A stretch of 64,000 nucleotides of DNA, from the NCBI GenBank assembly GCA_937958695.1, contig CALGNK010000013.1, positions 1-64,000 of the forward strand. The letters run 5' to 3'. Position numbers and translations under genes: made by a program. Positions 1 through 64,000 of the stretch are shown here, in pieces; the first letter of the stretch is position 1, and each line of letters begins with the position of its first letter. The notes under the pieces were generated by a model that saw nothing but the letters and a program-made list of their open reading frames with translations, was not told where the DNA came from and searched no databases. Source of the DNA: an uncultured bacterium. GTDB taxonomy: Bacteria; DUMJ01.

Positions 1-178
1 CAACCATAGGGGCTTGCAAAAGATTAGCGGTTCTAGAAATAAGAACCAGTATATTAAATAGACTAGCAGCTGTAACTACCCTACCAACCTTTACCCCAAC
101 CCATCTTACAGATAAAGATAAGGTATCCGTCATATGAATTATCCCCACCAAGATACAGGTTGCTATAAGTCTATCCAA
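1..178 (-). CDS. amj: Amj-type lipid II flippase, N-terminal part (runs off the left edge)
   Basis: Only the first 59 codons are in the window. The reading begins at TTG (178..176), five bases after a GGAGGAGA ribosome site, and overlaps the end of the pseudouridine synthase by 16 bases. It encodes a hydrophobic helix followed by the motif HMTDTLSLSVR and then SLFNILVLISRTANLLQAP, which I recognise as the N-terminus of the Amj (YdaH, DUF2837) family. Amj is a polytopic membrane protein that can replace MurJ in moving lipid II across the cytoplasmic membrane for peptidoglycan synthesis. It would be the last visible gene of the ileS operon, next to lspA and lgt, so the operon is rich in envelope functions. 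The start and family are seen or recognised; the rest lies outside the window. Confidence 0.75.
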   Translation of the reverse strand, partial: MDRLIATCILVGIIHMTDTLSLSVRWVGVKVGRVVTAASLFNILVLISRTANLLQAPMV

Positions 179-1065
179 CTTCTCCTCCGTAACTTTTCTA
201 TTAGATTTTCTATATCTTTCGGAAGAGGAGAAGAAAATTCTAATCGCTCTTGTGTTATCGGATGTAAAAAGGATAACCTAGAAGAATGTAACGCCTGTCT
301 ATCTATAAGTTTTTCTTTCTCCTCTATTCCATATACCTTATCTCCAACAACTGGATGTCCTATATAAGCTAGATGGACTCTTATCTGATGAGTTCTTCCT
401 GTCTCTATCCTAACTCTCAGAATAGAATAGTTTCCTATAACTTCTAAGACCTCATAATGAGTAACCGCTATCCTACCTGCAGGCAGTACCTTCATCTTTG
501 TCCTATCCGAAGGGGACCTCCCTATAGGAACACTTATAGTCCCGGATTTAGTTTTCCCATGAACAACTGCTATATATTCTTTGGTCACTTCTCTATCCTG
601 GATCTGCTTTACCAGATTATTGTAACTCTGAAATGTCTTTGCTAAGACCATTAATCCTGATGTGTCCTTATCTAATCTATGAACTATTCCTGGTCTAACA
701 TCATTTATAGGGGCTAAAACTGTCTTTCCTATAAGGACATTAACCAACGTTGGATCCTTTACACTGGGAGCAGGATGAACAACTAAGCCAGCAGGCTTAT
801 CTACAACTACAATACTTTCGTCTTCGTATACTATGCTTATAGGAACATCATAAGATTGCAATACGTTTTTATGAATATCTATTTCTTCAACCTTAATAAT
901 AGAATCACTTTTGACTTTAAAGCTGGGTTTAGTGATAATTCTATCATCTACACATACCTTACCGGACTCTATAATATCTTTAATCTTTTCTCTAGATAGG
1001 TCTGGAAATAATTCTTTTAAAATGATATCAAGCCGTCCTTCTTTTCCAGTTAATACTCTTTCCAT
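163..1065 (-). CDS. rluD: RluD-family 23S rRNA pseudouridine synthase
   Basis: 300 residues. An N-terminal S4 RNA-binding domain (about residues 10-70) is followed by the RsuA/RluA catalytic domain with the signature HRLDKDTSG near residue 131, whose Asp is the catalytic residue, and the RTHQIRVH motif near 225. Family members convert uridines in 23S rRNA to pseudouridine (RluD acts on the helix 69 loop; RluB/C specificity cannot be told here). The ATG start overlaps lgt by 38 bases and has no clear ribosome site, so translation is probably coupled to lgt. The first residues already belong to the S4 domain, which supports this start. It is the fifth gene of the ileS-traR-lspA-lgt operon, an arrangement common for lspA and rluD neighbours. 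Confidence 0.9.
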   Translation of the reverse strand: MERVLTGKEGRLDIILKELFPDLSREKIKDIIESGKVCVDDRIITKPSFKVKSDSIIKVEEIDIHKNVLQSYDVPISIVYEDESIVVVDKPAGLVVHPAPSVKDPTLVNVLIGKTVLAPINDVRPGIVHRLDKDTSGLMVLAKTFQSYNNLVKQIQDREVTKEYIAVVHGKTKSGTISVPIGRSPSDRTKMKVLPAGRIAVTHYEVLEVIGNYSILRVRIETGRTHQIRVHLAYIGHPVVGDKVYGIEEKEKLIDRQALHSSRLSFLHPITQERLEFSSPLPKDIENLIEKLRRRSWIDL

Positions 1066-1768
1066 ACAAGATAATAGCAGTTACCAGAATAGTCCCTAAC
1101 ATTCCCCATTGAGTTATACTTAATCCAACTATATATCTACTGTTATATCTGAGAAATTCCACTAAGAATCTATATATACCATAGAGTATTATGTATGTCA
1201 AAAATCTCTTCCCAGGCTTATCATCCCAAGCTCTAGTTACAAGAAAGAAAAAGATAATAAAAGATGCTATAGAAGAGATAATCTGAGTTGGATACCTATA
1301 AGCACCATGCATATAGACACTGTACCATGTCCTTTCTATAACCTTACCAAAACAACATCCATTAAGAAAACACCCTATTCTTGCTATGGAGTAGCCTAAC
1401 GCTATATATGGGGTCAGTATATCTGCTATGTTCCAAAATAAAAGTCTACGCCATCTCACAAAAAAGATAGTAGTTATCAAGCCAAATAAAAATGCTCCAG
1501 GCCAAGCTAAACCGCCAGACCTTATAGAAAATGCTAAACTTAAATTATTTCTATACTCACCCCAATTAGTCAAAACATACATTACTCTTGCCCCGATTAT
1601 ACCTGAGAGAATCAAAAGAATAGTTAGATCTATTATATGCTCCGGATTTGTTCCCTTCCTCTCAGATTCTCTCATAGCAAGTAAGACGCCAACAATAATT
1701 CCTAACATCACAAATACTCCCCAAGATCTTACAGTAAAATTACCAATTTGTAGTAATACTGGACGCAT
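1028..1768 (-). CDS. lgt: prolipoprotein diacylglyceryl transferase (Lgt)
   Basis: 246 residues with about seven membrane segments. Lgt moves diacylglycerol from phosphatidylglycerol to the lipobox cysteine of prolipoproteins in the inner membrane. I see the GGLxWPGAFLFG segment (the place of the HGGL motif) near residue 80 and RIGCFLNGCCFG near residue 120, the Cys-rich version of the Lgt signature found in several Gram-positive and thermophilic lineages. The start is set at the ATG at 1768, preceded by GGGAGG at six bases; a longer open frame up to 1813 has no ribosome site. The previous gene is lspA, which acts next in the same lipoprotein pathway, with a 13-base gap. Confidence 0.88.
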   Translation of the reverse strand: MRPVLLQIGNFTVRSWGVFVMLGIIVGVLLAMRESERKGTNPEHIIDLTILLILSGIIGARVMYVLTNWGEYRNNLSLAFSIRSGGLAWPGAFLFGLITTIFFVRWRRLLFWNIADILTPYIALGYSIARIGCFLNGCCFGKVIERTWYSVYMHGAYRYPTQIISSIASFIIFFFLVTRAWDDKPGKRFLTYIILYGIYRFLVEFLRYNSRYIVGLSITQWGMLGTILVTAIILYGKSINWKRRTA

Positions 1769-1781
1769 ATTAAACCTCCCT

Positions 1782-2210
1782 TTAAGAGAAAAATAGTATC
1801 GTAGCCATACCAATAAGTATGGCTATGTCAGAGATATTAAATATTGGTGAATTTAATATCTGTAAATAATCTATAACATAACCTAAAAATACTCTATCAA
1901 ATAGATTCCCCAAAATACCTGCTATCAAAACCCAAAAGCCTATAGAGAAATATAAATTCCTATAACTAACCTTTCTAAAAAGTCTAATCACAAATATAAG
2001 CGCTAAGATAGAGACAAAAATAATAAGTCCCCTCTGAGAGGGTAGAAACCCAAAAGCAGCTCCAGGATTTCTAACATGAGTTAATCTCACTAAACCATTA
2101 CCTATCAATATATCTTTAGCCAAAAGATACTTGGTAGATAATAACTTTAAAATCCTATCTAGTATCAGTATTAGAATCCCTATAATGATACCGTAACTAC
2201 TTCCTGACAC
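1782..2210 (-). CDS. lspA: lipoprotein signal peptidase II (LspA)
   Basis: 142 residues, four membrane segments. LspA removes the signal peptide of diacylglyceryl-modified prolipoproteins. The two aspartates of the catalytic pair appear in the motifs NLFDRVFLGYVID and FNISDIAI, and the NPGAAFG motif is near residue 50; the arrangement and length fit the family. The GTG start overlaps the preceding zinc-finger gene by 14 bases and its ribosome site is poor, so translational coupling is likely. Together with lgt downstream it provides two consecutive steps of lipoprotein maturation. Confidence 0.92.
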   Translation of the reverse strand: MSGSSYGIIIGILILILDRILKLLSTKYLLAKDILIGNGLVRLTHVRNPGAAFGFLPSQRGLIIFVSILALIFVIRLFRKVSYRNLYFSIGFWVLIAGILGNLFDRVFLGYVIDYLQILNSPIFNISDIAILIGMATILFFS

Positions 2211-2574
2211 TTTTTTCTTTTATGGATTTACACCTTATACACATTGTAGCATATGGTATAGCCTTCAATCTCTCTTCACCTATAGGCTTCTTACATATCT
2301 CACATACGCCATATGTCCCGTCTTCTATTCTTTTTAAGGCTAACTCAATCTGACCTAGTATATCTTTTAGAATATTCTCAACTGTTAACATATTCTCATG
2401 ATCATATACTATTGAAGCATATTCTGCTAAATGGTCATCAGAACTAGAAAGTTCTCCTATAAGTTCTATTTCACTTTTACCAAAGGAAAGCTCTTTTATG
2501 TTTTTTAACGTATGCTCTATTTCTTGTTTTTTAGCCAAAAGCAAATTTTTAAAATATTCAAGATCCATACTCAT
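2197..2574 (-). CDS. TraR/DksA-type C4 zinc-finger protein
   Basis: 125 residues: an N-terminal coiled-coil hairpin (about 1-85) and a C-terminal four-cysteine finger CEIC...CIRC (about 93-116). This layout is that of the TraR/DksA/YteA family. DksA itself inserts its coiled coil into the RNA polymerase secondary channel, but the short general members have no agreed function, so I do not name it dksA. Its start overlaps the ileS stop as ATGA, meaning tight coupling. Position between ileS and lspA is a conserved arrangement in many bacteria. Confidence 0.85.
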   Translation of the reverse strand: MSMDLEYFKNLLLAKKQEIEHTLKNIKELSFGKSEIELIGELSSSDDHLAEYASIVYDHENMLTVENILKDILGQIELALKRIEDGTYGVCEICKKPIGEERLKAIPYATMCIRCKSIKEKSVRK

Positions 2575-5345
2575 CCATCTTCACCTTCACTAACGATATT
2601 CTCTATAATAGAAACACACCTTTCACATAGATCAGGATATCTCTCATCTTTTCCAACCTCAGGGGTATACATCCAGCAACGTTGGCATTTACCGTAATCA
2701 AGTGGAACTATTTTCACGTCTATAATATTACTATCTTTATTGGCAAAAACTTCTACTTCAGATACTAAGAGTAACTCACTTAAATATTTACCAAACCTGG
2801 ATATATGAGAATATATACCTTCAGGAACAATCAACTGCAATTTTGCCTCAAGACTATTTCCTATAACCTTATTTTGTCTTGCCTCATCTAACCTTTTATT
2901 CACCTCATCTCTCACCGTAAAGAAGTATTCCCACATCTCTACTTCTTCTGAGTTAAGCATTACTGGATATTTATCAGGCCAGTCTTCAAGATGAATACTG
3001 ACCTCTTTCTTACCAGGAAGATACTGCCAAGCCTCTTCTGTAGTATGAACTACTATAGGAGCTAAGATCCTAAGTATACCTTTCAAGATATAGTATAGGG
3101 TAGTCTGAGCAGACCTCCTCTTAAACGAATTAGGTAGGTCAACATAAAGTCTATCCTTTATAACATCCAAATAGAAGGAACTCAACTGATTTACACAGAA
3201 GCTATGCACACTATGAAATACTATATGAAATTCGTATTCATCATATGCTGTTTTTACCCTATCTAGTAATTTATTCCACTCTGTTAAAATCCATTTGTCT
3301 AATATATCTAGATTATCTAAAGACACCAAATCTCTCTCTGGATCAAAGTCATATAGGTTTCCTAACATAAATCTAACAGTGTTTCTTACTTTCCTATAGG
3401 CATCCACTATCTGGTTTAGGATATTCTTAGAGACCTTTATATCTGAACGAAAATCGGAAGAGGCAACCCAAAGTCTTAACACATCTGCACCTAAGGAATT
3501 TACTATATCCTGAGGATCTATAACATTACCCAAACTTTTAGACATCTTTTTACCAGCCTCATCAACAACAAATCCATGTGTAAGAACCTTTCTATAAGGC
3601 GGAATACCTTCGGTAGCTATAGATAGAAGCAAAGATGTCTGGAACCAACCTCTATGCTGGTCACTTCCCTCTAGATACATATCCGAAGGGAACCTCAAAT
3701 CCTTATGTGTCTTTAGAACTCCAGCAAAGCTCGAGCCTGAATCAAACCATACATCCATTATATCCTTTTCTTTTACAAAATCTTTAGCGCCGCACTCTGG
3801 GCAGGTAGTTCCTTCTGGAAGTAATTCCTCAGCTGAATACTTAAACCAGGCATCTGATCCTTCCCTTTCAAAAACTTTAGCTATATGTTCTATCACATTC
3901 TCATCCAGGAGAGGTGAATTACAGTCCCTACAATAGAAAATGGGTAGAGGGACTCCCCAAATTCTCTGTCTAGAGATACACCAGTCTGGCCTTACCTCTA
4001 GCATACCAACCATTCTATTCTTACTCCAAGGTGGAATCCATTCAACGTTATCTAGACTCTTCAATGCTTTATCTCTAAAGCTATTGACATCTATAAACCA
4101 CTGCTCAGTCGCCCTAAATATAACAGGCTTTCTACATCTCCAACAGTGAGGGTAATCATGGTTAACAGTACCACTGTATAAAAGTTTCCCATCATTTTCC
4201 AAATAAGATATAATAATCTTGTTAGCCTCTATTACATTAATTCCTTTAAGGCCCAAGGTCTCTGTAGTAAATCTTCCTAATTCATCGACAGGAGAAAGAA
4301 CTGGTAGATTATACTTTAGACCAACTTCATAATCTTCTGGTCCATGGCCTGGTGCAGTATGAACCAAACCAGTTCCTTCATCTGTTGAAACATGCTCACC
4401 CAAAATAAGAGGGACTTCTCTGTCCTCAAAAGGATGTATCGCCTTATAATCCTCCAGATCTTTACCTGAGAATTCTCCAAGTATAGTTACATCCTTCCAG
4501 CCTACAAGTTCCTTAACAGCAGAGAGTCTGTCTTCTACGAGGATGAATCTCTTTTTATCCGCTTCTATAAGAAGATACTTTGCATTTGGATTTAAGGCTA
4601 TCGCGGTATTTCCGGGAAGAGTCCAAGGAGTTGTAGTCCATATAGGTATATAGATAGGTGCTTTATCTTTAAGAATACTATACGAACCACCATCTAATAC
4701 TAATCTGAAAGAAACTATTATAGATGGAGATGTAACCTCTTTATACTCTATCTCAGCCTCTGCTAAAGATGTCTCACAGTGATAACACCAATATACTGGT
4801 TTTAATGCCCTATAAACTAGATTTCTTCTTACTAATTCCTTAAATACCCTTATCTGTGAGGCTTCGTAACCTGGATCAAAAGTTACATATGGATTATCCC
4901 AATCTCCAATTACACCTAACCTCTTAAATTCCTCTCTCTGTCTATCTATATATTTACTAGCAAAATTCTTACATTCTTTTCGCCATTCTAGAGGGTCTAT
5001 AGACCTTCTATCTCTCTTAGTCGTCTTAGCTACCTGTTGTTCTGTTGGAAGTCCATGGGTATCCCAGCCTGGAACGTAAGGAGCATCCTCTCCTAAAAAT
5101 GTGTGGTATCTTACAATAATATCCTTCATTATTTTGTTTAAAGCTTGCCCCATATGTATGTCCCCATTAGCGTAAGGAGGACCATCATGTAGTATAAACT
5201 TAGGCTTACCTACCCTTTTCTCCCTTATTAATTTATATAATTCTATCTCACTCCAATATCTCTGTATCTCCCTCTCCTTTTCAGGGAGATTAGCCTTCAT
5301 TGCAAAGTCTGTTTTTGGTAGATTTAGAGTTTTACTATAATCCAT
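2571..5345 (-). CDS. ileS: isoleucyl-tRNA synthetase
   Basis: 924 residues, class I aminoacyl-tRNA synthetase that charges tRNA-Ile in the cytoplasm. The HIGH-type motif (PYANGDIHMG) lies at about residues 57-66 and KMSKS around residue 600. The CP1 editing region has the expected GTGLVHTAPGHG motif, and a bacterial-type C-terminal zinc finger CQRCW...CERC is present. Start ATG has AGGAGGCG eight bases upstream. It is the first gene of a six-gene envelope/translation operon. A good promoter (TTGTAT, 17 bases, TATAAT) sits 28-56 bases upstream. No T-box leader is visible. Confidence 0.97.
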   Translation of the reverse strand: MDYSKTLNLPKTDFAMKANLPEKEREIQRYWSEIELYKLIREKRVGKPKFILHDGPPYANGDIHMGQALNKIMKDIIVRYHTFLGEDAPYVPGWDTHGLPTEQQVAKTTKRDRRSIDPLEWRKECKNFASKYIDRQREEFKRLGVIGDWDNPYVTFDPGYEASQIRVFKELVRRNLVYRALKPVYWCYHCETSLAEAEIEYKEVTSPSIIVSFRLVLDGGSYSILKDKAPIYIPIWTTTPWTLPGNTAIALNPNAKYLLIEADKKRFILVEDRLSAVKELVGWKDVTILGEFSGKDLEDYKAIHPFEDREVPLILGEHVSTDEGTGLVHTAPGHGPEDYEVGLKYNLPVLSPVDELGRFTTETLGLKGINVIEANKIIISYLENDGKLLYSGTVNHDYPHCWRCRKPVIFRATEQWFIDVNSFRDKALKSLDNVEWIPPWSKNRMVGMLEVRPDWCISRQRIWGVPLPIFYCRDCNSPLLDENVIEHIAKVFEREGSDAWFKYSAEELLPEGTTCPECGAKDFVKEKDIMDVWFDSGSSFAGVLKTHKDLRFPSDMYLEGSDQHRGWFQTSLLLSIATEGIPPYRKVLTHGFVVDEAGKKMSKSLGNVIDPQDIVNSLGADVLRLWVASSDFRSDIKVSKNILNQIVDAYRKVRNTVRFMLGNLYDFDPERDLVSLDNLDILDKWILTEWNKLLDRVKTAYDEYEFHIVFHSVHSFCVNQLSSFYLDVIKDRLYVDLPNSFKRRSAQTTLYYILKGILRILAPIVVHTTEEAWQYLPGKKEVSIHLEDWPDKYPVMLNSEEVEMWEYFFTVRDEVNKRLDEARQNKVIGNSLEAKLQLIVPEGIYSHISRFGKYLSELLLVSEVEVFANKDSNIIDVKIVPLDYGKCQRCWMYTPEVGKDERYPDLCERCVSIIENIVSEGEDG

Positions 5346-5372
5346 TCTTCGCCTCCTAAAAATCTTGCCAAA

Positions 5373-5401
5373 ATTATAGCATGATAAAATATCTAATACA
5401 A
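5373..5401 (-). promoter_or_regulatory. promoter of the ileS operon
   Basis: On the minus strand a -35 TTGTAT (5396-5401) and -10 TATAAT (5373-5378) are separated by 17 bases, giving a start about 20 bases before the ileS ribosome site. The remaining intergenic stretch 5402-5611 holds no gene that I can support, only a 16-codon open frame on the plus strand. Confidence 0.65.
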
Positions 5402-5611
5402 GTAAAGATTAGGAACAATTATACTATATAATTTTATCATAAGAGATCTTTATTGAGGTGTAAAAGATATGTGGCGTATAAAATGTAAAGGTCCTGATAG
5501 AAACATATTTTCTAGGTAGTAAGGCACAATTTTATTTCGGATTTTTAGAAAAGAGGAAAAGATATTTTATAGAAAAAAGGAATATCTCCTCTCTTGCTAA
5601 AAGATATGATA

Positions 5612-5645
5612 GAAAATATAAAAAGGGGGACTAGCGTCCCCTTTT
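5612..5645 (-). terminator. intrinsic terminator after xylB
   Basis: Minus-strand hairpin with stem GGGGAC/GTCCCC, extended by AAAA/TTTT around a bulge, loop of four bases, followed by TTTTTATATTTT. It overlaps the xylB stop codon and closes the six-gene operon that begins at 13559. Confidence 0.8.
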
Positions 5646-7149
5646 ATAAGCCGAATCTAAAATCTTCTTTCAAATCACTGTATAGTTTCTTATATAGAGG
5701 ATACAATTCCTCGTAAACCTTTACCCAGTCAGGATCTGGTTCAGTTATATCTGTTATCTTTACAATACTCTCAGTTGCCTCTATAACACTATTAAATTGT
5801 CCCGTACCAACCGCACTTAAGAGAGCGGAACCAAAAGCAGCACCTTCTGTAACATTTATAGTTGCAACCGGAAGCTGAAAGATACTAGCTAATATCTTTC
5901 TCCATAATGGACTCCTTGCTCCTCCTCCTGAAACCTTAACCATATTGGGTTTTACACCAAGTTCTCTTAAGATATTGAGAGAATCGTTCAATCCAAAGGA
6001 GATTCCTTCAATGATAGCCCTTACAAAATGAGGTCTACTGTGATTTAAGCCTATACCAAAGAATACACCTCTGGCAAATGGATCTGAATAGGGACATCTT
6101 TCACCTGTAAGGTATGGGAGGAATAAAAGCCTTTCCGATCCTGGCTTTATCATTTCTGCCTCTGCAGTAAGTATCTCATATGGATCTTTATTCAAGAGTT
6201 TGGCAATACTTATCTCCATTTCGCTAAATGTATCCCTATACCATCTTAGAGACCCTCCAGCAGAAAGCATAACTCCCATTATGTGCCACATACCAGGAAC
6301 AGCATGACAGAATGTATGTGTCCTTAATCTTGGATCCACAAAGACTCTATCTATGGCTGAAAAGACTACCCCTGAGGTACCAAGAGTTACAGATGTATCA
6401 TAAGGATGAACAATTCCCATCCCTACCGCTTGAGCTGCCTGGTCTCCTCCACCTCCGACTACGGGGATACCTTCCTTTAATCCTGTCTCTTCTGCTACCT
6501 CTTTAGTTATATATCCAGTTATCTCCGGACTCTCGTAACACTTTGGGAACAGTTCTGGTGAAAGTTCCATTGCATCTAACATTTCCTTAGACCAAGTTCT
6601 ATTCTTTACATCAAATAGAGCAGTTCCGGAAGCATCTGAAACTTCTGTAGCATATTTTCCTGTCAACTTAAATCTTATAAAATCTTTTGGAAGCAGAACT
6701 TTTCTAACTCTATTAAAATTCTCAGGCTCATTCTTCTTTAACCATACTATTTTGGGAAGAGTAAAACCTGTAAGAACAGGATTGGCGATCCATTCTACAA
6801 CCTTATCACCAAACTTTTCCATTATCTCTTCAACTTCTCTATATGTGCGTTGGTCATTCCAAAGTAGACAGGGCCTTATAACATTACCCCTATCATCCAA
6901 AAACACAGAGCCATGCATCTGACCAGTTAATCCTATACCCTTTATCTCTTTGGAATCTATATTCCTGATAGCCTTTCTGATAGCCACTTTAGTTGCAGAC
7001 CACCATTCCTGAGGGTCCTGTTCTGTCCATCCTGGATTAGGGGTATAAAGAGGATATTCTTCTTCCCCTTTACTTACCACTTCACCATCCTTATCTACTA
7101 AAAGGACCTTAACACCACTTGTTCCAAGATCTATACCTATAAAGAACAT
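5644..7149 (-). CDS. xylB: xylulokinase (FGGY family)
   Basis: 501 residues, the usual length. FGGY carbohydrate kinase that phosphorylates D-xylulose to D-xylulose 5-phosphate for the pentose phosphate pathway. The N-terminus GIDLGTSGVKVLLVD is the first phosphate-binding motif; WTEQDPQEWW, GLTGQMHG and the C-terminal VSGGGARSPLWRKILA motif are typical of XylB. Start ATG follows GGAGG at ten bases. It is the last gene of the operon and is followed directly by a terminator. No xylose isomerase or xylose importer lies nearby, so the physiological substrate could be another ketopentose. Confidence 0.92.
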   Translation of the reverse strand: MFFIGIDLGTSGVKVLLVDKDGEVVSKGEEEYPLYTPNPGWTEQDPQEWWSATKVAIRKAIRNIDSKEIKGIGLTGQMHGSVFLDDRGNVIRPCLLWNDQRTYREVEEIMEKFGDKVVEWIANPVLTGFTLPKIVWLKKNEPENFNRVRKVLLPKDFIRFKLTGKYATEVSDASGTALFDVKNRTWSKEMLDAMELSPELFPKCYESPEITGYITKEVAEETGLKEGIPVVGGGGDQAAQAVGMGIVHPYDTSVTLGTSGVVFSAIDRVFVDPRLRTHTFCHAVPGMWHIMGVMLSAGGSLRWYRDTFSEMEISIAKLLNKDPYEILTAEAEMIKPGSERLLFLPYLTGERCPYSDPFARGVFFGIGLNHSRPHFVRAIIEGISFGLNDSLNILRELGVKPNMVKVSGGGARSPLWRKILASIFQLPVATINVTEGAAFGSALLSAVGTGQFNSVIEATESIVKITDITEPDPDWVKVYEELYPLYKKLYSDLKEDFRFGL

Positions 7150-7153
7150 ATCC

Positions 7154-9820
7154 CTAGAAACCTCCTTCCAGTATTATATATACCTTAGTTGGATATTCAC
7201 TCTCTAAAGGTTTTGAGATGCCTAATCCTAGGCTTAATGGTACCACGCCATATTCTAGTGATGTGGAAATGCTCAGTTCTACACCAATACAACTTCTCAA
7301 TCTAGCAGTATAGACATCATTTCCTGCAGCTCCAGACTCTATATAAAACCTAGTCTTAATATCCTCGAGAAAGATCTCTCCAAGTTTTAATCCTCTGTAT
7401 ATATTAATAATAGGTTTCTCTAACCATATGCTTCCAGCAATGGCAATAGAGCCTTTGTCTACTTCAGCTTCATAACCATGAAGGACAAAAGGTCCATCCT
7501 TACCTCCTAAGCTAAAACAATCAGGGATATTACTAATACCTAGTGCCAAGTTTATGCCAATTGATGGTTGCAGAGTTCCTGGTCTACTTATTCTGCCCTT
7601 CCAAGAACCTATAGTAGCTATAAAACTTGTATTTGGATTTAAACTTAGTTCTGTATAGAGTAGAGTATCCTTCCTTAAAATAAATTGATCATTCCCATCT
7701 ATACTGCTGTAGTTCCATTGTCCAAATAGACTATAGTTCGAAATACTCGAACCGACCCTAGCTAGCCCTAAATATAGATTTTCCGCATCAAAGAGAGAGA
7801 CCTTCAATGGAAAAGATAAATATAGTATCTCGGTATCTTTGTATCCATCGTAGTTTATGTTTAGATTCAATGTAAGGTTATAAAGACTTCTAGAATAGTC
7901 AAGAGAAAAGGTGGGGACATTTTGAAATATATCATAAAGAAAGGTAATAGAGTACGTATTGAATTCTAGGTAATCTTGTCCATAAGTAAAGAATCCAAAG
8001 GGTAAGGGTATCCAAAATTTAGGAAGTATGTAATCTAAAGGCCTATAATCCTTTACTTTATATGAAACATTCATCCCTTTAGTAATTTTAGGGATCTCTT
8101 CTCTTTTTATCTCTACCTCTTTCCAAATACTAGGGTTATACTCCATGGCATATACATCATAACCCTCATAGCTATAGCCTACAAAGATAATCTTATCTTC
8201 GGTTATGGTTGATTCAAAAGCACCACCAAACAGATTTGTTATCCTATAAAACTTTTCTATTTCTATATCATAAGCGTAAAGATTATAAATGCCAGATCTG
8301 TCAGAAGAGAATATTATATACCTTCCATCCTTAGAAAACTCTGGAGAACCATCAGTAGCTTTGTCAGAGGTTATCTGTTTAAGAGTCCTTTTCTCTAGAT
8401 CTAATAGATAGATATCTTGGTATCCTCCCCCCTTCCAGATAGATAAAGCTAAGAACTTCCTGTCTGGAGAGATACTCATACCTTTTATCTGGGTATCTCT
8501 TGAGAAAGAGAGGAGATTAGATATAGCACCAGAATTTAAGTTCATCATTTCTATATCTACCTTACCTGAATCCCTCCTTAAGAAAAGGAGAAGATCTTCT
8601 GAGAGGAATACAGGATTATATGCTCTAAGGCCTCTTGTAAGCCTTTTTTCAGACTTAGTTTTTAGGTCTAGTCTATAAAGGTCTAGATATAGATTAAATA
8701 TATCTGTATAATCAATCTTCGAGTAGATAGCATATCTTCCATCTGGAGAAATGGCAGATTTACCGTATATTTCACCCTTAATTAGGAACGTATCTTGTTT
8801 AGTCTTTAATTCTAGTAGTCTTAAGCCGGGCATATAGTAAGGATTAGAAAAATGATATAATACAAAGGTTCCATCAGATGATGCCACTGGACCAAAGGTT
8901 ATATATCCCCACCTTGTAAGTCTTTCAGAATTAGTAACCCCCTCCCTCTTGATGTCTTCTATCTGCTTTTCATACTTTGAACCCACATAGTTCTTCCAAT
9001 CATTCCAAAGAGTCCTATAATCTATTCCCAATACCTTTTTAATGGCTATATCAGGACCCATAAGGATTGGTATATAAGAACTGGTAAGCTCACTTATCTT
9101 CTTTAGCTTATCTTCTCCATACTTCTTAGCAATGTATTCAAAGATACTTCCTCCATAGAGATATACTGCGCTCCCAAGAGGCCAGCTATCTAAAGAACCA
9201 TAACTACAAACTTGGTCAGGTTCTAATAGTTTATTATTTCTGTACATCTCCCTAAGATACATATCAAAGAGTGTATCGTTTGCCCTTCCTCCAGATGCAT
9301 AATATGTCTCTGCATAGACGGTATAGCCTTCAATCATCCAATAGGGAAGAAACTGATTAGGGATTATAATCCTTCCAAGGAATTTCCTGAAGTCTTCATT
9401 GATTCCCCTTACCTGGTCCAGATGGAGTATGTGCATATACTCATGAGTAATGACCAGTCTAAGCCAAGAATCAAATTTACTCCCAATCTCTAATTCATTC
9501 GGATTTGTTAGCCATATTCTTATAGATTTATCTAAGGGGTTAGTTAAACCATTAGTAAAATCACTATTATCGAGAAGAATGATTGCAGTTTTGTCCTTAG
9601 AGGAAGGTTCTATAAACTTGCTGAGAGAATCATGAACATCCTCTGCTATTATGCTTGCCTCTTCTGCTATATCTTCAAAACCTTCTGGATAAATGATGAT
9701 AAAATGACTAGTCTCCATAACCTTCCAATGATAAAAAGGATTTATCTTTTGGGCATAAACCAAACTTGAAAACAAAGAAAAGATTAATGTTAAAGATAAT
9801 AACTTAAAAAGGAGTTTCAT
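7154..9820 (-). CDS. secreted HExxH peptidase/TolB-type propeller protein with barrel-like C-terminus
   Basis: 888 residues. A signal peptide (residues 1-23, ending VYA-Q) is followed by a peptidase-MA-like domain with THEYMH (126-130) and a downstream glutamate in WMIEGYTVYAE (164), the gluzincin arrangement of zinc ligands. Residues about 300-590 hold repeats of the TolB/WD40-like type (SPDGRYAIYS, SPDRKFLALS, SKDGRYIIFSSDRSG). The last 270 residues are alternating polar and aromatic strands rather like an outer-membrane beta-barrel or surface-antigen domain, ending in GGF. I infer an outer-membrane-anchored protease or sensor. It starts one base after the nadA stop. Substrate unknown. Confidence 0.75.
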   Translation of the reverse strand: MKLLFKLLSLTLIFSLFSSLVYAQKINPFYHWKVMETSHFIIIYPEGFEDIAEEASIIAEDVHDSLSKFIEPSSKDKTAIILLDNSDFTNGLTNPLDKSIRIWLTNPNELEIGSKFDSWLRLVITHEYMHILHLDQVRGINEDFRKFLGRIIIPNQFLPYWMIEGYTVYAETYYASGGRANDTLFDMYLREMYRNNKLLEPDQVCSYGSLDSWPLGSAVYLYGGSIFEYIAKKYGEDKLKKISELTSSYIPILMGPDIAIKKVLGIDYRTLWNDWKNYVGSKYEKQIEDIKREGVTNSERLTRWGYITFGPVASSDGTFVLYHFSNPYYMPGLRLLELKTKQDTFLIKGEIYGKSAISPDGRYAIYSKIDYTDIFNLYLDLYRLDLKTKSEKRLTRGLRAYNPVFLSEDLLLFLRRDSGKVDIEMMNLNSGAISNLLSFSRDTQIKGMSISPDRKFLALSIWKGGGYQDIYLLDLEKRTLKQITSDKATDGSPEFSKDGRYIIFSSDRSGIYNLYAYDIEIEKFYRITNLFGGAFESTITEDKIIFVGYSYEGYDVYAMEYNPSIWKEVEIKREEIPKITKGMNVSYKVKDYRPLDYILPKFWIPLPFGFFTYGQDYLEFNTYSITFLYDIFQNVPTFSLDYSRSLYNLTLNLNINYDGYKDTEILYLSFPLKVSLFDAENLYLGLARVGSSISNYSLFGQWNYSSIDGNDQFILRKDTLLYTELSLNPNTSFIATIGSWKGRISRPGTLQPSIGINLALGISNIPDCFSLGGKDGPFVLHGYEAEVDKGSIAIAGSIWLEKPIINIYRGLKLGEIFLEDIKTRFYIESGAAGNDVYTARLRSCIGVELSISTSLEYGVVPLSLGLGISKPLESEYPTKVYIILEGGF

Positions 9821-9821
9821 C

Positions 9822-10724
9822 TTACGTCAACATCCTTTCTATAGCTTTTAGAGCCCTAATTCTGATATCTTCAGGAACGGTTACCTTGTACTCTTCCTTC
9901 TCTAAAGAATTTAAAACTTTTTCTAATGTTATCTTTTTCATATTTACGCAAATTGTATCTCTTCTAACAGGGAAGAACTGTTTCTCTGGATTTTCCTTTT
10001 TCATCCTATATAAAATTCCAGATTCTGTCCCGATAATAAATTCTTTTCCATCCGTCTCTCTAACATATCTAAGCATACCTGAGGTGCTTCTTACTGCATC
10101 TGCTAAGGCTATTACATCTTCTGAGCATTCAGGATGAACAACCACCTTTGCAGAAGGATGTTCCTGCTTTATACGAATAATATCTTCTGGTTTTATCATA
10201 GCATGAATAGGACAGTAACCTTGCCATAGGATAAGTCTTTTACCTGTCATTTTAGATACATAAGAGCCAAGATTCTTATCAGGGACAAATATTATATCGT
10301 TAGAATCTATCTTATTTACTATATCCACTGCATTGGCAGATGTACAACATATATCCGATTCTGCCTTAACCTCCGCAGTACTATTAACATAGCAGACTAC
10401 CTTGGCACCTGGATATTCTCCTTTCAATCTTCTCAACTGTTCCCCTGTTATCATATCTGCCATAGGACATCCCGCATAAGGATCTGGAATTAGAACAGTC
10501 TTATCTGGCGAAAGTATATAGGCTGTTTCAGCCATAAAATAGACACCACAAAAGAGAATAGCTCTAGAAGAAAGCTTAGAAGCAGTTCTACTTAATTCTA
10601 AAGAGTCTCCAACAAAATCCGCTAAGTCTTGGATTTCAGGTCTAGTATAATTATGAGCAAGGATAACCGCATCCTTTTCTTTTGCCAAGGACTTTATCTT
10701 GTCTATAATATCTAAGTTAGTCAT
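9822..10724 (-). CDS. nadA: quinolinate synthase
   Basis: 300 residues. NadA condenses iminoaspartate with dihydroxyacetone phosphate to quinolinate, the second step of de novo NAD synthesis, using a 4Fe-4S cluster. I see ILAHNYTRPEIQDLADFVGDS at the N-terminus and the three cluster cysteines in FCGVYFMAE (near 80), CCTSANA (near 125) and HPECSEDV (near 200). Start ATG follows AGGAGGCG. Neither nadB nor nadC is beside it; the neighbour upstream encodes a ferredoxin-like DUF362 protein. Confidence 0.95.
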   Translation of the reverse strand: MTNLDIIDKIKSLAKEKDAVILAHNYTRPEIQDLADFVGDSLELSRTASKLSSRAILFCGVYFMAETAYILSPDKTVLIPDPYAGCPMADMITGEQLRRLKGEYPGAKVVCYVNSTAEVKAESDICCTSANAVDIVNKIDSNDIIFVPDKNLGSYVSKMTGKRLILWQGYCPIHAMIKPEDIIRIKQEHPSAKVVVHPECSEDVIALADAVRSTSGMLRYVRETDGKEFIIGTESGILYRMKKENPEKQFFPVRRDTICVNMKKITLEKVLNSLEKEEYKVTVPEDIRIRALKAIERMLT

Positions 10725-10738
10725 TAATATTTCGCCTC

Positions 10739-11893
10739 CTAATCTCTAGCCAACCATAATATCTCTGCTAGTTTATTTCTCTTTATGACTATTGCCCTTT
10801 GGGGACATAATTCGTGGCAACAGTAACATGAGATACATTTTCTATAGTCTATCTTCATCTTATGCTCAACTCTACTGATAGCCCTTTTAGGACAACTCCT
10901 AAGACATATCTCGCACTTTATACACTTATCATCATTTATCTCTGGATAGATCTTGATAAGTTTTACTAATCTTTTAGAAAGAAAACTAAGCATTGGAGAG
11001 GATACCTTCTCTAAAACATTGTGAATGGTTAGCACCTTTTTGATATCAGCACCGAAAAGTTCTTCTAGTTTACTACCAAAAATTTCAATATCATCTAGGG
11101 AAGGTACACCTAAACCCATATCTCCAGCTATCTTGGTTGTATATATCTCATCAGGCTTATAACCTAGCATCCATCCTCCAACAGCATCTATAGCAACACC
11201 ATCATAGCTCATTAGAATTCTATTAAATTTCCTAGGAGTCCCTCCAGAGGGCCCATCCCCCTCCATACCTTCTATAGCATCAACAATATTAAGGGACGGC
11301 CTTACAGCATTAAATATCTCTACTAAAAGCCTAGAAAATTCTTTAGGACCTGGTGCTATAGAATGAAACTTAGATTTATTAAAACCAGGGATTGTTCCAA
11401 ATATATTTTTTATAGCACACGTTATTAGAGTAAAATTGTGTGTCTTAAGTTTAGGTAGATTTACTATATATTCTACTGATCTTACCACTTTACTTAGGGG
11501 TATGGTAGGAACCACTCCATTAGGGTTTTCCACTTCAATAATGCCCTCTCTAGAGAAGTTTACTAACTTAAAACCCTTCTTTTCTGCTAAAGATAGCATC
11601 CCCGTTCTTCTATAAAGGTTATCTATGTTAGATAGAGCATTGCCAGGACTATCTCCTATTAAGACCTCTTTAGCCCCAAACTCTAATAATATCTCACCAA
11701 CAGCTTCTACTATAGCTGGATGAGTAGTTACCGCATAATGGGGCTCAGCAGGCATAAGAAGATTGGGCTTTAGAAGGATACGCTTATCTTTTACATCTGG
11801 TCTACCTATAAATTCAAAACCTTTTAAAATAGTCTTCTTTATTTTATCTTCATCATAATGAGGACATTCTAATACTGCAACCTTTGAACTCAC
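10739..11893 (-). CDS. DUF362 protein with two 4Fe-4S clusters
   Basis: 384 residues. Residues about 1-300 are the DUF362 domain (KPNLL, IGDSPGNA, LPKLKTH, EGMEGDGPSGG). The C-terminus carries two ferredoxin motifs, CIKCEICLRSCPKRAI and CISCYCCHELCPQRAI, each with four cluster cysteines. The family is widespread in anaerobes; its reaction is not established. The first gene downstream is nadA, itself an iron-sulphur enzyme, with 14 bases between them. Start is GTG after AGGAGG. Confidence 0.85.
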   Translation of the reverse strand: MSSKVAVLECPHYDEDKIKKTILKGFEFIGRPDVKDKRILLKPNLLMPAEPHYAVTTHPAIVEAVGEILLEFGAKEVLIGDSPGNALSNIDNLYRRTGMLSLAEKKGFKLVNFSREGIIEVENPNGVVPTIPLSKVVRSVEYIVNLPKLKTHNFTLITCAIKNIFGTIPGFNKSKFHSIAPGPKEFSRLLVEIFNAVRPSLNIVDAIEGMEGDGPSGGTPRKFNRILMSYDGVAIDAVGGWMLGYKPDEIYTTKIAGDMGLGVPSLDDIEIFGSKLEELFGADIKKVLTIHNVLEKVSSPMLSFLSKRLVKLIKIYPEINDDKCIKCEICLRSCPKRAISRVEHKMKIDYRKCISCYCCHELCPQRAIVIKRNKLAEILWLARD

Positions 11894-11915
11894 TATATCC
11901 TCCTATAAAATAATT

Positions 11916-12836
11916 CTATCTCATTGAAATTCTGCAATCTTCTGCCACACCTCCAATTATAGTATATGTGGTGGGTGCAGTCTGAAGTATCGATCCTGGA
12001 ACCAGTGTATTTACTGGTCCATAAGCCACTAGTCTTGCTATAAATCTCTGCCAAGAGATTCCTCCACCAAGATAACCATCAAGCCAGAAACTTCTCTCTT
12101 TTGCCCCTAATATCTGTGCAGGACCTATTGTTGCCGCCTTAGGTGGAACCCAAGACCAATCACCAGAGAATGAATGGAGAGCATTCTGCATTATTGTCAT
12201 TGGATGAAGCTCTACTATCCTAGGTCCAGCTTTCTTGTAACTCTCTAAGTCGTCTCCAAATTCATAACCAAGATGCGCCTCCCAAAATGCTATATGTCCA
12301 CACCACCCTATACCACCATAACAGACATCAGCTCCTCCTAAATCTTCTATCATCTTTCCATAGTCTTTAAGTACATCAGACGTTGGAAAATGTATCTGCG
12401 ACATAGGAGGCCTTAAATCTTCATCTATAAGGTTCCAAAAGTTTTCCATCATTGCTCTTTGAAAAGATCCTTCCCAACTTATCGGTGCAGTATTTCCATC
12501 TTGGTCAGCATACTCGTCCATATTAAAAGAGTAGACATGTTTACAAGAAAGTCTCATCTCGTTTATTATTCTAGCAGCTATAGGATATTGAGGCATAGGT
12601 CCAACAGGAAAGATTACAACAAGCTTTCTACCAGCTTCTAATGATTCCTTTATTCTTCTTACTATATCTAATGCAAATTCTAGATAAAATCTCTCAGGTT
12701 CTTCAATTATTCTTACTTTAAAATCAGGATTGGGATGTTTAGTTAAATCTTCCTTCTTTATAGCCCTTACACGCTCACAAACTTCCTTATCCCTAAAGGG
12801 TAAAAATGAAGCCAAGTCATAATTAAAAGATGCCAT
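11916..12836 (-). CDS. glucosamine-6-phosphate deaminase-like protein with altered active site
   Basis: 306 residues, somewhat longer than NagB (about 260). The NagB fold is shown by FNMDEY (104-109), containing the general-base Asp, and by GIGWCGHIAFWE (175-186). Classic NagB reads GIGxDGHIAFNE, so the Asp after GIGx is Cys179 and the Asn before Glu186 is Trp, while His181 and Glu186 are kept. It follows the PIG-L deacetylase gene by 21 bases, suggesting successive deacetylation and deamination of an amino sugar. The exact substrate is uncertain because of the changed residues; an isomerase or sensor role is possible. Confidence 0.75.
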   Translation of the reverse strand: MASFNYDLASFLPFRDKEVCERVRAIKKEDLTKHPNPDFKVRIIEEPERFYLEFALDIVRRIKESLEAGRKLVVIFPVGPMPQYPIAARIINEMRLSCKHVYSFNMDEYADQDGNTAPISWEGSFQRAMMENFWNLIDEDLRPPMSQIHFPTSDVLKDYGKMIEDLGGADVCYGGIGWCGHIAFWEAHLGYEFGDDLESYKKAGPRIVELHPMTIMQNALHSFSGDWSWVPPKAATIGPAQILGAKERSFWLDGYLGGGISWQRFIARLVAYGPVNTLVPGSILQTAPTTYTIIGGVAEDCRISMR

Positions 12837-12857
12837 ATTACTATTCCTCCCTTCTTT

Positions 12858-13559
12858 TTATGGTAAAAGTCTTTTGGGAACTATTCTTCCCCAAACCTTA
12901 TATTGTATAAACCCTTCTGCATATTGTACTCCACATTGGATCCCCCTAAACTTTGATAGACTTTTCATAAAATCAACATAATCAATATGATCATGGTCTC
13001 TTAACCATGTATACTGAGATTGATGACAGAGAAGCATTTTCTCCTTTATTTCCATCTCTTCTGTAATATCTACATACTCAGTCGGGAGAAAGTTCACCCC
13101 AGCTAATGTATCCATAAAAAATATTGGGGGTATAATATTGTGTGCTGGGAAATCGGTCTTAAAATGGGGAAGGGTTGCTGTAAAACTTGCATCTATAATC
13201 AGCTTAGACGTATTTATATGGTCAATCATATAGTCCTCTGGGTAATGGGTTATTATAAGGTCTGGTCTTGATTGTCTTATGATATCAACCGCTACTCTTC
13301 TAGTTTCCTCATTTATAAGGAGTTCCAAGTCAGGAAATCCTCCAGAGATAATCTCTGCCTCTATAAGCTTAGCAGATTTTTTAGCCTCTTCCGCCCTTAT
13401 TTTTGATAGTTCCTCTGGAGGGATAGTAAAATGTCCCTTATCCCCTTTACACATATGAGCCATAATTACAGTATGACCCTGTTTCCTATACTTTACTAGC
13501 GTTCCGGCACAGAGCAGTTCTAAATCATCTGGATGAGCACCTACTGCTAGAATTCTCAC
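12858..13559 (-). CDS. PIG-L/LmbE-family deacetylase
   Basis: 233 residues. The N-terminal AVGAHPDDLEL motif supplies the zinc ligands His and Asp and the catalytic Asp of the PIG-L family; the third ligand region is HYPEDYMIDH near 108-117. Members remove acetyl groups from N-acetylglucosaminyl compounds. Start is GTG (13559) with AAGGTGAT upstream. It is first in an operon with a NagB-like protein, which supports amino-sugar breakdown. Its promoter overlaps that of the divergent MATE gene. Confidence 0.85.
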   Translation of the reverse strand: MRILAVGAHPDDLELLCAGTLVKYRKQGHTVIMAHMCKGDKGHFTIPPEELSKIRAEEAKKSAKLIEAEIISGGFPDLELLINEETRRVAVDIIRQSRPDLIITHYPEDYMIDHINTSKLIIDASFTATLPHFKTDFPAHNIIPPIFFMDTLAGVNFLPTEYVDITEEMEIKEKMLLCHQSQYTWLRDHDHIDYVDFMKSLSKFRGIQCGVQYAEGFIQYKVWGRIVPKRLLP

Positions 13560-13593
13560 TTTTCTATCACCTTCTTCCTGTGTCTTTTCTAAA

Positions 13594-13623
13594 ATTATAA
13601 TACTATCTACCTTTGTTTGTCTA
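13594..13623 (-). promoter_or_regulatory. promoter of the PIG-L to xylB operon
   Basis: Minus strand: -35 TAGACA (13618-13623), 18-base spacer, -10 TATAAT (13594-13599), about 30 bases before the GTG start. It lies back to back with the MATE promoter. Confidence 0.55.
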
Positions 13624-13632
13624 TGCTATAAT
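13624..13632 (+). promoter_or_regulatory. extended -10 promoter of the MATE gene
   Basis: TGCTATAAT, an extended -10 element, 38 bases before the TTG start. The -35 position (13604-13609, TATCTA) is poor. Only one base pair or so separates it from the -35 of the opposing promoter. Confidence 0.5.
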
Positions 13633-13669
13633 TAACTTTTAAAGAGTGGGTCAATAAGAGGCTTAAACA

Positions 13670-15079
13670 TTGGAGAAAAGGACAAGCACTACAAGAAGTA
13701 AAGGTAATAGTTTAACAGGCGAAGTAATACTTACTGAAAGTATATTAAGGAAGAATATACTAGATTTAGCAATCCCCGCTACTTTAGAGCAGATACTTAT
13801 AATGGTAGTAGGGGTGGTTTCTACAATACTAGTAGGAAGAATTGGTAAAGAAGCCCTTTCTGCTGTAGGTCTTATAAATATTCTCACAAACTTTATATTA
13901 GCTCTATTTACAGCTCTATCTACAGGAAGTACAGTCTTAGTTGCTAGACTGATAGGAGAAAGAAATATAAGAGGCGCTAAAGAAGCAGTCAGACAATCAT
14001 TAATAATAGCTATATCTGCCTCAGTAATAGTAACGATAGCCTGTTATGCCTCTGCAGAAAAGATACTTAGTATTCTTTTCTCTCAGGCAGAGAAGGAAGT
14101 TATTAGGCTAGCTTTATCATACTTTAGATTAATTCTCTATTCTTTTCCATTCCTACTCATAAATACAATAATAAGTGGAGTCCTTAGAGGAGCTGGAGAT
14201 ACCAAAACGCCAATGAAGGTTGCATACATAGTTAATATAATCAATGTGATACTAAGTGCTATACTGATATTCGGCATAAAAACTAGTTTTATATCGATAA
14301 AACCTTTAGGACTTATAGGAGCTGGTATTGCAGTATCTATAGCCAGAGTTATAGGAGGAATATTTATATCTATCTCTCTCATAAAGAACAAATTTATCCC
14401 TCTTGAAGTAAAAAAGCATCTCTCCTTTAACTTTTATCTTATAAAAAGGATGCTTAGGGTAGGGATTCCAGCTGCTTTAGAACAATTCATTATGCAGGGT
14501 GGTTTTTTGATTCTTCAAGTTATAATCTCAGGAATGGGAACGATAGCCATAGCGGTATATCAGATAGGGATGTCGATTAACTCTATATCTTTTATGCCGG
14601 TATGGGGATTTTCTATGGCGGCTACCACATTAGTAGGCCAGAGTCTTGGAGCATCAAAACCTGACCTCGCAGAAGAATATGTACGAAGAATTCTAAAGAT
14701 GAGCTTAATACTTATATGTCTTCTTGGCAGTATAAACTTTACTTTTTCCAAGCAGTTAGTATCTATATATTCTTTAGATCCGGAGATAATAGGGATAGGA
14801 AACTTCGCTATAAAGATATTATCCCTTTCTCTTCCCTTTCTATGCTTAGTTTCAGTTATCTCATCCTCCCTTAGAGGAGCTGGCGACATAATATATGTAA
14901 CCATAACAACCTTCATAGGTATATGGTGTTTTAGAATTGTATTAGCTATTTTACTAAATAAAATCCTTAACTTGAACATATATGGAGTATGGATAGCGGT
15001 GTGTATAGACTTTGGAATAAGGGGACTACTATACTTAGCTAGATTCAAAAGAGGAAAATGGAAGAGTGCAATAGTATAG
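13670..15079 (+). CDS. MATE-family efflux transporter
   Basis: 469 residues with about twelve membrane segments in two homologous halves; both halves carry the family pattern SxxRGAGDTK/SSLRGAGDI (near 160-175 and 395-405). MATE proteins export drugs, metabolites or flavin-like compounds using sodium or proton gradients. The start is TTG after AAGAGGC; no ATG or GTG is available before the conserved LRKNILDLAIPATLEQ segment. It stands alone between operons on the minus strand and ends one base before the stop of mgtC on the other strand. Substrate unknown. Confidence 0.9.
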   Translation: MEKRTSTTRSKGNSLTGEVILTESILRKNILDLAIPATLEQILIMVVGVVSTILVGRIGKEALSAVGLINILTNFILALFTALSTGSTVLVARLIGERNIRGAKEAVRQSLIIAISASVIVTIACYASAEKILSILFSQAEKEVIRLALSYFRLILYSFPFLLINTIISGVLRGAGDTKTPMKVAYIVNIINVILSAILIFGIKTSFISIKPLGLIGAGIAVSIARVIGGIFISISLIKNKFIPLEVKKHLSFNFYLIKRMLRVGIPAALEQFIMQGGFLILQVIISGMGTIAIAVYQIGMSINSISFMPVWGFSMAATTLVGQSLGASKPDLAEEYVRRILKMSLILICLLGSINFTFSKQLVSIYSLDPEIIGIGNFAIKILSLSLPFLCLVSVISSSLRGAGDIIYVTITTFIGIWCFRIVLAILLNKILNLNIYGVWIAVCIDFGIRGLLYLARFKRGKWKSAIV

Positions 15080-15080
15080 A

Positions 15081-15719
15081 TTAGTCCCACCCCAAAGACC
15101 TTATTCCATCTAGCCTCTGCATCTCACATAGCATTCCTGAAGGATCAAATCTATCTGGAGAGATAACTTGTAAGACTATATCAGCAATATCTTCTGTTAT
15201 CTGAAGTTTTATATCTACTATATCTACTTTGTAAGCACCAAGTATCTTACCAATATCACCAATAAGTCCGGGTCTATTTGTTGCCATTATATGTAGTATC
15301 TTTCCTCTTCCATGTCCAAGTAATCTGCCCTCTAGAGATTTCAAAAAGACTAATATTATGTATAGAGCTATGGTTGATACTACAGCAGGGAAATACTTTC
15401 CTGCTCCTATAGCTACCCCTACCCCTCCCATAAACCACATACTAACAGCAGTAGTAATACCCCTAATTATGTGCTGTCCCTCCCTAAGGACAACTAGAGC
15501 ACCTAAAACCCCTAAACTAGAAACAATCTGCGCAGCAATTCTGCCTGGATCGGAACCTGTAAGCGTAGTAGATACTATAGTTATAAGGGTAGAGCCAAGA
15601 CAGACAATAATATGGGTCCTTAAGCCTGCAGGCTTATTGACCATCTCCCTCTCCCAACCAATTATCCCTCCTAGGAAAACGGCCAATATAAATTTAAATA
15701 TGACTTCTATGTACTCCAA
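15081..15719 (-). CDS. mgtC: MgtC/SapB-family membrane protein
   Basis: 212 residues. The MgtC domain has the GGIIGWERE motif and the PAGLRTHIIVCLGS signature, with four to five membrane helices, then a soluble C-terminal ACT-like domain (about 135-212). The family is linked to growth at low magnesium or in acid and to control of ATP synthase; mechanism here unknown. I chose the TTG at 15719 because GGGAGG lies ten bases upstream; an open frame extends to a TTG at 15791 without a ribosome site. A separate promoter (15768-15796) sits just before it. Confidence 0.8.
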   Translation of the reverse strand: MEYIEVIFKFILAVFLGGIIGWEREMVNKPAGLRTHIIVCLGSTLITIVSTTLTGSDPGRIAAQIVSSLGVLGALVVLREGQHIIRGITTAVSMWFMGGVGVAIGAGKYFPAVVSTIALYIILVFLKSLEGRLLGHGRGKILHIMATNRPGLIGDIGKILGAYKVDIVDIKLQITEDIADIVLQVISPDRFDPSGMLCEMQRLDGIRSLGWD

Positions 15720-15767
15720 AAAGATGCTTCCTCCCTGTTCTAATATGGTATTGGTAGATAAAAAATT

Positions 15768-15796
15768 AGCATATTTATCTATAAAATGCAAGTCAA
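15768..15796 (-). promoter_or_regulatory. promoter of mgtC
   Basis: Minus strand: TTGACT (15791-15796), 17 bases, TATGCT (15768-15773). It begins immediately past the stop codon of the PfkB kinase gene and supports a start at 15719 rather than 15791. Confidence 0.5.
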
Positions 15797-15797
15797 A

Positions 15798-16754
15798 TTA
15801 TAGAGGTGATTGCTTCATCAAAGATTTTCGTATAAATTCTTCCAAGCCTTTTAGTGTAGGAAGATTTGTGGTTCCTCCTATACCAGTACAGGACAATGCG
15901 CCACAAGCATTTCCAACTAACAGGCATTTATCTATACTGTAACCATTTAATCTTCCATAGAGGAAACCAGCATTAAAAGCATCTCCTGCCCCAGTAGTAT
16001 CTACAACATCAACTTTAAAGCTTTTCATATAGTACCTATTACTATCTATCATAGCTAAGGCACCTTTTTCTCCAAGTTTTACAATCAATGCCTTTACCTC
16101 TTTAGAGAGTATCTCTGCAATCCTATCTAGATTGGCATCTTCTCTGTAAAGAGTAGAATATACCCTCTGAGCTTCTATCTCATTCAGGAATAGTATATCT
16201 ACTAGAGGAAAGAGTTCTTTAAGTTTGAACCAATTCTTATCTTCTGGGTCCCATCCTGGGTCTAAAGAAATAGTAAGGCCTATATCCTTGACCTTCGAAA
16301 ATAGATCCTTTATATCTTGTTGTAATCTTTTTTGTAAGAAAAAAGAAGATACATGCAAGTGATTAGAGTTAGAACTTATAAATTCGATATCCTCTTCATT
16401 AATAGTAAAATCTTCCATAACTCCAGCGTAGGTTATAAGTGCTCTATTCTCTGGATATGTCAAAGAGACAGTAAATCCAGTATTAGCATTAGTCTGTCTT
16501 CTCACTCGAATGGTATTTATTCTTTCATTATTCAGAAATCTTAAGATATATTCTCCAAGTATATCGTCCCCAATAGCTCCGATAAAATTTACCTTGGCAC
16601 CAAGCCTTGAAAGGCCAACCGCACATATTGCTGAAGAGCTACCTAAGGTTATTCTTCCCTCTTCTGCTAACTTTTCTTTATCTAATTCGGGAAAACCATT
16701 AATTCCTCTCATTATGATATCTACATTGAGTTCTCCTACAACTGATACATTCAT
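15798..16754 (-). CDS. PfkB/ribokinase-family sugar kinase
   Basis: 318 residues. Signature 1 is around GSSSAICAVGLSRLGAKVNFIGAIGDD (residues 37-65, only partly quoted) and signature 2 is DTTGAGDAFNAGF (about 250), with the catalytic Asp in GAGD. Such enzymes phosphorylate ribose, fructose, 2-keto-3-deoxygluconate, nucleosides or similar; the sequence does not decide which. Start ATG follows GAGGAGG. Its location downstream of a GH78-like glycosidase suggests a role in using a plant or microbial sugar. Confidence 0.85.
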   Translation of the reverse strand: MNVSVVGELNVDIIMRGINGFPELDKEKLAEEGRITLGSSSAICAVGLSRLGAKVNFIGAIGDDILGEYILRFLNNERINTIRVRRQTNANTGFTVSLTYPENRALITYAGVMEDFTINEEDIEFISSNSNHLHVSSFFLQKRLQQDIKDLFSKVKDIGLTISLDPGWDPEDKNWFKLKELFPLVDILFLNEIEAQRVYSTLYREDANLDRIAEILSKEVKALIVKLGEKGALAMIDSNRYYMKSFKVDVVDTTGAGDAFNAGFLYGRLNGYSIDKCLLVGNACGALSCTGIGGTTNLPTLKGLEEFIRKSLMKQSPL

Positions 16755-16765
16755 AAAATTCCTCC

Positions 16766-17230
16766 TCAGAAAAGAATTTGTATCTTACATCCCTCTCTAA
16801 ATCCAAATTTTTCAAAGAAACCAGCCTTTACCTCCAAAGCGTATCTATAAGGCTTTGGACTGTAGTATACAGGACAGTCTTCATCAGTACAGGGAAACAT
16901 CCTTTGTATATTAAATATTGTCTTATTCGAATCTATAAAAGCTATATCTAAAGGAATATAGGTATTTTTCATCCAGAAACCACTCTGTTCATCAGTTGGA
17001 AAGATAAAAAGCATCCCATATTCCCAAGGGATATCCTCTCTAAACATCAAACCAAAACTCCATAGTTCTGGTTTATTAGCTATCTCTATAGGGATTATAA
17101 GTTCTTTTTCTCCATCATATATCCTTAATCTCCCTTTTGGGAAATTAGGAATCTTGATATCACCGCTATAACTCTGAGTACTTAAGAATAATATGAATAC
17201 CAATAAAAGTAAAAGTATTCTCTTTCTCAT
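16766..17230 (-). CDS. exported DUF192 protein
   Basis: 154 residues. An N-terminal signal peptide (MRKR then a run of leucines, cut near residue 22) is followed by a DUF192 domain with ELWSFGLMFRE, GMLFIFP, WMKNTYIPLDIAFID and YALEV motifs. The function of DUF192 proteins is not established; they are small exported beta proteins found in bacteria and archaea. Five bases separate it from nfi upstream and eleven from the PfkB gene downstream. Confidence 0.85.
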   Translation of the reverse strand: MRKRILLLLLVFILFLSTQSYSGDIKIPNFPKGRLRIYDGEKELIIPIEIANKPELWSFGLMFREDIPWEYGMLFIFPTDEQSGFWMKNTYIPLDIAFIDSNKTIFNIQRMFPCTDEDCPVYYSPKPYRYALEVKAGFFEKFGFREGCKIQILF

Positions 17231-17235
17231 AAACG

Positions 17236-17919
17236 TTATTCGCTCCCTTTTAATATAGACTTACTATACTGGTGAGCATATCTTAAGGGCTCTGGCAATC
17301 TGTACATTTTTACAGACTTTAAAACTATATCTATTGAAGATTCAAATGATACCATATGTCCTGGAGAAACAAATACTGGCTTAGTATTATCTCTAGTTCT
17401 TAATGCCACTCCTACCAACTCATTCTTATATAATATAGGGCTAAAACTTCCTTTTAAAGGCTTAGGTTCTTCATATTCTCCAACTAAAAGACTTTTAGCG
17501 CATCCTATAGTAGGGATATTTAAAACAATTCCTATATGGGAAGCTATTCCAAGATGTCTAGGATGTGCATAGCCTTGTCCATCTACTAGAAGGATATCTG
17601 GCTTAATCTCTAGCTTTTTCCAAGCCTCTATAATAGAAGGACCTTCTCTAAAACTCAGGAAACCAGGTATATAGGGGAAAATCGACGTATCAAGATGATA
17701 GGAAATTGTTACTAACTTTAGCAACTCAAACTCCATAACTACAATCACCGATAAAACTCTACCATCTCTAGAAAAAGATGTATCAACGCCACCAATAAAC
17801 CTTAGGGCTGAGAATCTATCAGAAAGGATTATCCTTTCTGATAATAACCTTTGTAGATTCTCAGCCTCTTCTATACTGCTAAACTTAAAAAATTCCAAAG
17901 GGTTAAAGTTCCTTTCCAT
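17236..17919 (-). CDS. nfi: endonuclease V
   Basis: 227 residues. Endonuclease V cuts DNA one base 3' of deaminated bases, mainly hypoxanthine. The GGVDTSFS segment (near 45) contains the catalytic Asp, and VDGQGYAHPRHLGIAS (about 117) and IPTIGCAKSLLVGEY are typical signatures. The start overlaps the end of the GH78-like gene by 17 bases; the ribosome site is weak, and a TTG eight codons further in has a better one. Hypoxanthine repair is expected to matter for a heat-exposed genome. Confidence 0.92.
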   Translation of the reverse strand: MERNFNPLEFFKFSSIEEAENLQRLLSERIILSDRFSALRFIGGVDTSFSRDGRVLSVIVVMEFELLKLVTISYHLDTSIFPYIPGFLSFREGPSIIEAWKKLEIKPDILLVDGQGYAHPRHLGIASHIGIVLNIPTIGCAKSLLVGEYEEPKPLKGSFSPILYKNELVGVALRTRDNTKPVFVSPGHMVSFESSIDIVLKSVKMYRLPEPLRYAHQYSKSILKGSE

Positions 17920-20731
17920 TTACTATCATCTTTTTCCCGCTAGGGGGAATTATCTTGGCATATACCTCTTCTGGAAGTCTCAGTTTTACATCTAGGGCAT
18001 CATTTTCTTCTTTGATAGAGATCTCTATAACACCATAAGGAGTAGGAATATTACCCTTAGCCCATTTTAGTCCACATAGATTAGGTTGAATCAATACCTT
18101 TTTAAAGCCAGGTTCTAATGGTCTAACCCCCAATACATATGCTGGTAAGAAATAACCAGGAGCACTAGACCAGGCATGGCAATGACTTCTAGTTAGTCTA
18201 TCTTTTATGAAGCCTATAAAAGTCTCCCAGCAGGTAGTAGCTCCATGATCTAACATTAACCCCCAATCTCTCCTTATATCTTCTAATATCTTATCAACCC
18301 TACCGATCTTAGTAAGGGCTTCAAAATAGAAGAAGGACATAAATGGGCTTCCTATTTTGACAAAGTGCTCCGGTGGATTAATCAGATATCTCTCTAAAAG
18401 TTCTTTTCTCTCGCCTTCCGCACAATCACATAGATAGACAATAGTATTTGTTTGTTGACTAATAACCTTCAGTACTTGGCCATCTGAATGGATACTATCA
18501 ATATAGGCTTTGTTCTCTTCATCCCAAAGATATTTATTTATAGCTTCCTTTAAGTTATCTGCAAAACTTAAAAGATAATCCTTATCTTCAGTTCTACCTA
18601 AGATATCTGATATATATGCTACGTCTTTCAACGCCTTAACTAAAAGGGCATTCTGATGAGTTACTACACCACTATCTGGTGTATCCATAGGTGCCCAATC
18701 TAACATATTCCAAGCATTTATATCAAGCAGTCCTTTCTCGTTTATAAACATTTCAAAGTTCTTGGCGGTTTTAAACAAAAAAGGATAAATCTCATCTAAG
18801 AAGCCCTTATCACCAGTAAATATATAGTACTCTTTACAGGCACTCATCCAGAAAAGGGTCCATGCGGTCAAAATATTCTGCCAACCACTAGGAACTTGTG
18901 ATTCTGGTAGGACACTTCTATAGAGGGACTTTGGAACCAATCTAAGACAACGTTTAGAAAGCTTGTAGGCACCAAATGTATAATAGTTAATAAGTGATTC
19001 ATTCCTAGAGTCTCCCACCCAAAACGTCTGCTCATAAGCAGGACAATCCACATATGTATCCTCCATACATAGTCTTTCTGTATGCTTTGATATTTCCCAT
19101 ATTTTATTCAAAAGATAGTCACTAGAATAAAAAGACCCCAGTTCTGCAACAGGATAAGTTGAAAGATAAGTTCTTATAGAATAGAACTTTAGAGGCTTCT
19201 TTAGGTTTCTTACAGTTATCATAGCATACCTGAAACCTCTTCTTATAAAAGAACGATACAATTGTCTACCTTCTCTAGTTACATATCTGAGCGTATTATT
19301 CAACCCATTGGTATCTTCTATAATTCCATTATGCATACTCTCGAAAAAGTAAAAGTCTATTATAGTATCTTTAGCGCTGTCTATATCAAACTCAACAAAA
19401 CCTGATAACTCCTTGCCAAAGTCAACGATAAATTCAATATCTCTACCCAACTCTCTAATAGTAGTGTAAGTTCCGTTAGGAATAACCAAATTCTGATAAT
19501 CAAAAGGCACTTCATAATCTTTTAAAACTTTCTTTACTGTGGAAAGTGTATATACGTTCTCTTTACAGGTATGCTCTGGTAAAATAGGCTTTATAAATTC
19601 TTTATACTTAGAGAGTTCCTCGAAACTTTGAACATTCCAGATATTCCTATATTCATCTGTTTCTCTAACTGTATGGTCCCTAGGTTCACCAATAAGTAAT
19701 ATCTCTTTCTTATCAAAAGCTCCTATAGAAATAAATTCATAATTCTCAAATAGCGGGGCTCTAAAAGAGATTTCTTCTTCAAAATCAAATCCCATATGGA
19801 CAAAAAACTCATGATATCTTCCACTAACATCCATTAAGAAAAAGTTATCTCCTTTATTCAGCTCAACCTCTACTGAATTTTCCTCTTTTATCTCGTATAT
19901 CTTTCCGTTTAACTTAAATTTTCCATATACGCTCACCCATTTCCCAAAGGGAAAAACTATTCTACCTCTCATATTCTTGGTTGAGTTTACTATGGTTGCT
20001 ATATAGCCAAGAAAGACCTTTGGATTTGCTGAGTAATCTTCTGGGAAGAAGTTTGGTCTTATATCTAGCGATATATGAATTTTTACTGGCTCTACCTCTC
20101 TCAGAGATATTACCCTTATAGGATATACAGGTTCTTCTGTAAGATAAGGTATGTCCCTTGGTACAAGGGTCTTCCAAGGTTCTATTCCATAATTTCCAAT
20201 CTCTATAGAATCATTCCAATTTGAATCGTCAAAGTCTATATCTAACCAATTTGGGCTAAACTCATTGGCATCAAATATCTCTGCCCAACCCTGCTGGCAA
20301 CTTATCCTTACTGAAGCCCTTTTAAAACTAGAATGCTCTTTATTCTTCCAGGTTTTATCTGTAATTATACTTTCTTTAATCTCATTATTCTTGTAGAAAT
20401 CTAACTGAGCTATTATTCCTCCCCTACCCTCAATATACTGAAATGTGCTCACCCCAAAGTGTGTAACTAATACCGCAATAACATTCCTACCTGGAACTAA
20501 ATAATCCTTAACATAATACGTATCATAGGAATATTCGAATGGCCAACTCCTTGGTGGGCCAAAACCAATCCTCTTACCATTTATGTAAACTATATACCTA
20601 GAATCTGCTGTTATATTTAGGACAGCCTCATCAATATCCTTGGGTTTGTCGAATGTCTTTCTAAATGCCAACCAGTAGTTTCTAGGATGTTCACCGCTTG
20701 TATCCCATATCCACTTAGCCTTCCAGTTCAT
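17903..20731 (-). CDS. GH78-like alpha-L-rhamnosidase-type glycosidase
   Basis: 942 residues without a signal peptide. The N-terminus (KAKWIWDTSGEHPRNYWLAFRK) resembles the beta-sandwich that starts bacterial rhamnosidases; residues about 530-860 form the six-hairpin catalytic region with DCPAYEQTFWVGDSRNE near 555 and WSSAPGYFLPAYVLGVRP near 862. Classic GH78 enzymes read DCPxRxExxGWxGD, so this copy differs by a shortened, tyrosine-containing motif that still keeps Asp and Glu. It probably removes L-rhamnose or a related sugar inside the cell. Downstream genes include a PfkB sugar kinase; an amidohydrolase and UroD-family protein precede it. Confidence 0.78.
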   Translation of the reverse strand: MNWKAKWIWDTSGEHPRNYWLAFRKTFDKPKDIDEAVLNITADSRYIVYINGKRIGFGPPRSWPFEYSYDTYYVKDYLVPGRNVIAVLVTHFGVSTFQYIEGRGGIIAQLDFYKNNEIKESIITDKTWKNKEHSSFKRASVRISCQQGWAEIFDANEFSPNWLDIDFDDSNWNDSIEIGNYGIEPWKTLVPRDIPYLTEEPVYPIRVISLREVEPVKIHISLDIRPNFFPEDYSANPKVFLGYIATIVNSTKNMRGRIVFPFGKWVSVYGKFKLNGKIYEIKEENSVEVELNKGDNFFLMDVSGRYHEFFVHMGFDFEEEISFRAPLFENYEFISIGAFDKKEILLIGEPRDHTVRETDEYRNIWNVQSFEELSKYKEFIKPILPEHTCKENVYTLSTVKKVLKDYEVPFDYQNLVIPNGTYTTIRELGRDIEFIVDFGKELSGFVEFDIDSAKDTIIDFYFFESMHNGIIEDTNGLNNTLRYVTREGRQLYRSFIRRGFRYAMITVRNLKKPLKFYSIRTYLSTYPVAELGSFYSSDYLLNKIWEISKHTERLCMEDTYVDCPAYEQTFWVGDSRNESLINYYTFGAYKLSKRCLRLVPKSLYRSVLPESQVPSGWQNILTAWTLFWMSACKEYYIFTGDKGFLDEIYPFLFKTAKNFEMFINEKGLLDINAWNMLDWAPMDTPDSGVVTHQNALLVKALKDVAYISDILGRTEDKDYLLSFADNLKEAINKYLWDEENKAYIDSIHSDGQVLKVISQQTNTIVYLCDCAEGERKELLERYLINPPEHFVKIGSPFMSFFYFEALTKIGRVDKILEDIRRDWGLMLDHGATTCWETFIGFIKDRLTRSHCHAWSSAPGYFLPAYVLGVRPLEPGFKKVLIQPNLCGLKWAKGNIPTPYGVIEISIKEENDALDVKLRLPEEVYAKIIPPSGKKMIVNGKEL

Positions 20732-20744
20732 AGCTTATAACTCC

Positions 20745-22043
20745 TTATACTTCAAGATTAAATAATCTTTTTGGATTCTCAAAGAGCCAGTTTCTTGCTA
20801 TTTCAACTGCTGATTCTTCATCTATCCATCTCATCTTTATAAGTTTAACCAGAGCCCTTGTCATATTCTTCCTAGCTATCTTTAGATGGGACACAATATA
20901 CTCAGGAACATCAAAATAATCTCCACCAAAGCCATTAACCTTTGTATAAGGAACTGTAAGTAGAGCCCTACAGTATAATTCCTCACTGTATATTGGGTCA
21001 ATTATATTCACCCAACAGAAATCTATATAGACATTAGGGTAGTTCTTAGCCAAGAATAGTATCTCTCCTATGTAGGGCCAATTTCCATGAAAGAGGTCAA
21101 AGTTGACATCCTGGTATAGCTCTAAGATATTACTTAATAGTATTGCATTAGTCTTTTCTATCCTATTCCTTATACCCGCCATATGTCCGGTATGGAGCTG
21201 GACTGGTAGCTTAAGTTCCCTAGCAAAATTCATAAATTGATGAAAAAGATAATCATCTAAAGGTTTAGCCTCTGGCCATCCAAGAGAAATCCTAGGATCG
21301 GAGAGTATTCTATTAAAAAGAGTTTCTGCCTCACATCTAGTAACTAAGCCATAGTCTAAACTTCTGGTATAAGCACTTTGGTCTTTTATCCCTACAACTC
21401 CCATCTCTTTCGCTCTTTTAATAAGAGCATAGACTACTTCTAAATAATCATCAAGGGATGTTATATGTCTATCTAAGAGGGCACCTACCCTTTGAATAAA
21501 ATCAAAACTTCTTACATCACGATGAAACATTGGTAGAGAAAATAAGAACTTGATCCTACTATAATAGGAGAGTTTCCCTTCAATAAACTTTTTAAGAGTA
21601 TCTAAATCCCAAAGGACATCAGAAAGGATAAGCTTTATATTAGCCCCATTTAGTAGGGAGTCATAAGTCTCTTTAGTCGGCTGTAAGACCTTACCTTTTA
21701 TTCTAACAAGCGACTCCAAAGAAATATCTTCCTCTCCATAGATATCCTTCATAATAAACTTGGTTACTCTAGCATAAGCAGTAAACTGTACTTGCTCCCA
21801 AAATCTTTTAAATATATCCCATTTCTTCTCTGTATCAATACTATTATCATTTAAGATATCGAGCTCTTTTTGAGAAATACCTGCTGATAAAAGATCACTT
21901 TGAATATAACCACTAATAAGACTAGCTATAGGTTCTCTTATAGATACCATATCTTTAGGTCCTACCATATGCTCATGACAATCTATTACAGGCAGTTCTT
22001 CTATCTTACTATAAAGTTCACTAAATAAACTGTCATTATCCAT
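20745..22043 (-). CDS. amidohydrolase-2/uronate isomerase-like metal hydrolase
   Basis: 432 residues. Metal-binding motifs of the TIM-barrel amidohydrolase superfamily are seen: DCHEH near 18-22, QLHTGH near 272, DLFHGN near 305 and GGDYFD near 375. These match the amidohydrolase_2 group related to uronate isomerases and decarboxylases; I cannot name the substrate. I set the start at ATG 22043, with GAGGAGG six bases before; the longer frame begins at a TTG that overlaps that ribosome site. It lies between the UroD-family gene and the GH78-like gene with gaps of 27 and 13 bases. Confidence 0.78.
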   Translation of the reverse strand: MDNDSLFSELYSKIEELPVIDCHEHMVGPKDMVSIREPIASLISGYIQSDLLSAGISQKELDILNDNSIDTEKKWDIFKRFWEQVQFTAYARVTKFIMKDIYGEEDISLESLVRIKGKVLQPTKETYDSLLNGANIKLILSDVLWDLDTLKKFIEGKLSYYSRIKFLFSLPMFHRDVRSFDFIQRVGALLDRHITSLDDYLEVVYALIKRAKEMGVVGIKDQSAYTRSLDYGLVTRCEAETLFNRILSDPRISLGWPEAKPLDDYLFHQFMNFARELKLPVQLHTGHMAGIRNRIEKTNAILLSNILELYQDVNFDLFHGNWPYIGEILFLAKNYPNVYIDFCWVNIIDPIYSEELYCRALLTVPYTKVNGFGGDYFDVPEYIVSHLKIARKNMTRALVKLIKMRWIDEESAVEIARNWLFENPKRLFNLEV

Positions 22044-22070
22044 CTTATACCTCCTCAATATATTATATGA

Positions 22071-23039
22071 TTACTCGTAGTTTCCTTCTTTTTTCCATAT
22101 ATCAAGCATAAGCTCATAACGTTCTAAGGGCATCCCTGTATATATACAGTTTGAAGTAGAAAAGATATATCCGCCTCCTGGCATACCATTCTTTAAGGCG
22201 TATCTTACAGATTCTATCACTTCTTCATCTGTACCTGTCTGTAAAAGACCACAGCTAACATTACCTATAAGGCAGACCTTATCTCCCACTAACCTTTTAA
22301 CCTCTGCTATATCTACTCCACCTTGTGGATCTAAAGAATGAAGTGCATGAGGATTTGCCTGGACAAGCTGGTCAAGTATAGGCATTATATTCCCATCTGT
22401 ATGCTTAATTACATAAAACCCCATATCCCGATAACCCTTTATCAGTTTATAAAGAAACGGGGTAATAAATTCGGAGAATAGAGAGGGGCTCAAAAATGGA
22501 CCGGTATTGAAACAATAATCAGAACATAGAGCAAAGCCATCCAACCCACCATGCTTTGCTATAATCTCTGCCATTTCTAACGCCTTGTTAACTCTAAAAT
22601 CTGCCTCCTCCTTAACTTTGTCTGGCTCATCCTTAAGCCTGTAGACAAAATTTACCATCTCTGTACCAGATGGTATACTAAATGTAACATCTCCATGAAT
22701 CATTAGGAAATACTTATATCCACTCTTTTCCCTCACTATATCTATAAGCCTGATAGTTTCTTCTAAAGAACTAGGATTTGGATGCAAAAATATAGCACTA
22801 TGTTCATACCTCTCTGCAGTAGCTATAAAAATCTCTGCCATATCTTCTCTATGGAGTTGTCTTTCTCTTTCTGTCATCTGGAACCATTGGGAATAATTCC
22901 TATGGCTAGGATGAACTTTACCAAATGCCTCCATAGTAAGATAAAAGACAAGCTCAAAATGAGGAACCCTACCCTTTAAAGGTTTTCTCTCTAAAGCCCT
23001 AATAAATCTTTCCCTTAGAGTCATAGCAAATTCTTCCAT
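22071..23039 (-). CDS. uroporphyrinogen decarboxylase-family protein
   Basis: 322 residues. The UroD/MtaA fold is indicated by KHTDGNIMPILDQL (near 222), SLDPQGGVDIAEVKRLVG and KVCLIGNVSCGLLQTGT. Family members include true UroD but also corrinoid methyltransferases; no other haem gene is nearby and the company of a glycosidase and amidohydrolase argues against haem synthesis. The start is ATG 23039, eight bases after AAGGAGG; the longer frame to 23093 would read through the clpC terminator hairpin. It heads a run of seven minus-strand genes. Confidence 0.8.
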   Translation of the reverse strand: MEEFAMTLRERFIRALERKPLKGRVPHFELVFYLTMEAFGKVHPSHRNYSQWFQMTERERQLHREDMAEIFIATAERYEHSAIFLHPNPSSLEETIRLIDIVREKSGYKYFLMIHGDVTFSIPSGTEMVNFVYRLKDEPDKVKEEADFRVNKALEMAEIIAKHGGLDGFALCSDYCFNTGPFLSPSLFSEFITPFLYKLIKGYRDMGFYVIKHTDGNIMPILDQLVQANPHALHSLDPQGGVDIAEVKRLVGDKVCLIGNVSCGLLQTGTDEEVIESVRYALKNGMPGGGYIFSTSNCIYTGMPLERYELMLDIWKKEGNYE

Positions 23040-23052
23040 AGTTCTATCCTCC

Positions 23053-23090
23053 TTAAAAATAATAAAAGCGCATCTATCTAATAGATGCGC
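23053..23090 (-). terminator. intrinsic terminator after clpC
   Basis: Perfect ten-base stem GCGCATCTAT/ATAGATGCGC (23068-23077 and 23081-23090) with a three-base loop, followed on the minus strand by TTTTATTATTTTT. It sits between clpC and the UroD-family gene. Confidence 0.85.
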
Positions 23091-23118
23091 CATAGTAATA
23101 TTTCAAAAGGTTAAACTA

Positions 23119-25575
23119 CTAACCTGCCCCTTCTTGTGCCGCTTCCACTGGGATACGTCTTTCAAATATAAATGAATCATCCTTATAGTCTACAATAACT
23201 ATATCCCCCTCTTTAAATGTGCCGTCTATCATAAAACCAGATAACGGGCTTCCTATTCTCTTCTGTATAACTCTCTTTAGAGGTCTAGCACCATAACGAG
23301 GGTCAAAACCTTCTTTAATGAGCTGTTCCTTAGTATTTTCAGTAAATTCTAAAGTAATACCAAGACTCAGTAACTGCCTTCTAAGATCATTTAAAAGTAG
23401 TTCTACAATCTGTTTCATTTGTTCTTTTGTAAGTTGGTGGAATATGATAATCTCATCAACCCTGTTTAAAAATTCAGGCCTAAATGTATGTTTTACCTCT
23501 TCTAGAACCTTCTCCTTCATTATCTGATACTCTTCTTTTTCATTTGACTCTTGCTTAAATCCAATCTTACTTGAAGTTGAAATCCATTGACTTCCTATGT
23601 TAGATGTCATAATAATAACTGTATTCTTAAAGTCAACATTTCTTCCTTGAGCATCAGTAAGTCTTCCTTCGTCTAGTATCTGTAGAAGAATGCTAAATAC
23701 ATCCGGATGAGCCTTCTCGACCTCATCAAATAGGACAACAGAGAAAGGTCTCCTCCTTACAGCTTCTGTAAGCTGTCCACCCTCATCGTATCCTACATAA
23801 CCTGGAGGCGCTCCTATAAGTCTAGATACCGCAAACTTCTCCATATACTCAGACATATCAATCTTAATTAAGGCATCTTCATCGTTAAATAGATACTCGG
23901 CCAAAGCCCTAGCCAGTTCTGTCTTACCTACTCCAGTAGGTCCAAGAAATATAAAGGAACCTATAGGTCTCTTAGGGTCTTTTATCCCTGCCCTAGCCCT
24001 ACGAATAGCTTCAGATACAACTCTTACCGCCTCTTCCTGCCCAACTATTCTCTTGTGAAGTTCCTCCTCCATATGCAACAACTTTTCTGCCTCTTTCTCC
24101 AAAAGCTTAGTGACTGGAATACCTGTCCATAAAGATAAGACCTCTCCAACATCTTCCTCTGTAACTATAGGCTCTCTATGCTTTATATCTAAATCTTCAT
24201 TAGAAACTACTTGTAGTTGTTCCTGAATAAATCTTTCTCTGTCTCTAAGTTGAGCTGCCCTTTCATAATCCTGAGATCTAACCGCTAATTCTTTCTCTCT
24301 TCTTACACTCTCTAATTCTAACTCTAGCTCTTTCTTAGAACTAGGAGTCTCCGATAACTCTAATCTTACCTTAGCTGAAGCCTCGTCTATCAAGTCTATA
24401 GCCTTATCAGGTAGATGTCTCTCACTTATATACCTATCTGAAAGTATAGCAGCTGCCTCTATAGCTTTGTCTGTTATCTTTACCTGGTGATGAGCTTCAT
24501 ACCTTTCCTTTATACCCTTGAGGATCATTATTGTGTCTTCTACGGATGGTTCCTCTACCATAATAGGCTGGAATCTTCTCTCCAGTGCAGAATCCTTTTC
24601 TATGTATTCTCTATACTCATCAAGAGTGGTAGCTCCAATACACTGCAGTTCTCCCCTAGCAAGGGCAGGTTTTAAAATATTGGATGCGTCCATAGCACCT
24701 TCAGCTGCACCAGCACCTACCATAGTATGAAGCTCGTCAACAAAAAGAATAATCTCACCATTAGCTCTACGAATCTCATCGAGAATTCGCTTCATCCTCT
24801 CTTCAAATTCTCCTCTATACTTCGTTCCAGCTACTATTGCAGCTAAATCTAACGCAATAATTCTTTTATTATGCAAAATAGGCGGGCCTTCTCTCTTCAC
24901 TATTTTCTGGGCAAGTCCTTCTACTATGGCTGTCTTACCTACCCCGGCCTCCCCTATGAGAACTGGATTATTCTTTGTCCTCCTACACAATATCTGCATC
25001 AATCTTTTTATCTCTCTAGTTCTCCCTATAACAGGGTCAAGCCTCCCTTCTCTAGCTAATTGTGTTAAGTCTCTACCGAACTGGTTTAGAAGGGGAGTCT
25101 TAGCTCTAGATCTGTTAGCACTTTCGGCTAACATTGTTTTCCCTTCTCCTAAGAAGTATAGGACTTCACTTCTTGCTTTATCTAAAGTAATGCCCAAACT
25201 TTCTAAGATTTTAGCTGCAACCCCTTCACCTTCTCTTATAAGTCCAAGAAGTATATGCTCTGTTCCGATATAGTTCTGCCCCATTAATTTAGATTCTTCA
25301 TATGCTAACTCCAAAGCCCTCTTGGCTCTTGGAGTTAGAGTCATTTCGGGTAGGTATATACCTCCTCCTCTTCCAATAAGTTCTTCAACCTTAGCCCTTA
25401 CGTATCCCAAGTCTATACCCCAACTATTTAGAACCTTAGCAGCTATCCCTTCACCTTCGGCTAAAAGACCAAGGAGAAGATGTTCTGTTCCTAGATAATT
25501 ATGATTTAATCTCCTAGCCTCTTCTCTTCCCAGTGTTAACACACGTCTTGCTTGATCAGTAAACTTATCCCACAT
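23119..25575 (-). CDS. clpC: ClpC-type AAA+ unfoldase
   Basis: 818 residues. Two Clp_N repeats (about 3-145) are followed by two AAA+ modules with Walker A motifs GEAGVGKTA (near 208) and GPTGVGKTE (near 548), separated by a UVR-type coiled coil ([13 protein letters not shown]). A ClpP-docking tripeptide IGF is present at about 671-673, so this protein can be expected to feed substrates to ClpP. The start is ATG 25575 after AGGAG. It is the second gene of a two-gene operon with a small membrane protein and ends at a strong terminator. mcsA and mcsB are not present. Confidence 0.93.
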
Positions 25576-25588
25576 AATCAAACTCTCC

Positions 25589-25831
25589 TTAAGACTGCTT
25601 CTTAGTAAAAATTATACTATAGATATATATAAAAACAACTGCTCCAAGTATTGCAGATATTATATTTACATCTTTGATTCTAATTGAAGATAGGAATATA
25701 TCTACTAACCAACTTCCTATAAAGGCAAAAATAATAGGTCCCCATATACCCCCTAGAACTTTCTCTTTTAGAAATAACCTAGAAATCCCCCCAATAATTA
25801 TTGCTATTATAAGATAGATTAGATATCTCAT
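25589..25831 (-). CDS. small membrane protein, GlsB/YeaQ-like
   Basis: 80 residues with three hydrophobic helices (about 3-20, 28-47 and 55-75) and glycine spacing ([25 protein letters not shown]) like the GlsB/YeaQ/YmgE transglycosylase-associated family, whose members respond to stress but have no proven activity. ATG has AGGAGGGAACC upstream. It precedes clpC by 13 bases and shares the promoter at 25855-25883. The family assignment is tentative. Confidence 0.6.
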
Positions 25832-25854
25832 GGTTCCCTCCTATTACATTATAC

Positions 25855-25883
25855 ATTTTACTATGAGTGTATAATATTATCAA
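25855..25883 (-). promoter_or_regulatory. promoter of the small membrane protein-clpC operon
   Basis: Minus strand: TTGATA (25878-25883), 17 bases, TAAAAT (25855-25860). It is enclosed by a long inverted repeat (25857-25895) that could be a repressor site. Confidence 0.5.
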
Positions 25884-25895
25884 GTGCATAGTAAA
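25857..25895. promoter_or_regulatory. perfect 9-bp inverted repeat over the clpC promoter
   Basis: Arms TTTACTATG (25857-25865) and CATAGTAAA (25887-25895) with a 21-base AT-rich centre that holds the -35 box. The arms are perfect. The sequence does not match CtsR, CIRCE or HAIR consensus sites. An operator is an inference. Confidence 0.45.
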
Positions 25896-25930
25896 TTATT
25901 TAATAAGCCCCCTAGAAAATCTAGGGGGCT
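25890..25930 (-). terminator. intrinsic terminator after the ClpE-like gene
   Basis: Eleven-base stem AGCCCCCTAGA/TCTAGGGGGCT (25906-25916 and 25920-25930), loop of three bases, then TATTAAATAATTT on the minus strand. It ends the hspR-hsp20-ClpE operon just before the clpC operon promoter. Confidence 0.85.
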
Positions 25931-25935
25931 AGCAG

Positions 25936-28560
25936 TTATGATCCAGACTCTACAGGTGAAGAAGGTGCCTCTGTCTTTTTCTTAAACCTTATCTCTCCAT
26001 CCTCTACAGTGACTAGTATAGTATCACCCTCTTTAAAATCACCCCTAAGTAATAATTCGGAAAGAGGATTTTCTATAAGACGTTGTATAGTTCTTCTTAA
26101 AGGTCTAGCTCCAAATGTTGGGTCATAACCCTCTTTAGCTAGTATATCCTTCACCTCTTCAGTGACATCCATATTCATTCCTTGAGCCCTTATTTGACGA
26201 TATACCTTGTTAAGCATAAGGTCTACAATCTGCTTTATCTGCTCCTGTGTTAATGAGTGGAAGATTATAATCTCGTCTATCCTGTTTAGAAATTCTGGCT
26301 TGAAGTAGTAGTTTAACTGCTTCATTAGTTCTGCCTTTATCTCATTATATACCTTTTGGTCTTCTCCACCTTTGAGCTTCTCCATAATAAGTGGAGCCCC
26401 TATGTTAGAGGTCATAATAATGACTGTATTCTTAAAGTCTACCGTCCTTCCCTGTCCATCGGTAAGTCTACCATCATCTAGTATCTGAAGTAGGACATTA
26501 AATACATCTGGATGAGCCTTCTCAATCTCGTCTAAAAGTATCACCGAGTATGGCCTTCTCCTTACAGCTTCTGTAAGCTGTCCCCCTTCTTCATATCCAA
26601 CATAGCCAGGAGGTGCGCCAATTAATCTAGAGACTGTATGTTTCTCCATATACTCAGACATATCTAATCTAATAAGAGCATCTTCATCGTTGAATAGGTA
26701 CTCAGCCAAAGTCCTAGCTAGTTCCGTCTTACCTACCCCGGTAGGCCCAAGGAATAGAAATGAACCTATTGGTTTATTTGGATCTTTCAAACCAGCCCTA
26801 GCTCTTCTTATAGCCTGAGATATAGCCTTAACCGCTTCGTCTTGTCCAATTATTCTTTGATGCAGTATATCCTCCATATCTAACAGTTTCTTACTTTCCT
26901 CCACAGAGATCTTAGTCACAGGGACACCTGTCCAATTAGAAACTATCCTAGCAACATCATCTGCAGTAACTTCAACCTTTTCCTTAAGCCTTTCCTTTTC
27001 CCATTTTTTCTTAACCTCTTCAAGTTCCTTCTGTAACTCCTTTTCTCTATCCCTTAATGTAGCTGCACGTTCATATTCTTGAGCATTCACAGCTGCTTCT
27101 CTTTCTTTAGCTATCCTTTCTATCTCTTTCTCTAAACCTTTTATCTCTGGTGGCGGAGAGACAGTTCTAAGTCTTACATCTGCACATGCTTCGTCTATAA
27201 GGTCTATAGCCTTGTCTGGTAGATATCTATCTGTAATGTATCTATCTGAAAGAACGGCTGCATTATATATAGCTTCATCAGTAATCTTAACCCTATGATA
27301 AGCTTCATATCTGTCCCTTAACCCCTTCAATATCTCTATGGTTTCTTCTACAGTAGCTTCTCTAACAAGAATAGGCTGAAATCTACGTTCTAGGGCAGCA
27401 TCTTTCTCTATATGTTTTCTATACTCATCTAACGTAGTAGCTCCAATACACTGTAGTTCGCCTCTGGCTAATGCAGGCTTTAGGATATTAGACGCATCAA
27501 TAGCCCCTTCCGCTGCACCAGCCCCTACAATAGTATGTAGTTCATCTAAGAAGAGTATAACTTCACCGTTACTATTTATGACTTCATCTACTACTCTTTT
27601 TAGTCTTTCTTCAAACTCTCCTCTGTACTTAGTTCCAGCTACTATAGCTGCCATATCTAATGCCATTATTCTCTTATTAGAAAGAGATTCTGGAACCTCT
27701 CCCTTTACAATCCTCTGTGCTAGTCCTTCAACTATAGCAGTTTTACCAACGCCTGGCTCACCTATAAGGACCGGATTATTCTTCGTCCTTCTAGAAAGTA
27801 TTCTTATAACTCTTTCTATCTCCTCTTCTCTGCCAATTACAGGATCAAGCTTCCCTTCCCTCGCCATTTGAGTCAAGTCTCTGCTAAACTGATCTAGAGT
27901 CGGGGTAGTACTCTTTCCGGTAGGTCTTCTAGAAGATGTCTTCCTAGATTTTGTTAATTCTTCTCTCACTCTTTCGTAAGTTACTCCTTTCTTGTTAAGT
28001 ATCTGTGAGGGTAGATTCTTCCCTCTTAGTAGAGCAAGTAGAATATGCTCTGCTCCTACATAGTTGTCTCCTAGATAGCCAGCTTCATCGCTTGCCCTTT
28101 CTATAATTTGTTTAACCTCTGGAGAAACTGTCCTTTCTCCCTCCAAAGGAGAAGGAACAGCACTTTCTTCAATCTCTTTCTTTAATTCTTTTATATCTAT
28201 CCCTAGATTAGAAAGGATTTTCACTCCGATATTACCTTCCTGTATTATTCCAAGAAGTATATGCTCAGGGTTTATAGCTCCACTCCCTAATCTTCTAGCC
28301 TCTTCCTCTGCACTTATTAAAACCCTTTCAGCACTTTCAGAAACGGTATCTGAGACTGGCTCAAATTCTGGCTGATAGAAGAATCTTGTAAGTATATCGG
28401 GAAAACCACTAAAACTAAGGTCAAAGAAAGACCTTCCACTACTTAACAAACCTTGTTCTCTAGCACACTCATTACAGAGATGACTAACTGTCTTTCTCCC
28501 ATTAACTATACGGGTATATTGGACTGTGGCTTCCCTTTGATGACATATATCACATAACAT
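25936..28560 (-). CDS. ClpE-like AAA+ ATPase with N-terminal zinc finger
   Basis: 874 residues. The N-terminus has a four-cysteine finger (CDIC at 3-6, CNEC at 34-37) like ClpE and McsA. Then come two Clp_N repeats (about 75-200), AAA-1 with GEPGVGKTA (near 267), a UVR coiled coil ([13 protein letters not shown]) and AAA-2 with GPTGVGKTE (near 605). Unlike the neighbouring ClpC, the loop after MTSNIG (about 715-735) reads [11 protein letters not shown] and has no IGF/LGF tripeptide, so ClpP docking is doubtful. Start ATG after AGGAGGG. It follows hsp20 in an hspR-led operon, which suggests a heat-induced role perhaps like the disaggregase ClpB. Confidence 0.9.
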
Positions 28561-28602
28561 CTTTTACTTCCCTCCTTTCCTTTCAATAATCCCTATAAGA
28601 AC

Positions 28603-28626
28603 TTGGGGGCACTTGAGTGCCCCCAA
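28603..28626 (-). terminator. hairpin between hsp20 and the ClpE-like gene (weak terminator or processing site)
   Basis: Ten-base stem TTGGGGGCAC/GTGCCCCCAA with loop of four bases. The sequence after it on the minus strand is GTTCTTATAG, a poor U-tract, so partial termination or mRNA stabilisation is more likely than full termination. The AAA+ gene starts 43 bases later. Confidence 0.5.
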
Positions 28627-28632
28627 ACTGCC

Positions 28633-29100
28633 TTACTCAATGTTTATCTTTCTACCCTTAGGCGAAACCTCTTGTTTGGGAGCTCTTATCTCCAGTATAC
28701 CGTCTTTAAATGTAGCCTTAGCCTCGTCAGATTTTACAGCTATTGGTAGAGGTATTACTCTTTCGAATGCACCATAGCTTAACTCTCTTCTATAGTAGTT
28801 CTTCTCTTTTACTTCAGTTTCTTCCTTAGCTTGTCCTTTGATTGTTATAGAGTCCTCTGTAACGATTACTTCTACGTTATCTTTACTTACCCCAGGTAGG
28901 TTAGCCTTTACTACAACTTCTTTGTCTGTCTCATAGATGTCGCATGCAGGAGTCCATACTCGTCTAAACTCCTCAGTAGTCTCTAGGAGTGGCTCCCTCC
29001 TAAAGAATGGTGTCCTTTCAAACACCTCATCAAAGAGTCTCTCCATCTCTCTCCTTAGAGATTCAAGTTCTCTAAATGGATCCCATCTTCTCAATGCCAT
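28633..29100 (-). CDS. Hsp20 small heat shock protein
   Basis: 155 residues, typical for the family. It has a short N-terminal arm (WDPFRELESLRREMERLFDEVF), an alpha-crystallin domain (about 48-140) with KANLPGVSKDNVEV and ELSYGAFERVIPLP, and the YKDGIL-like FKDGILEIRAPK. Hsp20 oligomers hold unfolding proteins for refolding by ATP-driven chaperones. ATG follows AAGGAGGTG and lies 15 bases after hspR. The next gene encodes a Clp ATPase that could act on the same clients. Confidence 0.96.
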   Translation of the reverse strand: MALRRWDPFRELESLRREMERLFDEVFERTPFFRREPLLETTEEFRRVWTPACDIYETDKEVVVKANLPGVSKDNVEVIVTEDSITIKGQAKEETEVKEKNYYRRELSYGAFERVIPLPIAVKSDEAKATFKDGILEIRAPKQEVSPKGRKINIE

Positions 29101-29115
29101 ATCTTACACCTCCTT

Positions 29116-29418
29116 TCAAAAGTTTTCTAATAATTCTTTAAGTATTTCAGTAAAAACTCTATCCAAGTTATGTGAAGCCAGTTCTTCCTCGATCCGAAGT
29201 AACAACTTCACTCCAGCTAGGCTCATCCCCACCTTATTAGTAAGGCAGGTTATGAGCCTTAACCTTTCTAAGTCCTCCTCTGAGTAAAATCGTCTATTAC
29301 CTATCCTCTTAGGGACCACCAGTCCCCACTCTTCATATATCCGCAAGGTCCTTGGATGGACCCCTAAGAGCCTTGCTGTTACACTTATTAGGTAAACTGG
29401 CTCCTTGTTCTTACTCAT
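29116..29418 (-). CDS. hspR: HspR-like MerR-family repressor
   Basis: 100 residues. An N-terminal MerR helix-turn-helix (VTARLLGVHPRTLRIYEEWGL, about residues 12-32, then RRFYSEEDLERL) is followed by a short helical tail. It resembles HspR, the heat-shock repressor usually cotranscribed with dnaK or clpB; here hsp20 and a ClpE-like gene follow. I chose ATG 29418 because the promoter -10 box lies at 29437-29442; the open frame to 29514 would run through the promoter. The leader has little ribosome site, so expression may be low. Autoregulation through the inverted repeat at 29455-29481 is inferred. Confidence 0.85.
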   Translation of the reverse strand: MSKNKEPVYLISVTARLLGVHPRTLRIYEEWGLVVPKRIGNRRFYSEEDLERLRLITCLTNKVGMSLAGVKLLLRIEEELASHNLDRVFTEILKELLENF

Positions 29419-29436
29419 ATCATTTTCACGATAGAT

Positions 29437-29465
29437 ATAATAGCATATTATATTAAAGTTGTCAA
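29437..29465 (-). promoter_or_regulatory. promoter of the hspR-hsp20-ClpE operon
   Basis: Minus strand: consensus TTGACA (29460-29465), 17 bases, TATTAT (29437-29442), about 19 bases before the hspR ATG. It reads as a strong housekeeping sigma promoter, fitting control by repression. Confidence 0.8.
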
Positions 29466-29481
29466 TACCATTTACAACTTT
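29455..29481. promoter_or_regulatory. inverted repeat over the hspR -35 box, candidate HspR operator
   Basis: Perfect arms AAAGTTGT (29455-29462) and ACAACTTT (29474-29481), 11 bases apart, covering the -35 box. The known HAIR consensus (CTTGAGT, seven bases, ACTCAAG) is not matched; only a lone CTTGAG half-like stretch is present near 29511. Role inferred from position. Confidence 0.5.
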
Positions 29482-29550
29482 TTTGAAAGCGAAAGTTACA
29501 CTGGCTTTTCTCAAGGCTTTTATGAAAGATTTTTAGATATACGTCTAATA

Positions 29551-30435
29551 CTAAAACTGACTAATATATCTTAGATACTCATTTACATTGTTAAAGATAA
29601 GACTAGTATATCTAGAGAATCTCTCCCTAGATAGATTATCTTTAGCAATAGCAACAGGGATAGCATTAGCATTTATTGCTGTTAATATATCATCCATGGA
29701 GTCTCCAATAAATGCTAAAGTATCTTTTCTATAATATTCTCTTATAATCTCAAGTCCTCTAGGGTCAGGTTTCACTATAGAAGAATTCATCGTAATGATT
29801 GCCTGCTGTGGTATTTCTATCTTTAATATTTCCAAAGCAAGTTCTGTTTCGGTAGCAGTCCTGCCAGTGTATATTCCATAAAGTACATCGCTTAAGAGAA
29901 GAGTTTTATCAAGTATTACCCTTTCATTCTTCCATAGTCCTTCCTCAGCCCCTAAGATAGGCTCAGATCCATAAAGCCTTTTCATATACATAGACCCTGC
30001 GTATATCTCCTGAAAGATTCTAACGATAAGCTTCTTGTCAAGTTTCTCTTCTGCTTTATAGAGGATGTTTCCGTCTAGACTTGCCAAATATTCTCTTGTT
30101 TTTCTTAGCCCTTCCCCCTCATATGATACAGAACTAGTAAACTCTATGAGGCTAGGCGGTAATAATCTAATGGAATTAGTCTCTCTAGCATCAAATTTTA
30201 ATGCCTTATATATGAAAAAGAGTATAGCAGATTGGGATAATACCCAATCATCATTGAACCCTCCAGCTAATTTAAATAACTGTACCTCTTCAGGCTGGAT
30301 AAGTATCCCAGTATCCTCATACCCTAAAATCTTTGTCATATAATACTGAACTGTCCTAGAAACAGCACATCTAAAAGACATAGATGTATCTATTAATACT
30401 CCATCTATATCAAACACTATAATTTTTGGTTTCAA
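29551..30435 (-). CDS. HAD-superfamily phosphatase
   Basis: 294 residues. Motif I DIDGVLIDTS (about 8-17) has the nucleophile Asp; motif III lysine is in SIVKPDPRGLEII (near 225); motif IV is FIGDSMDDILTA (near 250). The large helical cap between is typical of subfamily IA. Its start overlaps the hisC stop as ATGA, so the two are coupled. In some genomes this HAD type accompanies histidine genes and a phosphatase such as histidinol-phosphatase is possible, but I cannot assign the substrate. Confidence 0.8.
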   Translation of the reverse strand: MKPKIIVFDIDGVLIDTSMSFRCAVSRTVQYYMTKILGYEDTGILIQPEEVQLFKLAGGFNDDWVLSQSAILFFIYKALKFDARETNSIRLLPPSLIEFTSSVSYEGEGLRKTREYLASLDGNILYKAEEKLDKKLIVRIFQEIYAGSMYMKRLYGSEPILGAEEGLWKNERVILDKTLLLSDVLYGIYTGRTATETELALEILKIEIPQQAIITMNSSIVKPDPRGLEIIREYYRKDTLAFIGDSMDDILTAINANAIPVAIAKDNLSRERFSRYTSLIFNNVNEYLRYISQF

Positions 30436-31508
30436 CTCAATATCTCCTCCATTGCATTTAAGAATTTATCATTTTCTTCTTTCTTACCTACAGTAACCCT
30501 ATAAGCATCCTTTAGCAGATGGTGTTTAGGTTCAAATCTTCTTATCTTAATACCGTAAGATAACAACTTATCTAATAAATCTTTCTCTTCACAGTAGAAG
30601 AATAAGAAATTTGCCCTAGATGGGAATACTTTTACTTTATTTAGGTTTACAAGCCTACCATAAATCCTCTCTCTCTCACTTACTATAAATCTTATTTTTG
30701 AAAGTATCACATCTTTATACTCCAGAACAATTCTTCCTACCATCTGAGAGAAGGAATTCACATTATAGGGTAACTTGATAGACATCAGATCCTTGATGAT
30801 CTCCTCATTAGAGATAGCATAACCAAGCCTCAGTCCTGCTAATGAAAAAGCCTTAGAGAATGTCTTCAAAACAATAAGGTTATCATAATCTTTCACTAAA
30901 TAAGCAAGGCTTTCCTCCATAAATTCCCCATAAGCCTCGTCTATAACTACCAGCGTGTCAAATTTTTGGGATTGCTTTAATAGCATAATGACATCTTCTT
31001 TAGGCATAGACCATCCGGTTGGATTGTTAGGTCTACAGAGGAGTAGTAACTTGGGCCGATAAGTATAAATAGCCTTAGTTATGGAGGATAAATCTATTTC
31101 TAGTAATTCATTTAGGTCTAGTTTTACATCTTTAACACCTGTTACTTGCGAAAAGACCGAGAACATCTCAAATGAAAGATTTGGATACATTACTAGGTCA
31201 TCCCTATCTAAAAATGCAATAAATATATACTGAAGAATCTCGTCTGATCCATTTCCTACTGCTATATGTCTCTCATCCAAACCGTCTATACCTAGAAAAG
31301 ACGCTATAGAATTTCTCAGTTTTAGAGCTGTGGGGTCAGGATAAATTCTAAGAGGTAACTTCATAAATTCAGATCTTATCTTCTCTTTCACCTCATCTGG
31401 TAGTTCGAAAGGATTTTCATTAGCGTCAAGCTTTATAAGATCTGGAGAGTATGTAACAGAATATGGAGAAAACGAAGCCAGATCATCTCTTAGAAATCTA
31501 CTAGACAT
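30432..31508 (-). CDS. hisC: histidinol-phosphate aminotransferase-like enzyme
   Basis: 358 residues, class I/II PLP aminotransferase. I see DANENPFELP (26-35), VGNGSDEILQYI, RPNNPTGW, the conserved DEAYGEF and the PLP lysine in TFSKAFSLAGLRLGY (near 222). It would interconvert imidazole-acetol phosphate and histidinol phosphate, or act on phenylalanine/tyrosine. No other his gene is nearby. Gene order is lig, hisC, HAD phosphatase with a three-base gap and a four-base overlap. Confidence 0.85.
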   Translation of the reverse strand: MSSRFLRDDLASFSPYSVTYSPDLIKLDANENPFELPDEVKEKIRSEFMKLPLRIYPDPTALKLRNSIASFLGIDGLDERHIAVGNGSDEILQYIFIAFLDRDDLVMYPNLSFEMFSVFSQVTGVKDVKLDLNELLEIDLSSITKAIYTYRPKLLLLCRPNNPTGWSMPKEDVIMLLKQSQKFDTLVVIDEAYGEFMEESLAYLVKDYDNLIVLKTFSKAFSLAGLRLGYAISNEEIIKDLMSIKLPYNVNSFSQMVGRIVLEYKDVILSKIRFIVSERERIYGRLVNLNKVKVFPSRANFLFFYCEEKDLLDKLLSYGIKIRRFEPKHHLLKDAYRVTVGKKEENDKFLNAMEEILS

Positions 31509-31511
31509 ATG

Positions 31512-33245
31512 TCACTCCTTTACCTCTATTTTTCTCTGCATATTATACATCTCTAATATCTCTTGTACAGTAGTAGCATCCTCAGGTCTTCTATCTATCC
31601 TTACAAATCGCTCAACCCTAGGGAATCTTAATGCATAACCCAATTCTTCTCCATCTTTTCCTGCTGTATGAACAGGGCTCCTTGTAATCTCGTCTGCTCT
31701 TACCTCCACAACATACTTAGGTTCTACCCATACATCTGGTTCTAAGATGGAAATAACTCTAGAAGGCTTACTATTAACTTTTATTTCATCTAAAAGCCCC
31801 TTCATCTTGACCCATTCATCTTCGGTAAGACCAGAACCTATCTTTGCTACAGTCTTGAAGGCATCTGTATCTGGATCGTATACACCAGCCAATAATGAAC
31901 CTATACCAAATTTTGCCCTTGCACCTCTTCCTACATAGTATCCAATAATAACAAGGTCTACTGTATCACTTAGTTCTCCCTTGTAACTCCGTTTAAGCTT
32001 TATCCAGTTAAAGTTCCTCGCTCCAGCCTGATAAGGGGCATCTAGTCTCTTTGCAACGATACCTTCTAGCCCACTGCCTATAGCATTTTCAAAAAATAGA
32101 TTAAGCTCTTTTGGATTATCTGTTATGATAGAATCAGCTATCATAATAACATTACCAGGAAGAATCAAATTTTTTAATCTCTCTCTCCTCTCTATATAAG
32201 GTCTAGGGGTATAATCTTCACCATCTACATATAAAAGGTCAAATGCAAATAGTTTAAGTGGCAGGTCTGCCATTATGGTTTCTATCTCATACTTTCTCTT
32301 TCTCTGAACAGTTACCTGAAATGGGAAGAATTCCTGTGCTTCTTCGTTAAAAGCCAATGCCTCTCCTTCTATTATGGCACTTTCAGCATCTATCTGTTTC
32401 CTGGCTCCTTCAATTAAATCTGGGAACATATCTGTATTGTCTTCTAAATTCCTCGAGAATATCTTTATTCTATCACCATCCTTATGTATCTGACATCTAA
32501 AACCATCAAATTTTGGCTCAACAGAACACTTGCCTATCTTAGATATAATCTCTTCTGCAGAAGGTAACCTTTCTGCTAGCGCCATCCTTATAGGCTTGCC
32601 AACCTGGACCTTAAAATCTCTTATAGCTTCTAAACCTTTGCTAAACAGGGTAAAACCTACCAGACCTAAATCTGAACAGAGGTTATAAGCTCTTTCTATT
32701 ACAGGTCTTAAAGACTTATCGCCTGAATAGGCATAAGAAAAGGCATCCAAAATAGTAGGATCCCCTATTCCAAGTCTCAATCTACCTAAGACTATCCTAC
32801 TGATATACTTAGCCTCCTTACCAGAAGAAAGAGAGAGTAACTCTGCTAGTTTATCTGTCTTCTTCTCTATAGAGCCCTTTCCTACAGTAGTAGCTATATC
32901 CATAAGCCTGTTATAGACCTCTAATACTTCAAGCTTATCTTTCCCTTCACCAATATAACTCTGAGCTAACAGCCCCAGATCTCCCACTTCTTTATATAAA
33001 TTCCACAATTCTTCTTCATCTCTAGCTAGAGCCTTAGCTAGAGACTTAGCTAGTAATTTCTCACTTATACCAAACTCTATCTTTTCATAATTTGGAACTA
33101 GTCTCTCTTGACAAAGATAAGCAACCTTTTCAATCTCTTGAGGAGTTAAAGACTTAAATAATTCTGCCAAAAGGGCTACCATTTCGTTCCTCTTTGTAGT
33201 AGCCTCTAATCTTTCAAAATAATTGGCTAACTCAGAAAATTTCAT
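31512..33245 (-). CDS. lig: archaeal-type ATP-dependent DNA ligase
   Basis: 577 residues, the usual length of archaeal and eukaryotic-like replicative ligases. An N-terminal DNA-binding domain (1-220) precedes motif I, EPKFDGFR, with the adenylated Lys245; motif III (KLFAFDLLYVDG), motif IV (GLEGIVAKRLDAPY) and motif V (NWIKLKRSY) follow, then an OB-fold ending with REDATT-like RPEDATT. Most bacteria join nicks with NAD-dependent LigA; a full ATP ligase of this kind is scattered in bacteria and mostly comes from archaea by transfer. Start ATG after AGGAGGG. It heads the operon with hisC and a phosphatase. Confidence 0.93.
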   Translation of the reverse strand: MKFSELANYFERLEATTKRNEMVALLAELFKSLTPQEIEKVAYLCQERLVPNYEKIEFGISEKLLAKSLAKALARDEEELWNLYKEVGDLGLLAQSYIGEGKDKLEVLEVYNRLMDIATTVGKGSIEKKTDKLAELLSLSSGKEAKYISRIVLGRLRLGIGDPTILDAFSYAYSGDKSLRPVIERAYNLCSDLGLVGFTLFSKGLEAIRDFKVQVGKPIRMALAERLPSAEEIISKIGKCSVEPKFDGFRCQIHKDGDRIKIFSRNLEDNTDMFPDLIEGARKQIDAESAIIEGEALAFNEEAQEFFPFQVTVQRKRKYEIETIMADLPLKLFAFDLLYVDGEDYTPRPYIERRERLKNLILPGNVIMIADSIITDNPKELNLFFENAIGSGLEGIVAKRLDAPYQAGARNFNWIKLKRSYKGELSDTVDLVIIGYYVGRGARAKFGIGSLLAGVYDPDTDAFKTVAKIGSGLTEDEWVKMKGLLDEIKVNSKPSRVISILEPDVWVEPKYVVEVRADEITRSPVHTAGKDGEELGYALRFPRVERFVRIDRRPEDATTVQEILEMYNMQRKIEVKE

Positions 33246-33287
33246 ATATCCCTCCTGCCAATCTTTTATCTTAAGATTCCTAAGTAT

Positions 33288-33296
33288 AGTATATCA
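33288..33296 (-). promoter_or_regulatory. extended -10 promoter of the ligase operon
   Basis: TGATATACT on the minus strand, 43 bases before the ligase ATG. No good -35 at the right distance. Divergent from the rtcB promoter. Confidence 0.4.
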
Positions 33297-33326
33297 AAGA
33301 AAATAGGAAAATTGTTTATTTTACTG

Positions 33327-33335
33327 TGTTATAAT
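33327..33335 (+). promoter_or_regulatory. extended -10 promoter of rtcB-dgt
   Basis: TGTTATAAT, an extended -10 element, 23 bases before the ATG; the ribosome site AAGAGGTGAT follows. No clear -35. Confidence 0.55.
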
Positions 33336-33358
33336 TGTAATAAAGAGGTGATGATTCT

Positions 33359-34816
33359 ATGAGTGAAAAGTGGGCAGGTCTAATTAGAAAACTTGATGAC
33401 TATAGATATGAGATTCCAAAAGAATATAAGAATAGTATGAAAGTTCCTGGTATTATATATGCTGATGAAGAGATGATAGAGACAGTATGCCAAGACCAAT
33501 CTCCAGAGCAAGTAGCCAATGTTGCTACCTTACCAGGAATAGTAAAGTATTCTTTAGCTATGCCAGATATACACTGGGGTTATGGTTTTCCTATAGGTGG
33601 AGTTGCAGCTACTAGATTAGACAGCGGAGTAATCTCTCCGGGAGGAGTTGGATACGATATAAATTGTGGGACAAGACTTATATTAACAAATCTTACTGTG
33701 GATGAGGTAAAACCTAAGCTTTCCTCCCTCCTCGATGCGATATTTGCAAACGTCCCTTCTGGATTAGGTTCAGAAGGGAAATTAAAAGTAAAGGGCAAAG
33801 AATTTGATGAGGTCTTAATAAAAGGGGCTAGATGGGCGGTAGAAAATGGATATGGATGGGAAGAAGACTTAGATAGAACAGAAGAAAATGGGGCTATGAA
33901 GGGAGCAGATCCTTCAGTCATAAGTGGAAAAGCTAGGGAAAGAGGAGCTCCACAGTTAGGAACACTTGGTTCTGGTAATCATTTCATAGAGATACAGAGG
34001 GTCCAGAAGATATTTGACCCTGAGATAGCAAAAATATTTGGCCTGTTTGAGGATCAAGTAACTGTTCTGATACATACAGGTTCAAGAGGATTTGGTCATC
34101 AGGTATGTACTGACTACATATCTGTCATGATGAATGCAATAAAGAAATATAGTATATCTCTTCCAGATAGGCAATTAGCCTGTGCACCCATAGAGAGTTC
34201 TGAAGGGAAAAACTACTTTTCTGCTATGGTATGTGCGGCAAACTATGCTTGGGCAAATAGACAATGTATAACTCACTGGGTCAGAGAGAGCTTTGAAGTT
34301 GTCTTTAGAAAGGGAGCTTACAAGTTAGGCTTGAGTGTCCTATACGATGTGGCTCATAATATAGCTAAGATAGAGACTCATAATATAGATGGAGAAAGTA
34401 TAAAGGTATGTGTACACAGGAAAGGAGCTACTAGGGCATTTCCAAAATTTCATCCAGAGATACCAGCAATATATAAAGAGGTTGGACAACCGGTTATTAT
34501 TCCAGGAGATATGGGAAGGGCATCATATATACTTGTAGGAACAGAAAAGGCTATGGAGGATACTTTTGGATCTACCTGTCATGGAGCTGGAAGAGTAATG
34601 AGTAGGGCTGGCGCAAAGAGGGCAGTAACAGGAAAAGAGGTTTTAGAAGAGTTGACAAAGAAGGGGATCATGGTAAAAACTGACAATATAAAGGGACTAG
34701 CTGAAGAGGCTTCAGAGGCTTATAAAGATGTAGAAAAGGTTATTGAGATAGTAGAAGGATCTGGGATATCAAAGAGGGTCGCAAGGATGAAGCCATTAGG
34801 GGTCATAAAGGGTTAA
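33359..34816 (+). CDS. rtcB: RNA-splicing ligase RtcB
   Basis: 485 residues, the usual size. RtcB joins RNA 2',3'-cyclic phosphate ends to 5'-OH ends with manganese and GTP. Metal ligands and the guanylylation region are seen in DINCGTRL (about 100-107), LGSGNHFIEIQ (near 205), HTGSRGFGHQ (near 240), VAHNIAKIETH (near 340) and GSTCHGAGRVMSRAGAKR near the C-terminus, where the guanylylated His lies. Archease is not adjacent; instead dgt follows one base after the stop. In this organism it could repair or heal tRNAs and rRNA. Confidence 0.97.
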   Translation: MSEKWAGLIRKLDDYRYEIPKEYKNSMKVPGIIYADEEMIETVCQDQSPEQVANVATLPGIVKYSLAMPDIHWGYGFPIGGVAATRLDSGVISPGGVGYDINCGTRLILTNLTVDEVKPKLSSLLDAIFANVPSGLGSEGKLKVKGKEFDEVLIKGARWAVENGYGWEEDLDRTEENGAMKGADPSVISGKARERGAPQLGTLGSGNHFIEIQRVQKIFDPEIAKIFGLFEDQVTVLIHTGSRGFGHQVCTDYISVMMNAIKKYSISLPDRQLACAPIESSEGKNYFSAMVCAANYAWANRQCITHWVRESFEVVFRKGAYKLGLSVLYDVAHNIAKIETHNIDGESIKVCVHRKGATRAFPKFHPEIPAIYKEVGQPVIIPGDMGRASYILVGTEKAMEDTFGSTCHGAGRVMSRAGAKRAVTGKEVLEELTKKGIMVKTDNIKGLAEEASEAYKDVEKVIEIVEGSGISKRVARMKPLGVIKG

Positions 34817-34817
34817 T

Positions 34818-35903
34818 ATGTCAGTAAGAGAAGTCTTAGAAAAAATGGAGGAAATAGAGCTCTCTCCATATGCTACTAAAAGCATTTATGCTGTAAGAAA
34901 AGAGGAGGAAGAACCATGTTCTATCAGAACTGCATTTCAGAGGGATAGGGACCGTATACTACATTCCAAAGCTTTTAGAAGATTGAAACATAAGACCCAG
35001 GTATTTTTTCCAACAGAGAGTGACCACTTTAGCACAAGAATGACGCATACATTGGAAGTATCACAGATAGGAAGAACAATCGCTAGGGCTTTAAGATTAA
35101 ATGAAGACCTTGTAGAGGCGATAGCTTTAGGGCATGACCTTGGGCATACTCCCTTTGGCCATATAGGAGAAGAGGTACTAGATGATATATACAGGGAAAA
35201 GTTAAAAGAACCTTTTCATCATGCTCAACAGAGTGTAAGGGTTATAGAGATTCTAGAGAGTAGGTTTACCCCAGAAGGAGAGAAGAAGGGACTAAATCTT
35301 ACCATACAGGTTATAGAAGGGATAGAAAATCACTCTAAAGGTAGTCAAAATCTAGAAAGCCTTCTGGGTTATCCATCTAAGACTTCTACCTTTGAAGCTC
35401 ACGTAGTTCTTATCTCAGACAGATTAGCCTACTTAAACCACGACGTAGACGATGCAGTAAGGGCAGGAATATTATTAGAAGACGAAATACCAAAGGAGAT
35501 AGTAAGAGTGCTTGGGGAAAACCGTTCAGAAAGAATAAATACTATGGTAAACAGTTTAGTAACCGCATCCTTAGGAAAACCATTCTTTGATATGGATAGA
35601 AAAGTAGTAAAGGCTTTAGATTCTTTAAAAGATTTTCTATATGATAAGGTATATAAAAATCCAAATGTAAGAAGATGGGAAACTGGGGCAAAGATAGTAA
35701 TTCAAAAATTATTCTCCTATTATGAAGAAAATCCAAAATCCCTCAATTTGGAAGGATTAACAAAAGAAGAAGCTATAAGAAGAATAGGGGATTATCTCGC
35801 TGGTATGACGGATATATTTGCCTTAAGGTCTTACTACGAAATAATTGAAAGAGAAGTCTCCTTTCCAAATATCCTCTATCTACTGGAAAAAATAGGGCGT
35901 TAA
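34818..35903 (+). CDS. dgt: dGTP triphosphohydrolase-like HD protein
   Basis: 361 residues. The HD metal site is seen as HTLEVSQIGRTIAR (about 76-89) and GHDLGHTPFGHIGEE (about 106-120), with HDVDDAVRAG further on. The N-terminal RTAFQRDRDRILHSKAFRRLKHKTQV motif region (partly quoted) is that of the type 2 dGTPase family, which removes triphosphate from dNTPs and adjusts pool size. It is translationally coupled to rtcB. The window also has two deoxynucleoside kinases, so both making and breaking of dNTPs are represented. Confidence 0.92.
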   Translation: MSVREVLEKMEEIELSPYATKSIYAVRKEEEEPCSIRTAFQRDRDRILHSKAFRRLKHKTQVFFPTESDHFSTRMTHTLEVSQIGRTIARALRLNEDLVEAIALGHDLGHTPFGHIGEEVLDDIYREKLKEPFHHAQQSVRVIEILESRFTPEGEKKGLNLTIQVIEGIENHSKGSQNLESLLGYPSKTSTFEAHVVLISDRLAYLNHDVDDAVRAGILLEDEIPKEIVRVLGENRSERINTMVNSLVTASLGKPFFDMDRKVVKALDSLKDFLYDKVYKNPNVRRWETGAKIVIQKLFSYYEENPKSLNLEGLTKEEAIRRIGDYLAGMTDIFALRSYYEIIEREVSFPNILYLLEKIGR

Positions 35904-35954
35904 AAAATAGGTTTAAGATTCTGGATACTTAATTGCTTTTAGGAATTTATTAGT

Positions 35955-35980
35955 TGGGGGCGATTCATAAGTCGCCCCCA
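35955..35980. terminator. bidirectional hairpin between dgt and the BMP gene
   Basis: Stem GGGGGCGA/TCGCCCCC with loop of eight bases in the convergent gap. T-runs are short on both sides, so it is a modest terminator for either strand. Confidence 0.6.
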
Positions 35981-35986
35981 TTAATA

Positions 35987-37168
35987 TTACTTAGGGATCT
36001 TAGCTATAACGTTTGGAACGAACCAGTCCATATTCCAAAGTTCATCGTGAGTAGCCCTTCTTCCAGCTTCTATTCTAACCTTTCCGGTTTGGTCCTTTAT
36101 TGGACCGGTAAATGGGTCAAACTTTTCAGGATTTGCCTTCATTTGAGATAGCCTTTTCATAACTAAGTCATACACGCTTATCTTGCCAAAAACCGGATCT
36201 AATATCTTTTTCCCTTTAAGAGGAGTAATGAACCTTGGATTTACAGGAACACCAAAATCTCCACCAAGTTCTACCGCCTTCTCTTTTAAAAGCCACCAAT
36301 AGTCTACATTTTCTAGATTAGTATTTGTGTAAACCTTACGTCTTATCTTCTCCAAGATATCCTTGTAGATAACCTCCCAATGGACCAACTGTCCACTTAC
36401 ACAAGAGTTAGGCCCATACTTCTGCATTGGGCTATAATGTCCAAAGGTATAAACTGGTTTCCCCTTCTTTGTATACTCTTCTCCAACCGTTACTACTGTT
36501 GGACTATCCTCTGTAAAAGCCAATACATCACATCCATCAGATATTAGACTCTCTGCTGCCATCCTAGCCTTAGACGGGTCATACCAAGAAAAGAGCCAAC
36601 GGACATCTACGGTAGCCTTAGGATTTACTTCTTGAACGCCTAAGGCAAATGCATTTATATGCCTTATCACTTCTGGAATTGGATGGGCTCCAACATAGCC
36701 AACTTTGTTGGTCTTTGTAAGAGCTCCTGCCATAAGACCATTTAGATAATAGACCTGGTAAAGCTCCGCAAAATAGGTCCCAACATTTTTAGCCCTACTA
36801 TATCCTGAACAGTGAAAGAATATCTTGTCTGGATATTTTTTACCAGCCTCAATGGTTGCATCCATATATCCAAAGCTCGTAGTAAAAACAACATCTGCCT
36901 TTTCCTCCCTAACAAATCTATCTATAAATCTAACTGCATCAGCCTCAGGTACAGATTCTGCAGGTGGTAGAAATTCAACCCAAGGTAATTTTTTAATAAG
37001 GGACTGTCTAGCCATCTCGTGGGCATGACTCCAACCATAATCGCCAATAGGACCCACGTAGATAAAAGCTACTCTTAACTTCTTTTCAGCGCCTATTCCG
37101 TAGGCTGTAGGAACAATTAGAGAAATTACTAAAATTACACTTAAAACTGCTAAAAACCTATCCTTCAT
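35987..37168 (-). CDS. BMP-family substrate-binding protein of a nucleoside ABC importer
   Basis: 393 residues. Signal peptide (residues 1-24, ending TAYG) without a lipobox cysteine, so the protein is probably periplasmic rather than a lipoprotein. The BMP domain follows: RVAFIYVGPIGDYGWSHAHEMAR at about 33-55, VGYVGAHPIPEV near 167, and FTEDSPTVVTVG. BMP/PnrA proteins bind purine nucleosides, so import of nucleosides is likely; riboflavin-like ligands are also known for the family. It is the last gene of a four-gene transporter operon. Confidence 0.9.
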   Translation of the reverse strand: MKDRFLAVLSVILVISLIVPTAYGIGAEKKLRVAFIYVGPIGDYGWSHAHEMARQSLIKKLPWVEFLPPAESVPEADAVRFIDRFVREEKADVVFTTSFGYMDATIEAGKKYPDKIFFHCSGYSRAKNVGTYFAELYQVYYLNGLMAGALTKTNKVGYVGAHPIPEVIRHINAFALGVQEVNPKATVDVRWLFSWYDPSKARMAAESLISDGCDVLAFTEDSPTVVTVGEEYTKKGKPVYTFGHYSPMQKYGPNSCVSGQLVHWEVIYKDILEKIRRKVYTNTNLENVDYWWLLKEKAVELGGDFGVPVNPRFITPLKGKKILDPVFGKISVYDLVMKRLSQMKANPEKFDPFTGPIKDQTGKVRIEAGRRATHDELWNMDWFVPNVIAKIPK

Positions 37169-37183
37169 ATATCAGACCTCCTT

Positions 37184-38107
37184 TTATAATGTTTTTTCTC
37201 TAAAGTAAGGAATCCCTAGACTAGAAGGGGAAGATATCCTCTTCCTAGAGATCTCTCTAGCAGCAAGCATTAATACTAGAATAGTAAATATAAACGGTAA
37301 CATATTAAGCAAGTTTGGAGATATACCAAGAGGCTGTAATCTATACTGCAATACCCTTATACATCCAAAGAAATAAGAACCAAGGATAGCTCTCTCAGGT
37401 CTCCAAAGAGAGAAGATAGTTATAGCCAGAACTATCCATCCCATTCCTGCAGTCATACCCTCTATCCATGCAGGGGCGTAAACTACAGAAAGATATGCGC
37501 CACCAAGTCCAGCCATCATACCACCTATAAAGGTAGCTAAATATTGAATCTTAGCAACATTAATTCCGGCAGAATCTGCCACATCAGGACTCTCTCCTAC
37601 ACTCCTTAATTCGATACCAAACCTAGTATTGAAGAGGAAAAACCAAAAGATAAGGGTCAAAACATATGAGATATAAACTAGGGGATCTTGGTCGAAAAAG
37701 ATGGGACCAATAATAGGTATATCTTTAAACCCATAGACGGGCAAATTGTGAAGCTTACCAGAGAGAGGAACGCCTATGTACCCCTTACCTATAAGTCCAC
37801 TCAAACCTAATCCTAACATTGTAAGTGCCAATCCTGAAAGTGTCTGATTAGCCTTTAAAGTAATACTGTTAAATGCATGGATAAGAGCCATCCCGCCACC
37901 AATTATAATAGAGATTAGTACCCCTAACCAGACATTACCAGTTATATTTGTCATACTAAAGGCAGATATAGCTCCCATAATCATCATCCCCTCTACCCCC
38001 AGGTTTAATATTCCTGAACGTTCCACATATATCTCACCTAATGCTCCCAGTAAGAGTGGCGTTCCAGCAGGAATAGTGGCCTTTAGTACCTCTATAATAA
38101 AATTCAT
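37184..38107 (-). CDS. nucleoside ABC importer permease 2
   Basis: 307 residues, about nine membrane segments. The sequence matches the BPD_transp_2 type permease paired with BMP proteins (LGALGEIYVERSGILNLGVEGMM at 18-41 is partly typical; GESPDVADSAGINVAK is the EAA-like loop that meets the ATPase). It pairs with the 347-residue permease to form the channel. Its start overlaps that gene by four bases (ATGA), and the BMP gene follows after 15 bases. Confidence 0.9.
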   Translation of the reverse strand: MNFIIEVLKATIPAGTPLLLGALGEIYVERSGILNLGVEGMMIMGAISAFSMTNITGNVWLGVLISIIIGGGMALIHAFNSITLKANQTLSGLALTMLGLGLSGLIGKGYIGVPLSGKLHNLPVYGFKDIPIIGPIFFDQDPLVYISYVLTLIFWFFLFNTRFGIELRSVGESPDVADSAGINVAKIQYLATFIGGMMAGLGGAYLSVVYAPAWIEGMTAGMGWIVLAITIFSLWRPERAILGSYFFGCIRVLQYRLQPLGISPNLLNMLPFIFTILVLMLAAREISRKRISSPSSLGIPYFREKTL

Positions 38108-39147
38108 CTTTCGGCTCCTTTTTTGGTGGAATAAAGTCTAATCTTAGAAAAACTCTGAACCAAAACAAAAATAAGTATAAGTCCATTTATAAAGTTTATC
38201 GTTGCTCCAGGTAAACCTAGGGAAACCTGAATAGCGTCTCCCCCTACTAAAAGTCCTCCAAAGAGGAAGGAGACAAAAACAATTAGGAATGGGTTTAAGC
38301 GTCCCAACCAGGCAACTATGACTGCAGTATAACCATATCCAGAGGATATACCACTTGCCACTCTAAGTCTATGGTGTATACCAGCTACCTCACCAACTCC
38401 AGCGAGGCCAGCTAAACCTCCACTTAGAATAAGAACCAGAATAATTATCTTACGAATGTCTAGACCTGCGTATCTAGCTGCATCAATATTATCACCAATA
38501 ACCCTTATTTCATATCCAAGTTTAGACTTGTAAAGAATAATATATATAAATATAGCTAGTACTAAAGCCAGTATAAGAGTTGGATAGTGTATCCTGGTAT
38601 CTAAAATCCTTGGGAGCTGTGCAGAGATAGGGAATTTTGTTGAATAAGGGAAACCCCACTCATATGGGCTTTTCCAAGGACCATAGATTAGGTAGTTGAC
38701 AAATTCTATCGCTATATAATTTAACATAAGAGAAACTATAATCTCATTTAGGTTAAACTTTACTTTCAAGATTGCTGGTATAAGAGCCCATATCCCCCCA
38801 CATATTGCGCCCACTATGAACATCATTGGTATTAGAATTAATTTAGGGGCATTAGGCATAACATATAGGGCTATCCAGGTAGCTCCTATAGCCCCCATTA
38901 GTAATTGTCCTTCTGCACCAATATTCCATATAGAAGATCTAAAAGATAAAGATAATCCTAAACCACATAACATTAATGGGATAGACTTGGTCAATGTCTC
39001 ACTAAGTCCATAGATGCTTCCAAAAGCAGAAATGATTATACTCTTAAGCATTATATAAGGACTAATACCTGAGACTAGATAAATACCAAAAAGGCCTAAA
39101 ATTACTACTAGGAAAGATAGTCCAAGATTCCTATATTTTTCAAGCAT
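38104..39147 (-). CDS. nucleoside ABC importer permease 1
   Basis: 347 residues with about nine helices. The loop IWNIGAEGQLLMGAIGATW (near 72) and the later VIGDNIDAARYAGLDIRK (near 215) are the features shared by permeases of BMP-type systems. It pairs with the neighbouring 307-residue permease. The gene starts four bases after the ATPase stop. Confidence 0.9.
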   Translation of the reverse strand: MLEKYRNLGLSFLVVILGLFGIYLVSGISPYIMLKSIIISAFGSIYGLSETLTKSIPLMLCGLGLSLSFRSSIWNIGAEGQLLMGAIGATWIALYVMPNAPKLILIPMMFIVGAICGGIWALIPAILKVKFNLNEIIVSLMLNYIAIEFVNYLIYGPWKSPYEWGFPYSTKFPISAQLPRILDTRIHYPTLILALVLAIFIYIILYKSKLGYEIRVIGDNIDAARYAGLDIRKIIILVLILSGGLAGLAGVGEVAGIHHRLRVASGISSGYGYTAVIVAWLGRLNPFLIVFVSFLFGGLLVGGDAIQVSLGLPGATINFINGLILIFVLVQSFSKIRLYSTKKGAER

Positions 39148-39151
39148 CTTC

Positions 39152-40657
39152 TTATACCCCTACCATTAATGAACCTATCTTCTCTATATTTGCCCTATCT
39201 ATATCTATTATTCCCCTTATAGTCCCATTAAACATCACCGCTATCCTATCGCTTAAATCCATAATCTCCTGAAGATCTTCAGAAACTAAAAGTATAGCAC
39301 AACCTTCTTCCTTTTTCTTCAAGAGTAGTTCATGAATCTGCTGAGTAGACCTTACATCCAATCCTTGAGTTGGATGACTGGCTATTATGAGGACAGGGGA
39401 GATAGAAAGTTCTCTAGCAAGTATAAGCTTCTGAATATTTCCACCTGATAAAGTTCCAGCAGGAACCTTTTCATTTAAGGCAGATATTCTATATTTAGAA
39501 ATGATCCCTTTTGCATATTCAGATATTATACCGTAATCTAACAGTAAACTATTAGAAAATGGGGCTCTATCATAATTTCTGAGAATAACATTCTCTTCAA
39601 GACTCATAGAAGGAACTATACCCATACGCATCCTCTCCTCAGGAATATGAGCAACTCCTCTGTTAAGTATCCCCTTTGTTCCTATATTTGTTACATCCTC
39701 ATCTAATATTTTTATACTTCCTCTGGTAACCTTTCTTAATCCAGTTATAGCCTCGATAAGCTCTCTCTGTCCGTTTCCAGAAACTCCAGCTAAGCCTAGA
39801 ATTTCACCTCTATGAATATCGAAAGAGACATCTTTAACTGCTGGTAATCCCTTATCATTAAGTACTGTAAGATTTCTGACTTCCAGGACAACGTCTTCAT
39901 AAAAGTTAATTGAATACTCTTGTCTTTCTTTTAAAACCATATTTTGTCCAAACATCATCCTAGCAAGTTTATCTTTATCAACATTACTGACATCTACCGT
40001 ATCTATCCTCTTCCCTCCGCTTAAAATAGTGATCCTATCACAAACTTCCATAACTTCATCTAATTTATGGGTAATAAGGATAATAGAGATACCCTCTCCT
40101 TTAAGGAGTTTCAAAAGTCTAAATAAGTCCTTCGCTTCGCTAGGAGTAAGCATCGTTGTAGGTTCATCTAGTATAAAGATACGTGCCTTACGACAAAAGG
40201 CTTTTATTATTTCGACTCTTTGTTTTTCGCCTGCAGAAAGTTGCCAGATTAGAGCATTAGGATCTATCCTGAAATTATATCTCTCTGAAAAAACTTTTAT
40301 CTTTTTTTCTATCTGCTTATGAGGATAGAAGAAACTTGTATCTCTTAATCCAAGTGCAACATTTTCGACTACTGTATGAGACTGTATGAGCTTAAAACTT
40401 TGGTGAACCATACTTATACCAAGTTCTATAGCATCATTTGGAGACCTTATCTTAACTCTAGTGCCATCTATATATATCTCTCCTTCGTCAGGAGTGTATA
40501 ATCCATAGAGGATATTCATTAGGGTAGTCTTTCCCGCCCCATTTTCCCCTAAAAGTCCATGTATCTCTCCTTTATTCAATCCAAAGTCTATCTTATCGTT
40601 GGCTATTATATTACCAAATCTTTTAGTAATACCTTTCATCTGTAAAATCTTTTCCAT
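39152..40657 (-). CDS. nucleoside ABC importer ATPase, double domain
   Basis: About 501 residues with two ABC cassettes: Walker A GENGAGKTT (near 40) and ABC signature LSAGEKQRVEI (near 142) in the first; a weak Walker A-like GVSGNGQRELI and signature LSGGNIQKLILARE in the second, as in sugar and BMP-type ATPases where the second site is degenerate. It energises the two permeases downstream. The ATG at 40657 is twelve bases from AGGAG; a TTG three codons upstream is too near the same site, so the start is uncertain by nine bases. Confidence 0.92.
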   Translation of the reverse strand: MEKILQMKGITKRFGNIIANDKIDFGLNKGEIHGLLGENGAGKTTLMNILYGLYTPDEGEIYIDGTRVKIRSPNDAIELGISMVHQSFKLIQSHTVVENVALGLRDTSFFYPHKQIEKKIKVFSERYNFRIDPNALIWQLSAGEKQRVEIIKAFCRKARIFILDEPTTMLTPSEAKDLFRLLKLLKGEGISIILITHKLDEVMEVCDRITILSGGKRIDTVDVSNVDKDKLARMMFGQNMVLKERQEYSINFYEDVVLEVRNLTVLNDKGLPAVKDVSFDIHRGEILGLAGVSGNGQRELIEAITGLRKVTRGSIKILDEDVTNIGTKGILNRGVAHIPEERMRMGIVPSMSLEENVILRNYDRAPFSNSLLLDYGIISEYAKGIISKYRISALNEKVPAGTLSGGNIQKLILARELSISPVLIIASHPTQGLDVRSTQQIHELLLKKKEEGCAILLVSEDLQEIMDLSDRIAVMFNGTIRGIIDIDRANIEKIGSLMVGV

Positions 40658-40703
40658 AATAAGCAAACACTCCTATAAAAGCTTACTTAACAAAACCTAG
40701 AGA

Positions 40704-40732
40704 TATATACCATAGAGCTTCAAAATAATCAA
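40704..40732 (-). promoter_or_regulatory. promoter of the BMP nucleoside importer operon
   Basis: Minus strand: TTGATT (40727-40732), 17 bases, TATATA (40704-40709), about 45 bases before the ATPase start. Confidence 0.6.
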
Positions 40733-40784
40733 GTAAAAAGTGAAACGGTAAGAATCTTTTCTACTTTAATAATTCAAAAAATAA

Positions 40785-40793
40785 TGCTATAAT
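40785..40793 (+). promoter_or_regulatory. extended -10 promoter of the GGDEF gene
   Basis: TGCTATAAT, 44 bases before the ATG at 40838. A perfect-looking AGGAGGTG at 40804-40811 lies downstream of it but is not followed by a usable start codon; the real site is AAGGAA at 40826-40831. Confidence 0.5.
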
Positions 40794-40837
40794 CTCTTTT
40801 ATCAGGAGGTGCTGGAGAACATTTAAGGAAATTAACT

Positions 40838-42298
40838 ATGAAAAGAAAGATCTTTATTATTTTAATCTTAACACTTATTGGATTTTCTCTATTTACTGGA
40901 TATATAATCTTTTCTAATCTAAAGTTGATACTACATGATAGTATTAGTGCTAGGGCAAACAATACTAGAGAAGGATTTTCTTATCTTATTAGTCAGGAAA
41001 AACTGAGGATTTCTAATACTACCATAGATTATGCTAATTGGACTGATATGGGGGAAAGGGGAGTTAGAAGAAAAGATAAAAACTGGCTACGAGAAAATTT
41101 GGACCCTTGGATAAGAAGAAACTTTGGATACGAATTAGTGATACTTGTGAAAAGCAATGGAGAAATAATATCTAAAGGGATATCTCCAGATGTCCCTATA
41201 AAAGAATTAATATCTACCGACGGAACGATTAAAAGTGGATTCTATCTGAGTGATAATAAAGTGATAATATACTCTTCTTCTGGGGTATTTGATAACTCGG
41301 GAGAAAATTTCTATAACGCTTATTTAATCCTAGGGAAAATCATTGATGAGAAGATGCTACTAAACTGGAAAAATATTATCCAAGCGGATATTGTGCTTGC
41401 TGCTGGGAATACGATTTATAGCACTAATCCTAGTATAAATATAGCAAAAATCGAAGACTATGGATACAAAGGAGGATACATTGTAGTAAAAGTTCCAATA
41501 ATCGAAAATGCTATAGAGATAGCTAGTTTCTATCTATATAAATATGATAGTGCCTTACATAATGTGTATAGGACGTTTCTCATTAGTACATTTCTATCCA
41601 TCTCTTTATCCCTTTTAGTGGCTATTATGTTACTAAGATTCTTTATTGCAAGGATATTTGTTCCGTTAGATATTCTCAAAAATAGAGTAGAAAGTTTTAA
41701 AGAGGGAAAATACGATCTAATTATAGATATAAGAGGAGATGAAGAGATAAGAGATTTAGCTAAAAGTTTTAAAGAGCTAATCTCTAAGATTACAGAGAGA
41801 GAATCCGAATTGGAATCAGCCAAACTTAGGGCTCAGCAGATATCATATACTGATGAGCTTACCAGTATACCTAATAGGAGATATATGGAGGAATATATCT
41901 CCCAGCTTATAAATTCAAAAAAGGAGTTTTCTATAGTATTTTTAGACCTAGATGGATTCAAAAAGGTAAACGACATCCTAGGCCATCAAAGAGGGGACGA
42001 GCTTCTACACAATATAGCAAAATGGTTTAAAAAGAACCTCAGAGAAGAAGATATGGTAGTCAGTAGATATGGTGGGGATGAGTTTTGTCTAATATTTGTA
42101 GGTGCAGATAAAGAGAGGGCAGAATATATTTTACAGAGGTTATACAAAAACTTTCATGAAGAAGATTTCTTTAAAGAAGAAATACCCATCAGCTTCAGTT
42201 ATGGGATAGCTAGCTATCCCAAGGATGGTTCTAGCATGTACGAGTTACTCAATCTAGCAGATAAGAGAATGTATCAAATGAAACAGAATAAGTCATGA
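40838..42298 (+). CDS. membrane diguanylate cyclase with CHASE4-like sensor and HAMP
   Basis: 486 residues. A helix (5-28), an extracytoplasmic CHASE4-like domain (about 35-230, with TTIDYANWTDM typical), a second helix (about 240-268), a HAMP segment and a GGDEF domain follow. YGGDEF (411-416) is intact, so cyclic-di-GMP synthesis is expected. The inhibitory-site residues RxxD occur just upstream (REED), but with one more residue before GGDEF than in PleD. A single gene between divergent or tandem units; the signal it senses is unknown. Confidence 0.9.
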   Translation: MKRKIFIILILTLIGFSLFTGYIIFSNLKLILHDSISARANNTREGFSYLISQEKLRISNTTIDYANWTDMGERGVRRKDKNWLRENLDPWIRRNFGYELVILVKSNGEIISKGISPDVPIKELISTDGTIKSGFYLSDNKVIIYSSSGVFDNSGENFYNAYLILGKIIDEKMLLNWKNIIQADIVLAAGNTIYSTNPSINIAKIEDYGYKGGYIVVKVPIIENAIEIASFYLYKYDSALHNVYRTFLISTFLSISLSLLVAIMLLRFFIARIFVPLDILKNRVESFKEGKYDLIIDIRGDEEIRDLAKSFKELISKITERESELESAKLRAQQISYTDELTSIPNRRYMEEYISQLINSKKEFSIVFLDLDGFKKVNDILGHQRGDELLHNIAKWFKKNLREEDMVVSRYGGDEFCLIFVGADKERAEYILQRLYKNFHEEDFFKEEIPISFSYGIASYPKDGSSMYELLNLADKRMYQMKQNKS

Positions 42299-42317
42299 TT
42301 TGCAAATTAGGTGGGGC

Positions 42318-42345
42318 TTGATTTTTTGATCAAAGTATGTATACT
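42318..42345 (+). promoter_or_regulatory. promoter of rplM
   Basis: TTGATT (42318-42323), 16 bases, TATACT (42340-42345), about 62 bases before the rplM ATG. Confidence 0.5.
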
Positions 42346-42407
42346 AATATAAGGTTTTAAGCTTTTAATAACTAGAAAATACTAAAAATGGAGGCTAAGA
42401 CTATACT

Positions 42408-42836
42408 ATGAAAACATATTTACCTAAAAAAGAAGAAGTTGAACGTAAATGGTATGTGGTAGATGCAACTGATAAACCTCTAGGTAGACTAGCCAGTAAA
42501 ATAGCTAGTATACTCAGAGGAAAACATAAGGTCTATTTCTCTCCTAGTGTAGATACCGGAGATTTTGTAATAGTTATTAATGCAGAAAAAGTTAAGGTCA
42601 CGGGTAAGAAATATACTCAGAAGCTATACTATCATCATACCATGTATCCTGGTGGACTTAGAGTAAAATCATTTAGAGAACTTATGGAAGAGGATCCGAC
42701 TAAAGTCATAGAATACGCAGTAAGGGGCATGTTACCCCACAACTCGCTAGGGGAGAAGCAGTTCAAAAAATTAAAGGTATACACTGGTAGCGAGCATCCT
42801 CATTCCGCACAAAAACCAGAGCCTTTAGAGTTGTAA
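42408..42836 (+). CDS. rplM: ribosomal protein L13
   Basis: 142 residues, the usual size; an early-assembly protein of the large ribosomal subunit. [19 protein letters not shown] (16-34), the KVTGKK segment, YHHTMYPGG and [11 protein letters not shown] are family signatures. In most bacteria rpsI (S9) follows at once; here glnA does, and no S9 is in the window. The GGAGG site lies 13 bases from the ATG, which is long, and it is part of an eight-codon open frame whose stop overlaps the start codon. Confidence 0.97.
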
Positions 42837-42848
42837 GACACTATTCGC

Positions 42849-42878
42849 TTGCCCCAATTTATAAACATATGTTATAAT
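42849..42878 (+). promoter_or_regulatory. promoter of glnA
   Basis: TTGCCC (42849-42854), 18 bases, TATAAT (42873-42878). Transcription would begin around 42884, inside the hairpin at 42880-42897. Confidence 0.5.
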
Positions 42879-42879
42879 T

Positions 42880-42907
42880 ACGGGCTAGTATGCCCGTTAA
42901 TTTTTTA
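42880..42907 (+). terminator. rplM terminator, or hairpin at the 5' end of the glnA transcript
   Basis: ACGGGC (42880-42885) and GCCCGT (42892-42897) with a six-base loop, followed by TAATTTTTT. It is well formed as an intrinsic terminator for transcripts coming from rplM, and lies downstream of the glnA -10. Confidence 0.7.
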
Positions 42908-42926
42908 TTACAGGAGGAGAGATTAA

Positions 42927-44270
42927 GTGTCTATGGAGATTTTTCCTAAAACAAAGGAAGATATACTTAGGTATATTGAGGAAAATGAGATTTATTTTAT
43001 AGAGGTATGGTTTACTGATATACTTGGCTATCTAAAGAGCTTTGCTATCACTAGCCACGAATTGGAGAAGGCATTTGATGAAGGATTAGGTTTTGATGGA
43101 TCTTCGATAAGAGGATTTACCAGAATAGACGAGAGCGATATGATGGCTATCCCAGAGCCAGAAACATTTGCTGTGCTCCCTTGGAGGCCAAAAGAAAGAA
43201 AAGTAGCTAGAGTCTTCGCTAATATAGTAGAACCAAACGGAACACCTTATGAAGGAGACCCAAGGAATGTCCTTAGGAGAACATTAAAAAAGGCAAAAAG
43301 GATGGGATTCGATTTTTATGTTGGTCCTGAGCTCGAATATTTCTATATAAAAACACCTTCTTCAGAACCAGAACTCTTAGATTGGGGAGGATACTTTGAC
43401 TTAATCCCAAGAGATGAAGCTATAGACATAAGACATCAGACGGTAGTTATGTTAGAAAAACTGGGGATAGAGGTAGAATCTAGTCATCATGAAGGAGCAC
43501 CTTCTCAGCACGAGATAGACTTCAGATACAGTGATGCGCTAAGTATGGCTGATACGGTTATGACTGCAAGACTTGTTATTAAAGAAGTTGCATATATGAA
43601 TAATGTCTATGCTACATTTATGCCCAAACCATTCTCAGGATATAATGGCTCTGGAATGCACGTTCATATGAGTCTGTTTCAAAATGGGCGTAATGCCTTT
43701 TTCGATCCAAATGATAAATATCATCTCTCTCCGATCGCTAAACACTTTATAGCTGGATTGATGAAGCATGCAAAAGAGATTACCCTTATAACTAATCAGT
43801 GGGTAAACTCTTACAAGAGATTAGTTCCAGGGTATGAAGCTCCAGTATATATATCCTGGGCTCTTAGAAATAGATCAGACTTAATAAGGGTCCCAATGTA
43901 CAAAGTAGGAAAGGAAGAAGCTACTAGAATTGAGTATAGAGCCCCTGACCCAGCTTGTAATCCTTATTTAGCGTTTGCAGTAATACTCGGTGCTGGACTT
44001 GAAGGCATAGAAAAGGAATATCCGTTACCAGAACCGATAGAAGAAAATGTGTACTTTATGTCAGAGGAAGAAAGAAAAGCTAAAGGAATAGAAAATCTTC
44101 CAGGAAGTCTCATAGAAGCTATAGAGATAACAGAAAAGAGTGAACTAGTAAGAAAAGTCCTTGGAGAACATGTCTTTAAGAACTTTATAGATAATAAGAA
44201 GATAGAATGGGACAACTATCGTAAGCAGGTAACTAGCTACGAGTTAAAAACATATCTACCCATACTATAA
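42927..44270 (+). CDS. glnA: glutamine synthetase type I
   Basis: 447 residues, size of the GSI-alpha group. It joins ammonia to glutamate with ATP. Signatures: FDGSSIRGF (52-60), VGPELEYFYIK (near 131), SSHHEGAPSQHEID (near 190), PKPFSGYNGSGMHVHMSL (near 235) and NSYKRLVPGYEAP. The NLYDLP adenylylation site of the GSI-beta group is absent. The start is GTG (42927), nine bases from AGGAGG; the ATG two codons later is too far. It ends nine bases before the purH stop on the other strand, with no terminator between. Confidence 0.96.
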   Translation: MSMEIFPKTKEDILRYIEENEIYFIEVWFTDILGYLKSFAITSHELEKAFDEGLGFDGSSIRGFTRIDESDMMAIPEPETFAVLPWRPKERKVARVFANIVEPNGTPYEGDPRNVLRRTLKKAKRMGFDFYVGPELEYFYIKTPSSEPELLDWGGYFDLIPRDEAIDIRHQTVVMLEKLGIEVESSHHEGAPSQHEIDFRYSDALSMADTVMTARLVIKEVAYMNNVYATFMPKPFSGYNGSGMHVHMSLFQNGRNAFFDPNDKYHLSPIAKHFIAGLMKHAKEITLITNQWVNSYKRLVPGYEAPVYISWALRNRSDLIRVPMYKVGKEEATRIEYRAPDPACNPYLAFAVILGAGLEGIEKEYPLPEPIEENVYFMSEEERKAKGIENLPGSLIEAIEITEKSELVRKVLGEHVFKNFIDNKKIEWDNYRKQVTSYELKTYLPIL

Positions 44271-44279
44271 GATATATAA

Positions 44280-45782
44280 TTAGTGTCTGAAGTGCCTTAT
44301 ACCGGTAAATACCATAGCTATACCAAATCTATCTGCCATTTCTATCGATTCTTTATCCCTTATAGAACCTCCAGGCTGTATAATTGCCTTTATACCTGCC
44401 TTGCCTGCTTCTTCTACCGAGTCAGGAAAGGGGAAGAATCCATCAGAGGCAAGAACTGCACCATTAGCCTCTTTACCAGCACGTGATATAGCTAATCTTA
44501 CCGAATCTACTCTATTTGGCTGCCCCCCTCCTATACCTAGGGTTTTTCCATCTTTAGCAACTACTATTGCATTAGACTTAACAAACTTGACCACTCTGTA
44601 AGCAAAGATTAAATCTTCCTTTAGGGATTCATCTAAAAGGGTATGGGTAACTACATTAAATTCGCCTATATCCTTCGTATCCCAATCTTGAGCCAAAAAA
44701 CCTCCTTGTATACCCTTTATTTCTACTCCTTCTGTAGGTCCATAGAAATTAGGATGAACCATAATACGAAGATTTTTCTTATGTTTTAATATTTCTAAGG
44801 CTTTACTAGTTATACCTGGACATATAATACATTCAATAAAATACGGATCCATAGCTTTAGCAACCTCTTCATCTATTTCCCTATTTACACCAATAATACT
44901 TCCAAATGCAGAGATTGGGTCTGCCTGCCAAGCATTAATAAATGCGGATAGGATATCATTAGCTATAGCTACCCCACAGGGAACATTATGCTTTATTATC
45001 CCTACACATGGCTTTTCAAAGGATTTCGATAGACTCCAGGCTATATCCAAGTCTAGTATATTATTATAAGAGAGTTCTTTCCCCTGTATCTGTTTTGCTA
45101 ATAATACACTATTACCCCCAGTAAGATATGCAGATGCAGATTGATGAGGATTCTCTCCATACCTGAGGTCTAGAAATTTTCTGCCAGAGATAAAGAAATA
45201 CTCAGGTAGCTTAGATCCATCTAGATAAGCGGATATTATAGAGTCATATCTGGACGTAAGAGCAAAAGCTTTTATAGCTAGAGACCTTCTGGTTTCATAA
45301 GATACATCGCTTTTTTCTTCAAACTCCTTAATAAATGTATCATAATCGCTAGGATCAGTAATAATAACTACATCTTTAAAGTTCTTTGCCGAAGCCCTTA
45401 TTAATGTTACTCCACCTATATCTATATTTTCCAGAGCTTCCTCTAAACTTGCTCCTCTCTTTACAACATCTTCAAATGGATATAGATTTACTACTACTAA
45501 ATCTATTGTCTCTATTCCTAGAGAGGATAACTCCTCTAATTGATCCTTCCTCCTAGCAAGAATTCCTCCCATTATAACTGGATGTAAGGTTTTGACTCTT
45601 CCACCTAATATCTCCCTAAACCCTGTTACAGCTGAAATATCTACTACATCTAGCCCATTATCCCTTAGCAATCTAGCAGTACCAGATGTAGATATAAGCT
45701 CTATCCCTTTAGAGGCTAAGAATTTAGCAAGATCAACTATTCCCTTCTTATCATAAACACTTATTAATGCCCTCTTTATCAA
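44280..45782 (-). CDS. purH: bifunctional AICAR transformylase/IMP cyclohydrolase
   Basis: 500 residues; it performs the last two steps of IMP synthesis. The N-terminal MGS-like cyclohydrolase domain shows ALISVYDKKGI and ELISTSGTARLL; the AICAR domain shows GENPHQ and KHNVPCG, where most bacteria have KHxNPCG, so the catalytic Lys-His pair is kept. I chose the TTG at 45782, six bases after GGAGGG, overlapping purN by 32 bases; an open frame to 45824 has no ribosome site. It is the last of purM-purN-purH. Confidence 0.93.
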   Translation of the reverse strand: MIKRALISVYDKKGIVDLAKFLASKGIELISTSGTARLLRDNGLDVVDISAVTGFREILGGRVKTLHPVIMGGILARRKDQLEELSSLGIETIDLVVVNLYPFEDVVKRGASLEEALENIDIGGVTLIRASAKNFKDVVIITDPSDYDTFIKEFEEKSDVSYETRRSLAIKAFALTSRYDSIISAYLDGSKLPEYFFISGRKFLDLRYGENPHQSASAYLTGGNSVLLAKQIQGKELSYNNILDLDIAWSLSKSFEKPCVGIIKHNVPCGVAIANDILSAFINAWQADPISAFGSIIGVNREIDEEVAKAMDPYFIECIICPGITSKALEILKHKKNLRIMVHPNFYGPTEGVEIKGIQGGFLAQDWDTKDIGEFNVVTHTLLDESLKEDLIFAYRVVKFVKSNAIVVAKDGKTLGIGGGQPNRVDSVRLAISRAGKEANGAVLASDGFFPFPDSVEEAGKAGIKAIIQPGGSIRDKESIEMADRFGIAMVFTGIRHFRH

Positions 45783-46377
45783 TAAAGACCCTCCTTCCTG
45801 AAACTCTAAGTCTATTCTCACCAAAAAGCCTTATGGCTTCAACCAGAATCTTATGTTCCTTCTCTAGAATCCTAGCTGAAAGAGTTTCTACTGTATCATC
45901 ATCATAAACAGGAACAGCTTCTTGCAGAATAATAGGACCTCCATCTACTATTTCATTTACAAAATGAACGGTACATCCTGTGATCTTTACTCCATATTCA
46001 AGCGCCTGTTTCTGAGCATTAAGACCAGGAAAACTTGGCAATAGAGAGGGATGAATATTTATTATTTTTAAAGGGAAGTGATTAACAAAATTTGAAGAGA
46101 GGATTCTCATAAAGCCAGCAAGGACTATAAGGTCTACATTATTCTCTTCTAGTATTCTTATGATCTCTTCTTCAAACTCGCTCTTCCTTCCTGGCTTTAC
46201 ACATACTGTAGGAATATTTGCTCTTTTTGCCCTCTCAAGAGCCATAGCATTAGGATTATCACTTATTACTATAGCTATCTCTGCAGATAATTCTCCCTCG
46301 TTAATACTGTCTATTATAGCCTGTAGATTTGTCCCTCTACCAGAAACCAAAACTCCAAGTCTAAGCTTTTTACTCAA
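45751..46377 (-). CDS. purN: phosphoribosylglycinamide formyltransferase
   Basis: 208 residues. GAR transformylase adds a formyl group from 10-formyl-THF in purine synthesis. The N-terminal VLVSGRGTNLQAII binds phosphate; the catalytic Asn/His/Asp motif is in INIHPSLLPSFPG (near 105) and VDGGPIILQ (near 145). The start is TTG after GAGAGGTG, overlapping the purM end by eight bases. Confidence 0.93.
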   Translation of the reverse strand: MSKKLRLGVLVSGRGTNLQAIIDSINEGELSAEIAIVISDNPNAMALERAKRANIPTVCVKPGRKSEFEEEIIRILEENNVDLIVLAGFMRILSSNFVNHFPLKIINIHPSLLPSFPGLNAQKQALEYGVKITGCTVHFVNEIVDGGPIILQEAVPVYDDDTVETLSARILEKEHKILVEAIRLFGENRLRVSGRRVFIDKEGINKCL

Positions 46378-47380
46378 CTATTACACCTCTCTTCCCACTG
46401 ATTATTCTTCCAATAGTTATTGATTCATTTAAAATCGATCTGATTTTCTCCCCATTATCCCTATCAACTACAATAACCATACCTATTCCCATATTGAATG
46501 TCCTATATAGCTCCTCTTTAGGTAGTTTTAGTCTTTCAGTGATAAAGTTAAAGACAGATAAAGAAGGAAAACTTCTACTATCTATAAAGGCACAAAAGCC
46601 ATCAGGAAGTATTCTCGGTATATTGTCTATAATTCCACCGCCTGTTATATGCGCCATACCTTTAATGTTAATTCCGTTTTCCAATAACATTTTTATCTGC
46701 TTCCAATAGATCCTAGTAGGAGTCAACAATTCTTCATACAGTGGTTTTTCAAGAGGAGGGTAAATGCCATCTAGAGAAAGATTATTTTCCTTAATAAATT
46801 TTCTAACTAGGGAGAACCCATTACTATGAAGTCCTGAAGATGGAAGACCAATTATAATATCATTTTCTTTTATGGCCTTTCCGTCTATTATCTTATCTCT
46901 TTCTACTATACCAACAGCAAATCCTGCCAGATCATATCTATCTTCAGGATAAAAATCTGGCATCTCTGCTGTTTCCCCCCCAACCAAAGGACATTCTGCT
47001 TCATTACAACCAGCTACTATTCCCTCTATAACCCTTTCCATAACATCCAAGTCTAATCTTCCACAGGCTATATAATCTAAAAAGAATAGAGGCCTTGCTC
47101 CATATACTATTATATCGTTAACACCCATAGCTACTAGATCTATTCCAATAGTATTATGTATATTGACTTTTTGTGCTATAAGAAGTTTTGTACCAACGCC
47201 ATCTGTAGAAGAGACCAGCACTGGATCTTTATAGTCACGTATACTTATTAAAGAGGCAAAGCCTCCTATCCCTTCTAACACATATGGAGGCTTCCAAGAG
47301 TTCTTCTTCTTTATAATATCCACAAATAATAAACCCTTATCTATATCTACTCCTGCTGATCTATAGTCTAAGTTTTTCAT
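46370..47380 (-). CDS. purM: phosphoribosylformylglycinamidine cyclo-ligase (AIR synthetase)
   Basis: 336 residues. It closes the imidazole ring in purine synthesis. DYRSAGVDIDKG starts the protein; SSTDGVGTKLLIA (near 58), DLVAMGVNDI and GGETAEMPDFY are strong signatures, and AHITGGGIIDNIPRI marks the second half. ATG follows GTGAGGAAG. First gene of purMNH; purine genes outside this triplet are not in the window. Confidence 0.96.
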   Translation of the reverse strand: MKNLDYRSAGVDIDKGLLFVDIIKKKNSWKPPYVLEGIGGFASLISIRDYKDPVLVSSTDGVGTKLLIAQKVNIHNTIGIDLVAMGVNDIIVYGARPLFFLDYIACGRLDLDVMERVIEGIVAGCNEAECPLVGGETAEMPDFYPEDRYDLAGFAVGIVERDKIIDGKAIKENDIIIGLPSSGLHSNGFSLVRKFIKENNLSLDGIYPPLEKPLYEELLTPTRIYWKQIKMLLENGINIKGMAHITGGGIIDNIPRILPDGFCAFIDSRSFPSLSVFNFITERLKLPKEELYRTFNMGIGMVIVVDRDNGEKIRSILNESITIGRIISGKRGVIVE

Positions 47381-47402
47381 TCTTCCTCACTCCAATAAAA
47401 GT

Positions 47403-47422
47403 CTTAGGCTTTAAATCCTAGG
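47403..47422 (-). terminator. weak hairpin after the radical SAM gene
   Basis: Six-base stem with one G-T pair, loop of eight bases, followed on the minus strand by ACTTTTATT. It overlaps the stop of the radical SAM gene and precedes purM by 22 bases. Possibly a leaky terminator. Confidence 0.3.
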
Positions 47423-48419
47423 ATATTCTATCACAAATATCTTTTGGACATTGCGTATCCTCCGAATAAATATCAGAGGTAACCGCATAGGCCAAAGCCC
47501 TACATCCAATACAATCATTTATTCTACACAAGTGACATCTTCCTTTAAGAAGAGACTTAGTAATTCCAGATCTAAATGTCTTAAGTCTATCAAGAATGTC
47601 TGCAAAGTCATCAACTTTTAAATCTCCAATCGAAATCGGTAATCTTCTACAAGGATAAACCGTACCATCTGGCATAAGACACATAGATTCATCTCCCAGA
47701 TTGCATAAAGCACCTAATACTTCCTTAGATTGTAAATCTATAAAGAAAGCCCTAAAAGGAAGGAGATTTATCCAATCCGTATTGGATAGATTAGCTATGA
47801 CTTTTAGGATATATAACCACTCTTCTGACCCTAACGTCTTTTCTATCATATCTCTACCTACTCCAAGAGGAATAAATCTTTCAAGTATTAATCCTTTTAT
47901 CCCAAGAGAAAGTCCTAATTTATACATATCTTCTATCTTATTGTAGTTAAACTTTGTAAGGGTATACATTAAGACTATTCTTTCGGGCATATCCGTAATA
48001 TTACACATTACCTTCTCAAAGTTCTCCTTTCCTCTTATAAGATCATTAACTTCAGGATTAGGACCTTCAAGAGAGACTTTTATATAATTTAATTTTTTAT
48101 ACAATCTAAGTCTAGGATATAGGGCTTTAAGATTTATCCCATTAGTAATAATATTTACCTCTCTTATAAAGTCCAATTCCTCCAAGAATTCCATAATAGG
48201 AAAGAATAAAGGAGAAATTAAAGGTTCTCCTCCTGTAATATTAATACTCAACCCAGTATAATCCCTAGTCTTTAGAGATTGTACCATACTATCAAGTATT
48301 CCTTTCCAGATATCTATGGTGATATCTTTCGTAGCATCAAATTTATCCTGATAACAATGTCTACACCTTAAGTTACATAGATCTGTAATATGCCACTGAA
48401 AGACAAACTCTTTTTCCAT
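47418..48419 (-). CDS. radical SAM/SPASM protein
   Basis: 333 residues. The radical SAM cluster motif CNLRCRHC is at residues 15-22, followed by INITGGEPL (near 64), and the C-terminal third (about 225-330) has seven or more cysteines, including CxLxxxxxCRR, CHLCRINDCIGC and CP, as in SPASM domains that carry auxiliary 4Fe-4S clusters. SPASM proteins modify peptides or act in cofactor synthesis (PqqE, anSME). No precursor peptide or partner is adjacent, so the substrate is open. The weak ribosome site GGGGTAAG suggests low expression. Confidence 0.85.
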   Translation of the reverse strand: MEKEFVFQWHITDLCNLRCRHCYQDKFDATKDITIDIWKGILDSMVQSLKTRDYTGLSINITGGEPLISPLFFPIMEFLEELDFIREVNIITNGINLKALYPRLRLYKKLNYIKVSLEGPNPEVNDLIRGKENFEKVMCNITDMPERIVLMYTLTKFNYNKIEDMYKLGLSLGIKGLILERFIPLGVGRDMIEKTLGSEEWLYILKVIANLSNTDWINLLPFRAFFIDLQSKEVLGALCNLGDESMCLMPDGTVYPCRRLPISIGDLKVDDFADILDRLKTFRSGITKSLLKGRCHLCRINDCIGCRALAYAVTSDIYSEDTQCPKDICDRIS

Positions 48420-48472
48420 AAAATTCTTACCCCTTTTTGACCCTATTAAATGCCTTAAAATTATACAAAATC

Positions 48473-48501
48473 TTGATAAAAATTACCTACTGATATATAA
48501 T
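48473..48501 (+). promoter_or_regulatory. promoter of the small protein-DUF4438-QueT operon
   Basis: TTGATA (48473-48478), 17 bases, consensus TATAAT (48496-48501), about 35 bases before the 51-residue protein gene. Confidence 0.7.
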
Positions 48502-48542
48502 TTATACGCAAATTAAAATCCTTCGAAGGGAGGTGATGAGAG

Positions 48543-48698
48543 ATGATATATAACTGGATAAACGTTGTAATAGGTATACTGACAATAGTGATACCAATAG
48601 TAAGAGGGATGAAGGGGCTAGATTTATGGATACATATTATTGGAGGAGCAATCATAGCTATATGCGCTTATATGGCAAACCAACAGGCTAAAAAGTAA
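48543..48698 (+). CDS. 51-residue membrane protein
   Basis: The ATG follows GGGAGGTGATGAGAG and the frame ends at TAA 48696-48698. Two hydrophobic stretches (residues about 6-20 and 30-44, the second containing IIGGAIIAICAYMA) flanking a short KGLDLW turn suggest a two-helix membrane protein, with a basic tail (QQAKK). I know no family for it. It follows a good promoter and lies 18 bases before the DUF4438 gene, so it is probably a real small gene of that operon. Confidence 0.65.
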   Translation: MIYNWINVVIGILTIVIPIVRGMKGLDLWIHIIGGAIIAICAYMANQQAKK

Positions 48699-48716
48699 GA
48701 AAGGTGGTGAGAAAAG

Positions 48717-49589
48717 CTGAAATTAAACGTAGAAAAACTAGTAAAACTCTCTGTATATGGAGAGATTTCTTCTCCAGTTATAGCATCACCGTATAGAGTA
48801 AATAGCGATGGAAAAGCACAAGTGTTACCAACACTAGGTGGTATTACTTACAATGTAAGGATCGGAGATCCTGCCATAGGTTGGGCTGGAGATCACGTAG
48901 AACCAGGGGTAAGCCTAAAGAATAAGGATAGAGAAGAGAGTAATGCGCTAAACATCTTATCCTGCATTGGGAATAGAGCAAGGGTGATAAGTGGAGAGGC
49001 TAAAGGTGAGATAGGTATAGTTACAGGAAAGCACGGTGGAATAGAGCATGTATTGATAGATTTTCCTGAAGATGTTTTGTATAAACTATCGATTGGAGAT
49101 AAGATTCAGATAGAATCTTATGGACAAGGTTTAGAATTATTAGATTTTCCCCAGATAAAAGTTATGAATATCTCTCCTGATCTATTTATGATGCTAAATA
49201 TAAAGGAAAACAGGAACAAAATAGAGGTCGGTGTAAGAAAGATTATACCTGCAGAACTTATGGGATCTGGCATAGGTTCTGCCAGTAGTTATTCTGGCGA
49301 TTATGATATTATGACACAGGATAGAGAAACTTTAAAAGACCTAGAACTTGAAGATTTGAAATTAGGAGATATTGTTGGAATAAAAGATATAGATAATAGA
49401 TATGGTAGAGGTTATAGAAGAGGTGCAAGGAGTATTGGTGTTGTAATACACTGTGATTGTGTCCAGGCAGGGCATGGACCAGGTGTTACTGTGATATTTT
49501 CTAGTAGTGATAATTCTCTAGATTTCTTTATAGATGAGCATGCAAATATCGCTCAGATACTTAAAATAGGCAGGTATAGAGATGGATAG
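48717..49589 (+). CDS. DUF4438 protein, apparently starting at CTG
   Basis: 290 residues if started at CTG 48717; 255 if started at GTG 48822. The upstream 35 codons encode KLVKLSVYGEISSPV and PYRVNSDGKAQVLP, which resemble the conserved N-terminus of DUF4438 proteins, so the true start should be upstream. A stop codon at 48708-48710 limits the frame, and CTG is the only near-start, with GGTGA six bases before it. Later conserved parts are GGITYNVRIGDPA, GARSIGVVIHCDCVQAGHGPGVTV. The function of DUF4438 is unknown. It overlaps queT by eight bases. Confidence 0.8.
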   Translation: MKLNVEKLVKLSVYGEISSPVIASPYRVNSDGKAQVLPTLGGITYNVRIGDPAIGWAGDHVEPGVSLKNKDREESNALNILSCIGNRARVISGEAKGEIGIVTGKHGGIEHVLIDFPEDVLYKLSIGDKIQIESYGQGLELLDFPQIKVMNISPDLFMMLNIKENRNKIEVGVRKIIPAELMGSGIGSASSYSGDYDIMTQDRETLKDLELEDLKLGDIVGIKDIDNRYGRGYRRGARSIGVVIHCDCVQAGHGPGVTVIFSSSDNSLDFFIDEHANIAQILKIGRYRDG

Positions 49590-50043
49590 AGAATATATAA
49601 GATTCTTGGCTAGAGCAGGACTCTATGCTGCTGTATATGCTGTATTAACAATTGTTCTTGCTCCATTTAGTTATGGGATAATGCAGGTAAGAGTGGCTGA
49701 AGCCTTAACTGTTTTACCTATAATAGATAAATCTGCAATACCTGGTTTATTTATAGGATGTCTTATAGCTAATATCGTTGGTGGATATGGAATCATAGAT
49801 ATAGGATTAGGAAGTATATTTACTCTTATTGCTGCATATTTAACGTCAAGAGTAAAAAAAGACTGGCAGGCTCCTATACCTCCTATAGTTATTAACGCTA
49901 TTGGAGTAGGGACATATCTAGCTATTCTCTTAAAGACTCCAATTTATTGGGGAATATTCTGGGTTGGATTAGGAGAGTTAATAGCCTGCTTTGGTCTAGG
50001 CTTACCTCTTCTCTTCTTCATTAGAAGAATAAGAGGAAAATAA
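49582..50043 (+). CDS. QueT-family transporter (ECF S-component type)
   Basis: 153 residues, five to six membrane helices. The segment MQVRVAEALTVLPIID (near 34-49) is typical of QueT, an energy-coupling-factor substrate-binding subunit thought to carry queuosine precursors. The GTG/ATG context is simple: ATG 49582 lies inside the end of DUF4438. No ECF ATPases or T-subunit are nearby and no preQ1 riboswitch-like hairpin is visible upstream. Confidence 0.8.
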   Translation: MDREYIRFLARAGLYAAVYAVLTIVLAPFSYGIMQVRVAEALTVLPIIDKSAIPGLFIGCLIANIVGGYGIIDIGLGSIFTLIAAYLTSRVKKDWQAPIPPIVINAIGVGTYLAILLKTPIYWGIFWVGLGELIACFGLGLPLLFFIRRIRGK

Positions 50044-50050
50044 ATATTAA

Positions 50051-50087
50051 CCCTGTTAGGGTATATACCTAAAATTCCCTAGCAGGG
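50051..50087. terminator. convergent hairpin after queT and the 136-residue gene
   Basis: Stem CCCTGTTAGGG/CCCTAGCAGGG with one G-T pair and a 15-base loop, in the 63-base gap between converging genes. The following TATACCCTTTATC is only moderately T-rich. Confidence 0.55.
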
Positions 50088-50106
50088 TATACCCTTTATC
50101 AAATCC

Positions 50107-50517
50107 TTAGAATCTAATAACTCTATCCCATTCTTTATTCCAAAGTCTACCTATCTCTCTTAGTTCTTCAAGTATAAGAAAACGAGTGTCTTCATCCTCA
50201 ACTAGATTTGAATTTTTATAGTATTCTATTAGAGAGCTGAGTCTCTTTAAAGAATAATTCTTAGCTTGAAGTTTAAACTTTTCTTTTTTAGCTAAGTCAC
50301 TAGGTCTATCTCCTAGTCTTTTCATCTTCTTAGTCCACTTTTCTATCCACTCATTGGGAGGTAGTTTGGTATCTAAAATAGATTCTGTATTTCTATGAAT
50401 CTTCTCTATATTCTTAGCTACTATCCTTGTAGCAAGAACCATAGTATATCTAAATCCTATAGTAAATATAGCAACAAAAGCAAAAAATACAATTATGGAA
50501 ATCCACATATCATTCAA
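50107..50517 (-). CDS. membrane-anchored protein of unknown function
   Basis: 136 residues: one N-terminal helix (about 5-28, [18 protein letters not shown]) and a charged, helical cytoplasmic part with several Lys/Glu-rich stretches ending [17 protein letters not shown] recognise no family. It overlaps the oppF end by eight bases, so it is translated with the Opp peptide transporter and may be an accessory. Confidence 0.55.
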
Positions 50518-51517
50518 TCCCTACCAGACTGAGTTTTTCCGCAAAGTGACAGGCAACAAAGTGGTCATTACCCAGATTTCTTAATTGTGGATGCTCCTCT
50601 TTGCATATGTCTTGTACATATGGACATCTGGGATGGAAGTAACAACCACTAGGAGGATTCGACGGGTCTGCTACCTCTCCAAACAATAGCTTCCTCATCC
50701 CCCTATATTTCGGGTCAGGCTTAGGAACTGCTGCTAGTAATGCCTCTGTATATGGATGTTTTGGATTCCTGAATAGCTCTTCTGTCTCAGCCATCTCTAC
50801 TAGCTTCCCTACATACATTACCGCTACCCTGTCACTTATGTGCTCTACTACCCCTAGGTCATGTGATACAAATAGGTATGTCAGATGAAATTGCTCCTGT
50901 AGGTCCTGTAGTAGGTTTAGTGTCTGTGCCTGTATAGATACGTCTAGTGCTGATACCGGTTCATCACATACTATTAACTTTGGATTTAGCGCTAATGCCC
51001 TCGCTATCCCTATACGCTGACGTTGTCCTCCACTAAATGCATGAGGATATCTTATCATATACTCTGGCCTTAACCCTACTGCTCTCATCAATTCCCCTAC
51101 TCTCTCTTCTAACTCCTTGCCTTTTGCTATTCCATTTACTAATAAAGGCTCCCCTATTATATCCTTTACAGTCATCCTTGGATTTAATGATGAGTAGGGG
51201 TCTTGGAATATCATCTGCATATACCTTCTCATCTTCTTCAATTCATCTTTGTTCAGTTTTGTTATATCTACCATATTACCATCTACGTTGAATAGCACTT
51301 CTCCTGCTGTTGGCTCTATTGCCCTCAAGATACATCTACCTGTTGTCGTTTTCCCACATCCAGACTCTCCTACAAGTCCTAACGTCTCCCCTTCTTTTAT
51401 GAAGAAGTTTACATCATCTACTGCCTTTACATGCCCTACTACCCTCCTCAAAAACCCCTTCTGAATCGGAAAATACTTCTTTAAATTCTTTACCTCTAAG
51501 AGTATGTTGTTACTCAT
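50510..51517 (-). CDS. oppF: oligopeptide ABC transporter ATPase OppF
   Basis: 335 residues. Walker [10 protein letters not shown] (near 55), ABC signature [14 protein letters not shown] (near 165), Walker B LIVCDEP and the C-terminal oligo_HPY zinc/cluster-like region with the cysteines of [14 protein letters not shown]. OppF pairs with OppD. Its ATG overlaps the OppD stop by one base (TAATG). Confidence 0.92.
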
Positions 51518-52524
51518 TATCTACCTCCATATAGGAAACAGGTGGCTTTATGTCCGGGAGCTACCTCTACCTCTGGTGGTTCTCCCTTTTCACATACCCC
51601 TCTTATATATGATGGGCATCTTGTGTGGAATCTACATCCTTTAGGTAGATTGTATGGATCTGGCACCATACCCTTTATTGACTCTAGTCTTGCCCTTACC
51701 TTCTTACCTACCTTTGGTATTGACTTTAATAGTGCTATTGTGTATGGATGCTTGGGATCGTAGAATAGATCATTTACATATGCACTCTCTACTATCTTAC
51801 CTAGATACATTACTACTACGTCATCTGCCATCTCCGCTATGACTCCCATATTGTGGGTTATCATCATTATTGCCATCCCTATCTCTTGTTGTAGGCTTCT
51901 CATTAAGTCTAGTATCTGTGCCTGTATAGTGACATCTAATGCTGTAGTCGGTTCGTCCGCTATTAGTAGACTCGGGTTACAGGAAAGAGCCATTGCTATC
52001 ATTGCACGCTGTCTCATACCACCAGATAACTCAAACGGATAGGCATCTATTCTCTCTTCCGGCTTTGGTATCCCTACCTTCCTTAACATCTCTATAGCTA
52101 TCTGTCTTGCCTGTTCTGGTGTGACATCCTGGTGTAGGAGTATCGCCTCTACTATCTGATCTCCTATAGTGTAGACAGGAGCTAAGGAAGTCATTGGTTC
52201 TTGGAATATCATTGTTATGTCTTTTCCTCTTATCTTTCTTATCTCTTCTCCCTGTGGGTCAAGTTTTGATAAGTCTATTGTCTCCCCATCTCTATGTAGT
52301 AGGATCTCTCCTTCTACTATTTCTCCTCTAGGTCCAAGTATCCTCAGGATAGACTGAGCGGTAACACTCTTACCACATCCTGATTCTCCTACTACCCCAA
52401 GGGTTTTACCCTTCATTATCTTAAAGTTTACTCCATCTATAGCCTTGACCGTTCCTTCATCATAGAAAAAATATGTCTTGAGATTTTTAATCTCTAATAG
52501 GACTTGGTCATTCTTCTTTTCCAT
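51517..52524 (-). CDS. oppD: oligopeptide ABC transporter ATPase OppD
   Basis: 335 residues. Walker [10 protein letters not shown] (near 45), signature [15 protein letters not shown] (near 170), Walker [13 protein letters not shown] and the oligo_HPY region [17 protein letters not shown]. It forms the ATPase heterodimer with OppF. ATG after GGGGAGGAG. Confidence 0.92.
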
Positions 52525-52535
52525 AATCTCCTCCC

Positions 52536-53663
52536 CTATCTTGCATATGGGTCTGCTGCATCACGCAGCCCATCCCCTAAGAAGTTAAAGCAAAGCACTG
52601 TTATAATTATAAACACCCCAGGAAGAAGTAGCCAAGGTGAAAGGGCTACCGTCCTTACATTCTGCGCCTCTTGAAGTAATACACCCCAGCTTATCGTTGG
52701 GGGCCTTAACCCTAATCCTAAAAAGCTCAAAGCAGTTTCACCAAGAATCATACCAGGGATAGCAAGTGTTATATTAGCAATAATATAACTCATAAATGAT
52801 GGGACCATATGTCTCATTATGATTCTGAACTCACTGGCACCACATAGCCTTGCCGCCATTACAAAGTCCTCCTCTCTTAAAGAGAGGAATCTACTTCTAA
52901 CAACTCTAGCTAATCCTGTCCATCCAATGAGAGAAAGTATTATTGTTATACCAAAATATACTCTTACCGGTGGCCAATGTGGCGGTAAAGCTGCTGAAAG
53001 GGCCATCCATAGTGGAATAGTAGGAATACTTCTTATAAACTCGATAGCCCTCTGAATAAAATTATCAAGTGTCCCTCCATAATAACCAGAAAATCCTCCA
53101 ATGATGAGCCCTAGTATAAAACTTAAGAAAACACCTATTAATCCTATAGACGTAGAGATTCTAGCTCCGTATAAAACTCTAGATAGCATATCTCTTCCCA
53201 TTCTGTCTGTTCCAAGTAAAAACATAGTACCCTCTTTTACCCCTATAAGATGGGTATCTCTTTCCCATCTACCCCAGAGCTTATACGGGTCTCCTTTTAT
53301 AAAGAAATGTATAGGATATACCTGGTTTGGGTCTGGGGTATATATCCTTCTTAATGTTACTGGATCAAATTCAATTTTATAACCAAGGACGTAAGGTTTT
53401 ACTAATTTACCATCTCTAAATATACGTATTCTTTGAGGTGGTGCGTAGGTATACCTTATATCGTATTTATTCGGATCATAAGGGGCAAGAAACTCACAAA
53501 AGATAGCTAATAAATAGATAATAATTAGTATGATACCACTAAATATTGCTAATTTATGTCTTCTAAACCTCCACCATATGAGCTGCCATTGAGACGCTAG
53601 ATATATCTTTTCTTCTATCGAACTTTCTAACTCTTCCTTGACAAGGATTTCTTCATCAGCCAT
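52536..53663 (-). CDS. oppC: oligopeptide ABC transporter permease OppC
   Basis: 375 residues. The N-terminal cytoplasmic tail is acidic, followed by six membrane helices; between helix 1 and 2 an extracytoplasmic insert of about 90 residues (around 60-150) carries the typical LGTDRMGRDMLSR end. EAA-type loop AARLCGASEFRIIMRH is near 280. The start is placed at ATG 53663, preceded by AAGGAGGGAG; an upstream frame to 53702 overlaps oppB without a better site. Confidence 0.9.
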   Translation of the reverse strand: MADEEILVKEELESSIEEKIYLASQWQLIWWRFRRHKLAIFSGIILIIIYLLAIFCEFLAPYDPNKYDIRYTYAPPQRIRIFRDGKLVKPYVLGYKIEFDPVTLRRIYTPDPNQVYPIHFFIKGDPYKLWGRWERDTHLIGVKEGTMFLLGTDRMGRDMLSRVLYGARISTSIGLIGVFLSFILGLIIGGFSGYYGGTLDNFIQRAIEFIRSIPTIPLWMALSAALPPHWPPVRVYFGITIILSLIGWTGLARVVRSRFLSLREEDFVMAARLCGASEFRIIMRHMVPSFMSYIIANITLAIPGMILGETALSFLGLGLRPPTISWGVLLQEAQNVRTVALSPWLLLPGVFIIITVLCFNFLGDGLRDAADPYAR

Positions 53664-53676
53664 TTTCTCTCCCTCC

Positions 53677-54660
53677 TTACTCATACCTAATCCTAGGGTC
53701 AACCCAACCTAGTAGTATGTCAGATATAAGAGTTCCTATTACGGTTAAGAAACTTAAGAACATAATAAAGCTTCCAGCAAGGTACATATCTTGACTTTGT
53801 AAAGCTCTAAGTAAAAGTGGACCAGTAGTTGGAAGACTTAATACTACCGCCACTATAGTCTCACCTGAAACTATACCAGGAAGGGTCCAACCCACTGTAC
53901 TTATCCATGGAATTATAGCCATTCTCAATGGATATCTCCAAAGAAGTCTATTTTCCGGAACTCCTTTAGCCCTTGCAGTTACTACGTATGGCTTGTGAAG
54001 CTCATCTAAAAGATTTGCCCTTAGTGTCCTTATTAGTCCAGCTGTTCCACCCATACCTATTACTATAGCTGGTATCCAGAGATGATTTAAAAGGTCTAGG
54101 AATTTCCCCCAGCTCCATGGAGCCTCTACATATTGAGGTGAGAACAAACCGCCTACACTAGCTCCAAATACTGAATACGCTATCCACATAAGAATCAGTG
54201 CTATCATGAAGTTTGGGGTAGCTAATCCTATATACCCGATAAATGTGGCAAAATAGTCTCCAGCTGAATACTGGTGAGTTGCCGAGTACATTCCTATTGG
54301 GAAAGATAGTGCCCATGAGAACAACATTGTAAAGATAGATACCGCTACTGTTAAACCAAGCCTTTCCCAGATAAGTTGGCTCACAGGTCTGTTCCATTCA
54401 AAAGACTGTCCAAAGTCTCCCTGGAACATACCTCTTACCCACATAAAGTACTGAATGTAATAGGGCTGGTCTAAGCCATAACGCTTCTTTAGGGCTGCTA
54501 TAGTTGCCTCATCTACCATTTCTCCTGTCTGACTAAGCTGAGCTATGTAAGAGGTCAAAAAGTCGCCTGGGGGTAACTGGATGATTATGAATGATACCAC
54601 CGATATAAGTATCAGTGTAGGTATCATATACAGGATACGTCTAAGTATATATTGTAGCAT
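53677..54660 (-). CDS. oppB: oligopeptide ABC transporter permease OppB
   Basis: 327 residues, six helices. The N-terminal MLQYILRRILYMIPTLILIS is typical, and TARAKGVPENRLLWRYPLR (near 220) is the EAA loop. It forms the channel with OppC. ATG after AAGGAGGGAGAG. It starts the transporter operon; no substrate-binding protein gene is present at either end. Confidence 0.92.
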   Translation of the reverse strand: MLQYILRRILYMIPTLILISVVSFIIIQLPPGDFLTSYIAQLSQTGEMVDEATIAALKKRYGLDQPYYIQYFMWVRGMFQGDFGQSFEWNRPVSQLIWERLGLTVAVSIFTMLFSWALSFPIGMYSATHQYSAGDYFATFIGYIGLATPNFMIALILMWIAYSVFGASVGGLFSPQYVEAPWSWGKFLDLLNHLWIPAIVIGMGGTAGLIRTLRANLLDELHKPYVVTARAKGVPENRLLWRYPLRMAIIPWISTVGWTLPGIVSGETIVAVVLSLPTTGPLLLRALQSQDMYLAGSFIMFLSFLTVIGTLISDILLGWVDPRIRYE

Positions 54661-54714
54661 TCTCTCCCTCCTTTTACTATATTAGTAATAGTTGTAAAAT
54701 CGCTTGCAGTTTAG

Positions 54715-54743
54715 AATATATCATATTAACCCTTGCCTGTCAA
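54715..54743 (-). promoter_or_regulatory. promoter of the opp operon
   Basis: Minus strand: TTGACA (54738-54743), 17 bases, TATATT (54715-54720), with TG before the -10. The -35 lies in the final codons of the preceding deoxynucleoside kinase gene. Confidence 0.7.
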
Positions 54744-55334
54744 TGATTTTATCTCTCTTTCTATAAGAGATATCAATGATTCTATGTTTTCTATTATATC
54801 CTCTTTGGCATCATACACTACCACCTTAACATATTTAAATTCCTTTAACCATTCTTCATACGCTCTATTTAACCTTTCTATGTATTCATAGGATATTAGG
54901 TTCTCCTCCTTTCTCTTACGCTTTTTAATCCTTTCTATTAGAATATCTATGGGTGCTCTTAGATAGATTATAAGGTTAGGTTTTGGTAGATATCTAACCG
55001 CTAATCTATAGAGTTTAAGGTATGTATTGTATTCTCTTTCCCTCAATGCTATCTTGGCAAAGACCTCGCCATCTTCATATATGGTTCTATCAAGGATGTA
55101 TGACCTGCCAAGATTACTAAGTCTTAATTCTTCTTCAAATCTATTAGTTAGGAAGTATATCTGAGAGTGTAGTCCCCACCTTTCCGGTTCTTCATAGTAT
55201 AGTTTTAGATATGGATTCTCTTCTGCTGGCTCTTTGTAAAAGTCCCAGCCAAAATGTTCGGCTAAACGTTCTACTAATGTAGTCTTTCCAACTCCTATAT
55301 TACCAGAGATACCTAGGATAATCCTATTACTCAT
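54726..55334 (-). CDS. deoxynucleoside kinase, second copy
   Basis: 202 residues. The P-loop GNIGVGKTT (11-19) and the DRTIYEDGEVFA (near 84) motif with the ERS-like catalytic region are typical of the bacterial dCK/dGK family. It phosphorylates a deoxynucleoside (dA, dC or dG) with ATP in salvage. The start lies inside the last codons of the other kinase and has no ribosome site, so the two are coupled. In lactobacilli two tandem relatives form a heterodimer of dAK with dGK/dCK. Confidence 0.88.
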   Translation of the reverse strand: MSNRIILGISGNIGVGKTTLVERLAEHFGWDFYKEPAEENPYLKLYYEEPERWGLHSQIYFLTNRFEEELRLSNLGRSYILDRTIYEDGEVFAKIALREREYNTYLKLYRLAVRYLPKPNLIIYLRAPIDILIERIKKRKRKEENLISYEYIERLNRAYEEWLKEFKYVKVVVYDAKEDIIENIESLISLIEREIKSLTGKG

Positions 55335-55923
55335 AAGCTTTTATAAAGTTCTTTATTAGTAAGATTATATACCTTCTATCTTCTATTTTATTTACATAGT
55401 CTAGATTTCCTACTTCTATTTTTAGGACTGGGGAAAGACTATATTTATTCATATAATCTTCGTAGTGATTATGTAAATTCCAGAGATACTCATACTTAAT
55501 AGATCTTTCATATACTCTTCCTCTTTTCTCTATCCTTTCTATCAAAACTTCCGGGCTAGCAGAAAGATATACTACATAATCTGGTGGTTTTATGTGCTTA
55601 AGCATCTGATTATATATCCTTCTATATAGCCTTATATCTTCCCCTTTTATATTCATCTGAGCAAATATCTCGTCCTTATAAAAGAAATAATCACAGACCA
55701 AATCTTTATCAGTATTTTGTATTAATCTCCACTGTCTAAACCTATTAACAAGAAACTCTATCTGTATTGGGAATGAGTAACGTTCTACATCATTGTAAAA
55801 GTCATTAAGATAGGGGTTTTTATAGGACAATTCATACGTACCTTTAAAACCTAGCTCACTTACTATTATCCTAGCCAGAGATGTCTTTCCAACACCTATA
55901 GGTCCTTCAATCGATAATAACAC
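55327..55923 (-). CDS. deoxynucleoside kinase, first copy
   Basis: 198 residues from GTG 55923 (seven bases after AAGGGA); a TTG six codons earlier opens a longer frame. P-loop GPIGVGKTS (about 7-15) and CDYFFYKDEIFA (near 75) are the substrate motif equivalents of the second copy, though the DRT-like part reads DYFF. It is homologous to the next gene. Upstream it overlaps the decarboxylase-like gene by 17 bases. Confidence 0.85.
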   Translation of the reverse strand: MLLSIEGPIGVGKTSLARIIVSELGFKGTYELSYKNPYLNDFYNDVERYSFPIQIEFLVNRFRQWRLIQNTDKDLVCDYFFYKDEIFAQMNIKGEDIRLYRRIYNQMLKHIKPPDYVVYLSASPEVLIERIEKRGRVYERSIKYEYLWNLHNHYEDYMNKYSLSPVLKIEVGNLDYVNKIEDRRYIILLIKNFIKAYE

Positions 55924-57214
55924 TAATATATCCCTTCCCAACTGATAACAGATATTCTTTTATCTCTTCAGTTATTAATGCTCCTGGTATAAGCAACGGA
56001 ATCCCGGGAGGATACTGGGTAATAATCTCTCCACAGATTCTATTAACACTGTCTTCTACTCTAACCTTCTTTTTAGAAGAAAAGAATGCCTTACTAGGAA
56101 TATATACTAGGTTATATCTAGGTGGCTTTTCTATTATTCTGCTTGCTGGATGGGCATCTACATTTTTAAGCGCTTTCCAAAGTTTTTCTAGTGTTCTCTT
56201 TGTATCTAGTAGAGAGATGATAAATAGACAATACGCCTTGGAGGACATCTCTGCTTGTATCCTGTACCTTTCCCAGAGGTCAGAAGATAATCTATTCCCC
56301 TCTATTCCATATAATGTTAACTTAGTCTTATCCATATTAGTTTTTTTGTATACAAAGAAACCTAATCTTTCTATATTTTCTCTTAATTCTTCTATCATAG
56401 GAAGTAATCTATCTAACTTCTTTTTTCCATTTAGATAGAGATCTCTTCTTCCTATATCTATAGAAGCCAAGATAATAGTAGAAGGACTTGTAGTGGAGAG
56501 TAACATTATGTTTTCTTCTAATCTATCATTATCTACCCTATTACCCTTTACATGTATTAGTGCCCCCTGGGTTAATGAGAATCCCATCTTATGCATGCTC
56601 TGAATAACTATATCCGCTCCAGCCTCTAACCCTGATATGGGTAGGTCTCTATGGAAACTTAGATGAACCCCATGTGCCTCATCTACTATTACAGGTATAC
56701 CTTTACTGTGGGCGTACTTTGTTATCTCTTTTATCTCTGGAACTAATCCAAAATAGTTTGGATTTGTCAGTAAAATCCCTTTAATACTGTTATCAATCTT
56801 ATCTTCTATCTCTTTTAATGTTATATTTTGCGGAATTCCATACTCATCTATCTTTTCTTCTATAAAGACAGGTTCAGCCCCTGAAAGTATCAACCCTTCT
56901 ATGACGCTTCTATGAGAGTAGTAAGAAATTAGAACCTTATCTCCAGGCTTAAAAAGGGTAAGGAACGCAGACTGAATGCCCTGTGTACTACCATTTACTA
57001 AAAAATAACTATGATCTGCTCCAAATGCTAAAGCAGTAAGTTTTTGAGCTTCTAGTAAAGGTCCAATTGGATGAAAAGGGTTATCTGTTTGAGTCAATTC
57101 TGTTAGGTCTAGAGTAATAAATTTACCTTTATGTCCTGGATAGTGAAATCTTAACGGCTTTTCACTTATATAGTTGATTATAGCTTCTAAGTAAGGAGTT
57201 CTCTTCTGATTCAT
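55907..57214 (-). CDS. Orn/Lys/Arg decarboxylase-family PLP protein
   Basis: 435 residues, similar in length to Bacillus YaaO. PLP-type fold: FHYPGHKGKF (23-32), NGSTQGIQ (near 78), VDEAHGVHLSFH (near 172) and the PLP lysine in SMHKMGFSLTQ (near 208). It should decarboxylate arginine, lysine or ornithine for polyamine synthesis; the substrate cannot be told. In Bacillus, yaaO lies in the same neighbourhood as tmk, darA and holB. Confidence 0.85.
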   Translation of the reverse strand: MNQKRTPYLEAIINYISEKPLRFHYPGHKGKFITLDLTELTQTDNPFHPIGPLLEAQKLTALAFGADHSYFLVNGSTQGIQSAFLTLFKPGDKVLISYYSHRSVIEGLILSGAEPVFIEEKIDEYGIPQNITLKEIEDKIDNSIKGILLTNPNYFGLVPEIKEITKYAHSKGIPVIVDEAHGVHLSFHRDLPISGLEAGADIVIQSMHKMGFSLTQGALIHVKGNRVDNDRLEENIMLLSTTSPSTIILASIDIGRRDLYLNGKKKLDRLLPMIEELRENIERLGFFVYKKTNMDKTKLTLYGIEGNRLSSDLWERYRIQAEMSSKAYCLFIISLLDTKRTLEKLWKALKNVDAHPASRIIEKPPRYNLVYIPSKAFFSSKKKVRVEDSVNRICGEIITQYPPGIPLLIPGALITEEIKEYLLSVGKGYISVIID

Positions 57215-57215
57215 A

Positions 57216-57866
57216 CTATAAGAATATTGGAGGTTCGATTATAACCCCAGGCCTTCCTCCCTTTCTAGCCTCTATAAGAACCCTTTTACTGGGTTTTGTT
57301 TGACTTGTATATATGAAAGACATTCTTTTTACTTCTAGGCCAAAGTTATCTAGACTTGATATTATCTCCTTTAACCTTTCGCTTCTGTGAATAATATATA
57401 GCCTTCCCTTTATCTTTAGAAAATGGCTAGATATCTTCCCGATATCGTCTAAAGTTAGAAACATCTCCATAGTACTAATTATTTTTGATTCATATGGACT
57501 AATCCTTCCTGCTCCCCTTTTCAAGTGGGGAGGATTAGTAAATACTACCTCAAAAGAGTTGGCTAGATTTGGAAAGAGCGAAGGTAATTCTCTGGCATCA
57601 CTATTTATCAATATAACTCTATCTTGTAGATTATTCCTTTCTATATTTTCTTTTAGGACATTAAATATCTCTCTCTGTATCTCTACCAGCATCGCCTTTT
57701 TGAAATAAGGATATCTATCAAATATCATAAAAGAAAGACAACCTACCCCACTTCCTATTTCAATGAAACTTTCCTTTTCTCTTAACTTTATAAACTCAGC
57801 CAAGAGAAGTGTATCTGTGGTAGAGAGGATAGAATCTTCAGGATAAGTAATCCTAAATCTTCCAAT
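57216..57866 (-). CDS. TrmN6-like methyltransferase with possible ATT start
   Basis: The conserved region resembles tRNA1(Val) adenine-37 N6-methyltransferase (TrmN6): IGSGVGCLSFMIFDR (near 37), INSDARELPSLFP (near 85) and FTNPPHLKRGAGRISPY, the NPPH motif for N6-adenine methylation (near 113). An upstream segment TTDTLLLAEF matches the family N-terminus, so the coding region continues 21 codons before the TTG at 57803. The only candidate start is ATT (57866..57864), five bases after GAGAGG. 216 residues from there; 195 from 57803. Its neighbours in Bacillus include yabB, the same gene. Confidence 0.75.
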   Translation of the reverse strand: MGRFRITYPEDSILSTTDTLLLAEFIKLREKESFIEIGSGVGCLSFMIFDRYPYFKKAMLVEIQREIFNVLKENIERNNLQDRVILINSDARELPSLFPNLANSFEVVFTNPPHLKRGAGRISPYESKIISTMEMFLTLDDIGKISSHFLKIKGRLYIIHRSERLKEIISSLDNFGLEVKRMSFIYTSQTKPSKRVLIEARKGGRPGVIIEPPIFL

Positions 57867-57877
57867 CTTTTCCTCTC

Positions 57878-58810
57878 TTATATAGTTGTCACCTCTACTT
57901 TTGGAAGTATATTTTCCACATCCTCTTTTCTTACTTCACCTGGCTTTAATGTTAGGACATTTGCCGTTCCCATAGCTGCCCCTAACCTAAGGACTTCAGT
58001 TATGTCTAGCTTCTGTTCTAATCCAAGAGCTATACCTGCGACTGTAGAATCACCAGAACCTACCGCGTTTAATGCTTTTAAGACCGGTGGAGTCACTTTG
58101 TAATACTTTTCATTATTATATGCATATAAGCCATCTTTACCCATAGATATAACTGAAAGTTCTATGCCTTTTTCAGAGAAATATTTCAGTGCGGTCTTTA
58201 TATTTTCTATAGTATCTAGCTTTATACTAAGTATTGCCTCTACCTCTGCCTTGTTTGGCTTTATAGCAAAGGGCTTTGATTTTATACCTTCTTTTAAAGA
58301 TTCCCCACTAGTATCTAGAATAACTTTACCGCCTTTAGACTTGATAAGATTAACCAATCTAACATATAAATCTATAGGTGCTCCAGCTGGAAGACTTCCC
58401 CCCATACAGACTATAGTATCCTCAGATATATATTGTATTATCTTTGCCTCTAAAAGCCTTATATCATTTTCATTTATCTCTGGTCCTCTTTCTAATATTT
58501 CTGTCTGAGTGTTATTTAAAACATCTACTATGTTATAGCAAGTCCTAGTTTCCCCGTTTATATTAACTACATCATACACGATTCCTTCATGGTCGAATAT
58601 ACTTAGTATATGCTTACCAGTGTTTCCTCCAATAAATCCTATTACTGGGGCTTTGTAATTTAGTCCTAATAGAGCCCTAGAGGCATTTACTCCCTTTCCT
58701 CCTGGTACATATGTTATTTCTTTTACCCTGTGAGTTTTACCTATCTCAAAACTTCCATCTACAACCAAGGTCTTATCTAGTGATATATTTGGGGTTACCG
58801 TAATTATCAT
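57878..58810 (-). CDS. PfkB-family kinase, 1-phosphofructokinase or tagatose-6-phosphate kinase type
   Basis: 310 residues. The N-terminal ITVTPNISLDKTLVVDG and PGGKGVNASRAL (37-48) belong to the FruK/LacC branch of PfkB kinases; GSGDSTVAGIALG (near 252) is the catalytic signature. It would phosphorylate a phosphorylated hexose such as fructose 1-phosphate. The gene begins with ATGA overlapping the ricT stop. Its ribosome site AAGGAGG is on the minus strand of bases 58821-58827, which on the plus strand overlap the tRNA-Leu -35 box. Confidence 0.88.
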   Translation of the reverse strand: MIITVTPNISLDKTLVVDGSFEIGKTHRVKEITYVPGGKGVNASRALLGLNYKAPVIGFIGGNTGKHILSIFDHEGIVYDVVNINGETRTCYNIVDVLNNTQTEILERGPEINENDIRLLEAKIIQYISEDTIVCMGGSLPAGAPIDLYVRLVNLIKSKGGKVILDTSGESLKEGIKSKPFAIKPNKAEVEAILSIKLDTIENIKTALKYFSEKGIELSVISMGKDGLYAYNNEKYYKVTPPVLKALNAVGSGDSTVAGIALGLEQKLDITEVLRLGAAMGTANVLTLKPGEVRKEDVENILPKVEVTTI

Positions 58811-59739
58811 AGGTCTTTATCCTCCTTGACATTTTTATCTGGCAAATTATAATGAAATTGTGCCGAAGTGGCGGAATTGGTAGACGCTCTGGACTCAGGA
58901 TCCAGTGGATGTAAGTCCGTACCGGTTCGAATCCGGTCTTCGGCACCATTTTTATTTTTTATATCCTTTAGAGAAACTTCTTTTTGCCAACCATTTTTAA
59001 ATTCTAGTATTAGTGTGTTTTTAAGTACATTTATCCCCACTACTTTTCCTTCACCTAACTCAGACTCTACAGTGGATCCTATCTCTGGGAAATTTTTTAT
59101 AACTTTACTATAGAACTCAGCTTCAAATCTAAGACAACACATCAACCTCCCACAGATTCCAGATATCTTAGCTGGATTTAAAATTAATCCTTGATCCTTT
59201 GCGATCTTTACAGATATGGGGGCAAACTCCTCCAAAAACTCACAACAGCAGGCTATCTTACCACAAGTACCAAGTCCCTTTATAAGTTTTATCTCATCCC
59301 TAACACCTATCTGTCTTAGTTCTACCCTATTCATCAAAGTATATGCTAAATCTTTTACAAGCTCTCTAAAATCTATTCGCCCTTCAGCTGTAAAAAAGCA
59401 TATTATCCTATCGGGGTCTACTCCAAAATCTACTTTTACTAATTTCATCGGCAGGTTATGTGCTTTTATCCTACTCTTTACAACATTGAACAGTTCCTGT
59501 CTTTTTAGATTACGATTTCTAGCCTCCAATTCTTCTTCAGGAAGGGCTTTCCTAATAATCCTCTTTAAAGAAGCCACTCTTTCATCCTCAATGAATCCTA
59601 GTCTACAGACAATTTCTCCTATATATTCTTTATTTCTATAGGGAACTATAACACTAGAACCGCTTTCATATTTCTCTTCCGATATATATAATCCTCTTTC
59701 TGTAAAGACTTCTAATAGTCTAACTAGATAGAGAAACAA
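58807..59739 (-). CDS. ricT: PSP1/RicT-family protein whose C-terminus runs through an antisense tRNA gene
   Basis: 310 residues. The PSP1 domain (about 10-250) shows GTCGKIACCCEFLEEF (near 150) and ISGICGRLMCCLRFE (near 190), the cysteine-rich parts that bind Fe-S clusters in RicT/YaaT, which in Bacillus works with RicA and RicF in mRNA maturation and with RNase Y. The TTG start has GGAGGT seven bases upstream. Residues from about 264 to 293 are the reverse reading of a tRNA-Leu gene (58862-58948, plus strand), and the frame continues to TGA at 58807. The last 50 residues are therefore not conserved PSP1 sequence. Confidence 0.9.
   Translation of the reverse strand: MFLYLVRLLEVFTERGLYISEEKYESGSSVIVPYRNKEYIGEIVCRLGFIEDERVASLKRIIRKALPEEELEARNRNLKRQELFNVVKSRIKAHNLPMKLVKVDFGVDPDRIICFFTAEGRIDFRELVKDLAYTLMNRVELRQIGVRDEIKLIKGLGTCGKIACCCEFLEEFAPISVKIAKDQGLILNPAKISGICGRLMCCLRFEAEFYSKVIKNFPEIGSTVESELGEGKVVGINVLKNTLILEFKNGWQKEVSLKDIKNKNGAEDRIRTGTDLHPLDPESRASTNSATSAQFHYNLPDKNVKEDKDL
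58826..58853 (+). promoter_or_regulatory. consensus promoter of tRNA-Leu
   Basis: TTGACA (58826-58831), 16 bases, TATAAT (58848-58853), eight bases before the first base of the mature tRNA. It lies inside the ricT 3' end and overlaps the fruK-type gene's ribosome site on the minus strand. Confidence 0.85.
58862..58948 (+). tRNA. tRNA-Leu (anticodon CAG)
   Basis: Acceptor GCCGAAG (58862-58868) pairs with CTTCGGC (58938-58944); discriminator A then encoded CCA (58946-58948). D-loop GGAATTGGTAGAC, anticodon stem CTGGA/TCCAG with loop CTCAGGA giving anticodon CAG (58896-58898), a long variable arm GTGGATGTAAGTCCGT and TTCGAAT T-loop. The long variable arm and anticodon fit class II tRNA-Leu reading CUG. 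It is the only RNA gene I find and lies antisense to ricT. A T-rich stretch follows the CCA. Confidence 0.97.
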
Positions 59740-60630
59740 CTATCTTACCTCCAATTCTCTATAGAGTAAAGCTAGAGCTAATTTCCAATCACTATTACTC
59801 TCTTCTAGAGTCTTTATCTCCTGTATAAAGAAGAAACTTTCTATAAGATTTTCTAGTCTATTCTCATTAATCATGCTTTTATAGCTTTTTGATATAATAA
59901 ATCTTTCATCCCCCCCAGCTAGTCTTATAATACTATCTCTAAGAGAAATAGCAATTGTATCCAATACTGTATCTGGACTTTCTAGAGACTCTATATCTAG
60001 ATAAGGAACAAGCCTTCTCTCTAAATTTCCTGCTTCAAAGATTTCTATAGCCTTTTCTACATTCCCTTCAGATAGATAACTTATCTCTAGTGCAGCGTCT
60101 TCTGGACATCCCCTTTCTACTAGTATAGAGAATATAATCTCTCTTCTGACAGGGGAAAAAGGAACAATCAAGGCTCTAGATACTATAGTCTTAAGGATAT
60201 TTCCTAAGTCTCTTACCGTAAATATAAAGATAGTTGATGATGGGGGTTCTTCTAGGACTTTTAAGAGACTATTAGCTGAAGGTAGAGTAAGATTTTCTGC
60301 GTTTTCTATAACAAAAACTCTATATCTACCTGATATTGGAGATAGAAACGCAATCTCTTTTAACTCTCTTGCCTGAGATATACCTATCGTCTCGTTGTTG
60401 ATGAGCATAAAATCTGGATTTTTATTATTTATGATGCTCAGACATATATTACAACTTCTACAGGGTTTGTCTGTAGAAGTACAATTTAAAGTCATAGCGA
60501 ACTCCTTGGCCATAGAGACCTTGCCAACCCCATTAGGTCCTACAAAGAGAAAGAAATGTGGAATCTTCTCCTGTTTAATGGCATTTTCAAGTATTATTCT
60601 TGCTCTCCTTTGTCCTAGGATATCTTTCAT
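59740..60630 (-). CDS. holB: DNA polymerase III delta' subunit
   Basis: 296 residues. Clamp-loader AAA+ protein: GPNGVGKVSMAKEFA (32-46) is the P-loop in the degenerate form of delta', a zinc-binding set CTSTDKPCRSCNIC (near 50-63) and LLKVLEEPPSSTIFI near 120 (SRC-like SRALIVPFSP near 150). It helps load the sliding clamp. The ATG overlaps the darA stop as ATGA; ricT starts right after its stop. Confidence 0.92.
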   Translation of the reverse strand: MKDILGQRRARIILENAIKQEKIPHFFLFVGPNGVGKVSMAKEFAMTLNCTSTDKPCRSCNICLSIINNKNPDFMLINNETIGISQARELKEIAFLSPISGRYRVFVIENAENLTLPSANSLLKVLEEPPSSTIFIFTVRDLGNILKTIVSRALIVPFSPVRREIIFSILVERGCPEDAALEISYLSEGNVEKAIEIFEAGNLERRLVPYLDIESLESPDTVLDTIAISLRDSIIRLAGGDERFIISKSYKSMINENRLENLIESFFFIQEIKTLEESNSDWKLALALLYRELEVR

Positions 60631-60959
60631 ACCTTCTCAAATCTATCTACATTAATGACAAAAATCGTAGCTCCACCTATCTGTACCTTTATAGGATATG
60701 GGATGAATCCTCCCATAGACTCTACCATACCAGGTGGGGTAGGGCTCATAAGTTTTTCTCTAGATTTACAGGTGCTCCTAACTATCCCTAGCACATCGTC
60801 TACAAGCTCATCATCAACTCCAACTAGTATAGTAGCATTTCCCTCTCTTAAGAATCCGCCTGTACTGGCTAATTTAGTTGCACCAAAACCTTCCTCTACT
60901 AGATTAGATATAAGAAGATCAGCATCGCTTGACTGTGTAATAATAAGGATTAATTTCAC
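60627..60959 (-). CDS. darA: cyclic-di-AMP receptor DarA/PstA-like
   Basis: 110 residues. PII-like trimeric fold; LILIITQSSDADLLISNL, ATKLASTGGFLREGNATILVG and GATIFVINVDRFEKV are the family blocks. DarA (PstA) binds cyclic-di-AMP; its downstream role is unsettled. Cyclic-di-AMP synthesis genes are not in the window. Sits between the MscS gene and holB as in Bacillus, where darA lies beside tmk and holB. Confidence 0.92.
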   Translation of the reverse strand: MKLILIITQSSDADLLISNLVEEGFGATKLASTGGFLREGNATILVGVDDELVDDVLGIVRSTCKSREKLMSPTPPGMVESMGGFIPYPIKVQIGGATIFVINVDRFEKV

Positions 60960-60972
60960 TCTACAACACCTC

Positions 60973-61740
60973 CTATACTATGCTTAGATTTATCTTCTCT
61001 ACCCCCTCTTTTAGAGAGAGAAGGAAGAAAGGTTCTATCATACGTTTTTTATGCGGAGAAATCTTGCAAGAAATAACTAACTTTACAGTAGAAGAATCGA
61101 ATGCCTGTATACCTTCTATCTTTGGTACTTCTATTATGTCTTCTCTATACTTTTCGTTCATCTTTTTTTGAACATATCCTAGGACCTCTTCTATCTTTTC
61201 TAGAGATTCCTTATTATTTACACTTATTGTGTATGATAACCTTGTCCACTTATCAGTTAAATTAGCTACCTGTGTGATTGAGCTGTTTGGAATTATATAT
61301 AAAGCTCCAGACTCATCTCTAACCCTAGTGGTCCTTAGAGTTAAGTCTTCAACCTTACCCTGAATTGCTCCTACTTTTATTTCATCACCGATATCATACT
61401 GATTCTCCAATATTATAAAAAATCCATTTATCATATCCCTTATTAAATTTTGAGAACCAAAGCTTACTGCTAACCCTAATATTCCTGCTCCAGCTATAAA
61501 TGGGCTAGGATCTATATTTAGTGCTCTTAAACTCCACACTACTGCAGATATGCTTATGATAACTCTGATAGTCCAAGTAATTAGAGACCCAAGAGTAATA
61601 ATTCTTTGTTTATTATCTTTATAATGGGTAGATTTGTTTATCTCTGAAATAATAGATTTTCCTATTATATTAGCTAGATACCAAACAATTATAGAACCTG
61701 AGATTATTGATATAAGCCTTACTAAGACCCACAATTTCAT
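60973..61740 (-). CDS. small-conductance mechanosensitive channel (MscS type)
   Basis: 255 residues. Three N-terminal membrane helices; the third, pore-lining one shows GAGILGLAVSFGSQNLIRDMINGF (about 83-106, only partly quoted), followed by the beta domain with DEIKVGAIQGKVEDLTLRTTRVRD. It relieves hypo-osmotic pressure. The ATG overlaps the tmk stop by four bases. Insertion of an MscS gene between tmk and darA is unlike Bacillus. Confidence 0.92.
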   Translation of the reverse strand: MKLWVLVRLISIISGSIIVWYLANIIGKSIISEINKSTHYKDNKQRIITLGSLITWTIRVIISISAVVWSLRALNIDPSPFIAGAGILGLAVSFGSQNLIRDMINGFFIILENQYDIGDEIKVGAIQGKVEDLTLRTTRVRDESGALYIIPNSSITQVANLTDKWTRLSYTISVNNKESLEKIEEVLGYVQKKMNEKYREDIIEVPKIEGIQAFDSSTVKLVISCKISPHKKRMIEPFFLLSLKEGVEKINLSIV

Positions 61741-62345
61741 CTTATAACCCTCTTGAGCTCTTTTAATATTTCGCTAACGATTTCTTCTGGCTTCCTTGTT
61801 GCATCTAAAAGTAGATATCTCTCTTTATAGAACTCTGCTAGTTTTAGATAACCGTGTCTTACGTTTCTCTGAAGGGTTAATCCCTCTAGCTCTATTCTAT
61901 CTTTTTTCTTATCTTTGAGCCGTTCAAGGCATATAAGAGGGTCTATATCTAGAAGAATAGTTAATTCTGGATACAGACCCATAATTGCAGGTCTATTTAT
62001 CTCGTATATAAGCTTTAACGGCACTCCTTTACCATAACCCTGATAAGCAAGAGAAGAATCGATATATCTTTCCGATATGACAAGGCTTCCATTTTTTAAA
62101 GCTGGAAGAATAACTTCTCTTACAAGAACAGCTCTACTTGTAGCATAGAGATAGACCTCTTCTATGGGCGATAAGGAATAGTTAGGGTCTAGTAGAAGAC
62201 TCCTTATCCTTTCTCCAATAAGAGTTCCCCCCGGCTCTCTAATTACTATAAAATCTAGACCCTTTTCTAATAGCCTTTCTTTTAAAAGAGAGATTACAGT
62301 GCTTTTACCACTACCATCTATTCCTTCCAAAGTAATAAAGGGCAT
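61737..62345 (-). CDS. tmk: thymidylate kinase
   Basis: 202 residues. P-loop EGIDGSGKST (7-16), the DR-like RYIDSSLAYQG (near 95) and the lid region RIELEG. It converts dTMP to dTDP. Start ATG overlaps the preceding stop by one base (TAATG) and its own stop overlaps the MscS start. Confidence 0.96.
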   Translation of the reverse strand: MPFITLEGIDGSGKSTVISLLKERLLEKGLDFIVIREPGGTLIGERIRSLLLDPNYSLSPIEEVYLYATSRAVLVREVILPALKNGSLVISERYIDSSLAYQGYGKGVPLKLIYEINRPAIMGLYPELTILLDIDPLICLERLKDKKKDRIELEGLTLQRNVRHGYLKLAEFYKERYLLLDATRKPEEIVSEILKELKRVIR

Positions 62346-63853
62346 TATGGTAATATCCTTACTCTCCTATATGGTTCTTCTCCAATACTTTCAGAACGAA
62401 AATTATACCTCTCTATAATTTGGTGTTGTAACCTTCTAATCCTAGCATTTTGAGGCGCAAGCTCTACAGGTTCTAATGTCTCTAGGACCTTTCTTATCCC
62501 CTCATCTATCTCCTCTAAGATTTTGTTATATTCAGACTCTTCCTGCTCTTCTCCATTAAAATATCCTCTAAGGAAATTCTTCATCTGTACAAGGGTGTTA
62601 CTCTTTATACTATATATAGGAATATTTCTATGGGCTTTGGCTAATAATTTACTACCTTCTCTCTTTTCATGAGAAGATAGTGTGAGTATGAAATCTGCCT
62701 CGTCGAGCTTTTTAGTAATAAGTGCAGGGACATCCAGTTCTCTTATTGCCTTTTCTAATCTATTCCTACTTATACCAAATGGATACACTCTAAAATACTT
62801 ATTATTCCTCTGAAATTCCTCTTCCATCTCCTCTTCGGTTGGTATAGAAGCCTCTTCTATTACCTCATACCCATAATCTCTTCTAGTTCTAATCTCTGGC
62901 TTAGGAGAATAACCTCTTAACATATAGTCTATTACTTGGGCTACATCGTGGTGAATAGCTAGTGTGTCTCGGTCTCTTATCTCTATAACAATGTCAAATG
63001 TGGGAGGAGCCTTTCTTTCTAATACAGTTTTTTGAGTTCCTCTCTTCTTTGCCTCTTCGTCACTTAAGGTTACCGCCTGTATGCCTCCAACAAGGTCTGA
63101 AAGGGTAGGATTTAATAGTATGTTTTCTAGATTTATTCCATGAGCTGTTCCTATAAGTTGAACACCTCTCTCTGCTATAGTTCTAGCTGCCTTAGCTTCT
63201 AGCTCTGTTCCTATCTCATCTATAACTATAACTTCAGGCATATGATTCTCTACCGCCTCAATCATGACGTCATGCTGTCTTTCTGGAGAGGATACCTGCA
63301 TCCTTCGTGCCCTTCCAATACCTGGGTGAGGAATATCTCCATCTCCTCCTATTTCATTAGATGTATCTACAACTACGACCCTTTTTTTGAATTCGTCACT
63401 TAGAATCCTTGCTATCTCTCTAAGCATAGTAGTCTTACCAACGCCAGGTTTTCCTAATAAGAGGATGCTTTTACCTGTCTCTATAACATCTCTTATAATA
63501 TCTACCGTTCCATATACTGCTCTTCCAACCCTTAGTGTAAGTCCTATTATGTTTCCTCTCCTATTCCTTATACAAGAGATCCGGTGAAGGGTCTTAGGTA
63601 TCCCTGCTCTGTTATTGCCATCGAAACTACCAACTTTCGAGACAATGTAATTTATGTCTTCAATAGTTACAGGTTCGTTAGAAAGTAATACTCCCCTATT
63701 AGGGAACCTAGCTTCTGGCTCCCTACCTAAGTCGACTACAATCTCTATCAAGTCTTCCAATTCCTCCATATTAGAGACCTTTTCTTTGAGGAATGGAGGA
63801 AGTATGTCTAGTAACTCTTCTAGATTATCTGTTACTTGAATTCTTGGATTCAT
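62345..63853 (-). CDS. AAA ATPase with R3H domain (Ycf45/SpoIIIAA-like)
   Basis: 502 residues. The middle ATPase domain has Walker A GKPGVGKTTMLRE (near 135), Walker B VIVIDEIG (near 199) and a glycine-rich stretch GGDGDIPHPGIGRARR; the very end is an R3H nucleic-acid-binding domain (RIRRLQHQIIERYNF then VRILP). The same pairing occurs in cyanobacterial and plastid Ycf45 proteins; the ATPase resembles SpoIIIAA. Function is not established. The start is ATG 63853; the frame to 63898 would include the promoter. Followed directly by tmk. Confidence 0.85.
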   Translation of the reverse strand: MNPRIQVTDNLEELLDILPPFLKEKVSNMEELEDLIEIVVDLGREPEARFPNRGVLLSNEPVTIEDINYIVSKVGSFDGNNRAGIPKTLHRISCIRNRRGNIIGLTLRVGRAVYGTVDIIRDVIETGKSILLLGKPGVGKTTMLREIARILSDEFKKRVVVVDTSNEIGGDGDIPHPGIGRARRMQVSSPERQHDVMIEAVENHMPEVIVIDEIGTELEAKAARTIAERGVQLIGTAHGINLENILLNPTLSDLVGGIQAVTLSDEEAKKRGTQKTVLERKAPPTFDIVIEIRDRDTLAIHHDVAQVIDYMLRGYSPKPEIRTRRDYGYEVIEEASIPTEEEMEEEFQRNNKYFRVYPFGISRNRLEKAIRELDVPALITKKLDEADFILTLSSHEKREGSKLLAKAHRNIPIYSIKSNTLVQMKNFLRGYFNGEEQEESEYNKILEEIDEGIRKVLETLEPVELAPQNARIRRLQHQIIERYNFRSESIGEEPYRRVRILP

Positions 63854-63897
63854 TTTGTATCTTCTACCTCTTTTTACAAAAATTATTTTCAGTATCA

Positions 63898-63906
63898 ATT
63901 ATATCA
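63898..63906 (-). promoter_or_regulatory. extended -10 promoter of the R3H/AAA-tmk operon
   Basis: Minus strand TGATATAAT, 45 bases before the ATG at 63853 and immediately after the stop of the preceding aminotransferase. No good -35 at the right distance. Confidence 0.4.
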
Positions 63907-63910
63907 TAAG

Positions 63911-64000
63911 TTATCTAAGATACATAGAACCTATAGCCTCTCCTGCTTCTTGTATAAGTGACTCATCTGCTACTAGCGCTACCCTTATAAAGCCCTCTCC
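63911..64000 (-). CDS. class I/II aminotransferase, C-terminal end (runs off the right edge)
   Basis: Only the last 29 residues are in the window: GEGFIRVALV followed by 19 residues to the TAA at 63911-63913. The GEGFIRVALV pattern is the C-terminal signature (GEGYVRxALV-like) of the LL-diaminopimelate/aspartate aminotransferase group of PLP enzymes. Subtype and substrate cannot be told from so little. Confidence 0.65.
   Translation of the reverse strand, partial: GEGFIRVALVADESLIQEAGEAIGSMYLR

Follow-up and report, generated by a model that had tools for sequence, protein, structure and literature searches.

Control by HspR is linked to the chaperones, and the HAIR element is the sequence by which the targets of this repressor are usually recognised. 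HAIR has been described as CTTGAGT-N7-ACTCAAG (PMC6102357, PMC7464140). For GlnR, contacts with the bases have been described from structures with DNA: the G of TGT is read by Arg28/27, which also contacts the T after it, and T7' and the first T are contacted by Arg31/30 and Tyr32/31, respectively (PMC9249791). Here, we analyse a palindrome at the promoter of an hspR-like gene from an uncultured bacterium, located in a window of 64 kb (the whole stretch of DNA that was analysed, to which the coordinates refer). We find it very probable that this palindrome serves the HspR-like repressor encoded in an hspR-hsp20-clpC-clpC operon as its autoregulatory operator, and it would represent a diverged HAIR; binding, repression and heat induction are what we infer from its sequence and setting.

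The palindrome and the hspR-like operon

The palindrome spans 29455..29481, reads AAAGTTGTAAATGGTATTGACAACTTT on the minus strand, and was studied by sequence, genome searches, congener comparison and shuffles. Its forward-strand arms, AAAGTTGT at 29455-29462 and ACAACTTT at 29474-29481, are perfect and separated by N11, exactly as the first-pass annotation had described them. AAT and ATT also pair inward of these arms, and with a centre of 3 bp, 11 of 12 positions pair in all (p ~0.002 against shuffled stretches of 250 bp). The core, TTGTAAAT-GGT-ATTGACAA (29459..29477, minus strand), has one mismatch to the consensus TTGWCAAT-N3-ATTGWCAA and contains an exact TGTNA-N7-TNACA box.

Within the right half of the palindrome lies the -35 hexamer TTGACA (29460..29465, minus strand), separated by 17 nt from the -10 hexamer TATTAT (29437..29442, minus strand), which is preceded by TG. 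Together they match a sigma-70-type consensus at 11 of 12 positions, and the earlier claim that the palindrome covers the -35 box of a strong promoter before hspR is borne out; TTGACA is by itself promoter consensus, which favours one arm of the palindrome. The HAIR element was indeed absent from the 300 bp before the hspR ATG, where the best match has mismatches at 6 of 14 positions. The ATG at 29418 is the more plausible start of hspR and lies 36 bp from the palindrome, while the program-made reading frame opens at TTG 29514, upstream of the promoter. The mRNA leader (29418-29442) would be only ~10-13 nt long if transcription begins 6-8 nt past the -10 hexamer, and a clear ribosome-binding sequence was not seen in it.

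The hspR-like gene (29116..29418, minus strand) encodes a protein of 100 aa with a MerR_1-type winged helix-turn-helix (PF13411, 73 bits against a cut-off of 21.6). HspR is its best NCBIfam family, with a score of 84.2 bits that falls under the equivalog cut-off of 105. Its recognition helix reads HPRTLR and not the majority form HPQTLR, and its C-terminus is ELLENF, not the glutamine-synthetase-binding tail of the SRF type. On the minus strand the gene is followed by hsp20, encoding a small heat-shock protein (28633..29100; reading-frame list and domain match), and then, according to the reading-frame list and family and domain matches, by a gene for a ClpC-like ATPase whose N-terminal segment is McsA-like (25936..28560), a small frame and another gene for a ClpC-like ATPase (23119..25581). 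The same operon, with its linkage of the regulator to hsp20 and two ClpC-like genes, is present in two congeners (loci L005 and L006). The cysteine-rich start of the first ClpC-like protein matches the McsA N-terminus (NF053706, residues 1-41), an apparent McsA-ClpC fusion whose start recurs in both congeners.

A clade of HspR relatives and its operator class

The HspR family was searched in 290 genomes of the domain, 239 of which had a match at E <=0.001. From this search 74 loci were taken, down to E ~2e-17, weaker matches being left out; in the phylum of genome G077, genes were recovered from 36 of 43 genomes with a profile built on five sequences of the window type, and 30 of the 36 genes were fetched. 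The compared set comprises 105 genes, including those of the window and its two congeners, with the duplicates L158 (=L118) and L160 (=L117) dropped and 117 plasmid records of relatives left out. The variable position of HPxTLR is occupied by Gln in 66 genes, Arg in 35, His in 2 and Pro in 1, and could not be placed in 1. A wing shorter by one residue marks 34 of the 35 Arg genes, as opposed to 6 of the 66 with Gln. In a tree of 104 genes (L113 was counted among the 105 but left out here), every Arg gene falls inside one clade of 41 rows with support 98/95, which also holds L176, L187, L123, L124, L126 and L127; this tree uses no more than 81 columns and its bootstrap was still unsettled, and long branches, the window's included, were flagged as possibly falsely joined.

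Palindromes recur ahead of the Arg genes, such as TTGACAATGCCATTGTCAA (L165) and CTTGACAATTCGATTGTCAAG (L119). At no more than 3 mismatches within 250 bp upstream, TTGWCAAT-N3-ATTGWCAA precedes 32 of the 35 HPRTLR genes against 5 of the 66 HPQTLR genes (first-order shuffles: 0.07 for the 35 Arg loci and 0.26 for the 66 Gln loci); because the consensus was derived from the Arg loci, their count is not an independent test, and the Gln loci serve as control. Counted by clade, the motif is found in 34 of 41 genes inside and 4 of 64 outside. It is present in 29 of the 30 loci of the G077 phylum and in 5 of the 7 other Arg genes, where L121 and L125 fail; the HPRTLR genes without it at this threshold are L121, L125 and L174, and the palindrome of L125 is longer, with one extra base in its centre. 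Against the strict consensus TTGACAAT-N3-ATTGTCAA, the window shows 3 mismatches (p 0.0035), L006 3 (0.006) and L005 4 (0.05), compared with 0 in L119, 2 in L120 (0.0005), 6 in L121 (0.62) and 5 in L125 (0.19).

HAIR itself, scanned with the same threshold and upstream length, precedes 4 of the 66 HPQTLR genes and 0 of the 35 HPRTLR genes, and no member of the 41-row clade carries it, so that a HAIR-based search would miss the clade; L128, with an exact HAIR, was the positive control of the scan. An HspR operator of the TTGWCAAT type was not found in the open-access literature searched. The passages of PMC545781 that bear on the letters TTGACAAT concern Fur- and PerR-type sites, with HspR absent.

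The genes next to these regulators differ. The L118 regulator is followed by hsp20, dnaK, grpE, dnaJ and a Clp-type gene (dnaK and Clp assigned by eye), which argues that the G077-phylum genes are heat-shock regulators too. The regulators of L119 and L125 adjoin FeMo-cofactor-type and MinD/ParA-type genes (Pfam), indicating that part of the clade serves something else. HPRTLR regulators in such non-chaperone settings are located in L119 (5355-6050), L120 (2208-2915), L121 (3240-3653) and L125 (1247-1636), with Pfam assignments for L119 and L125 only. Palindromes of the TTGACAAT type stand upstream of those in L119, L120 and L125, that of L125 measuring 34 bp. The L119 and L120 proteins have ~232-236 aa, apparently with a second domain after the helix-turn-helix, and their genomes also hold a canonical HPQTLR HspR (L136, L135).

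The position of the motif relative to the promoter is constrained as well. In 25 of the 30 G077-phylum loci the start of the palindrome and a TTGACA are exactly 24 bases apart, and with a stricter filter for the first palindrome the fixed-distance TTGACA is found in 24 of 29 loci, a -10-like hexamer (at most 2 mismatches) coming next in 15 of the same 29; we therefore take this TTGACA as the probable -35. With the middle half-site it makes up a second palindrome, TTGTCAA-N5-TTGACAA, and it is to this promoter-proximal one that the window's site corresponds. At that single fixed place from its -35 the window has TTGTAAA, which agrees with TTGTCAA at 6 of 7 positions, as does L006, with L005 agreeing at 5 of 7.

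The canonical genes show a related use of the -35 box. Up to 5.5 kb upstream and at no more than 2 mismatches, a hybrid site consisting of a CTTGACA arm and a HAIR arm occurs in 24 of the 66 Gln loci (0-4 in five shuffles), plain HAIR occurs in 7 (shuffles 1-3), and the 35 Arg loci have 3 hybrid sites (0-1) and 0 plain HAIR (0-1). In 23 of the 66 HPQTLR loci it is the left arm of the hybrid that is CTTGACA-like, mostly with TTGACA, and the HAIR arm is downstream. A -10-like hexamer (at most 2 mismatches) follows 16-18 nt on in 19 of these 23 loci, not in L128, L108, L112 and L093, which places the HAIR arm within the promoter spacer. The form CTTGACA-N7-ACTCAAG is often seen at canonical loci, namely L140, L141, L111, L134, L136, L153 and other HPQTLR loci. 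The hybrid sites suggest that the -35 box itself often provides part of an HspR operator. Probably the -35 doubles as a half-site at many HspR loci, and the clade of the window would do so from the upstream side.

These comparisons bear on the first-pass proposal that this lineage uses a different HspR operator. The site is the probable operator of hspR and a feature of a lineage, binding being predicted, but it does not appear to be unrelated to the usual one: its TTG-N13-CAA spacing equals that of HAIR while GAGT/ACTC is lost, and the shared geometry points to a diverged HAIR. It could be argued that it is simply an ordinary HAIR with many substitutions, read by a protein of unchanged specificity, since TTG/CAA stand at the spacing of HAIR and a TTGACA arm is already in place at many canonical loci. 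This is unlikely, as GAGT/ACTC is missing from both arms and the motif is shared across the clade and rare outside it, in a clade that lacks HAIR at up to 3 mismatches in the 250 bp upstream. We rather think it probable, though with less assurance than for the operator itself, that HAIR has been given up by a deep clade of relatives of HspR, mostly HPRTLR and short-winged, in favour of an operator of the TTGWCAA type, which uses the -35 from the upstream side. This clade would extend over several phyla (those of the window and of G077 and, outside a heat-shock setting, that of G170/G023), would include regulators beside NifX/MinD-type genes, and would form a natural series between the recognition codes of HspR and GlnR.

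Genomic copies, recognition and other readings of the site

Within the window the palindrome is the sole match at up to 3 mismatches (0.44 expected), and no other site in the 2.09-Mb genome matches with fewer than 3 mismatches, 20 matches in all comparing with 20 in the control. The searched set has three genomes of the window's phylum, all of one genus, and in these three patterns gave no excess of further copies over control; a second pattern search returned 4, 8 and 9 matches (control 17, 12 and 14) and a third 18, 15 and 21 (control 36, 29 and 43). A 2-mismatch site in L028 was rejected as an extra copy, for it falls within a guanylate kinase gene. HAIR at up to 3 mismatches has 70 matches in the window's own genome against 56 in the control, none of them with 0 or 1 mismatch, and the three with 2 mismatches among the matches listed are all within long open frames.

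The first-pass annotation had proposed looking for the same arms at other heat-shock promoters, and no copy was found at dnaK or groE. Those operons carry CIRCE, TTAGCACTC-N9-GAGTGCTAA: in the three congeneric genomes groESL has it with 1, 1 and 2 mismatches, and the hrcA-grpE-dnaK operon has it right before hrcA with 1 mismatch in 3 of 3, so another known repressor accounts for them. Since CIRCE is present there, and since hsp20 and two clpC genes belong to the hspR operon itself, the absent copies do not refute the operator. At the hspR promoter CIRCE was not found with up to 5 mismatches, either in the window's locus (L048, promoter included) or in L006; the scan of L005, its hspR promoter also included, gave one 5-mismatch match, 4 kb off. 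A second hsp20, before lon, is without a box in L053, and in L051 and L052 it has only a 3-mismatch match inside hsp20. The genome seems to divide its heat-shock control between HrcA and the HspR-like protein, a division of work that would leave further palindromes missing.

How the protein might read the site can be judged by alignment with GlnR, its best PDB match (3.6e-08), in which Arg28/27 corresponds to Arg23, Arg31/30 to Arg26 and Tyr32/31 to Ile27 of the window's protein. From this correspondence it is plausible that Arg23 is part of the specificity change. The Arg is not required, because L176 (His) and L187 (Gln) keep the motif and L122 (Gln) has it. Independent-pair tests of Arg against motif were not significant, with few independent changes available, and together with the same three loci they weaken the view that the operator is determined by the Gln-to-Arg change alone.

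The likeness to GlnR also raises the question of whether another regulator, such as one of the GlnR/TnrA type acting in nitrogen control, occupies the palindrome: besides the structural match, the TGTNA-N7-TNACA box is exact in the window and L006 and has one mismatch in L005. Still, the genome has only two MerR_1 proteins, the second of which adjoins an aldo/keto-reductase-like gene (by eye), a glutamine synthetase gene was not seen adjoining the site, and a palindrome of the same class precedes hspR in another phylum, which makes such a regulator distinctly improbable.

Another reading would have a strong promoter with a chance palindrome on it, the conservation being that of the promoter only. 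Half of the palindrome is promoter, and perfect 8-bp arm pairs at 11-base spacing are common by themselves, with six in the 64-kb window. However, the left arm lies outside the hexamers. The block from palindrome to start codon aligns well in L005 and L006 while the DNA further upstream diverges, and only the window has perfect 8-bp arms; L005 is changed inside the left arm (GTTATAAAT) and L006 at its outermost base, and with one change each the arm outside the promoter is largely kept. The left arm also fits the arm of the other phylum at its fixed place (p 0.0024 for the window, given its own base composition). We therefore place the palindrome above chance on the grounds of its 11/12 pairing, its retention in the congeners, its -35 overlap and this fit, and regard coincidence as very improbable. 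That the palindrome is a lineage feature is supported by its being kept in two congeners and by a similar class and placement in another phylum. A terminator of the upstream HAD-type gene, which ends on the same strand ~70 bp before the palindrome, is hardly credible, for the terminator scan did not list it and a T-run after the palindrome is absent.

Proposed mechanism and comparison with known systems

The palindrome, its promoter overlap, its conservation, its association with one clade and its fixed spacing are read directly from the sequences. On the preferred reading, that of an HspR operator, a MerR-type dimer would sit on TTGTAAAT-N3-ATTGACAA over the -35, one monomer per half-site. 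Placed there, it would block RNA polymerase and keep the hspR-hsp20-clpC-clpC promoter closed in the absence of stress; on heating, the block would be relieved by a route that we infer from the chaperone-linked control of HspR. The diverged HAIR would be paired with a clade whose members mostly have Arg in place of Gln in the helix and a wing shortened by one residue. In the promoters of this clade the -35 would be the right half-site, with the other half-site upstream, whereas at many canonical loci it would be the left one and the spacer would contain the other. A single alignable helix that reads two types of operator would offer a ready test of specificity change in MerR-type repressors.

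Compared with the HspR/HAIR systems as described for Streptomyces, Helicobacter and Campylobacter (PMC6102357, PMC7464140), the window shares a MerR-type repressor before chaperone genes, a TTG-N13-CAA inverted repeat, an operator at the promoter and the regulator's own gene in the operon. It differs in its arms, which are TTGTAA/TTGTCA as opposed to the TTGAGT of HAIR, in the HPRTLR helix, shorter wing and sub-cut-off HspR score of its protein, and, unlike known HspR/HAIR, in using the -35 as the right arm with the other arm upstream. With GlnR/TnrA it has in common the exact box, an Arg at the G-reading position and a second Arg (PMC9249791), but its protein has Ile for the Tyr of GlnR and ends in ENF rather than SRF (PMC9249791), nitrogen genes do not stand beside the site, and HspR is the better family match. 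HrcA/CIRCE resembles it as a system of heat-shock repression that operates on groESL and hrcA-grpE-dnaK in the same genome, yet it has another sequence, another spacing and another protein, and its element is not at the hspR promoter.

What the first reader, a model, noticed from the sequence alone, without database searches (positions are those of the whole stretch)
58807..58948. ricT coding frame reads through an antisense tRNA-Leu gene
The minus-strand ricT/PSP1 frame has no stop codon before the tRNA and continues across all 87 bases of tRNA-Leu(CAG), ending at 58807. Roughly 30 residues of the protein are the reverse complement of a tRNA. The tRNA has a consensus promoter and full cloverleaf, and ricT is followed by an ATGA-coupled gene, so both readings look functional. 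Overlap between a tRNA and a protein gene of this depth is unusual and constrains both.
Basis: partly seen in the sequence, partly recalled or inferred. Interest (0 to 1): 0.72.

Follow-up and report, generated by a model that had tools for sequence, protein, structure and literature searches.

The report
Protein gene reading through antisense tRNA
In three related uncultured bacteria the end of the ricT protein gene runs backwards through an entire, apparently working leucine-tRNA gene, so about 29 amino acids of the protein are the mirror reading of a tRNA; this is real and inherited, and most likely a tolerated by-product of tight gene packing rather than a new kind of machinery.

Summary
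The ricT frame (58807-59739, minus) has no stop before tRNA-Leu(CAG) (58862-58948, plus). It crosses all 87 bases and the tRNA's perfect sigma-70-type promoter, and ends at a TGA overlapping the fruK start (ATGA). Both other species held for this phylum have the same layout, which excludes an assembly error. The conserved RicT core ends at about residue 262. Residues 265-293 are antisense tRNA, and AlphaFold gives pLDDT below 50 for exactly 266-310. RicT tails in other phyla vary from 0 to 116 aa. An open frame across a tRNA is not surprising: 44% of antisense frames over this genome's tRNAs are open. Protein-level selection on the tail is not demonstrable. A 386-genome survey found independent parallels: a histidine-kinase gene reading through antisense tRNA-Leu(CAG) in two genera of another phylum, and a hisA ending on a TGA inside one. 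HisA relatives have tRNA gaps of 964, 280, 40 and 37 bp, which suggests a route: the gap between convergent genes closes, the native stop is lost, and the tRNA antisense supplies the tail. Most likely the tail is translated but has no function of its own. Regulatory roles are untested.

The parts
58807..59739 (-). ricT (PSP1/YaaT family) coding frame, 310 aa, TTG start, TGA stop
   Evidence: NCBIfam NF041131 RicT 243.5 bits; Pfam PSP1
58954..59739 (-). conserved RicT core, residues 1-262; Fe-S cysteine motif CX4CCX30CX4CC intact
   Evidence: alignment with 35 RicT sequences; pLDDT about 90 for residues 221-260
58861..58947 (-). RicT residues 265-293, translated from the antisense of tRNA-Leu
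   Evidence: pLDDT below 50 for residues 266-310
58810..58860 (-). RicT residues 294-310, opposite the tRNA promoter and over the fruK ribosome-binding site
58862..58948 (+). tRNA-Leu(CAG), CCA encoded; the only CAG-anticodon tRNA among 39 in this genome assembly
58826..58853 (+). tRNA promoter TTGACA-16-TATAAT (12/12), inside the ricT tail; conserved in both relatives
58949..58960 (+). T-run directly after the CCA (probable transcription end of the tRNA); its antisense is stop-free only in the ricT frame
   Evidence: sequence; invariant in three species
58820..58827 (-). Shine-Dalgarno-like AAGGAGGA before fruK, sharing two bases with the tRNA -35 box
   Evidence: sequence, conserved
57878..58810 (-). 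fruK-like hexose kinase, start ATG overlaps the ricT stop (ATGA)
   Evidence: TIGR03168 299.2 bits

Best explanation
A functional tRNA-Leu(CAG) gene sits antisense inside a tight holB-ricT-fruK operon. In an ancestor of the genus, the native ricT stop was lost when the space between ricT and the convergent tRNA was closed. The ribosome then reads through the antisense of the tRNA terminator, the tRNA and the tRNA promoter, and stops at the fruK start codon. The product is RicT with a 45-48 residue disordered tail whose sequence is dictated by the RNA gene and promoter; the tail is tolerated and has no function of its own. SHOWN: the open frame, the tRNA and promoter, conservation in three species, and similar overlaps elsewhere. 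INFERRED: translation of the tail, the order of events in this lineage, and the tail's lack of function.
For: The frame is open in three independent MAGs, and RicT is 91-93% identical end to end. The core ends at about residue 262 and tails vary from 0 to 116 aa in other phyla, so RicT tolerates tails. The tail is predicted disordered, pLDDT below 50 at residues 266-310. 44% of antisense frames over tRNAs are open, so read-through needs no special selection. In the tail after the tRNA, substitutions are not clearly concentrated at third positions (2, 2, 4), while the promoter, SD and T-run are kept. Parallels: HK genes L068 and L066 read through antisense tRNA-Leu(CAG), stopping 0 and 14 codons after it. 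hisA in L103 stops at a TGA six codons into one, and its relatives show gaps of 964, 280, 40 and 37 bp to the same tRNA.
Against: No relative was found with ricT ending before the tRNA, so the ancestral state in this lineage is not seen; only three species are available. Both tRNA substitutions are synonymous in the ricT frame, and both indels in the C-terminal region are multiples of three, which weakly hints at maintained coding. No expression data.
Confidence: 0.76

Rival explanations
1. The overlap is regulatory: strong tRNA transcription from the nested promoter opposes the ricT-fruK transcript (polymerase collision, promoter occlusion, or tRNA/mRNA pairing with RNase cleavage), so fruK output is tied to tRNA synthesis.
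For: Perfect 12/12 promoter inside the operon, conserved in three species. fruK has no convincing promoter of its own: one 9/12 match, not above chance. The mRNA side of the tRNA can fold strongly, -29.5 kcal/mol, z -2.25.
Against: Many other tRNAs of this genome have similar promoters just upstream, so the promoter is not special. No transcription data. The strong fold is expected for any tRNA complement.
Confidence: 0.1
2. The antisense-encoded tail has acquired a function in RicT (for example binding RNA or RNase Y) and is kept by selection.
For: Frame and amino acids are conserved in three species; both tRNA substitutions are synonymous in the ricT frame; 6 of 10 variable columns are at third positions, p = 0.077 against a uniform expectation.
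Against: Conservation is explained by the tRNA, promoter, SD and T-run. No homologous tail occurs in other RicT proteins. Predicted disordered. Chance of no nonsense change in the post-tRNA tail is about 0.63 without selection.
Confidence: 0.08
3. Artefact: sequencing or assembly error, or a tRNA pseudogene, so that one of the two readings is not real.
For: All data are metagenome assemblies.
Against: Three separate assemblies agree at 83-87% DNA identity in the ricT core. The tRNA scores well above the gathering score and has a consensus promoter. RicT is intact, with its Fe-S cysteines.
Confidence: 0.02

Closest known systems
AntiFam spurious tRNA-overlapping ORFs (PMC9710616, PMC3534567)
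   Same: The peptide GAEDRIRTGT...STNSATSA is the antisense reading of a tRNA-Leu, the sort of ORF that AntiFam collects as spurious.
   Different: Here it is the C-terminal end of a genuine, domain-bearing gene with no other stop, not a free-standing spurious ORF.
Same-strand protein/tRNA overlaps in mitochondrial genomes, e.g. rps12-tRNA-Asn of Blastocystis, 7-69 bp (PMC5203790)
   Same: The end of a protein gene runs into a tRNA gene; the length varies as stop codons are lost and regained.
   Different: There same strand and organellar; here opposite strand, bacterial, the whole tRNA plus its promoter, and inside an operon.
TAR1, protein encoded antisense to 25S rRNA in yeasts (PMC3026818)
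   Same: A protein sequence encoded antisense to a structural RNA gene.
   Different: TAR1 is a whole gene with detected protein; here only a tail, with no peptide evidence.
ATGA-overlapping gene pairs with translational coupling (PMC6728339)
   Same: ricT stop and fruK start share ATGA with an upstream SD.
   Different: The stop is reached only after crossing an antisense tRNA.

Membership tests
RicT/YaaT (NF041131) | Family profile above cut-off | tested here: met
   243.5 bits against cut-off 70, residues 29-238
RicT/YaaT (NF041131) | Fe-S cysteine spacing CX4CCX30CX4CC | tested here: met
   Read in the translation against PMC6751060; these Cys are invariant among 30 homologues
RicT/YaaT (NF041131) | Partners RicA/RicF (Com_YlbF) and RNase Y in the genome | tested here: inconclusive
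   RNase Y present; no Com_YlbF match in the 98% complete genome. The partnership is defined from B. subtilis, so it is not a strict membership feature.
Functional tRNA-Leu | Class II cloverleaf above Rfam gathering score, Leu anticodon, CCA | tested here: met
Functional tRNA-Leu | Transcription and aminoacylation | not testable with these tools
   Promoter 12/12 only
AntiFam-type spurious ORF | No independent evidence of a real protein in the frame | tested here: not met
   The frame carries 262 residues of conserved RicT upstream of the tRNA
Protein-coding/RNA-gene antisense overlap | Overlap conserved between species | tested here: met
   Three species
Dual-function overlap with protein-level selection | Codon-position bias or other coding signal in the overlapping tail | tested here: inconclusive
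   6/10 variable columns at third positions, p = 0.077 against uniform; not different from the core, p = 0.48

The most novel reading that the evidence does not exclude
The nested antisense tRNA is a stable regulatory or protein-innovation device: transcription of tRNA-Leu opposes ricT-fruK expression and/or the tRNA-encoded tail gives RicT, a protein of an RNA-processing family, a new function. The same arrangement recurs in unrelated genes because antisense tRNA-Leu with G at position 57 offers an open, hydrophilic C-terminal extension.
Probability: 0.12. Interest if true: 0.68.

Novelty: new variant of a known kind. Interest (0 to 1): 0.42.

Why it matters
It is a conserved case in uncultured bacteria where a whole tRNA gene and its promoter are nested antisense inside the end of a real protein gene, with independent parallels that suggest how such overlaps arise. 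Gene finders that exclude coding sequence overlapping tRNAs (from general knowledge, not tested here) would truncate or drop such genes, so the class may be under-counted. A simple rule follows from the sequences: in this frame the conserved T55-C56-R57 of the tRNA T-loop reads as CGA (Arg) when base 57 is G and as TGA (stop) when it is A. One tRNA position therefore decides whether a gene entering the tRNA ends there or runs on.

Tried and rejected
Assembly error: rejected, three assemblies agree. Chance stop-free tRNA as the whole story: the open frame is common (44%), but a real gene in it is not. Long open frames over tRNA-Leu in other genomes (L065, L067, L069-L074, L076-L079, L100-L102, L104, L105, L108) were considered as further parallels; those scanned had no Pfam domain and are treated as shadow ORFs. 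L106 and L107 (same genus as L105), L109, L110 and L112 (frames of 8-30 aa up to the stop), and L111 and L113 (74-80 aa) were not scanned. L075 (171 aa, ends right after a tRNA-Leu) has no Pfam match and was not pursued. Selection test on the tail: underpowered. PDB sequence search with RicT: no match. Literature searches found no paper describing full-length antisense tRNA/CDS nesting in bacteria, but the library holds open-licence papers only.

Full report
OBSERVATION. On the minus strand the ricT frame runs 59739 to 58807, 310 codons from TTG to TGA without a stop. On the plus strand ARAGORN finds one tRNA in the window, tRNA-Leu(CAG) at 58862-58948 with CCA encoded; it scores 59.6 bits against Rfam tRNA, gathering score 29. 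RicT residues 265-293 are the antisense of the tRNA. Seventeen more residues lie opposite the tRNA promoter (TTGACA-16-TATAAT, 58826-58853, 12 of 12) and over the Shine-Dalgarno-like AAGGAGGA of the next gene. The ricT stop overlaps the fruK start as ATGA. The frame also crosses the T-run after the tRNA (58949-58960), whose antisense AATAAAAAATAAAAATGG contains TAA in the other two frames but not in this one (sequence). About 140 bases therefore serve as ricT codons, tRNA, tRNA promoter, probable tRNA terminator and fruK ribosome-binding site.

THE TWO READINGS ARE REAL GENES. RicT matches NF041131 at 243.5 bits against a cut-off of 70 and keeps the Fe-S cysteine spacing CX4CCX30CX4CC described for B. 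subtilis RicT (PMC6751060). The operon order darA-holB-ricT is present. The tRNA is the only CAG-anticodon tRNA among the 39 found in the genome; a tRNA-Leu(TAG) also exists and could perhaps read CUG by wobble, so essentiality is not shown.

CONSERVATION. The genome belongs to a lineage of which the held set has three species in the phylum. Both others carry the same layout: ricT frames of 313 and 312 aa, 93% and 91% identical, with tRNA-Leu(CAG) in the same place. Two correspond to public MAGs JAOACC01 and JACIXS01. Core DNA divergence is 13.7-17.0%, so the overlap predates the split of these species, and an assembly error is excluded.

IS IT MORE THAN CHANCE? Of 117 antisense frames over the 39 tRNAs, 51 (44%) have no stop, so once a gene enters a tRNA antisense, read-through is likely. 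Only this one of 39 tRNAs lies in an antisense open frame longer than 160 aa.

WHAT THE TAIL IS. Among 35 RicT sequences from relatives and other phyla, the shared core ends at about residue 262 of this protein; beyond it tails range from 0 to 116 aa and share no sequence. None of the 27 loci from other phyla has a tRNA nested in ricT. AlphaFold with 30 sequences gives about 90 pLDDT for residues 221-260 and below 50 for exactly 266-310. In the three-species alignment, the stretch after the tRNA has variable columns 2, 2, 4 by codon position. With the two tRNA changes (both synonymous in ricT) this is 2, 2, 6, p = 0.077 against uniform and p = 0.48 against the core. The two indels in the C-terminal region are 6 and 3 bases. 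Random substitution would leave the post-tRNA tail free of stops with probability about 0.63. The data cannot show protein-level selection and cannot exclude it.

PARALLELS. I searched 386 genomes with the 29-residue antisense peptide, then fetched the long frames with and without internal stops. Three real-gene cases emerged, counting ricT. First, ricT in this genus. Second, a histidine kinase (HisKA/HATPase_c) in G278 whose HATPase domain ends at residue 395, enters antisense tRNA-Leu(CAG) at residue 406 and stops directly after it; in G140, another genus of the same family, the related gene (59% identity) reads through and ends 14 codons later. The contig of the third genome of that phylum breaks off before this point. 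Third, hisA in G125 ends GAEGGI-TGA, six codons inside antisense tRNA-Leu(CAG). Among relatives of G125, the same tRNA lies convergent to hisA at gaps of 964, 280, 40 and 37 bp. That series suggests a route: two convergent neighbours move together, the native stop is lost, and the tRNA antisense supplies the end of the protein. The other long frames that were scanned had no Pfam domain; some retrieved short or same-genus frames were not scanned.

A SIMPLE RULE. In the ricT frame the antisense codon over tRNA bases T55-C56-R57 is CGA if base 57 is G and TGA if it is A. The ricT and histidine-kinase tRNAs have G57; the hisA tRNA has A57. In this genome 29 of 39 tRNAs have G57.

MECHANISM. Most likely (0.76) RicT is translated through the antisense tRNA, carries a disordered passenger tail, and hands ribosomes to fruK at the ATGA junction. 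The tRNA is transcribed independently from its own nested promoter. Steps shown: frame, tRNA, promoter, conservation, parallels. Steps inferred: translation of the tail, neutrality of the tail, order of events. A regulatory role (0.10) and a selected tail function (0.08) remain open.

KNOWN CONTEXT. AntiFam collects free-standing ORFs overlapping tRNAs as spurious (PMC9710616, PMC3534567). Mitochondrial same-strand overlaps such as rps12-tRNA-Asn (7-69 bp) in Blastocystis arise by frame and stop-codon changes (PMC5203790). TAR1 is a detected protein encoded antisense to rRNA (PMC3026818). ATGA coupling is widespread (PMC6728339). I found no description of a whole tRNA nested antisense in a bacterial gene end, but the paper library is partial. 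I class this as a new variant of a known kind, of moderate interest.

Noticed in passing
window 58773-58949 (-) and 58868-59113 (+): Two further open frames over the same tRNA (58 aa MVPKTGFEPV... antisense; 81 aa MAELVDALDSGSSG... sense) look like typical tRNA-derived spurious ORFs.
   Followed up: partly
genome G000: RicT and RNase Y are present, but no Com_YlbF (RicA/RicF) protein was found in a 98% complete genome, although in B. subtilis the RicT-RNase Y complex needs both (PMC10470536). RicT here may work differently.
   Followed up: partly
window 58826-58861: The tRNA promoter -10 box ends 8 nt before the mature tRNA, so the primary transcript would have almost no 5' leader; many other tRNAs of this genome have a TATAAT-like box at a similar distance.
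   Followed up: no
L114, L118, L120, L122, L123: Family with tRNA-Leu(CAG) convergent to hisA at gaps from 964 bp to an overlap of about 22 bp: a natural series for studying how stop codons move into a neighbouring tRNA.
   Followed up: yes
L066, L068: Histidine kinase genes whose C-termini are encoded by antisense tRNA-Leu(CAG), in two genera of another very small phylum.
   Followed up: partly
window 23119-25581 and 25936-28560 (-): Two adjacent genes resembling ClpC/ClpB-type AAA+ unfoldases, the second with an N-terminal zinc-finger-like UvrB/McsA-type stretch; judged by eye from the translation only.
   Followed up: no
window 54726-55941 (-): Two adjacent deoxynucleoside-kinase-like paralogues, overlapping end to start; judged by eye only.
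   Followed up: no
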